Origin: Sporomusaceae bacterium
Lineage (GTDB): Bacteria; Bacillota_C; Negativicutes; Sporomusales_B; UBA7701
Assembly: GCA_022839045.1 (NCBI GenBank)
Contig: JALHDI010000038.1
Location: 20,569-52,532, forward strand
Length of the DNA stretch: 31,964 nucleotides
Direction of reading: 5' to 3'
Numbering within the stretch: position 1 is the stretch's first letter; each line of letters begins with the position of its first letter. Shown piece by piece: positions 1 through 31,964 of the stretch. The position numbers were made by a program, and so were the translations under genes. Below the pieces are notes generated by a model that made no database searches, had not been told where the DNA came from, and saw only the letters and a list, made by a program, of their open reading frames with translations.

Positions 1-466
1 AGACTACCGCCATGCCGCCGGCGGTGCCGTGGCCTCCCGCCCAGCCGATTTCGACGAGCGTGCCGATAAAGGCGGGGATGTTCCATATCGGCTGGATTAT
101 GAAGTAGGCCAGCCCGATACCGACGATCCACTGGCAGGCGACGATAAACCAGGAGTATACCAATTGGGGTCCCGCGTATTGCCAGATTTGTCTGACCGAC
201 GGTACGACCGTGCCGAGAAATACGCAGGCGAAGACGATGTCGATCAGCCGTCCCGGCAGGATGCTCCAAGTATTCATCATTGCGACAGGGATCAGTTTAA
301 CTCCGAACGGCCCGAGCGCGAGACCGAGGAAGCCGGCGATAAGAGCCGCCGGGAAATAAAGGCGCTGAAACAGGGTGATTTTTGCCCGCAGGATTTTACC
401 GACGAATAACAGGCCTCCGAGGTAGGAAACGTAAAGCATCAGGTTGAGCAGGTCAGCACTCTTCAT
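1..466 (-). CDS. gltS: GltS-family sodium/glutamate symporter, N-terminal part (runs off the window)
   Basis: The first 155 codons read as a polytopic membrane protein with hydrophobic segments near residues 8-22, 36-52, 73-90 and 102-124. The stretch GGHGTA near residues 144-149 is the hallmark of the glutamate:Na+ symporter (GltS) family, in which Na+-driven glutamate uptake occurs in the cytoplasmic membrane. The ATG at 464-466 is preceded by AGAGGTG with about 7 nt spacing, so the start is well supported. The C-terminal part lies beyond position 1. The gene is 81 bp downstream of an opine-dehydrogenase-family gene on the same strand and is probably co-transcribed with it, which fits an amino-acid or opine metabolic module. 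Substrate specificity cannot be read from this fragment. Confidence 0.85.
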   Translation of the reverse strand, partial: MKSADLLNLMLYVSYLGGLLFVGKILRAKITLFQRLYFPAALIAGFLGLALGPFGVKLIPVAMMNTWSILPGRLIDIVFACVFLGTVVPSVRQIWQYAGPQLVYSWFIVACQWIVGIGLAYFIIQPIWNIPAFIGTLVEIGWAGGHGTAGGMAVV

Positions 467-547
467 TTTGTATACACCTCTTTTCTGTTCTTAGCGTCCG
501 CTGGCGACGGCGGGATATTCTCTGGCAGCCCTCCTTTTTGTGCGGTT

Positions 548-1633
548 TCATCTATTGACCAGGGTTCGGATATCTTCAACTGTCATGTTTGCCAAACCCA
601 GCCTTTCCAGATTTCTGCCTGATTGCCGGTAGTCCTTTCCCCGCATTACGCAGGCCAGGCTGATGATGGAATTGGTGAACGGGGCTGGTTCGCCGCAGAG
701 ATCGGCCAGGGCGGCGAGCGGGACCAGTCCTGTCGGCACATCTTCATCCAGGTAGCGGACTTCGATGGATTTGGGGGCGAGGAGATCTTGGTAAGCCGCA
801 TTTTTCTGGATCGCATCGTATAAGCAGGAGGCGGAGATGCCGTACGCCTGGCGGAGCCACTCCAGCGCGGACGGTACCGGCTTGCCGAGCCGTTCCGCTA
901 TCCGCACGCGTTCCGCGTCGATCTTTTCCAGTATTTTCGCCACCGACGGCGAGATGCCTTGGATGTAGTACTGGAAAGGCTCGGGAGAGGTTTCGATTCG
1001 CGCGGCGTTCAGCACCGTCGGTCCGGGGTGAAAGATTGCCCCGATATTGCTCAGGCTCGTTTCCAGAACGTTATCGGCCGCCTCGAACTGGGGGAAAAAC
1101 GGTTTCAGCCTGTCGATCACGCCGCCTGCGGCTTTTTGGGGCAGGGTCGCAATCGTTACTCGGCGCTTGGTGCCCATGATCGCCACCTTGTTGGGGGGGA
1201 ACCTGCGGCAGGCGAACAGCAGTGTCTGGGCTTCGCCGACGATGACCCGCTTCGCGGGGATGAGGGTTTCGAATATCTTTTTCAACTCGAGGGCGCCGCC
1301 TGTCCTGCCGGGATGAAGCAGGACGGTGGCGCCCTGGCCGATGAAGGGCGCCAGGGAGGTCGCAATGGCGCGGTGAGTGTTGGCCGGCGTGACAATGAAG
1401 ATGATGTCGGCTCCGGCGACGGCTTTGCCGAGGTCGGGGCATACTTCGTCGATCAGTGCCGTCGCCGACCGCCCTGAATCGAGTACTTCGATCGAGCCCG
1501 TGGCCGCCAGGTCGGCCATTATGGCCGGGTCGTTATCGTGGATCCGCACGGACGCGCCGCGGAGGGAAAGACAGCCGGCGAAGGCCAGGCCGCCGTTGCC
1601 TGCGCCGATTACGGCAAATTTCGCATCAACCAT
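548..1633 (-). CDS. NAD(P)-dependent opine/octopine dehydrogenase family protein
   Basis: The product is 361 aa. It opens with a Rossmann nucleotide-binding segment, with GAGNGG at residues 10-15 just after a hydrophobic beta strand. The length and the C-terminal half (HPGPTVLNAARIE region followed by an all-helical domain) fit the NAD/NADP octopine/nopaline dehydrogenase family. Those enzymes reductively condense an amino acid with an alpha-keto acid, or run the reverse reaction. An in-frame upstream ATG would add 18 residues, but AAGGGAGA sits 8 nt before the ATG at 1631-1633 and the Rossmann fold starts right after it, so I use the shorter start. It lies between an RpiR regulator upstream and a GltS symporter downstream, so the substrate may be glutamate-like. 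That is inference from context only. Confidence 0.85.
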   Translation of the reverse strand: MVDAKFAVIGAGNGGLAFAGCLSLRGASVRIHDNDPAIMADLAATGSIEVLDSGRSATALIDEVCPDLGKAVAGADIIFIVTPANTHRAIATSLAPFIGQGATVLLHPGRTGGALELKKIFETLIPAKRVIVGEAQTLLFACRRFPPNKVAIMGTKRRVTIATLPQKAAGGVIDRLKPFFPQFEAADNVLETSLSNIGAIFHPGPTVLNAARIETSPEPFQYYIQGISPSVAKILEKIDAERVRIAERLGKPVPSALEWLRQAYGISASCLYDAIQKNAAYQDLLAPKSIEVRYLDEDVPTGLVPLAALADLCGEPAPFTNSIISLACVMRGKDYRQSGRNLERLGLANMTVEDIRTLVNR

Positions 1634-1691
1634 ATGACCAGTCTCCCTTGTAAAAGAGTTGTTATGTAGCGATTGCTGCTTTTTCAATAAT

Positions 1692-1713
1692 AAAAGAAGT
1701 GTTCTATTCTTTT
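1692..1713. promoter_or_regulatory. Candidate operator: inverted repeat upstream of the opine dehydrogenase gene
   Basis: AAAAGAA and TTCTTTT form a perfect 7-bp inverted repeat with an 8-bp spacer in an AT-rich island, about 60-80 bp upstream of the dehydrogenase start. A weak minus-strand -10-like TATTAT (1687-1692) overlaps its edge. The adjacent RpiR regulator is the obvious candidate ligand, but low sequence complexity makes chance plausible. Confidence 0.3.
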
Positions 1714-1752
1714 TTCATACTATTCTGCCTGACGTGGAAAAATCCTCCCGGG

Positions 1753-1779
1753 AAAATAAAAAAAACCGGGTTGCCCCGG
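1753..1779 (-). terminator. Intrinsic terminator downstream of the RpiR gene
   Basis: On the minus strand a CCGGG/CCCGG stem with a GCAA loop is followed by eight T residues, then ATTTT. It lies 18 bp past the stop of the RpiR gene and separates it from the dehydrogenase-symporter unit. Confidence 0.85.
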
Positions 1780-1796
1780 CGGAAGTTGATTTAACG

Positions 1797-2657
1797 TTAT
1801 TTTTCAAAGATGTTGAAGTTCTTGAAGTCTTCTTCGATCAATTCCAGCTCTTTGCGGACGCTGTCCGCATAACGCACCGACAGGTATGACAGTAAGGCGT
1901 CGACAAGGGCGACGGCGGCGACGGCGGAGTGGTTGTAATGGGTTGATGTGGCCGGAATGTAGAAGGATTGGTGGCACAACGCCCCGATGGGCGAAGCGGC
2001 GGAATCGGTTACCCCGATCACGCGGGCGCCCAATTGATAGGCTTTCCTGGCGGCCTCGATCGCGAGGCGCGTGTAGCGGGGGAAGACTATGGCGATGAGA
2101 AGGTCGGCGGCTGATAAAGATTTCATTTTTTCGAGAAGGTTGTAGTCGCTGTCCTGGACGATCACGTCGGGGCGAACCATCGAGAGGTTGAAGCCCAGAT
2201 AGGCGGCAATGGCGCCTGACGAACGCATGCCAAGGACAAAGACCCGCTCCGCCCGCATGATGGTGTCGACGGCGCGGCATAATTCTTCTTCCGCCGTGGC
2301 GGTGTACAAGGTCCGGAGATTTCCGGCCAGCTGCCTGAATACCCGGTCCTTGGTGCTGGTTTTTCCCTGTTCCGGTTCTTTGCCGAACCGTTTGGTTACC
2401 CGGTCGAGACGGCCTACCGACGAGACGCGCTGCTGAATGACGTCGCGCAGGTGGCTCTGCAGTTCCGGGAAGCCGGCGAACCCAAGAGCGCAGGCGGTCC
2501 TGATGATTGTCGCCTGGCTTAGGTCGAGCTGGCGCGCGATCGCGGTCGACGATTCATAGGCGACACGTTCCCAGTTGTCCACGATGTGCTGGGCGACCTT
2601 CCTCTGACTGCGCGGCAAAGAAGCGATTTTTCCGCGGATGTCGTCAAATAGGTTCAT
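1797..2657 (-). CDS. MurR/RpiR family transcriptional regulator (HTH + SIS domain)
   Basis: A 286-aa protein with the two-domain plan of RpiR regulators. The N-terminal helix-turn-helix spans roughly residues 1-75 and includes the segment LDLSQATIIRTACALGFAGF, characteristic of HTH_6. A C-terminal SIS sugar-isomerase fold covers about residues 120-250 (VFVLGMRSSGAIA followed by a segment around SDYNLL) and would bind a phosphosugar or related effector. The start is the ATG at 2655-2657 with AGGAGG seven bases upstream; a longer frame to 2729 lacks a ribosome site. It ends at a strong terminator and is followed by the opine dehydrogenase and GltS genes, which it may control. Effector unknown. 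Confidence 0.9.
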   Translation of the reverse strand: MNLFDDIRGKIASLPRSQRKVAQHIVDNWERVAYESSTAIARQLDLSQATIIRTACALGFAGFPELQSHLRDVIQQRVSSVGRLDRVTKRFGKEPEQGKTSTKDRVFRQLAGNLRTLYTATAEEELCRAVDTIMRAERVFVLGMRSSGAIAAYLGFNLSMVRPDVIVQDSDYNLLEKMKSLSAADLLIAIVFPRYTRLAIEAARKAYQLGARVIGVTDSAASPIGALCHQSFYIPATSTHYNHSAVAAVALVDALLSYLSVRYADSVRKELELIEEDFKNFNIFEK

Positions 2658-2826
2658 CTGGCATCCTCCTGCTGTGACAGGCGTGGGTTCGGCCTTCCGG
2701 CGCAAATTCCGCCGCATTTTTGCCTGCATTAAAACCTATTTCGACGACAAAGCGGCAAATCCCCTATCTGACGCGAAAAGAAAAGAGGAAAATGGCCCCG
2801 CTACGTCGATGGCTCCGGCGGGTCGG

Positions 2827-2958
2827 TCAGAACCTCCGGTCGTATTCCTCCGCCAGTTCGTCCCACCGGTTGAAGAAGTTGTACTGGTAGCGGCCGGGGT
2901 GGAAGGGGTCAAGCAGGTCGGAGTGGCCGGTTATCTGAGGAAAGTTGATTTTTTCCAC
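2827..2958 (-). CDS. Small hypothetical protein, 43 aa
   Basis: Starts at a GTG (2956-2958) with GGGAGGG seven bases upstream and runs 43 codons to TGA. The product is acidic and aromatic-rich, beginning MEKINFPQITGHSDLL and ending EEYDRRF, with no membrane segment or cysteine. It is the only coding candidate in the 355-bp gap between the RpiR and Mug genes, and is below common length cut-offs. Its codon use (GGC, CTG, ACC, CGC) resembles neighbouring genes, and the strong ribosome site argues for translation. I do not recognise the family. A GC-rich imperfect stem followed by T-rich DNA lies just downstream (about 2785-2825) and may be a weak terminator. Confidence 0.6.
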   Translation of the reverse strand: MEKINFPQITGHSDLLDPFHPGRYQYNFFNRWDELAEEYDRRF

Positions 2959-3012
2959 GGCGTTCCCTCCCGTAAAGCGTATTTTGGTTAGTTTTTACCC
3001 GGGGAGGCCACG

Positions 3013-3516
3013 CTATCCGGCGAGGCGGCCAAGGTCCTTGTAATGGCGGAGCTGGTCGTCGAAGGAGATGCGGTTGAGACCGCTGGGGTTCGGCACGACG
3101 AAGTCGATCACGCCCGGCACGACCGTTTGCGGCTGAAGACCGCAGGCGACAGCCTTCAGGACGGCGAACTCGCGGTAGACGCCGAGGCCGACATAGCAGG
3201 CGATCCGCGGCCGGTATAGCGCGAGTTTGTCGATGAGCGCCAGCCGCCCCCGGCGGTATTCCTCGCGGGTTATTTCCGCCGCGGCCTTTGTCGGGCGCGG
3301 CACGATGTTGGTGATGCCGAAGCCGAGGGCAAGCAGCGTATCGTCTTCTGCGGGCCGGAGCTGCCTGGGCGTAAAGCCGGCGGTGTGCAGCAGCTTCCAG
3401 AAGCGGTTGGAGTGGCCGGCGAAGTGATGCCCGGTCTCGGCCGAGCGGACGCCGGGGTTGAAGCCGACGAACAGGACGGTGAGGCCGGGGCGGATGATGT
3501 CGCGTACTTCTTGCAC
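3013..3516 (-). CDS. mug: G/U mismatch-specific DNA glycosylase (Mug family)
   Basis: A 167-aa protein matching the whole length of the Mug/TDG branch of uracil-DNA glycosylases, which remove uracil or thymine opposite guanine in base-excision repair. The first active-site motif GFNPG is at residues 18-22, with the catalytic-type Asn at residue 20. The second motif NPSGLNR is at residues 143-149 and forms the minor-groove wedge. HSNRFWK around residues 35-41 is also characteristic. The start is a GTG at 3514-3516 preceded by AAGGAG with 8-nt spacing. The gene stands alone, divergent from the Gate-domain membrane protein gene. Confidence 0.93.
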   Translation of the reverse strand: MQEVRDIIRPGLTVLFVGFNPGVRSAETGHHFAGHSNRFWKLLHTAGFTPRQLRPAEDDTLLALGFGITNIVPRPTKAAAEITREEYRRGRLALIDKLALYRPRIACYVGLGVYREFAVLKAVACGLQPQTVVPGVIDFVVPNPSGLNRISFDDQLRHYKDLGRLAG

Positions 3517-3613
3517 TGTATCATCTCCTTGGCAGGATTGGCGCGCACCGGCCGGGAATTTATCCGGTAACGGCGGGCCACGCTATCAGCGGGACGCAAA
3601 AGGAGGCGTATTT

Positions 3614-3661
3614 ATGAACGGCCAGGTAGTCGTCAGCGTACCGGCGGGAGAAAGGCGATGA
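3614..3661 (+). CDS. Mini-ORF (15 aa) translationally coupled to the Gate-domain gene
   Basis: An ATG at 3614 follows AAAAGGAGG with suitable spacing and encodes MNGQVVVSVPAGERR. Its TGA overlaps the ATG of the next gene (ATGA at 3658-3661). The best ribosome site here belongs to this mini-ORF, while the downstream gene has only a weaker GGGAGAAAGG inside the mini-ORF. It could be a coupling leader peptide or a chance product of an upstream Shine-Dalgarno. No similarity recognised. Confidence 0.4.
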   Translation: MNGQVVVSVPAGERR

Positions 3662-4608
3662 AGGAATTGGCTGCCGCCGCCTGGGCGACGGCGGGTATAA
3701 TGAAGAGCGTGTTGCCGTCCCTGTATATCGGGCTGTTCCTCGCCGGCCTGTTCGCCAACCGCGGCGGCGTGATCGGCGGCCGGCTGCTGCTGCCCGCGGT
3801 GGCCCGGCTGACCGGTCTGCCGCCGGCCTGCGCGCTGTCGGTGGTGCTGGCGGCCGGCGACCGCACCGCGGGCATGGCGGCGGTGGCGTTGGCCAAGGAC
3901 CGGGCGGGGCTTTCGGACGGGGAGGTGATCGCCGCCAACCTGGTGGCCAAGGCGCCGTCGGCGGTGCAGTTTTTCGTGTTCTCTTTTATACCCATCATGG
4001 CGGCTCTTTATCCGCCGGGCGTGGCCGTACGCTTCCTCGCCGTCTACTTCGCGGCGTTCGTGATAATCTCGCTGATCGGGGTGGCTTACGCCCGCCTGCT
4101 GAGCGGCGGCCGGGCGGGCACCTGCCCGATCCCGGCGGGCAAACCGGTCATGGGCTGGCCGGCAGCGGTGCGGGCGGCGGCGGCGGGAAGTTGGCGGCCG
4201 TTCGTGAGCATGGCTGCCTGGATGGCGGCGATGTCTTATGTGGCGATGTTCTTCATCAAGACCGGCTATTTGCAGCGGCTCGCCGATTATCTGCCGCTCC
4301 TCGCCCGGCTGGGAATCGATGCCGGGCTGCTTTCGCTCGCCGGCACCGGGCTGGTGAGCATGATCGGCGGCGTGGCGGCGGTGGGGGCGGCCCTTCGCGA
4401 CGGGGCGGTGCCGGCGGCGGCGGTGGTGCCGCTGCTCCTGACCGTTTCCATGCTGCACAATTTCTACGACCTGTTCGCTTCGTCCCTGCCCCGCGCCGTC
4501 GGCGTATTCGGCCGGCGGCTGGGGATCAGGGTGGCGGCGGCCGGTTTTGTGGTGACCCAGGCGGTGATGCTGCTGTTGCTGGCGCTGACGATCAAAGGAA
4601 TTATATGA
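3658..4608 (+). CDS. Nucleoside-recognition (Gate) domain membrane protein
   Basis: A 316-aa integral membrane protein with about eight to nine hydrophobic segments and two halves resembling each other. Positions near residues 20-110 (LYIGLFLAGLFANRGG, then GDRTAGMAAVALAKD) look like the Gate/nucleoside-recognition module found in nucleoside transporters and in the SpmA/SpmB and FeoB families. Stand-alone proteins of this type are common in anaerobes and archaea and have no settled function. Transport of a nucleoside or ion is only inferred. The start follows GGGAGAAAGG within the coupled mini-ORF. The gene is convergent with the EamA gene, with only 26 bp between their stops and no obvious terminator. 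Confidence 0.7.
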   Translation: MKELAAAAWATAGIMKSVLPSLYIGLFLAGLFANRGGVIGGRLLLPAVARLTGLPPACALSVVLAAGDRTAGMAAVALAKDRAGLSDGEVIAANLVAKAPSAVQFFVFSFIPIMAALYPPGVAVRFLAVYFAAFVIISLIGVAYARLLSGGRAGTCPIPAGKPVMGWPAAVRAAAAGSWRPFVSMAAWMAAMSYVAMFFIKTGYLQRLADYLPLLARLGIDAGLLSLAGTGLVSMIGGVAAVGAALRDGAVPAAAVVPLLLTVSMLHNFYDLFASSLPRAVGVFGRRLGIRVAAAGFVVTQAVMLLLLALTIKGII

Positions 4609-4634
4609 ATGAACCCTTGCCAGGCGGCAAGAGT

Positions 4635-5525
4635 TTACTGTTTTTCCTGAGGCTCTTCTTTGGCCCGCGACAGCACGACCATCGCGGCGCCGGCGAGCAC
4701 GGCGGCCCCGCCGGCCAGCTGCAGGACGGTGAAGCGGTCGGCGAACAGGAGAGCGGAGAAGATGAAGGTGAGGAGCGGCTCGACCATGCTGAGGATGGAG
4801 GCGCGGGTGGGGCCGATGAGCTCGAGGCCGCGGAAGAGGGCGAGCATGGCCATGACGGTGGCGAAGGTAACGATGCCGGCGACCGCCAGCCAGGCGGTGG
4901 CAGAGAGGGCGAAGTTCAGCTTGCCGCCGGCCGTGCCGGCGGCAAAGAGCGAGAGGGCGGCAAAACTGGCGATATAGGCGCTGGTGGAAAGCGGCGACAG
5001 TTGCTTCACCAGCCTGGTGCCGAGCACGAGGTAAGCGGAGTAGACGACGGCCGCCCCCAGGGCCATGAGTACGCCGGTGGCGTTGACCTTCGTCGGCGAG
5101 GCGCCGAGGACGAACACTAGCCCTGTCATGGACAGGACGATGGCCAGGATGTTGTCGCGGGTCAGTTTCTCTTTGTCGACGATGCTGGCGAGGACCGCGA
5201 CGAACAGGGGGTGGGTGTAGAGCAGCAGGGAGGTTAGGGAGGCGGGGATGTAGTGCAGCGAGGCGAAGAAGAGGGAGGACTGGGCGGAGTAGAGGATGCC
5301 GCCGAGCGCGAACAGCAGGGCGAGCTGGCGGCAGGAGACCGCGAGGGTGTGCTTCGTCAGGCCCAGGTACGCGAACAGGAAGAGGGCGGTGAGGGTGAAG
5401 CGCAGGAAGAGGAGGGTGTTGACGTTGACGCCTTCGCGGTAGGCGAAGATGCCGAAAATGGGCAGCAGCGAGAAGCCCAGGGCGGAGAGTAAGGCGAGGG
5501 CGACGCCTTTGTAGTATCGGTTCAA
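4635..5525 (-). CDS. EamA/DMT-family transporter
   Basis: A 296-aa protein with ten predicted membrane helices arranged as two EamA repeats (roughly residues 7-140 and 150-287). Each repeat ends in a glycine-rich helix near a conserved Glu/Pro region (LELIGPTRASILSMVEPLLT in the second). Drug/metabolite transporters of this type usually export amino acids or other small metabolites. The start is a TTG at 5523-5525 with AGGAGG ten bases upstream. It follows the Fe-S protein gene by 17 bp and is probably translated from the same AsnC/Fe-S transcript. Substrate unknown. Confidence 0.88.
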   Translation of the reverse strand: MNRYYKGVALALLSALGFSLLPIFGIFAYREGVNVNTLLFLRFTLTALFLFAYLGLTKHTLAVSCRQLALLFALGGILYSAQSSLFFASLHYIPASLTSLLLYTHPLFVAVLASIVDKEKLTRDNILAIVLSMTGLVFVLGASPTKVNATGVLMALGAAVVYSAYLVLGTRLVKQLSPLSTSAYIASFAALSLFAAGTAGGKLNFALSATAWLAVAGIVTFATVMAMLALFRGLELIGPTRASILSMVEPLLTFIFSALLFADRFTVLQLAGGAAVLAGAAMVVLSRAKEEPQEKQ

Positions 5526-5542
5526 GTGGTCCGAGCCTCCTG

Positions 5543-6637
5543 TTATTTTCCGCGTTGGCGGGCTATCTCTTTCATTTGCTCCAGCTTATCCCGGGGCGGG
5601 ATGCGGATCGGGTCGCGGCGGACGAGGGCTAGCGCCCCCTGCGGGCAGCTTCTGACGCACGCGCCGCAGCCCAGGCAGCGGCCGGGGGCGACGGCGGCGG
5701 ATGGCCCCGCAACCGTTGCCGCCCCGACGTGGCAGCGCTTGGCGCACAGGCCGCAGGCGGTGCACTTCGCCGCGTCGATGCGGGCGATGAAGTTGCTGGG
5801 GTGGACGGATAGGATGCCCTGCTCGTTGAAGGTGCGGAGCACTCCGCAGCAGCAGCCGCAGCAGTGGCAGACGAAGACGGGGCGGTTGGCGACGTTGTCG
5901 GCGAGATGGACGAGGCCGAGGGCTTCGGTGCGGTCGAGGACGCTGAGCAGTTCGTCGACGCCGGCCGGGCGGGCGAAGCCCCGTCGGATGAGCCATTCGG
6001 CGGCGGGGCCGAGCGAGGTGCAGACATCGTTGACCGGGGCGTTGCAGGCGGTGCCCCGGTGGTGGGCCTGGTGGCGGCAGTAGCACATCGACAGGGCGCC
6101 TTTGCCGGCGGCGCGGATCATCGCCGACGCTCTCTCGTAGTCAAGGACTTCGGTGGTGACGTCGGCCGGCATTGCGCTTTCGTACGCCCAGGTCTGGAAT
6201 ATCTTGGTGTCGGCGCCGAAAAATTCTTCGGCGACGTCCCGTTCGTGGTGGTAGCGCTCGAACAGCCCAGCCAGCTCGCCCAGGGGCAGGGGGCCGCCGG
6301 TGCGCATGAAGGTGTATTCGAAGAAGCCGATAACCAGGGGGGAGAGGGAGTAAAGCACCCTGTCGCGGCGCGGTATGTCGACGACGAGGCCCTTGGCCGC
6401 CATGTTCTCAAGGAGAGGGGCGAGCTCGGCTTCGGGGAGGCCGGTGAGCGCGGCCAGTTTGTCGAGGCTGGCGAAGCCCGGCGGGAACTGGCTGCCGACG
6501 GCCGCTTCCTTTTCGGTGTACATGATGTGGAGGATGCGCATGAGGGTTTCGTTATGGGGCGCGCCGACGGGGTTTTTGTCCAGGCGGGCGGCGAGCGCCA
6601 GGAATACGTCGGCTTTGCCGTTTCCCAGATGGCCCAT
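5543..6637 (-). CDS. 4Fe-4S protein with HTH-like N-terminus and cysteine-rich middle
   Basis: A 364-aa protein in three parts. Residues about 1-110 resemble a winged-helix fold (FASLDKLAALTGLPEAELAPL). A central region carries unusual cysteine clusters: MCYCRHQAHHRGTAC, a later Cys, then CHCCGCCCG. The C-terminal part (about residues 290-345) has two ferredoxin repeats, CTACGLCAKRC and CLGCGACVRSCP, which should bind two [4Fe-4S] clusters. It is probably cytoplasmic, with no signal peptide. The start is ATG 6635-6637 with AAGGAGG seven bases upstream. The 14-bp gap to the upstream AsnC regulator and 17-bp gap to the EamA gene indicate an operon. Similar ferredoxin proteins occur in anaerobes, but I know of no defined reaction. 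A redox or metal-sensing role is speculative. Confidence 0.8.
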   Translation of the reverse strand: MGHLGNGKADVFLALAARLDKNPVGAPHNETLMRILHIMYTEKEAAVGSQFPPGFASLDKLAALTGLPEAELAPLLENMAAKGLVVDIPRRDRVLYSLSPLVIGFFEYTFMRTGGPLPLGELAGLFERYHHERDVAEEFFGADTKIFQTWAYESAMPADVTTEVLDYERASAMIRAAGKGALSMCYCRHQAHHRGTACNAPVNDVCTSLGPAAEWLIRRGFARPAGVDELLSVLDRTEALGLVHLADNVANRPVFVCHCCGCCCGVLRTFNEQGILSVHPSNFIARIDAAKCTACGLCAKRCHVGAATVAGPSAAVAPGRCLGCGACVRSCPQGALALVRRDPIRIPPRDKLEQMKEIARQRGK

Positions 6638-6651
6638 GTGGCCACCTCCTT

Positions 6652-7065
6652 CTATTTTATGCGGCCGATGGAGAGGTGGAGGCGGTAGTTGCCGTGGCGG
6701 AGAACTTTTTCCAGCAGGACGTTGAGGTCTTCGTGGGAGGCGAGGTCGGCCCGCAGCCAGTAGCAGCCGTCGCCGCTCACCCGGTGGGCGGCGGTGATGG
6801 TCTGCTCGCCTTCGAGGAAGCGGTGGAAGGTGGCATGGTCGGCGCTGGCCATGAATACGGTGATGAAGGCGGTCAGCGGCTTGCCGAGCTTAGCCGCGTC
6901 GACGCTGGCGGAGTAGCCGGTGATGACGCCCGCTTCTTCGAGGGCGTGGACGCGGGCGGCGACAGCCTGGCCGGTGAGGTGTACAGCCGCGCCGATCTCC
7001 TTCCACTGGCGGCGGGAGTTTTGCTCCAGGAGCCTGATGATGGCCAGATCGGTTTCGTCAATCAT
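6652..7065 (-). CDS. Lrp/AsnC family transcriptional regulator
   Basis: A 137-aa protein with the standard N-terminal HTH (MIDETDLAIIRLLEQNSR, then a recognition helix near residues 30-45) and a C-terminal RAM/effector-binding domain with the typical FITVFM strand. These regulators bind amino acids and control amino-acid transport or metabolism. It is the first gene of a minus-strand unit with the Fe-S protein and the EamA exporter, so autoregulation and control of an amino-acid exporter is a reasonable inference. The ATG at 7063-7065 is preceded by AAAGGA at a longish 11-nt spacing. The divergent metallo-hydrolase gene starts about 120 bp away. Confidence 0.9.
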   Translation of the reverse strand: MIDETDLAIIRLLEQNSRRQWKEIGAAVHLTGQAVAARVHALEEAGVITGYSASVDAAKLGKPLTAFITVFMASADHATFHRFLEGEQTITAAHRVSGDGCYWLRADLASHEDLNVLLEKVLRHGNYRLHLSIGRIK

Positions 7066-7183
7066 TTGCAGCCATTTCCTTTCCCGACGAAATCAAACGA
7101 GGGCCAATTCTTTCACCGCGCTATCGTTTTTTGGCGCGGCGTTGTTTACAATAGAGGGAGAGAGCGATTGGGAGGCTGATGAT

Positions 7184-7936
7184 GTGGAAATACGCCTGGT
7201 GCGGCACGCGACCCATATTCTGAACCTGGGCGGGGTAAGGCTGCTCGTCGATCCGGTCCTAAGCCCGGCGGGGGCGATGCCGCCTATTGACAATTCCCCG
7301 AATCCCCTCCGGAATCCTCTTGTCGGGCTGCCGACAAGTGAAAACGAATTGGCGGCGGTGGACGGCGTGCTATGTACCCATACTCACCGCGACCATTTCG
7401 ACACTGCGGCGGCCGAACGGCTGCCCAAGGAGCTGCCGGTGTTCTGCCAGCCGGCCGACGAGGCCAAGCTGCGGGGGTTCGGGTTTGCGCAGGTGACCGC
7501 CGTGCGGGAGCGGGCCGAGTGGCGGGGCGTGTCCCTGGAAAGGACCGGCGGCCGCCACGGCAGCGGCGAGCTGGCCGAGAAGATGGGGCCGGTGTCGGGC
7601 TATGTGCTCCGCAGCCCCGGCGAACCCGTGCTTTACATCGCCGGTGATACCGTATGGTGCCCCGAGGTGGCTGCGGCTCTGGCCGGACACCGGCCGGAGG
7701 TAATCGTCCTTTTCGCCGGGGCGGCGCAGTTTTTGAGCGGCGGGCCGATAACCATGGACATCGCCGACATCGCGGCCGTGTGCGCGGCGGCCCCGGCGGC
7801 GCGGGTGGTGGTAATTCATCTGGAGGCCTTCAACCATTGCCTGCTCACCCGCCCCCTGCTGCGGGACTTCCTGTCCCGCGAAGGCTTGGCCGGCAGGGTG
7901 ATTGTGCCGGCGGACGGCGAGACGGTGAGGCTGTAA
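7184..7936 (+). CDS. Metallo-beta-lactamase-fold hydrolase (UlaG-like)
   Basis: A 250-aa protein with the metal-binding signature THTHRDHFD (residues 65-73), a later GDTVW aspartate segment and a His near the C-terminus in VVVIHLEAFNH. This is the metallo-beta-lactamase fold, in the UlaG-like/uncharacterised Zn-hydrolase branch, and is cytoplasmic. The frame is open much further upstream, but GGGAGG at 7170-7175 places the GTG at 7184 as start, directly before the first beta strand. The gene is divergent from the AsnC regulator and ends at a strong terminator, so it is probably monocistronic. Substrate unknown. Confidence 0.87.
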   Translation: MEIRLVRHATHILNLGGVRLLVDPVLSPAGAMPPIDNSPNPLRNPLVGLPTSENELAAVDGVLCTHTHRDHFDTAAAERLPKELPVFCQPADEAKLRGFGFAQVTAVRERAEWRGVSLERTGGRHGSGELAEKMGPVSGYVLRSPGEPVLYIAGDTVWCPEVAAALAGHRPEVIVLFAGAAQFLSGGPITMDIADIAAVCAAAPAARVVVIHLEAFNHCLLTRPLLRDFLSREGLAGRVIVPADGETVRL

Positions 7937-7947
7937 AAGGATTCTGG

Positions 7948-7976
7948 TTGTGCCCGGACAATCCCTGGCTTATAAT
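7948..7976 (+). promoter_or_regulatory. Possible sigma-A promoter embedded in a terminator hairpin
   Basis: TTGTGC (7948-7953), a 17-bp spacer and a perfect TATAAT (7971-7976) lie about 50 bp before the polysaccharide deacetylase gene. The -10 covers the last 2 nt of the terminator's left arm and its loop. The -35 is poor (three of six), so the TATAAT may simply be the hairpin loop. Confidence 0.35.
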
Positions 7977-7994
7977 TAAGCCAGGGATTTTTAT
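7960..7994 (+). terminator. Intrinsic terminator after the metallo-hydrolase gene
   Basis: ATCCCTGGCTTA pairs perfectly with TAAGCCAGGGAT around a TAAT loop and is followed by TTTTATTA. The stem starts 24 bp past the stop codon. Confidence 0.92.
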
Positions 7995-8024
7995 TATCAC
8001 ATATTGTCGAACGGGAGACGAATG

Positions 8025-9233
8025 ATGTTCAAATCTAGTAAAACGCGCCTGGTTCTGCTGTTGATGGTTCTCGGCGCCCTTATTCTTTATCTCAACGTGC
8101 CTGATAAGAAGGTCAAGGAGACGGTGGCCCCCAAGGAAGAACTTTATACCATCGAAAAAACCGGCGCCGGAGCGGTGGCCGATTATTCCGCAACCGCCCA
8201 GCGCATCCATGCCGCCGTGGACAACGGCCTGGCCGGGGCCAAGCTGGACTCCCGCAAGGTGCAGGAAGGGCGGCGCGAGTCGCCCCGCACGGCGGTGGAG
8301 GGCACCATCCGCTGGCATGCCCGCCAGTTGCTGCTGGCCGCAGACAGCAAGCCGGATAACGTCAAGCAGGCGCTGGCCGCGCAGCTTCTGAACACCGGCG
8401 GCGAGGTGCTGGCGACAGAGCCGGACAAATACGAGGGGCAGGCGGCCACTCGCGTGGATGTAGGCATCCGCGACACGCTTGGCGGTGATCCGTTGACGCT
8501 TATCACCGACCGGATATTCATCCCGCTGCCGCGGAAGCCCGACCAGCCGCCGCCGCCGCCCAAACCCGCGGGCCACGGCAATCTCGCGCTTCTGATCGAT
8601 GATTTCGGCTACAGTGCCGAGACGATCTCCTCCTTCGCCGCCATGCCCCGCCCGGTGACCTTCGCGGTTCTTCCGTACCGTCCCCATAGCGGCGAGGCGG
8701 CGTCGCGGGCGCTGAGCGCCGGCCATCAGGTGATGCTCCACCTGCCGATGGAGCCGCTGGCGGCGTCCGAACAGTCGGAGGCCAGCACGATCATGGTGGC
8801 GATGAGCGACCAGGAGATCCGCGATATGACCGCCAAGGCCGTCAAGGCCGTGCCGGGGATAATCGGCGTCAACAACCACCAGGGCTCCAGGGCGACCGCC
8901 GACCGCCGGGTCATGAAGGCGGTGCTGGGCGTCCTCAAGGCCAATAACCTGTTCTTCGTCGACAGCCGCACCAGCGGCCAGTCGATCGCCTTCGACGCGG
9001 CCCGCCAGGCCGGGGTGCGCACCGGCAGCAACGAGGTCTTCCTGGACGGCAGGAATGAGGTCGAGTATATCAAGGGCCAGTTGAGGACAGCGGCCCGCCT
9101 GGCGATCAGGGACGGCAACGCGATCGCGATCGGCCACGCCCGGCCGGCGACCGCCATCGCCGTGCGCGAGATGATTCCCGAGTTGGAGGCCGCAGGCGTG
9201 AAGTTTGTGTTCGTCTCCCAGCTTGTGAGGTAG
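8025..9233 (+). CDS. Divergent polysaccharide deacetylase family protein (YibQ/DUF610 type)
   Basis: A 402-aa protein with an N-terminal signal anchor (TRLVLLLMVLGALILYL, residues 7-23), a variable 130-residue linker region ending in a proline-rich stretch (PPPPPK), and a C-terminal divergent polysaccharide deacetylase domain from about residue 185. Family landmarks are LLIDDFGY, HLPMEP, GVNNHQGS and FFVDSRTS, followed by IAIGH. The domain has the NodB-like barrel and probably acts on the cell envelope outside the membrane; activity in this subfamily is not settled. Two adjacent ATGs exist; the second (8025) has the better 7-nt spacing from GGGAG. It is flanked on both sides by terminators, so it is a single-gene unit. 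Confidence 0.9.
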   Translation: MFKSSKTRLVLLLMVLGALILYLNVPDKKVKETVAPKEELYTIEKTGAGAVADYSATAQRIHAAVDNGLAGAKLDSRKVQEGRRESPRTAVEGTIRWHARQLLLAADSKPDNVKQALAAQLLNTGGEVLATEPDKYEGQAATRVDVGIRDTLGGDPLTLITDRIFIPLPRKPDQPPPPPKPAGHGNLALLIDDFGYSAETISSFAAMPRPVTFAVLPYRPHSGEAASRALSAGHQVMLHLPMEPLAASEQSEASTIMVAMSDQEIRDMTAKAVKAVPGIIGVNNHQGSRATADRRVMKAVLGVLKANNLFFVDSRTSGQSIAFDAARQAGVRTGSNEVFLDGRNEVEYIKGQLRTAARLAIRDGNAIAIGHARPATAIAVREMIPELEAAGVKFVFVSQLVR

Positions 9234-9246
9234 ATATGAATACGAA

Positions 9247-9275
9247 GCCCCCCGGTTTGCCGGGGGGCCTTTTCT
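9247..9275 (+). terminator. Intrinsic terminator after the polysaccharide deacetylase gene
   Basis: A 9-bp perfect stem GCCCCCCGG/CCGGGGGGC with a TTTG loop is followed by CTTTTCTT. It lies between convergent genes; the T-tract is on the plus strand only. Confidence 0.92.
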
Positions 9276-9279
9276 TGTG

Positions 9280-10443
9280 CTAGATGTACTTTTTCACGAA
9301 GCGGCCGATGCGGGTAAGGGCTTCGGACAAGTTGGCGGTCGAGGAGGCGTACGAGCAGCGGACGAAGCCTTCGCCGCTTTCGCCGAAGGCGTCGCCGGGC
9401 ACGAGGGCCACTTTTTCGGCTTTGAGGAGTTCTTCGGCGAAGGCGAGGGAATTCAGTCCGGTCTGCTTGATGGAGGGGAAGATGTAGGCTCCCTTGGGCT
9501 CGAAGCAGTCGAGGCCGATGGTTTTGAACCCGTCCACCATCAGGCGGCGGCGACGGTTATACTCCTCGACCATCCGCAGCATGTTGCACTGGCCGTGCCG
9601 CAGCGCTTCGATCGCCGCCACCTGGGCGGTGACGGGGGCGCAGAGCATGGTGTACTGGTGGATCTTGGTCATCGCGCCGATGAAGTCGGGGTTGGAGAGG
9701 GCGTAGCCGATCCGCCAGCCGGTCATGGCGTAGGCTTTGGAGAAGCCGTTGAGGAGGATGGTGCGGTCGCGCATGCCGGGCAGGGAGGCGAAGCAGGTGT
9801 GGGTGCCGTCGTAGGTGAGGCTGGCGTAGATTTCGTCGGAGATGACGATGAGGTCGTGTTTGCGGGCGAAGGCGGCGATGGCCTCGAGCTCGGCTTTGGA
9901 CATGATCGCGCCGGTAGGGTTGTTGGGGTAGCCGATCAGCAGCGCTTTGGTGCGGGGGGTCACCAGTTCTTCAAGCTGGGCCACCGTAACCCGGAAGCAG
10001 TCGGCCATTTTCGTCGGCACCGTCACCGGCACGCCGCCGGCTAAAGCGACGCAGGCTTTGTAGGAGACGTAGCACGGCTCGGGCACGAGGACCTCGTCGC
10101 CGGGGCTGAGGATGGCCCGCATCGCCAGGTCGAGCGCTTCGCTCACCCCGACGGTCACCAGCACTTCTTTGCGGGGGTCGTAGGTCACCCCGTAGCCGGC
10201 GGCGCAGTTTTTGACGATCTCCTCGCGCAGCTCGAGCAGGCCATAGTTGGAGGTGTAGGCGGTGTAGCCCTGCTGGAGGCCGTAGACGCAGCTTTCGCGG
10301 ATATGCCAGGGGGTGACGAAGTCTGGCTCGCCGACCCCGAGGGAAACGACGCCTTTGGTTTCGGCGACGATGTCGAAGAAGCGCCGGATGCCGGAGGGGG
10401 GGATGGCCTTGACGGCGGGCGAGATGCGGTCGGCCCAGGTCAT
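9280..10443 (-). CDS. alaT: PLP-dependent class I/II aminotransferase, AlaT (YugH)-like
   Basis: A 387-aa fold-type I aminotransferase. Landmarks are GEPDFVTP (39-46), YPNNPTG (172-178), the PLP-ring Asp in SDEIY (202-206), the Schiff-base Lys at 236 in FSKAYAMTGWRIGY, and a C-terminal substrate Arg in FVRCSYA. The start codon overlaps the stop of the upstream Lrp-type gene by 4 nt. That exact pairing, Lrp regulator followed by aminotransferase, is the arrangement of Bacillus subtilis alaR-alaT (yugG-yugH), which makes alanine from pyruvate. Assignment to alanine transaminase rests on that synteny and on the T-box upstream; aspartate or aromatic specificity is not excluded by sequence alone. 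Confidence 0.85.
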   Translation of the reverse strand: MTWADRISPAVKAIPPSGIRRFFDIVAETKGVVSLGVGEPDFVTPWHIRESCVYGLQQGYTAYTSNYGLLELREEIVKNCAAGYGVTYDPRKEVLVTVGVSEALDLAMRAILSPGDEVLVPEPCYVSYKACVALAGGVPVTVPTKMADCFRVTVAQLEELVTPRTKALLIGYPNNPTGAIMSKAELEAIAAFARKHDLIVISDEIYASLTYDGTHTCFASLPGMRDRTILLNGFSKAYAMTGWRIGYALSNPDFIGAMTKIHQYTMLCAPVTAQVAAIEALRHGQCNMLRMVEEYNRRRRLMVDGFKTIGLDCFEPKGAYIFPSIKQTGLNSLAFAEELLKAEKVALVPGDAFGESGEGFVRCSYASSTANLSEALTRIGRFVKKYI

Positions 10444-10919
10444 GGCGACACCACCAGCCTGCGGTCTTCTTCCTCATCCTCGAGGATGACGCCCGCCTCT
10501 TTGTATTGTTTGAGCATGAAGTGGGTGGTGGTGCCGATGACGCCCTCGATGGTCGACAGCTTGGTGGAGACGAACTGGGCCGCTTCCTTGAGCGTCTTGG
10601 CCTCGACGATGACGAGCAGGTCGTAGGCCCCCGACATGAGGTAGAGGCTGCGCACCTCGGGGAAACGGTAGATGCGCTCGGCGATGGCGTCGAAGCCCAC
10701 TTCCCGCTGGGGGGTGATCCTGACTTCGATGATGGCGGTTACCCGGTCGGCGCCGGCCTTCTCCCAGTTGACGATCGTCTGGTATTTGACGATGGTTTTG
10801 TCGGCTTCGTACTGTTTTATCAGGGCGGCGATCTCGTCCTGCGGCTTGTCGAGCATGACGGCCAGCTGGGCAATTGTCAGGGTGTGGTCTTTTTCCAGAA
10901 GTTCCAGTAGTTCGCGCAT
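10440..10919 (-). CDS. alaR: Lrp/AsnC family regulator, AlaR (YugG)-like
   Basis: A 159-aa regulator with an N-terminal winged helix (LLELLEKDHTLTIAQLAVML) and a C-terminal RAM domain (about residues 65-145, with YLMSGAYDLLVIVE). The start ATG at 10917-10919 has GAGGTGG six bases upstream. It overlaps the aminotransferase by 4 nt, so the two are translationally coupled. The Lrp-plus-aminotransferase pair matches B. subtilis alaR-alaT. Transcription probably starts far upstream, passing through a T-box and a repeat element. AT-rich inverted repeats directly before the gene could be its own operator. Confidence 0.85.
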   Translation of the reverse strand: MRELLELLEKDHTLTIAQLAVMLDKPQDEIAALIKQYEADKTIVKYQTIVNWEKAGADRVTAIIEVRITPQREVGFDAIAERIYRFPEVRSLYLMSGAYDLLVIVEAKTLKEAAQFVSTKLSTIEGVIGTTTHFMLKQYKEAGVILEDEEEDRRLVVSP

Positions 10920-10944
10920 GATAATCCACCTCTCAATAATAATA

Positions 10945-10967
10945 GTTACTGTAATAACAATAATTAC
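10945..10967. promoter_or_regulatory. AT-rich inverted repeats before the AlaR-like gene
   Basis: GTTA-N6-TAAC (10945-10958) overlaps GTAAT-N7-ATTAC (10951-10967) in an otherwise GC-rich region, 26 bp upstream of the start codon. This is the form expected for Lrp-family binding and autoregulation, but low complexity makes it only a candidate. Confidence 0.35.
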
Positions 10968-10982
10968 CGTTTCGCCGACCGA

Positions 10983-11164
10983 GGCCGCCTAGGAGGCCTC
11001 AGATGCAAGGCGCACCGGAAAAGCGCGGCACCGTTTACTCCGAGGCTGATTTAACAGGAGTTGTTTGCACAGGCTCCATGTAACAGGATCGCAAGCGTAC
11101 TTCCGGATGTACGCAAGCAAGCGTTTTGAGGAGCAACGCAGTAGATGAGGTCTAATAGGCGGCC
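10983..11164. repeat. Dispersed hairpin repeat, copy A (182 bp)
   Basis: The ends GGCCGCCTA and TAGGCGGCC are perfect 9-bp inverted repeats. After a 2+2-nt internal loop a second helix of 8 bp follows (AGGCCTCA against TGAGGTCT with one G-U). It shares with copy B the blocks GATGCAAGGCGCACCGG, GTACGCAAGCAAGCG and GAGGAGCAACGCAG, but has about 60 extra bases in its middle. It sits between the T-box terminator and the AlaR-like gene and is therefore part of the antiterminated leader. No coding capacity and no transposase nearby. Confidence 0.85.
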
Positions 11165-11171
11165 GAGAAAC

Positions 11172-11198
11172 AAAAAAACCGTCCTTGAACAAGGACGG
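11172..11198 (-). terminator. Terminator of the T-box leader
   Basis: On the minus strand CCGTCCTTG pairs with CAAGGACGG and is followed by seven Ts. The 5' arm contains CGTCCTTG, which can instead pair with the T-box sequence to form the antiterminator, as in canonical T-boxes. Confidence 0.93.
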
Positions 11199-11409
11199 GT
11201 TTTTATCCCGCGGTACCACCTAGATTAGCCGCCGTGCGGCTCGCCTCTGCCCAGTAACGCCGGGGACGCGGTAGGGCTTACTATGTTTCGGCCCACGGCT
11301 CGCGGGGGGCTTTCCGAACGCTTTTCCTGCCGGCTCGCACCTTGCCCGGCTCTCTTGGAGGATGCGGCGCCCGTACTTTCCCGCTCATCGCCTTTGCGAT
11401 GTCGATTTG
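11172..11409 (-). promoter_or_regulatory. T-box riboswitch leader upstream of alaR-alaT-like genes
   Basis: Read on the minus strand, the leader shows the full set of T-box landmarks. GATGAGCGGG and AAAGTA open stem I, and the AGAGAGCCGG bulge region is distal. The T-box motif AGGTGGTACCGCGG is at 11221-11208, then a terminator. Lower stem I pairs GCGGG with CCCGC and the next helix pairs CGGGCGC with GCGTTCG. The specifier loop between them reads GAAAGCCC on its 3' side. Canonical placement directly after GAA gives AGC (Ser); a one-base shift gives GCC (Ala). The base that reads the tRNA discriminator is U (TGGT), expecting A73. That fits tRNA-Ala rather than bacterial tRNA-Ser (G73). The downstream genes also suggest alanine. 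Uncharged tRNA would cause antitermination. Confidence 0.93.
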
Positions 11410-11415
11410 GTACTT

Positions 11416-11444
11416 ATGATAGCATGAATGGGACCGGGGCGCAA
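11416..11444 (-). promoter_or_regulatory. Sigma-A promoter of the T-box leader
   Basis: Minus-strand TTGCGC (11444-11439), a 17-bp spacer and TATCAT (11421-11416) put transcription start near 11409, a few bases before the first T-box landmark. The -35 is only half-consensus. Confidence 0.6.
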
Positions 11445-11487
11445 GCGAAAAAATTCAGACAAATGAAGAGGACTTATCGGCAACCCC

Positions 11488-11610
11488 AGGTTGCTTAGAA
11501 AGCTCCAGATGCAAGGCGCACCGGAAAAGCGCGCTGCACCGCGTACTCGGGACGTACGCAAGCAAGCGCTTTGAGGAGCAACGCAGCAGATGGGGCTTTA
11601 TCAGCAACCT
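11488..11610. repeat. Dispersed hairpin repeat, copy B (123 bp)
   Basis: AGGTTGCT and AGCAACCT are the perfect terminal inverted repeats. Inside a TAG/ATC internal loop, AAAGC pairs with GCTTT and extends two or three more pairs. Core blocks match copy A almost base for base. The right end supplies the stop codon and the last three codons of the PP-loop gene at 11601-12389. Just left of it, around 11461-11487, GACTTATCGGCAACC resembles the right end of another element and may be a fragment. Confidence 0.85.
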
Positions 11611-12389
11611 GGCCTGTCTTTGCCCCAGAAGGCGCGGTGCATCGCCTTTAGCTCCGCCCGCGACGGGGTTGGAGGCCACAACTCGGTAGCCGGACTTTCG
11701 CGCATGGCGGCGGCCAGGTGGCGGAATACGTGCCTGTTGGCCCGTTCCCAGCCGCGGATCAGGTCCTTTATTTCCTGGCGCTTGGTCTTGCCATCGAGGG
11801 GGCAGGGGCTGGGGATGGGGGTGAAGCCGTGCAGGCGGGGCGTGGCGCGCAGTTCCTTCTCCCGGAAAAAGACGAGCGGCCGGATGACGGTGAGGCCGGT
11901 GCGGTCGAGCTTGGTTTTGGGGAGGAAGGTTTTGAGCTGGCCGGTGTAGAGCATGCTCATGACGAAGGTTTCGACGGCGTCGTCGTGGTGGTGGGCGTAG
12001 GCGATCTTGTTGAAGCCGTTTTGGACGGCGAAGCTGTTGATAAATGCCCGCCGGAAGTAGGAGCAGACGAAACAGGGGTCTTTGCCGCCGCCCTTGGCGA
12101 TGGCGCCGGCGATGTCGGCCTTGAGGGCGTGGTGAGGCACGCCGAGGCCGGCGCAGAACGCCGTCAGCGGCGCCGGGTCGAAGTCGGCGGTGAACTGGGG
12201 GTCGAGGGTGACGGCGGCCAGTTCGAAGGGCCGGGGGGAACAGTCGCGGATGGCGGCCAGGGCGTAGGTGAGGAAGACGCTGTCTTTGCCGCCCGAAAGG
12301 CCGACGAGGATTCTGTCGCCGGCGGCGAGGAGGTCGAATTCGAGGATGGCCCGCCAAAGGCGGCTGTAGTACTTTTGGGGTAGTTTCAT
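11601..12389 (-). CDS. PP-loop ATPase of the TtcA/TilS family (tRNA 2-thiocytidine type)
   Basis: A 262-aa adenylating enzyme with the PP-loop SGGKDS at residues 32-37. Cysteines C106 and C109 (PCFVC) and C196 (SPCP) match the three cysteines that hold the [4Fe-4S] cluster in TtcA, which thiolates cytidine 32 of tRNAs. HHHDDAVETF near 133-142 is a further family landmark. The start ATG (12387-12389) has GAGG six bases upstream. The last three codons and the stop lie within repeat copy B, so the original C-terminus may have been altered when the element arrived. Other sulfur-transfer substrates in this broad family are possible. A good promoter lies just upstream. Confidence 0.85.
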   Translation of the reverse strand: MKLPQKYYSRLWRAILEFDLLAAGDRILVGLSGGKDSVFLTYALAAIRDCSPRPFELAAVTLDPQFTADFDPAPLTAFCAGLGVPHHALKADIAGAIAKGGGKDPCFVCSYFRRAFINSFAVQNGFNKIAYAHHHDDAVETFVMSMLYTGQLKTFLPKTKLDRTGLTVIRPLVFFREKELRATPRLHGFTPIPSPCPLDGKTKRQEIKDLIRGWERANRHVFRHLAAAMRESPATELWPPTPSRAELKAMHRAFWGKDRPGC

Positions 12390-12418
12390 GTCAGGCCTCG
12401 CGAAGGGATTTTCCCTTT

Positions 12419-12448
12419 ATTATAGCGCGGCCGGAATGCCAGCGTCAA
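12419..12448 (-). promoter_or_regulatory. Sigma-A promoter of the TtcA-like gene
   Basis: Minus-strand TTGACG (12448-12443), an 18-bp spacer and a perfect TATAAT (12424-12419). The -35 overlaps the stop codon of the DUF4130 gene. A small hairpin AAGGGA/TCCCTT lies at the expected start of the transcript. Confidence 0.7.
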
Positions 12449-13269
12449 TTTTCCGCTTCGGCGGTGGCCCGGTTCAATAACTTGCCGCCGTAGGAGGCGA
12501 GTTTTGGCGTGGTGTTGTCTTGCGGGCGGCCGAACTCCGTCATGTATTTCCAGTAGCGCTTGGGCATATGGCTCATCCGGCAGGCCGGGTTGTACCGTTC
12601 CCGGATGGCGATGGTATCGTAGAACAGCTGCCAGAGCTCGCGGAAGGTCTGCTCGTCTTCGTCCATTGCCGGCAGCTCGAGGTCGGCGACGGGAACGACC
12701 TGCGCCTGGTACGGCTGGTAGAGCAAGCCCATGCCGTGGGTTTTATCGACGATTAGGAAGCGTTCTTCCGGGTAGCGCTCGCAGAAATGCTGGGTGAGCA
12801 GCGGCAGGACGAAGTTTTTCGGCGCGACTTCGCCGACGAGAACGCCGCTATAAACGGAAAACCGCAGGAACCCTTTCAGCAGATGGCTTTCCCGGTTCAG
12901 GTGGTTGACCGCTTTGAAAAGGGTGTTGACGACTCCGTCGGTCAGCATGTTCATTACCGCCGGGCCGTGCCGGTAGCCGAGGCGCAGGAACAGCAGGATG
13001 TATAATTCTTTGCGCGGCAGGCAGGTCAAAAAGGCATGCCGTACGAAATTGAGCGCCGCCGGCCCGATCTTTTTGGGGATGGAGGCCAGCACCCGGCCCG
13101 ATTTGTGCAGATCGGTCGGGATCGACCGGCCGGCAAAGAGCTGGGGCGCGGAGGAGTCAAGGAGGATATCGATGGGGATCTCTTTCTTGTCGTAGCTTTC
13201 GAAGACGCAGCACAGCAGCCCGTCGAAACTGCCGTCATAGTAGTAGGTTTGGTCCGCTTGGGTATTCAT
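12445..13269 (-). CDS. DUF4130 / TIGR03915-family putative DNA metabolism protein
   Basis: A 274-aa protein that begins MNTQADQTYYYDGSFDG and ends with a basic, aromatic segment (MPKRYWKYMTEF). This is the DUF4130 protein that partners the radical-SAM protein called a putative DNA modification/repair enzyme (TIGR03916). In some genomes DUF4130 is fused to a uracil-DNA-glycosylase-type domain; at 274 aa no such fusion is present here. GGGAGGG ten bases before ATG 13267-13269 supports the start, which lies 35 bp inside the radical-SAM gene, so the two are coupled. No catalytic motif is visible to me. Function in DNA metabolism is known only by association. Confidence 0.85.
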   Translation of the reverse strand: MNTQADQTYYYDGSFDGLLCCVFESYDKKEIPIDILLDSSAPQLFAGRSIPTDLHKSGRVLASIPKKIGPAALNFVRHAFLTCLPRKELYILLFLRLGYRHGPAVMNMLTDGVVNTLFKAVNHLNRESHLLKGFLRFSVYSGVLVGEVAPKNFVLPLLTQHFCERYPEERFLIVDKTHGMGLLYQPYQAQVVPVADLELPAMDEDEQTFRELWQLFYDTIAIRERYNPACRMSHMPKRYWKYMTEFGRPQDNTTPKLASYGGKLLNRATAEAEN

Positions 13270-14566
13270 GCGCGTACGCCCTCCCGGGGTAAGGATGAAT
13301 CGGCGGCTGGTCGAACAGCGACAGCTGCTCCAGCGAGAAGTCGAAGCGATATTGTTCCAGCGCTTTTTCGGACAGCAGGGACCGGAGCATCATATTCTCG
13401 GTGATTCTTATGCCGTCGGCCGTTTTTCCGCCGCAGGTGATAAAAAGCCGCGCCCGCTTGAGGACGACCCCCAGGTTTTTCAGGCCGTCGAAACGGAGGG
13501 CGCATGTCCGGCGGGCCGCGATGATCCGTTTGGCGCTCGTCACGCCGATGCCGGGGACCCGCAGCAGGTCGCGGTAAGCGGCGCGATTGACGTCCAGCGG
13601 GAAAAAGGGCAGATTGTTCAGCGCCCAGGTGCATTTCGGGTCCAGGTAAGGGTTGAAATTCTGGTGCTGCTGGTCGAGGAGTTCGCCGGCGGAGAAATTG
13701 TAGTACCGCAAGAGCCAGTCCGCCTGATAGAGCCGGTGCTCCCGCCAGAGCTGCGGTTTGGTGTCCGGGGCGGGCAGGAGGCTGTCTTCGGCCACCGGGG
13801 TATAGGCGGAGAAGAAGACGCGTTTCAGTTTATATTTCTTATAGAGGTTTTCCGCCAGGTTCAATATCTGATAATCCGTGTCGGGAGTCGCGCCGATGAT
13901 CATCTGCGTGCTCTGACCGGCAGGCGCGAACCTGGGCGCATGCCGGTATTTCACGATGTCGCGCGCGTTTTCCCGGATGGTTTCTCGGATGTGGCCCATG
14001 GGCGAAAAGATGGCATCCTTGGACTTGTCCGGGGCCAAAAGGCGCAGACTGTTCTGGGACGGCAACTCGATATTGACGCTCATCCGGTCTGCCAGCATGC
14101 CGAGGCGGGTGATGAGCGCGTTGTCCGCCCCGGGGATGGCTTTGGCGTGGATGTAGCCGGAAAAACGATAGTCTTCGCGCAGGATGCGCAAGGCTTCGAT
14201 CATTTGCTCGCAGGTGTAGTCGGGATTCTTCAGTACCCCGGAGCTGAGAAAGAGGCCCTCGATGTAATTGCGCCGGTAGAAGTTTATGGTGAGCTCCGCC
14301 AGTTCCCGGGGGGAAAATGCGGCGCGCGGCGTGTCGTTGGAGCGCCGGTTGACGCAGTATTTGCAGTCATAGGCGCAGACATTGGTCATCAGCACCTTCA
14401 AAAGGGAGATGCAGCGGCCGTCGGCCGAAAAGCTGTGGCAGATGCCGCAGGCGGCCGCGCTCCCGATGCCGCCGGCCGCGGCGCTTTTGTCCACCCCGCT
14501 CGAGGTGCAGGCGACATCGTACTTGGCAGCGTCGGTGAGGATTTTCAGTTTTGCGAAAACGTCCAC
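13235..14566 (-). CDS. Putative DNA modification/repair radical SAM protein (TIGR03916 type)
   Basis: A 443-aa radical-SAM enzyme. The cluster motif is C64-x3-C68-x2-C71 (VCAYDCKYC), which should bind the [4Fe-4S] cluster that cleaves S-adenosylmethionine. Additional cysteines at 20, 40, 43 and 52 precede it. Near the C-terminus LLRVPGIGVTSAKRIIAARR is a helix-hairpin-helix segment of the type that binds DNA non-specifically. The order radical-SAM, HhH, then an overlapping DUF4130 gene is the known linked pair. The start is GTG 14564-14566 with only a weak GAG upstream. Its promoter carries two SOS-like boxes, which supports a DNA damage role. Substrate and reaction are not known. Confidence 0.9.
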   Translation of the reverse strand: MDVFAKLKILTDAAKYDVACTSSGVDKSAAAGGIGSAAACGICHSFSADGRCISLLKVLMTNVCAYDCKYCVNRRSNDTPRAAFSPRELAELTINFYRRNYIEGLFLSSGVLKNPDYTCEQMIEALRILREDYRFSGYIHAKAIPGADNALITRLGMLADRMSVNIELPSQNSLRLLAPDKSKDAIFSPMGHIRETIRENARDIVKYRHAPRFAPAGQSTQMIIGATPDTDYQILNLAENLYKKYKLKRVFFSAYTPVAEDSLLPAPDTKPQLWREHRLYQADWLLRYYNFSAGELLDQQHQNFNPYLDPKCTWALNNLPFFPLDVNRAAYRDLLRVPGIGVTSAKRIIAARRTCALRFDGLKNLGVVLKRARLFITCGGKTADGIRITENMMLRSLLSEKALEQYRFDFSLEQLSLFDQPPIHPYPGRAYAHEYPSGPNLLL

Positions 14567-14614
14567 GTGACCACGCTCTTTTCCGGTCCTTGATGGCGCA
14601 AGTTGTCATCTTTA

Positions 14615-14643
14615 ATTATACCTTGGGAACGTTTGTTTGGCAA
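14615..14643 (-). promoter_or_regulatory. Sigma-A promoter of the radical-SAM/DUF4130 genes
   Basis: Minus-strand TTGCCA (14643-14638), a 17-bp spacer and a perfect TATAAT (14620-14615), about 50 bp before the GTG start. Both SOS-like boxes overlap the -35/spacer. Confidence 0.8.
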
Positions 14644-14654
14644 ACGTTTGTTCG
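14626..14654. promoter_or_regulatory. Two adjacent LexA (SOS)-like boxes
   Basis: Box 1 (14626-14639) is GGAACGTTTGTTTG; box 2 (14641-14654), read on the minus strand, is CGAACAAACGTTTG. Each contains GAAC-N4-GTTT and is close to the Bacillota LexA consensus CGAAC-N4-GTTCG. They lie 15 bp apart centre to centre over the radical-SAM promoter. The same DNA also forms an inverted repeat AACGTTTG-N5-CAAACGTT, so another dimeric repressor is possible. Confidence 0.65.
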
Positions 14655-14688
14655 CAGAAGAGGGCGGTTAATTTCCTCGGTCCGACCG

Positions 14689-14697
14689 TGCTATAAT
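14689..14697 (+). promoter_or_regulatory. Extended -10 promoter of the pyrophosphatase gene
   Basis: TGCTATAAT is an extended -10 element with a perfect hexamer, 32 bp before the start codon. A weak -35 (TTAATT, 14668-14673) is 18 bp upstream. Confidence 0.6.
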
Positions 14698-14729
14698 AGG
14701 CGTAAGGATGCAGAGCCAAGGAGGTTCTT

Positions 14730-16358
14730 ATGGCCAAGCCGCTATATGTCATCGGTCACCGCAACCCGGACACGGATTCCATCTGTTCCGCGATCGCCTA
14801 CGCGCACCTGAAAAAGGCCCTGGGCGAGGAGGCTGTGCCCGCCCGGGCCGGCAAGATAAACGCCGAGACCAAATTCGTGCTCGACCATTTCGGGGTGGAG
14901 GCCCCGCTGCTCGTGGCCGATCTTCATCCGCGTGCCGACGACGTGATGCATGCCGCCGCCGTTACGGTCAAGCCGGGGGATACGTTGCGCGAGCTGGGCA
15001 TGGTGATGAAGCGGCACGGCGTAAAGTCGGTGCCGGTGGTGGAGGAGGACGGCCGGCTCGCCGGGATCGTGTCGGTCGGTGACCTGGCGAAAAGGTATAT
15101 CGAAGAACTGGAGATGCAGGACCTGAAAGAGGCAGGCGTCACTTTCGCCGGCGTGCTCCGCGTCCTGGACGGCGACCTCGCCGTCGGCGACAATCCGGAC
15201 CGGGAGGTGGCGGGCAAGGTTTGGATCGGCGCCGCCAAGGCCGAGACGATGGTAAAGGCGATCAAGCCCGGCGGCGTCGTCCTGGTGGGCAACCGCGAGG
15301 AGGCCCAGTTGGCCTGTATCGGCCGCGCCATCTCCTGCCTGATCGTCACGGGCGGGGCGAAAGTATCCCCGGCGGTGCGGGACGCCGCCGGCCGCAGCGG
15401 CGTTGTCGTGATCGTAACCCCCCACGATACCTACACAGCGGCCCGCCTTATAAACCAGAGCGTGCCGGTACGGATGATCATGCAGCGGGATGTGGTCGCT
15501 TTCGGCCCCGGCGACCTTGTGGCCGAAATAAAGAACGTCATCGTGCGCACCAAGCACCGCAATTATCCCGTCGTCGACCAGGGACGGCTGGTGGGCCTCC
15601 TGGACCGCGACCGGCTGATCGTGCCGGAACGGGAAAAGGTCATTCTCGTCGACCATAACGAGCGTTCCCAGGCGGTGGAGGGGATCGAGGAGGCGAATAT
15701 CGTCGAGATTATCGACCATCATCGCCTTGGCGGCCTGGAAACCGGCGAACCGATCTTCATCCGCCACGAGCCGGTGGGCTCGACGGCGACGATCGTCGCG
15801 AACATGTTCTGGCACCGAGGCGTGGAGATCCCGGCGACGATCGCCGGGCTGCTTTTGGCCGCGGTGCTGTCCGATACCGTGCTGTTCCGGTCGCCGACGG
15901 CCACCGCCAAGGACAGGGATACCGCCCGCCGTCTGGCTGACGCTACCGGCGTGGACATCGATTCCTTCGGCCAGGCGATGTTCAAGGCTGGCTCGGCGCC
16001 GGGAAGCCTGTCGCCGGGCGAGATCATCGCCAGCGACCTCAAGGAGTTCCAGATCGGCGAGTACCGGGTGGCGATCGCGCAGGTTTCGGTCATGGACCCC
16101 GGCGCGCTGCTGGCGGCGAGGGTGAAGCTGCAGGCTGCCATGGAAGCGATGGGCCAGAAGGAGGATTACGATCTCGTCATCCTGATGGTTACTGACATTG
16201 TGAGCGAGACGAGCCACCTGATCTACGCCGGGCAGGCCACCGGCCTCATCCCGGCCGCGTTCGGCAAGGCGGGCGAGGGCGGGGTGCTGAGCCTGCCGGG
16301 GGTTATGTCGCGGAAGAAGCAGGTGGTGCCGCCCTTGGTGGAGGCCACCAGAGATTGA
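14730..16358 (+). CDS. ppaC: Family II manganese-dependent inorganic pyrophosphatase with CBS-DRTGG-CBS insert
   Basis: A 542-aa DHH-superfamily enzyme that hydrolyses pyrophosphate. The metal-binding motif GHRNPDTDS is at residues 9-17. A regulatory insert of two CBS domains (around 70-125 and 250-300) flanking a DRTGG domain splits the N-terminal domain, then VDHNE and DHH continue it. The DHHA2 domain closes the protein with SRKKQVVP, which contacts substrate. CBS domains in this family bind adenine nucleotides and regulate activity; DRTGG-containing members respond to AMP and diadenosine polyphosphates. AAGGAGG five bases before ATG 14730 sets the start. It is a single-gene unit ended by a bidirectional terminator. 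Confidence 0.95.
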   Translation: MAKPLYVIGHRNPDTDSICSAIAYAHLKKALGEEAVPARAGKINAETKFVLDHFGVEAPLLVADLHPRADDVMHAAAVTVKPGDTLRELGMVMKRHGVKSVPVVEEDGRLAGIVSVGDLAKRYIEELEMQDLKEAGVTFAGVLRVLDGDLAVGDNPDREVAGKVWIGAAKAETMVKAIKPGGVVLVGNREEAQLACIGRAISCLIVTGGAKVSPAVRDAAGRSGVVVIVTPHDTYTAARLINQSVPVRMIMQRDVVAFGPGDLVAEIKNVIVRTKHRNYPVVDQGRLVGLLDRDRLIVPEREKVILVDHNERSQAVEGIEEANIVEIIDHHRLGGLETGEPIFIRHEPVGSTATIVANMFWHRGVEIPATIAGLLLAAVLSDTVLFRSPTATAKDRDTARRLADATGVDIDSFGQAMFKAGSAPGSLSPGEIIASDLKEFQIGEYRVAIAQVSVMDPGALLAARVKLQAAMEAMGQKEDYDLVILMVTDIVSETSHLIYAGQATGLIPAAFGKAGEGGVLSLPGVMSRKKQVVPPLVEATRD

Positions 16359-16372
16359 GCCGTATAATTAGG

Positions 16373-16407
16373 AAAAGCTGTAGAAAGTTTAGCTTTCTAC
16401 AGCTTTT
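16373..16407. terminator. Bidirectional intrinsic terminator between ppaC and the LysR gene
   Basis: AAAAGCTGTAGAAAG pairs perfectly over 15 bp with CTTTCTACAGCTTTT around TTTAG. Flanking A- and T-runs in the stem ends let it act on both convergent genes. Confidence 0.9.
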
Positions 16408-16423
16408 GCGTAATCACATATTT

Positions 16424-17314
16424 CTATTTTCCGCTCGCCAATAAATAATCCCAGAACGCCTTCACGCACTCCGGCACCAGGGGCGGGCGGCTGACGGCGT
16501 AAAACCGCCGGACGATCTTCATTGCCGGCAGGGGGATGACGGCCAGACGGCCGGCTGCCAGTTCCGCCGTCACCGCCCAGCGGGAGATGAACCCTATGCC
16601 GGCCTGGTTGACGAGGGCCGCCTTCAGGGCTTCGTTGCCTCCCACCTGGAAGGCGACACGCAGGCGGTCCGGCCCGATGCCGTGGGCCGCAAAGGCTTCG
16701 AAGACAGCCCGCATCGACCCCGAGGACTTGCCTCTGGCGACGAGCGGCAAGGACAGAATCTCTTCCGGCGACGGGGCTTCACTTAGCCGGGCGGCCAGTT
16801 CCGGATGGGCGACCGGCACCAGCTCGTCCTGCCACAGGGAGTGGGCTTCGCAGTCGCCGCCGGGGCGGGAGCCGACGACGGCGATGGGCAGTTCGCCGCG
16901 GTTAAAGGCGTCCAGCACGGTCTGGCTGTCGCCGGTGCGCAGGTCGACCGCGACGGCGGGGGTGTTCCGCAGGTGGGCGGTGATCAGGCCGGGCAGGATG
17001 TACTCGGCCGGGATGGTGCTGGCGCCGACGGTTATCCGGCCCGCGGCGCCGGCCATCATGGCCCTGAGCTGGTTTTCGGTCGTTTTCAGCATGGCTTCGG
17101 CCTTGCAGGTATTGGCGTATAACACATTGCCGTAGACGGTCAGGCTTGTGCCTCTCGTCGCCCTCTCCACCAACGGGCAGCCCAGCTTTTTTTCCAGGTT
17201 GTCGATGTGGAACGATACGGTGGGCTGGGTGAGGTCGAGCCTTTTCGCCGCGCCGGAAAAACTGCCTTCTTCGGCGACGGCGAGGAAAACGGACAGCGAT
17301 TGCCAGTGGGACAT
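16424..17314 (-). CDS. LysR-family transcriptional regulator
   Basis: A 296-aa protein with the LysR winged-helix at residues 1-65 (FLAVAEEGSFSGAAKRLDLT, then QPTVSFHIDNLEKKLG) and a two-lobed effector-binding domain after residue 90. GAGGTG six bases before ATG 17312-17314 fixes the start; a long upstream extension of the frame is not coding. It is divergent from the yedE-like transporter gene, the classic layout for a LysR activator controlling its neighbour. Control of selenium or sulfur uptake is therefore likely but unproven. The effector is not predictable from sequence. Confidence 0.92.
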   Translation of the reverse strand: MSHWQSLSVFLAVAEEGSFSGAAKRLDLTQPTVSFHIDNLEKKLGCPLVERATRGTSLTVYGNVLYANTCKAEAMLKTTENQLRAMMAGAAGRITVGASTIPAEYILPGLITAHLRNTPAVAVDLRTGDSQTVLDAFNRGELPIAVVGSRPGGDCEAHSLWQDELVPVAHPELAARLSEAPSPEEILSLPLVARGKSSGSMRAVFEAFAAHGIGPDRLRVAFQVGGNEALKAALVNQAGIGFISRWAVTAELAAGRLAVIPLPAMKIVRRFYAVSRPPLVPECVKAFWDYLLASGK

Positions 17315-17350
17315 GAACGTCACCTCGTAAAAGTAGCGAAAATATATATA

Positions 17351-17410
17351 CCTCCTTCGGCGCGGAGGAGGTTTTTCCTTGGCTTTTTCCCCCGCAGCAG
17401 GGGGATTTTT
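17351..17410 (+). terminator. Two tandem terminator-like hairpins in the divergent LysR/yedE region
   Basis: CCTCCT/AGGAGG (17351-17371) followed by TTTTT, and CCCCC/GGGGG (17389-17404) followed by ATTTTT. Both have the T-run on the plus strand, upstream of the yedE promoter, where no plus-strand gene ends. On the minus strand they lie in the LysR leader, where the T-tract is absent. Confidence 0.55.
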
Positions 17411-17468
17411 CTTGCCGGGGGGCAGGAAATAAGGTAAAATCATAGAATAAATCTGGAAGCAATATAAG

Positions 17469-17481
17469 TATAATCTATTAT
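17469..17481 (+). promoter_or_regulatory. Probable yedE promoter -10 with overlapping palindrome
   Basis: TATAAT (17469-17474) lies about 30 bp before the GTG start and has no recognisable -35, as is common for LysR-activated promoters. ATAAT-CT-ATTAT (17470-17481) overlaps it and might bind a regulator. Confidence 0.45.
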
Positions 17482-17502
17482 TAGCGTTCAGGGAGTGATT
17501 AT

Positions 17503-18579
17503 GTGGGTTTGGTATTGATAATCGCCACCGGCGTTGTGTTCGGCCTTGGGGCGGTGCTGCTGGTCGTGGCCGGCAATCCGGGCAATTACGGGTTTTGCGC
17601 CGCCTGCCACCTGCGCGACATCGCTGGCGCTCTAGGCATCCATCAGGCGGCCGCACTGCAGTACGCACGGCCGGAAATCCCCGGCTTCGTGCTCGGCGCC
17701 TTCGCCCTGTCCCGGGCGAGCGGCGAGTTCAGGCCCCGCGGCGGGTCGAAGCCGCTTGTCAGGTTCGTTCTCGGCGCGCTGATGGTTATCGGGGCGCTGG
17801 TTTTCCTCGGCTGCCCGCTGCGCGGCATTCTGCGCCTGGCGGGAGGGGATCTCAACGGGCTAACAGGCTTGGCCGGTTTCGCCGCCGGTATTGCGGCCGG
17901 GATCGTTTTCCTCAGGAGCGGCTTCAATCTCGGCCGGGCCAGCACGCACAGCAGCGGCGCGGGACGCTTCGCGGGGTATCTGGGGGCGGCGGCGGCCATC
18001 GTGCTGGTCGTCGGCGTCGCCACCAGCGCCGCCTGGCTCAATTTCAGCGCCAAAGGGCCCGGGTCCCAGCATGCGCCGATGTTCTTCAGCCTGGCGGCCG
18101 GCCTGGTCGCTGGCGCGCTGGCCTGGCGCACCCGCATGTGCCTGAGCGGCGGCATCCGTGATTTCCTGCTGGTGCGCGACACCTATCTCCTCAAGATTTA
18201 CGCCGTCATCTTCGCGGCCGCCCTCGCCGGCAACCTGGCCTTCGGGACGTTCAAGCTCGGTTTTACCGGCCAGCCGCTTGCGCATACCATGCATTTATGG
18301 AATTTCCTCGGCCTCTTCCTGACCGGGCTGGCGGCCACCCTCGCCGGCGGCTGCCCCCTCCGTCAGCTCATCCAGTCCGGGGAAGGCAATACCGACGCCA
18401 TGTACACCGTGCTGGGCATGCTAGCGGGCGCGGGCATATCCCACGGCCTCAACGCCGCCGCCAGCGGCGCGGGTGTTCCGGCCGCCAGTCAGATCGCCGT
18501 CGTCGCGGGCATCGCCGTGGCCGCCATAATCGGCTTTGCTTTCAGGGAAACGATCACTGTTGCAGCGGAGGCGCGATAA
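17503..18579 (+). CDS. yedE: YedE-family putative selenium transporter
   Basis: A 358-aa polytopic membrane protein (about ten helices). It has the YeeE/YedE features: NPGNYGFCAACHLRDIAGALG near residues 25-45, GCPLRGILRLAGGDLN near 107, and GCPLRQLIQSGEGN near 285. The phrasing around FCAAC and RDIAGALG is that of the selenium-associated YedE subgroup (TIGR04112), rather than plain thiosulfate YeeE. The start is the GTG at 17503 with GGGAG seven bases upstream; an overlapping ATG is in another frame and stops after five codons. It is followed one base later by a TusA/YedF-like gene. Conserved cysteines would carry or relay the chalcogen. Sulfur rather than selenium as cargo is an alternative. 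Confidence 0.87.
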   Translation: MGLVLIIATGVVFGLGAVLLVVAGNPGNYGFCAACHLRDIAGALGIHQAAALQYARPEIPGFVLGAFALSRASGEFRPRGGSKPLVRFVLGALMVIGALVFLGCPLRGILRLAGGDLNGLTGLAGFAAGIAAGIVFLRSGFNLGRASTHSSGAGRFAGYLGAAAAIVLVVGVATSAAWLNFSAKGPGSQHAPMFFSLAAGLVAGALAWRTRMCLSGGIRDFLLVRDTYLLKIYAVIFAAALAGNLAFGTFKLGFTGQPLAHTMHLWNFLGLFLTGLAATLAGGCPLRQLIQSGEGNTDAMYTVLGMLAGAGISHGLNAAASGAGVPAASQIAVVAGIAVAAIIGFAFRETITVAAEAR

Positions 18580-18580
18580 G

Positions 18581-18787
18581 ATGGAAAGAAAGCTTGATCT
18601 CAGGGGACTGAGCTGCCCGATCCCGTTGCTAAAGACCAGGGACGCCCTGGCGGAAGCCGCGGTCGTCACCGTCGTCGTCGACGAGCCGGCGCCGCGGGAG
18701 AACATCATCAAGTTCGCCAAGGCGCAGAATTGCCAGGTGGACTGCACGGCGTCCGGCGGGGAATATACCATCGTCATCCGGAAGTGA
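18581..18787 (+). CDS. TusA/SirA-family sulfur (selenium) carrier, YedF-like N-domain
   Basis: A 68-aa protein with the TusA fold and the catalytic motif LRGLSCPIPLLKT, in which the Cys followed by Pro-x-Pro carries a persulfide (or perselenide). It begins one base after the yedE stop, with GCGGAGG nine bases upstream of the ATG. It lacks the DsrE-like C-terminal domain of full-length YedF, so it is best called a TusA-like or shortened YedF protein. It probably receives chalcogen taken up by the adjacent transporter and passes it to the next protein. Confidence 0.88.
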   Translation: MERKLDLRGLSCPIPLLKTRDALAEAAVVTVVVDEPAPRENIIKFAKAQNCQVDCTASGGEYTIVIRK

Positions 18788-18792
18788 CCGGA

Positions 18793-19044
18793 ATGACGGA
18801 AGACTTCTGGGTTATCACCTTTCCCTCGGTTTTTTCCTCCTTTCGGGCCGAAAAGGTGCTGAAAGCGGCCGGGATCGCCGCCGACCTCATCCCCGTGCCG
18901 CGGCAACTGACAGGCTCGTGCGAGGGGCTGGCGGCGAAACTGGCCGGGGAGGATGTCCCCCGGGCCGCGGCCGTCCTGGCGGCGGCCGGCGTGCCGATGG
19001 TGAGGGAAGGGATAAGGATCGACGGCAAGAGCATATGGAAATGA
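18793..19044 (+). CDS. DUF3343 putative Se/S carrier-like protein
   Basis: An 83-aa protein of the DUF3343 family, recognised by its short length, the start FWVITFPSVFSSFRAEKVL, the LIPVPRQLTGSCEG segment with its conserved Cys, and the final basic region. Members are annotated as putative Se/S carriers and co-occur with YedE and YedF in anaerobes. The ATG at 18793 has GGAAGTG about 8 bases before; an in-frame GTG three codons upstream overlaps the previous stop and is the alternative. Last gene of the three-gene cluster; a repeat element follows 25 bp later. Confidence 0.87.
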   Translation: MTEDFWVITFPSVFSSFRAEKVLKAAGIAADLIPVPRQLTGSCEGLAAKLAGEDVPRAAAVLAAAGVPMVREGIRIDGKSIWK

Positions 19045-19069
19045 AAGTGAATTGAAAGGAACAACGCAA

Positions 19070-19255
19070 GGCCGTTCAGAAAGCCCTGGATGCACGTTCT
19101 GATTACGCCGGCTTATCAGCGCAACTGGTAAGCTGGCGTTTTTCGTACGCACAATGTGCGGGTCACTCCGAGGACGCGACCGGAGGCGTACTTACAAGGT
19201 ACGTTGAGGGAGCGCCCGCAGGAGTAACAACGCAGACAGGGCTTTATCAACGGCC
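19070..19255. repeat. Dispersed hairpin repeat, copy C (186 bp)
   Basis: GGCCGTT and AACGGCC form the terminal stem. After a CAG/ATC internal loop, AAAGCCCTG pairs with CAGGGCTTT over 9 bp. The interior is more diverged than in A and B but keeps GGATGCA on the left and AACAACGCAGACAGGGC on the right, plus several internal hairpins. It fills most of the 294-bp gap between the DUF3343 gene and pcrA. No open frame of note. Confidence 0.8.
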
Positions 19256-19338
19256 TCACATATTTTGCACCAAATAACAGGAAATACTATCCTGGTGGGC
19301 GAATCTACTCATGTTCAAAGCATATACCGGAGGACAAG

Positions 19339-23573
<4,235 letters not shown>

Positions 23574-23622
23574 TATTGCTTATACGGCATTGGCACATAT
23601 ATTGATTTGGTGGTGACAGACG

Positions 23623-23913
23623 ATGAAAATTACCCGTAAGGACGTGGAACACGTGGCCCTCCTCTCGCGCCTGGAACTGGGCGAGAACGACGTGGCGAAG
23701 TTCACCGGCCAGTTGAACGCCATCCTGGATTACATCGACGTGCTCAATAAGGTCGATACCGCCGGCGTCGAGCCTACCGCCCACGTGCTGCCCCTGCAAA
23801 ACGTCATGCGCGCCGACGAAGCCCGGCCTTCGCTGCCGCGGGAGTTGGCCCTCGCCAACGCCCCGGAGCGGGAAGACGGCTACTTCAAGGTGCCGAAGAT
23901 TCTGGAAGGTTAA
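23623..23913 (+). CDS. gatC: Glutamyl-tRNA(Gln)/aspartyl-tRNA(Asn) amidotransferase subunit C
   Basis: A 96-aa GatC. The start MKITRKDVEHVALLSRLEL and the segment GVEPTAHVLPLQNVMRADE are the family signatures. GatC stabilises the GatA-GatB complex that amidates misacylated Glu-tRNA(Gln) and/or Asp-tRNA(Asn). The ribosome site (GGTGGTGAC) is weak. A TATAAT at 23569-23574 overlapping the ligA stop may provide a local promoter, though its -35 (TTGCTG) is 19 bp away. Confidence 0.96.
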   Translation: MKITRKDVEHVALLSRLELGENDVAKFTGQLNAILDYIDVLNKVDTAGVEPTAHVLPLQNVMRADEARPSLPRELALANAPEREDGYFKVPKILEG

Positions 23914-23925
23914 GGGGGGAGACGG

Positions 23926-25389
23926 TTGGAGTTGCATAAACTTACCGCCCACGAACTGCATGCTAAGCTCGTGGCCAAAGAAGTGTCGGCCGCGGAAATT
24001 ACCGCCGCGGTATTTGGGCGCATCGACGCGGTCGAAGACAAGGTGCGCGCCTACATAACCCAGACCCGCGACCGGGCGATGGCCCAGGCCAAGGCTGCGG
24101 ACGAGAAAATCGCGCGGGGCGAGCAAATCGCGCCCCTGGCCGGCATCCCCGGCGCCCTCAAGGACAATATGTGCGTCAAAGGGGTCAAGACGACCTGCGC
24201 TTCGCAGATCCTGGCCAATTTCGTCCCGCCCTACGATGCGGCCGTGGCCGAGAAACTGGCGGCCCAGAACGCGGTGGTGGCCGGGAAGACCAATCTCGAC
24301 GAGTTCGCCATGGGCTCCTCGTGCGAGAATTCCTCGTTCTTCGCCACCCGCAACCCGTGGGATACCGCGGCGGTGCCCGGCGGCTCGAGCGGCGGCTCGG
24401 CGGCGGCGGTGGCGGCGGCGGAGGCCGTATGGGCCCTCGGCTCGGACACCGGTGGCTCGATTCGCCAGCCGGCAGCCTACTGCGGCGTGGTCGGTCTCAA
24501 GCCCACCTATGGCCGCGTGTCCCGCTACGGGCTGGTTGCCTATGCCTCGTCGCTCGACCAGATCGGCCCAATAACCCGCGACGTCACCGACTGCGCCCTC
24601 GTCCTCGGTGCGATCGCCGGCCACGACCGGCGCGACTCGACCTCGATCGACGCCCCCGTGCCCGACTACGCCCAGGCGCTCGTTCCCGACGCCAAAGGCC
24701 TCAAAATTGGCCTCCCCAAGGAATACTTCGTCGCCGGCATGGACCCGGCGGTGGAGAAGGCGGTCTATGCCGCCATCGACCAGTTCAAGGCGCTGGGGGC
24801 GGAGTACAAGGAAGTTTCTATGCCTCATACCGAATACGCGCTGGCGACCTATTACCTCATCGCGACCGCCGAGGCGAGCTCCAACCTGGCCCGCTACGAC
24901 GGCGTCGGCTTCGGCCACCGCGGCGAGGGCAACGATATCGTCGCCATGTACAAGCGTTCGCGCACCGAAGGCTTCGGCGAGGAGGTGCGCCGTCGCATCA
25001 TGCTCGGTACCTACGCCCTGAGCTCGGGCTATTACGATGCTTACTACCTGAAGGCCCTAAAGGTGCGCACCCTCATCAAGCAGGACTTCGACCGCGCTTT
25101 CGGCGAGGTGGACGTACTCGTCGCCCCGATCGCGCCGACGACGGCCTTCAAGGTGGGCGAAAAGGTGGACGACCCGCTGGCTATGTACTTGCAGGACGTC
25201 TGCACCGTGCCGATCAATCTCGCGGGCCTGCCGGCCATTTCGCTGCCGTGCGGCTTCGCCGGCGGCCTGCCCATCGGGCTGCAGATCATCGGCCGGCCGC
25301 TCGGCGAAGAGACCATCCTGCGGGCGGCCTACGCCTTCGAGCAGGCCAACGACTACCACCGGCGCCTGGCGCCGCTGGGGGAGGTGTAG
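23926..25389 (+). CDS. gatA: Glu/Asp-tRNA amidotransferase subunit A
   Basis: A 487-aa amidase-signature enzyme that hydrolyses glutamine and passes ammonia to GatB. The Ser-cisSer-Lys triad is intact: K79 (ALKDNM), S154 in GGSSGGS, and S178 in [10 protein letters not shown], at the same positions as in characterised bacterial GatA. The start is a TTG at 23926 after GGGGGGAG; there is no better start nearby. It lies 12 bp after gatC and 3 bp before gatB. Confidence 0.97.
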
Positions 25390-25392
25390 AAG

Positions 25393-26826
25393 ATGGAATA
25401 CGAAGTCGTCATCGGCCTGGAGGTGCATACCGAGCTTAAAACCGCCTCGAAGATTTTCTGCGGCTGCAGCACGTCGTTCGGCGCCGAGCAGAATACCAAC
25501 GTCTGCCCGGTCTGCCTCGGCCTGCCCGGCGTCCTGCCGGTCTTGAACGCCAAGGTGCTGGAGTTCGCCGTCTGCACCGGCCTGGCGCTCAATTGCCGGA
25601 TACTGCCCTTCAGCAAGTTCGACCGCAAAAACTATTATTACCCCGACCTGCCGAAGAACTTCCAGACGTCCCAGTACGACCTGCCGATCGCCGTGGACGG
25701 GCATCTCGACATCGAGGTGGACGGCCAGACGCGCCGCATCGGCATCACCCGCGTCCATATGGAGGAGGATGCCGGCAAGCTGGTCCACGCCGGCACGATC
25801 GCCAGGGCCGACTATACTCTCGTCGATTACAACCGGACCGGGGTACCCCTGCTGGAGATCGTTTCCGAGCCGGATATCCGTTCGGCGGAGGAGGCCAAGG
25901 CTTATCTCGAAAAGCTCAAGGCCATCCTGCAGTATATCGACGTTTCCGACTGCAAGATGGAGGAGGGCAGCCTGCGCTGCGACGCCAACATCTCGCTCAG
26001 GCCGAAGGGCGAAACCAGGCTGGGCACCAAGGCCGAGATCAAGAACCTCAACTCCTTCAAGGCGGTGCAGAAGGGCCTCGAATACGAGGCGTACCGCCAG
26101 GCGGAGGTTTTGGGCGAGGGCGGCCGCGTCGTCCAGGAGACCCGTTCGTGGGACGACGCCCGCGGCCAGACGGTGTCGCTCCGCAGCAAGGAGCAGGCCC
26201 ACGATTACCGCTATTTCCCCGAGCCCGATCTCGTGCCGATGGTGGTCGACCCCATCTGGGTCGAGGACATCAGGCGCAATCTCCCCGAGCTGCCCGACGC
26301 CCGCCAGGCCCGCCTCATGAAGGACTACGGTCTGTCGGCCTACGATGCCGGCGTCATCACCGCCAGCCGGGCGATGGCCGACTACTTCGACGCCACCGTG
26401 GCCGCCGGCGCGGACGCCAAGGCGGCGGCCAACTGGCTCATGGGCGAGCTGTCCCGCCACCTCAACGCCGCGGGCCGGGAGATCGACGACTGCCCGGTGG
26501 CGCCAAGCCAGTTGGCGGCGCTTATCGACCTCCAGGCTAAAGGCACCGTCTCGGGCAAGATCGCCAAGACGGTGTTCGAGGCGATGTGGGCCAGCGGCAA
26601 GGATGCCGCCGTCATCGTCAAGGAACAGGGCCTGGTGCAGATTTCCGACGAGGGGGCGGTGGTCGCTATCGTGGAGAAGGTTATCGCCGCCAATCCGCAG
26701 TCGGTGGCCGACTTCAAGGCGGGCAAGGAACGGGCGCTGGGCTTCATGGTCGGGCAGATAATGAAGGAGACCAAGGGCCGCGCCAACCCGGAGGTTGTGA
26801 ACAAGCTGCTGCGCGAGCGGCTGTAG
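25393..26826 (+). CDS. gatB: Glu/Asp-tRNA amidotransferase subunit B
   Basis: A 477-aa GatB kinase-like subunit that activates the tRNA-bound Glu or Asp and amidates it. It opens [13 protein letters not shown] and keeps zinc-binding cysteines (CGCS, then CPVCLG). The HMEEDAGK motif and [17 protein letters not shown] are also present. The C-terminal YqeY-like tail domain closes the protein. ATG 25393 has GGAGGTG seven bases upstream. It is the last gene of the gatCAB operon; the diguanylate cyclase gene begins 21 bp later on the same strand. Confidence 0.97.
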
Positions 26827-26847
26827 CGATGATGCCGGTTTAACGTC

Positions 26848-28062
26848 ATGCAAAGTTCGTCGGTCCGGTCGCTAAGCTTCAAATATATAGTCGCCCTTAG
26901 CATCATCGCCCTGCTGGCGCTGGCTGCCTATTTTACGCTACGGGAACTCATAGTCGGCGAACAGGTGAGCGCGGCAGTCATCAATGTCAGCGGGCGGCAG
27001 CGGATGCTGTCGCAGAAGGCGGTGCTGCTCAGCCAGCAATTGGTGATAACCCCCGTCCCGGCGGAACGGAAACGATTGCGGGCCGAACTGCGGCAGGTCA
27101 TCGCATCGAAAAGCGAGGCTCATTACGCGCTGGTGCACGGTGACCCCGCATTGGGGCTGCCGGGCGGCCTGTCGCCGGTGATGGCGGCGCTGGTGTTCAA
27201 CCCGCCGGTCATGCTTGATGCGAAACTGCAGCAGCATTTCGCCGCCCTCAGGGCGCTGCTGGCGCTCGAGGATAATCAGCTTACCTACGATAACCCGCAA
27301 CTGGCCGCCATCCTGGCGTCGGTCGACGGACTGCTGGTCGCTGAGGACGCGATGGTCGCCCAGTTTCAGCGGGAGAGCGAGGAGCGGGTCGCAAGGCTGC
27401 AAGCGCTGGAAAGGCTGGTGCTGGGGCTGACGCTGCTGGTGCTGCTGCTAGAAGCTATGTTCATCTTTCGCCCCGCCGTGCAGGCCATCGCCCGCGAGCA
27501 GGAACAACTGGCGGCAGCCAACGATGAGCTGCAGCGGCTGTCCAACCAGGACGGCCTGACAGGCATCGCCAACCGGCGGGTTTTCGACGATTTCCTGGAC
27601 AGGGCCTGGCGGCAGGCCGTGCGGGACCGCGAGCCGGTTTCGCTGCTGCTGGCCGATATCGATAACTTCAAACTGTTTAACGACACTTACGGCCACCAGG
27701 CGGGCGACGACTGCCTGCGCCAGGTGGCCTGGGCGATAGCCGACGGCGCCGGCCGGGCCGGCGACCTGGCGGCCCGCTACGGCGGCGAGGAATTCGCCGT
27801 CGTCCTGGCCGGCACTGATGCCGCGGGCGTGGCGGTCGTGGCCGAAAAAATCCGGGCGGCGGTGGCCGGCCTGGATATCGCCCATGACGCCGGCGTCGGC
27901 AAGGTGGTCACAATCAGCCTGGGGCTGGCGACGATGTTTCCAAGGGACGGCGAGCGGGCCGAGAGCCTCATCGCCGCCGCCGACCAGGCGCTATACTGCG
28001 CTAAGCAGCAGGGGCGCAACCGCGTTGTTGCGGCGCCTGATAATAGCGAAAGCGAGGGATGA
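26848..28062 (+). CDS. Membrane diguanylate cyclase with PilJ-type sensor and GGDEF domain
   Basis: A 404-aa membrane signalling protein that should make cyclic di-GMP. A first membrane helix near residues 11-30 is followed by an external region with INVSGRQRMLSQKAVLLSQ, which is the PilJ/NarX-type N-terminal motif. A second helix lies near 190-210. The GGDEF domain begins near residue 225 (NQDGLTGIANRR) and carries the active GGEEF motif, preceded five residues earlier by RAGD, an RxxD inhibitory site. The ATG at 26848 has no good ribosome site, so the start is approximate. It overlaps no neighbour and is 6 bp before the M42 gene. Signal sensed is unknown. Confidence 0.88.
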   Translation: MQSSSVRSLSFKYIVALSIIALLALAAYFTLRELIVGEQVSAAVINVSGRQRMLSQKAVLLSQQLVITPVPAERKRLRAELRQVIASKSEAHYALVHGDPALGLPGGLSPVMAALVFNPPVMLDAKLQQHFAALRALLALEDNQLTYDNPQLAAILASVDGLLVAEDAMVAQFQRESEERVARLQALERLVLGLTLLVLLLEAMFIFRPAVQAIAREQEQLAAANDELQRLSNQDGLTGIANRRVFDDFLDRAWRQAVRDREPVSLLLADIDNFKLFNDTYGHQAGDDCLRQVAWAIADGAGRAGDLAARYGGEEFAVVLAGTDAAGVAVVAEKIRAAVAGLDIAHDAGVGKVVTISLGLATMFPRDGERAESLIAAADQALYCAKQQGRNRVVAAPDNSESEG

Positions 28063-28068
28063 CTATCT

Positions 28069-29160
28069 ATGGAGAATGCGAAAATGCTTGAGCTTATCCG
28101 CGACCTTACCGCCCTGCCGGGCGGCGCCGGGCGCGAACAGGCGGTGGCCGCCTACATGGCCGAGGCTTTCCGCCGCCATTCTTCACGGGTGGAAGTGGAC
28201 GCCGTCGGCAATGTGTACGCCTATTTCGGGCAAGGCGAGCGCAGGGTGATGGTGTCGGCCCACACCGATGAAGTGGGGCTGTTCGTCAAGTACATCAATG
28301 ACCAGGGGTTTATCTACTTCGAGGTCAACGGCATAATCGACGAGCGGGTGCTGCTCGATACCAAGGTCGAGGTGATCGCCGGCGACGGCATCGTCCATGT
28401 AGGCGTCATCGGCATCAAGAGCCGCCATTTGATGACGCCGGAGGAACTGGCCCGGCCGGTGAACATCGGCGACCTGTGGCTCGACGTCGGCGCGGATTCG
28501 GCCGCCGACGTGGCTGCGCTGGGCATCAGGGTCGGCGACCCGATAGTATACCGCCGCCATTTCGATCTCCTCGCCGGCGGGCGGTTTACGACCAAGGCGA
28601 TCGACGACCGGGCCGGCTGCGCCGTGCTGCTGGCGGTGGCCGAGGCTTTGGCCGCCGAGACGCTGCCGTATACCCTCTGCCTCGTGGCCACCACCCAGGA
28701 AGAGATCGGTTCGCGCGGCGCGAAGGTGGCCGCTCAGCGGCTTAAGCCCGATATCGCGCTTTGCCTCGACACCGTACCGGCGGCCGACCCCTACACCCCG
28801 CCTCAGCAGTCGGCAGCAAGGCTGGGCGGCGGGCCTGTCATCCGCACGGCCGATTTCCTGACCCACGCGCTGCTCGGGTCGGTATACAGCGCGAAAATCG
28901 TCCGCGGCCTGCGGGCCGCCGCCGAGGAAGCGGGCATTCCCTATCAGGAGGACGTCTTCCGCACCTGGACGGACGCGGCCACGGTCGCCTATTCGGGGGA
29001 CGGCGTGCCCAGCGGCGGGGTCTTCATGCCGCGGCGCTGCAGCCACGCTCCGGTGGAGGTGGCCGACATCGGCGACATCGCCAACACCGCCGCCCTGCTC
29101 GACGCCTTTCTGCGCCGGCTGACGGCAGGAGAGGTGGACGATTTTGCGAAATTTTTGTAA
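28069..29160 (+). CDS. M42-family metallo-aminopeptidase
   Basis: A 363-aa M42 (glutamyl aminopeptidase/deblocking aminopeptidase-like) enzyme. The dinuclear metal ligands are all visible: H in SAHTDEVG, D in KAIDDRAG, E in TTQEEIGSRG, D in CLDTVP, and H in RCSHAPVE. The pair EE of TQEEIG provides the catalytic base. These cytoplasmic enzymes trim peptides and assemble as large tetrahedral complexes. GAGGG about ten bases upstream of ATG 28069 supports the start. It is 6 bp after the diguanylate cyclase gene and is followed by a terminator hairpin. Confidence 0.93.
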   Translation: MENAKMLELIRDLTALPGGAGREQAVAAYMAEAFRRHSSRVEVDAVGNVYAYFGQGERRVMVSAHTDEVGLFVKYINDQGFIYFEVNGIIDERVLLDTKVEVIAGDGIVHVGVIGIKSRHLMTPEELARPVNIGDLWLDVGADSAADVAALGIRVGDPIVYRRHFDLLAGGRFTTKAIDDRAGCAVLLAVAEALAAETLPYTLCLVATTQEEIGSRGAKVAAQRLKPDIALCLDTVPAADPYTPPQQSAARLGGGPVIRTADFLTHALLGSVYSAKIVRGLRAAAEEAGIPYQEDVFRTWTDAATVAYSGDGVPSGGVFMPRRCSHAPVEVADIGDIANTAALLDAFLRRLTAGEVDDFAKFL

Positions 29161-29186
29161 AAGCGATATAAGAGCCTTCCGCAGCG

Positions 29187-29231
29187 AGGCTGCCTGAAAG
29201 TCCGGATGGGCTTTTCAGGCAGCCTTGTTTC
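29187..29231 (+). terminator. Intrinsic terminator after the M42 gene
   Basis: AGGCTGCCTGAAA pairs perfectly over 13 bp with TTTCAGGCAGCCT and is followed by TGTTTC, a short broken T-tract. It starts 27 bp after the stop codon. Confidence 0.8.
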
Positions 29232-29380
29232 GTATATCGGAAAGATAGATTTTCTGACAGACATAAGTGCAACCATTGCTCCGCCTCGCCTAAAGAGGCT
29301 TGGCGAAGCAAAGTTTTCTAATGCATGAAACGAAAATGGCCCGCGCATAATGGTATTGTGACCGACAAGGAGGCGAAAAA

Positions 29381-30061
29381 ATGCTGCGAGGCAAAGCGCC
29401 GTGGAATATCCGGGACGTGGCTCTTGTCCATTTCATGCGCCTGGCGATGGGCTTTATCGTCGTGAGGTTCGTGTATCCGCTGTTTTTCGCCGCGCCGCCG
29501 CCGGTGGTGGAAGTAACCGACCGCCTGGTGGTCGTCGGCCTCGTCTGGTTCGCCGTCCGCCGCCACGGCGGGACCCTCGCCGCCTGGGGGCTGGGCTTCG
29601 CCAGGCCGGTCCGCAACCTCGCCGCGGGACTGGGGGGCGGCGTACTTCTGCTCGCGGCCAGCCTCTTCACCGAACGCATCTATACGACCGTGCTGTTCCT
29701 GTCGCCGACCCAGCATCCCCTGGTGGCGATGGTCGAGCAGGCCTTCTCCTGGCGCGATCTGCTCCTGCCCCTGTTTTTGGCCGGCTTGGCGGCGCCGGTC
29801 GCCGAGGAAGTGCTTTACCGTCTCTTCACCTTCACCGCCCTCCGGGACCGTTTCGGGCTGTGGGCCGGGGCGGTGATCAGCGCCGCCATCTTCGCCCTTT
29901 TTCACTTCAACCCCTACTGGCTGGCCGAAATGCTTGTCGTAGGCGTCGGCCTCGCGGTGCTCTACCATTGGACAGGTTCGCTGCTGGCCTCCATCACCGC
30001 GCATTCATTCATCAACACGACCAAGATCGCGATGCTGTTTTACAACGTGCCGCTCATCTAA
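29381..30061 (+). CDS. CPBP-family intramembrane metalloprotease (type II CAAX prenyl protease-like)
   Basis: A 226-aa polytopic membrane protein of the CPBP (Abi) family. The metal and catalytic motifs are intact: E142-E143-xxx-R147 (EEVLYR), F171xxxH175 (FALFH) and H208xxxN212 (HSFIN). Members cleave proteins or peptides within the membrane; bacterial targets are mostly unknown. ATG 29381 follows AAGGAGG. It is 16 bp before a small two-CxxC protein gene, so they are probably co-transcribed. Confidence 0.9.
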   Translation: MLRGKAPWNIRDVALVHFMRLAMGFIVVRFVYPLFFAAPPPVVEVTDRLVVVGLVWFAVRRHGGTLAAWGLGFARPVRNLAAGLGGGVLLLAASLFTERIYTTVLFLSPTQHPLVAMVEQAFSWRDLLLPLFLAGLAAPVAEEVLYRLFTFTALRDRFGLWAGAVISAAIFALFHFNPYWLAEMLVVGVGLAVLYHWTGSLLASITAHSFINTTKIAMLFYNVPLI

Positions 30062-30077
30062 TAAAGGAGGTGCCGCC

Positions 30078-30323
30078 ATGCCGTACTGCCGTTCCTGTGG
30101 AAACCGCCGTCTGTTTGCCGCCAGCAGCGTTCCGCCCGCCGCTCCGACCGCCAACGGTTTCGCCTCCGGGCTCCTCGGTGATTTCGACACCGGCGGCGAG
30201 CTTGTCACCATCACCCGCCTGGGGGGCGACAAGGCGACCGCCAGGGCCGCCGGCGGCCAGCCGGCGGATTATTTCGATACCTGCCTCGTCTGCGGCAGCC
30301 AGGATGTGGAATGGTCGGGCTGA
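30078..30323 (+). CDS. Small protein with two CxxC motifs (zinc-ribbon-like), 81 aa
   Basis: An 81-aa protein with CRSC at residues 4-7 and CLVC at 69-72, a pair that could bind one zinc ion. The middle is low in cysteine and not membrane-spanning. AAAGGAGGTG with 5-nt spacing before ATG 30078 gives a very strong ribosome site, so translation is likely. It follows the CPBP protease gene after 16 bp. I do not recognise the family; an adaptor or substrate of the protease is possible but speculative. Confidence 0.75.
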   Translation: MPYCRSCGNRRLFAASSVPPAAPTANGFASGLLGDFDTGGELVTITRLGGDKATARAAGGQPADYFDTCLVCGSQDVEWSG

Positions 30324-30392
30324 GAACAGAAAAAGGAATACAGGCTTGGGAAAGGGAATAGTTATCCATAAACGCCAAAGGGAGGAAAATAA

Positions 30393-30491
30393 ATGACTTC
30401 TCAAGCCTGCTTGAAGCGGACCGGGAAATGGTCCGCGACAACTTTCGACGTCGTGGCCGCCCTGGTGGCGAGTTTTGGCGAGGGGGTTTGA
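30393..30491 (+). CDS. Small ORF, 32 aa, upstream of the Lon-like gene
   Basis: GGGAGG lies seven bases before an ATG that opens a 32-codon frame starting MTSQACLKRTGKW and ending SFGEGV. The stop is 4 bp before the Lon-like ATG, and the latter's AAGGA site overlaps the end of this ORF, so coupling is possible. A TCAAGC/GCTTGA hairpin lies within it. Nothing similar is known to me. It could be a leader peptide or a short real protein. Confidence 0.45.
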   Translation: MTSQACLKRTGKWSATTFDVVAALVASFGEGV

Positions 30492-30495
30492 AGGA

Positions 30496-31964
30496 ATGAC
30501 CAAACGGCTGGAACTGCCGCCGGAGAAGCTCCGCTATTTTTGCGCCGCTACCAGTCTCCCGTTCGAGACTACGGCCACGGTGCCGCCGCTCGATGTCATG
30601 ATCGGCCAGGAACGGGCCGTCAAGGCGATCGAATTCGGCCTGTACGCTAAAAACTTCGGGTACAACATTTATGTGTCGGGTCTGGTGGGTACCGGCAAGA
30701 TCACGTACGCCAAGGCGGCGGTGGGCAAGGTCGCCTGCGGCGAGCCGGTGCCGCCCGACTGGTGCTATGTGAATAACTTCGAGAACGCCGGCCAGCCGAT
30801 CGCGCTCAGCCTGCCGTCCGGTATGGGCAGCGTGTTCCGGCAGGATATGCGGGAGCTGGTCGACGACCTCAAGAGCGACATTCCCAAGGTTTTCAGCGGC
30901 GAAGACTACGAGCAGGCCAAGGCCGCCATCATGAAGAAATTCCAGGACAGCCGCGGCCAAGTGATGGAAGCGTTCGGCCAGCAGGCCGAGCAGTACGGCA
31001 TCATGCCCCAGTGGACGACCACCGGGTTTGTCGGTTTGCCGGTCGATGACGGCAAGCCGCTGACCCCGGAGGAGTTTCAGCAACTCGACCGCGACAAGAA
31101 GGAGATGATCGAGAAGCGGATGCTGGCCGTCCACGAGAAGGCCATGGAAGCCATCCGCCAGGTGCAGCACCTGGAGCGGGAGACGAGGGAGGAACTGAAA
31201 GGCCTCGATTCCAAGGTCGGGCTGTTCGCCGTCGGCCATTTCATCGACGAGCTCAAGGCCAAGTACGAGGCCTTCGATACGGTCGTCGCCTACCTGGAAG
31301 CCGTGAAGAACGATGTTGTCAAGAACATCAACGACTTCAAGCCGTCCGCCGAGGATGAAAGCAACCCGCTGCTGATGTTCCGCAAGAGCATGCAGGAGGC
31401 GGTGAAGGACAAGTACCAGGTCAATCTGCTGGTCGACAACCGCGAGATCGAGGGCGCCCCCGTCGTGGTCGAGGTCAACCCGACGTATTATAACCTGATC
31501 GGCCGGGTCGAGTACGAAACGCGCATGGGCGTTGTCAACACCGATTTTTCGATGATCAAGCCGGGCGCCTTGCACAGGGCCAACGGCGGCTACCTCATCC
31601 TCAACATCAAGGATGTCCTCGCCAACATCGGTGCCTGGGAGGGGCTGAAACGCGTCCTCAAGACGAGGAAGCTCCATATCGAGAACCTCGGCGAGCAGTA
31701 TGGGATGCTGGCGATGGCATCCGTCAAGCCCGAGCCCATCCCGATCAACGTCAAGGTCATCCTCATCGGCAACCCGTACCTGTATCACATGATCTTCAAC
31801 TACGACGAAGATTTCCGCAAACTGTTCAAGGTTTACGCCGACTTCGACACCGAGATGGCCAACAATGAGGCCAATATCGCCAAGTTGGCCGGTTTCGTCG
31901 CGTCCACCGTCCAGCGGGAGAAGCTCAAGCATTTTGACCGGACGGCGGTGGCCAGGGTGGTGGA
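30496..31964 (+). CDS. LonB-like ATP-dependent protease, AAA_32 N-terminal part (runs off the window)
   Basis: The first 489 codons of a large protein of the Lon-like AAA (PF13654) family. The opening ELPPEKLRYFCAATSLPFETT and GQERAVKAIEFGL are family signatures. A Walker A-like loop is at residues 62-69 (GLVGTGKI), but the position after Lys is Ile where Ser or Thr is expected. A long helical insert follows. Later GALHRANGGYLILNI marks the second AAA half. The C-terminal serine-lysine protease domain would lie beyond the window. ATG 30496 has AAGGA close upstream. Not standard Lon, which has a different N-terminal domain; function in protein quality control is inferred. Confidence 0.88.
   Translation, partial: MTKRLELPPEKLRYFCAATSLPFETTATVPPLDVMIGQERAVKAIEFGLYAKNFGYNIYVSGLVGTGKITYAKAAVGKVACGEPVPPDWCYVNNFENAGQPIALSLPSGMGSVFRQDMRELVDDLKSDIPKVFSGEDYEQAKAAIMKKFQDSRGQVMEAFGQQAEQYGIMPQWTTTGFVGLPVDDGKPLTPEEFQQLDRDKKEMIEKRMLAVHEKAMEAIRQVQHLERETREELKGLDSKVGLFAVGHFIDELKAKYEAFDTVVAYLEAVKNDVVKNINDFKPSAEDESNPLLMFRKSMQEAVKDKYQVNLLVDNREIEGAPVVVEVNPTYYNLIGRVEYETRMGVVNTDFSMIKPGALHRANGGYLILNIKDVLANIGAWEGLKRVLKTRKLHIENLGEQYGMLAMASVKPEPIPINVKVILIGNPYLYHMIFNYDEDFRKLFKVYADFDTEMANNEANIAKLAGFVASTVQREKLKHFDRTAVARVV

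Follow-up and report, generated by a model that had tools for sequence, protein, structure and literature searches.

A mobile hairpin repeat with maintained structure, of REPIN-like design, with a branch that duplicates stem-loops

The hairpin repeat found in the window (the whole stretch of 31,964 nucleotides that was analysed) is a mobile repeat in which structure is maintained, with a REPIN-like design and a branch that duplicates stem-loops. With a probability of roughly 60%, its copies A and B represent a non-autonomous mobile hairpin element, similar to REPINs, that is recognised by its shape on one strand. Covariation is commonly read as the mark of a functional RNA. It is strong in this repeat, and yet the data on strand and genomic context favour a mobile element.

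Copy A, a long form with a core of 144 nt, occupies positions 10983-11164 (+ strand; covariance model E 3e-24). Its outer stem is formed by the left arm GGCCGCCTA (10983-10991) and the right arm TAGGCGGCC (11156-11164), and its inner stem by AGGCCTCA (10994-11001) and TGAGGTCT (11146-11153). Copy B, of standard form, spans positions 11488-11610 on the same strand (E 6e-35), with the outer arms AGGTTGCT (11488-11495) and AGCAACCT (11603-11610) and the inner arms AAAGCTCCA (11499-11507) and TGGGGCTTT (11591-11599). Copy C is a divergent long form at 19069-19256 (+ strand; model match 19069-19255, E 2e-8) with the consensus ends AGGCCGTT/AACGGCCT. The anatomy proposed for A and B in the initial annotation (an outer stem, a small internal loop, an inner stem and a longer middle) was confirmed, as were the interior blocks common to the two copies, which showed 84% and 89% identity by BLAST. 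Folding of A and B gave z values of -4.94 and -6.78, respectively, and none of 200 dinucleotide shuffles folded as well in either case. The typical element consists of a left linker of ~11-20 nt, an imperfect hairpin, mostly of 120-180 nt, and a few nucleotides on the right. Rfam covariance models did not match the repeat, the sole match being a T-box leader (11188-11397, - strand) located between A and B, outside the repeat. This leader precedes a Lrp/AsnC-type regulator gene (10440-10919) and an aminotransferase gene (9280-10443), and copy A is inserted between the leader and the start codon of the regulator.

A pattern of 24 positions, with 23 bases specified, was used to scan genome contigs and retrieved 11 stretches, all of them from three metagenome-assembled Selenomonadales genomes (JARKNV01, JAHDOI01 and JARKPR01). 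The genome-wide search suggested in the initial annotation was performed with a covariance model built on 12 copies. It provided 128, at least 150 and 122 matches in these three genomes and 108 in a fourth relative, a few of the matches being a single palindrome counted on both strands. A match at E <= 1e-3 was present in 41 of 60 relatives (the high-copy genomes included), and eight of 299 genomes sampled across the phylum, G001 among them, matched at E 1e-6. The high counts per genome and the eight matches in 299 indicate a high-copy repeat of limited lineage. Copy B had no match in plasmids and phages at E 1e-5, and 27 viral stretches obtained with a 16-base pattern were taken as chance, the right half of the repeat being absent from them by eye. 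No paper describing this repeat was found in the open literature among the matches listed. On contig C1 of G004 (4.36 Mb), the strands of the copies seem to be arranged in blocks, possibly tracking gene or replication direction.

Covariation of the arms was analysed in 80 stretches (1.55 Mb), in which the model hit 202 times at E 1e-5; a small number of these hits were the same palindrome read on the opposite strand. In the alignment of the best 150 of these 202 hits (149 distinct), pairing was observed in 95.2% of the stem cells, and changes on both sides were found at 33 of the 40 stem pairs. Doubly changed cells amounted to 609, compared with 159.5 after shuffling and at most 116 when the partners were slid, although related copies are not independent of one another. 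This bears out, in 149 copies, the earlier proposal that the ends covary and the structure is maintained, and covariation was not lost when more copies were aligned.

A second search used an interior-only profile, so that copies were not picked by their arms; the profile itself had been built from copies located by the structural model. The 205 hits were reduced to 167 copies by keeping one hit per place and only hits that matched the whole profile and had sequence on either side; 158 distinct arm pairs were present among these copies. Watson-Crick pairing reached 70-99% at most stem positions and was 15-29% beyond position 21, and the weak pairing at positions 10 and 12 corresponds to two internal-loop sites. 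The commonest ends in the family are GGCCGTTCAGAAG...CTTATCAACGGCC, from which the ends of A and B differ by compensated changes. The ends of A and B are, as had been noted, self-complementary and yet different, but ends free of sequence are not a property of the whole family, which has this common form.

Across 152 distinct arm pairs, positions 1-9 and 12-19 of the arms contained 209 G.T/T.G wobble pairs and 33 A.C/C.A mismatches on the + strand of the element. Since wobble and A.C trade roles on the opposite strand, folding is better on the + strand. Random re-partnering of the arms gave frequencies of 0.123 for wobble and 0.067 for A.C (1.8:1), against 0.082 and 0.012 with the real partners, and 246 wobble and 184 A.C combinations were found outside the stems. 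The baseline is therefore not 1:1 and favours wobble, although far less than the stems do. Mutation bias was discarded as the origin of the wobble excess, because the unpaired core sites lacked the excess of C-to-T and A-to-G changes that would be needed (C>T 5/265, G>A 37/424, A>G 28/848 and T>C 37/159; changes few and unpolarised). The wobble:A.C ratio was 115:16 in copies with both flanking genes antisense, 40:7 between convergent genes, 30:6 with both genes sense and 28:3 between divergent genes. As the bias is alike in every orientation, transcription from the neighbours does not explain it, and it is a property of the element.

The same tendency was observed between ortholog copies, where 31 single changes led to wobble, five to A.C and eight to other mismatches in 25 pairs (26 minus one with too many differences), several of which share a locus and are not independent. 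In the copies with the most divergent cores (lowest quartile), pairing was undiminished and the wobble:A.C ratio was 4.9. The undiminished pairing and the biased ortholog changes seem to indicate that the constraint acts on resident copies too, beyond jumping. Of the two forms initially considered for the structure, RNA or a DNA cruciform, a symmetrical cruciform is disfavoured by the wobble bias, according to which one strand matters; the folded + strand may be either DNA in single-stranded form or an RNA transcribed from the element itself.

Orthologous sites were variously empty, filled or scarred, so that presence of the repeat is patchy between species; judged from these sequence comparisons, the repeat is mobile. 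At site B, the copy is absent from G001-G005, and G004 retains a stretch that resembles its right end. The best DNA match of copy B in G001 (94%, ends included) lies on contig C45, and the syntenic gene on C68. At site A, the copy is present in G002, and apparent stem remnants were found in G001, G003, G004 and G005. Comparison of the site A orthologs (L143 with L137, L138, L141 and L144) revealed apparently different deletion scars in the four relatives, each of which retains part of the outer stem. These varied scars suggest that loss through palindrome deletion may be frequent. At site C, a terminator-like hairpin stands in place of the copy in four of the five relatives (by eye), and a hairpin was also found at the orthologous site in L216. 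Replacement of terminators as a general rule was rejected, since clean hairpin-free sites were found (copies 57, 140, 7 and 160).

Clean empty sites of ordinary copies showed no target duplication and ~11-20 nt of additional left linker at the insertion; two of them were located between a stop codon and the following ribosome-binding site (by eye). A flanking direct repeat (score of at least 28) was present in 14 of the 167 copies and absent from the other 153. A 22-nt AT-rich direct repeat, AAAAATATTTAGCATAAT, that looks different from a terminator (scores of 39 direct and 16 inverted) flanks one L187 copy, so that long duplications may extend beyond hairpins. Inner inserts that are themselves hairpins were observed in L037, L311, L312 and L314, and nested hairpins in L315-L318 and L324. 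The inner inserts occur at recurrent positions (GTGCGCAAGTTCTTGGCGC... or GATAAGCAGACACACAACG...), which suggests that these recurrent hairpins are modular second-order insertions.

The position of the repeat beside genes was determined using gene calls from a purpose-written codon-score script rather than a standard caller. Of the 158 copies that could be classified, 118 had a minus-strand gene on their right when the element was read on its + strand. In 92 of the 167 copies, such a gene ended close to the right end of the repeat, its stop codon falling in the interval from 15 nt within the element to 30 nt beyond it. In 21 of these 92 the codon was inside the element, as a TGA or TAA provided by the internal-loop segment, whose sequence in the direction of the gene is TGATAAG or CATAAG. 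Copy B supplies in this way the TGA stop codon (11601-11603, - strand) of the PP-loop gene at 11601-12389, which we take to be TtcA-like.

A structured RNA with a function kept by the host (a 3' UTR element, an antisense RNA or a small RNA), with its folding under selection, would account for the strong covariation and the tolerance of wobble, for the unpaired purines conserved between the variable stems and for the biased changes between ortholog copies. However, both neighbouring genes are antisense to the wobble-biased strand in 86 of the 167 copies, the bias differs little between configurations, and the A.C mismatches would fall on the strand of the read-through mRNA. The lack of an Rfam match, the composition of the left flank, in which no promoter-like conservation was seen by eye, and the patchy presence between species also argue against this explanation, which we consider unlikely. 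The analysis of strand bias by gene orientation helps in this way to separate a functional RNA from a mobile element.

Covariation might also arise without any selection on structure, at the DNA level, if template switching between the arms corrects quasi-palindromes. Mutations that extend the identity of palindrome arms have been attributed to template switching in yeast, as described in PMC3820800. In our set, some internal loops had become perfect palindromes, nine distinct arm pairs (CAG/CTG) keeping the left arm and one (GAT/ATC) the right arm. Pairing at the two loop sites was linked (odds ratio 22, some of the links being alignment shifts), and 15 of the 39 double changes between orthologs were C-G to G-C, which is hard to reach via wobble. 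Nevertheless, template switching predicts equal numbers of wobble and A.C on one strand, which is not the 209:33 observed, and the consensus loop CAG/ATC, which frequent correction should erase, is kept in 73 of the 152 arm pairs. As an explanation without selection on structure it is improbable, although arm-to-arm switching probably contributes some of the double changes.

The mobile element that we favour includes one subfamily whose ends are AGACTGGTGAGAAAGG and whose left linker is CTTGTAGACAAAGTC. The nearest matches to the subfamily query were copies in G002, G003 and G005. Near-constant ends were found within this AGACTGG subfamily only. Flanking direct repeats of 18-35 nt were present in 28 of its 34 distinct copies, the count varying with the filter (25/33 or 28/34, from 61 hits before removal of duplicates and cut copies), and an equal score was reached in 15 of 4000 trials with mismatched flanks. 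For each of the 28 duplicated repeats, at least 95% of the shuffled versions of the same sequence folded less well, and most of the repeats spanned a stem-loop from foot to foot. Six of the 34 copies lacked the repeat; unlike hairpins were found on the two sides in L310 and L315. A single hairpin was present at three orthologous empty sites (L287 vs L160, L300 vs L317 and L317 vs L169). Further ortholog sites gave a less clear picture. One insertion is common to L170 and L294, and likewise to L046 and L298. In the remaining comparisons, a different copy was found next to one hairpin (L293 vs L208), a single, different hairpin at the ortholog site (L295), another copy between hairpins (L306 vs L250) and an ortholog site without any hairpin (L316 vs L151).

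The duplicated hairpins appear to be terminator-like, given their location at gene ends and their form (a GC stem, in many cases together with a T run). The targets of the subfamily are stem-loops of unrelated sequence, as in IS1272/IS1182-type transposition, and its copies are consistent with the model of insertion at stem-loops put forward for IS1272. Variable but paired ends had initially been set against the conserved termini of transposon-derived repeats. The variability stands, but the family is itself mobile. Near-constant ends together with long target duplications, named at the outset as the refuting sign of an ordinary MITE, were found in the AGACTGG subfamily, so that the contrast fails for that part of the family.

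A search for a mobilising enzyme in the window and in the relatives identified none. None of the ten scanned window genes near the copies matched a transposase family, in agreement with the initial annotation. PF13751, presumably the IS1182-family transposase, was absent from G003, G005 and G006, and reverse transcriptase from G001, G004, G005 and G006. G004 contains an 1800-bp PF13751 element in eight near-identical copies (L328 and L331-L337), one of which is located within a repeat arm (L335) and another directly adjoins a repeat (L336). This element was rejected as the mobiliser, its ends (CTAGGAG) being unrelated to the repeat. No matching ends were found in three single carriers of PF13751, where the comparison covered the element halves. 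No autonomous long form was recognised in ~2 Mb of loci: the left and right halves were at most 250 nt apart in 255 of 265 left-half hits, three of the others had the right half 1.2-2.6 kb away and seven had none. Partial matches to the subfamily were discarded as ends of a long element, since they were mostly copies with nested inserts. The Y1 domain (PF01797) was present in G004, G014 and G017, as fragments in G002 and G005, and absent from G001, G003 and G006 (assemblies that may be incomplete), two of which carry more than 120 repeat matches. Mobilisation of a REP/REPIN-type element by a RAYT (Y1) transposase would agree with the one-strand hairpin and its 5' linker, the lack of target duplication in most copies, the location downstream of genes and the compensatory changes, which are reported for REPINs as well (PMC3116915), but it is the least probable of the alternatives, given the three genomes without Y1, the flank composition of the 167 copies without a GTAG or CGTC tag, the duplication of stem-loops in one subfamily and the ends, which vary here and are the conserved part of REPINs.

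For the shape-recognised mobile element, we infer that an enzyme would read the shape of the folded + strand (a single-stranded DNA or RNA intermediate) together with a few conserved unpaired purines. With such an enzyme, the letters of the stems may drift as long as they stay paired or wobbling. In the subfamily, the enzyme would attack the target by shape too, joining the element at both feet of an extruded terminator-like hairpin, and gap repair would then duplicate the entire hairpin. We tentatively propose that recognition relies on shape rather than sequence for the element itself, through its folded + strand, and in one branch also for the target, namely the terminator hairpins of the host. 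Terminator hairpins copied whole would leave the host with its terminator. The subfamily also illustrates how an element can insert at the ends of genes while leaving termination intact; a copy may even provide the stop codon, as copy B does. If the proposal is true, covarying ends are an evolutionary signature of recognition by shape only.

Compared with known systems, the repeat is like the MITEs ERIC, BOX, RUP and SPRITE, as described in PMC10969869, in being short, non-coding, dispersed, intergenic and foldable, and like MITEs it has dispersed copies and empty orthologous sites. Unlike MITEs, it has no terminal inverted repeat conserved throughout the family (158 distinct arm pairs in 167 copies), and the length of the duplication follows the target hairpin (18-35 nt) instead of being a fixed number. 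Integron attC sites were considered as well and set aside, as the GTT/AAC order runs the other way. With REPINs (PMC3116915) and tagged REPs (PMC3733652), as these are presented there, the repeat shares the high copy number, the extragenic hairpins with predicted single-strand folding, the compensatory changes and a 5' tail adjoining the hairpin. It differs from them in its conserved core, covarying ends and stem-loop-duplicating subfamily, in that three of the six main genomes lack a Y1 gene and in that, by eye, its left flank is GAATTGCC-like rather than tagged.

Wan and colleagues described that IS1272, of the IS1182 family, replaces stem-loops of unrelated sequence (PMC5678879), and the target of the AGACTGG subfamily seems likewise to be set by stem-loop shape rather than by sequence. 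IS1272 encodes a transposase, whereas the repeat is non-coding, and the IS1272 events described in that work replace the stem-loop with no duplication, whereas the subfamily duplicates it. In pathway b of the IS1272 model, joining at the 5' feet of extruded stem-loops leads to duplication of the entire stem-loop at both ends of the element (PMC5678879). With the subfamily, 28 natural cases become available of an outcome that had been a model proposal for stem-loop-directed transposition, and the mechanism can now be tested.
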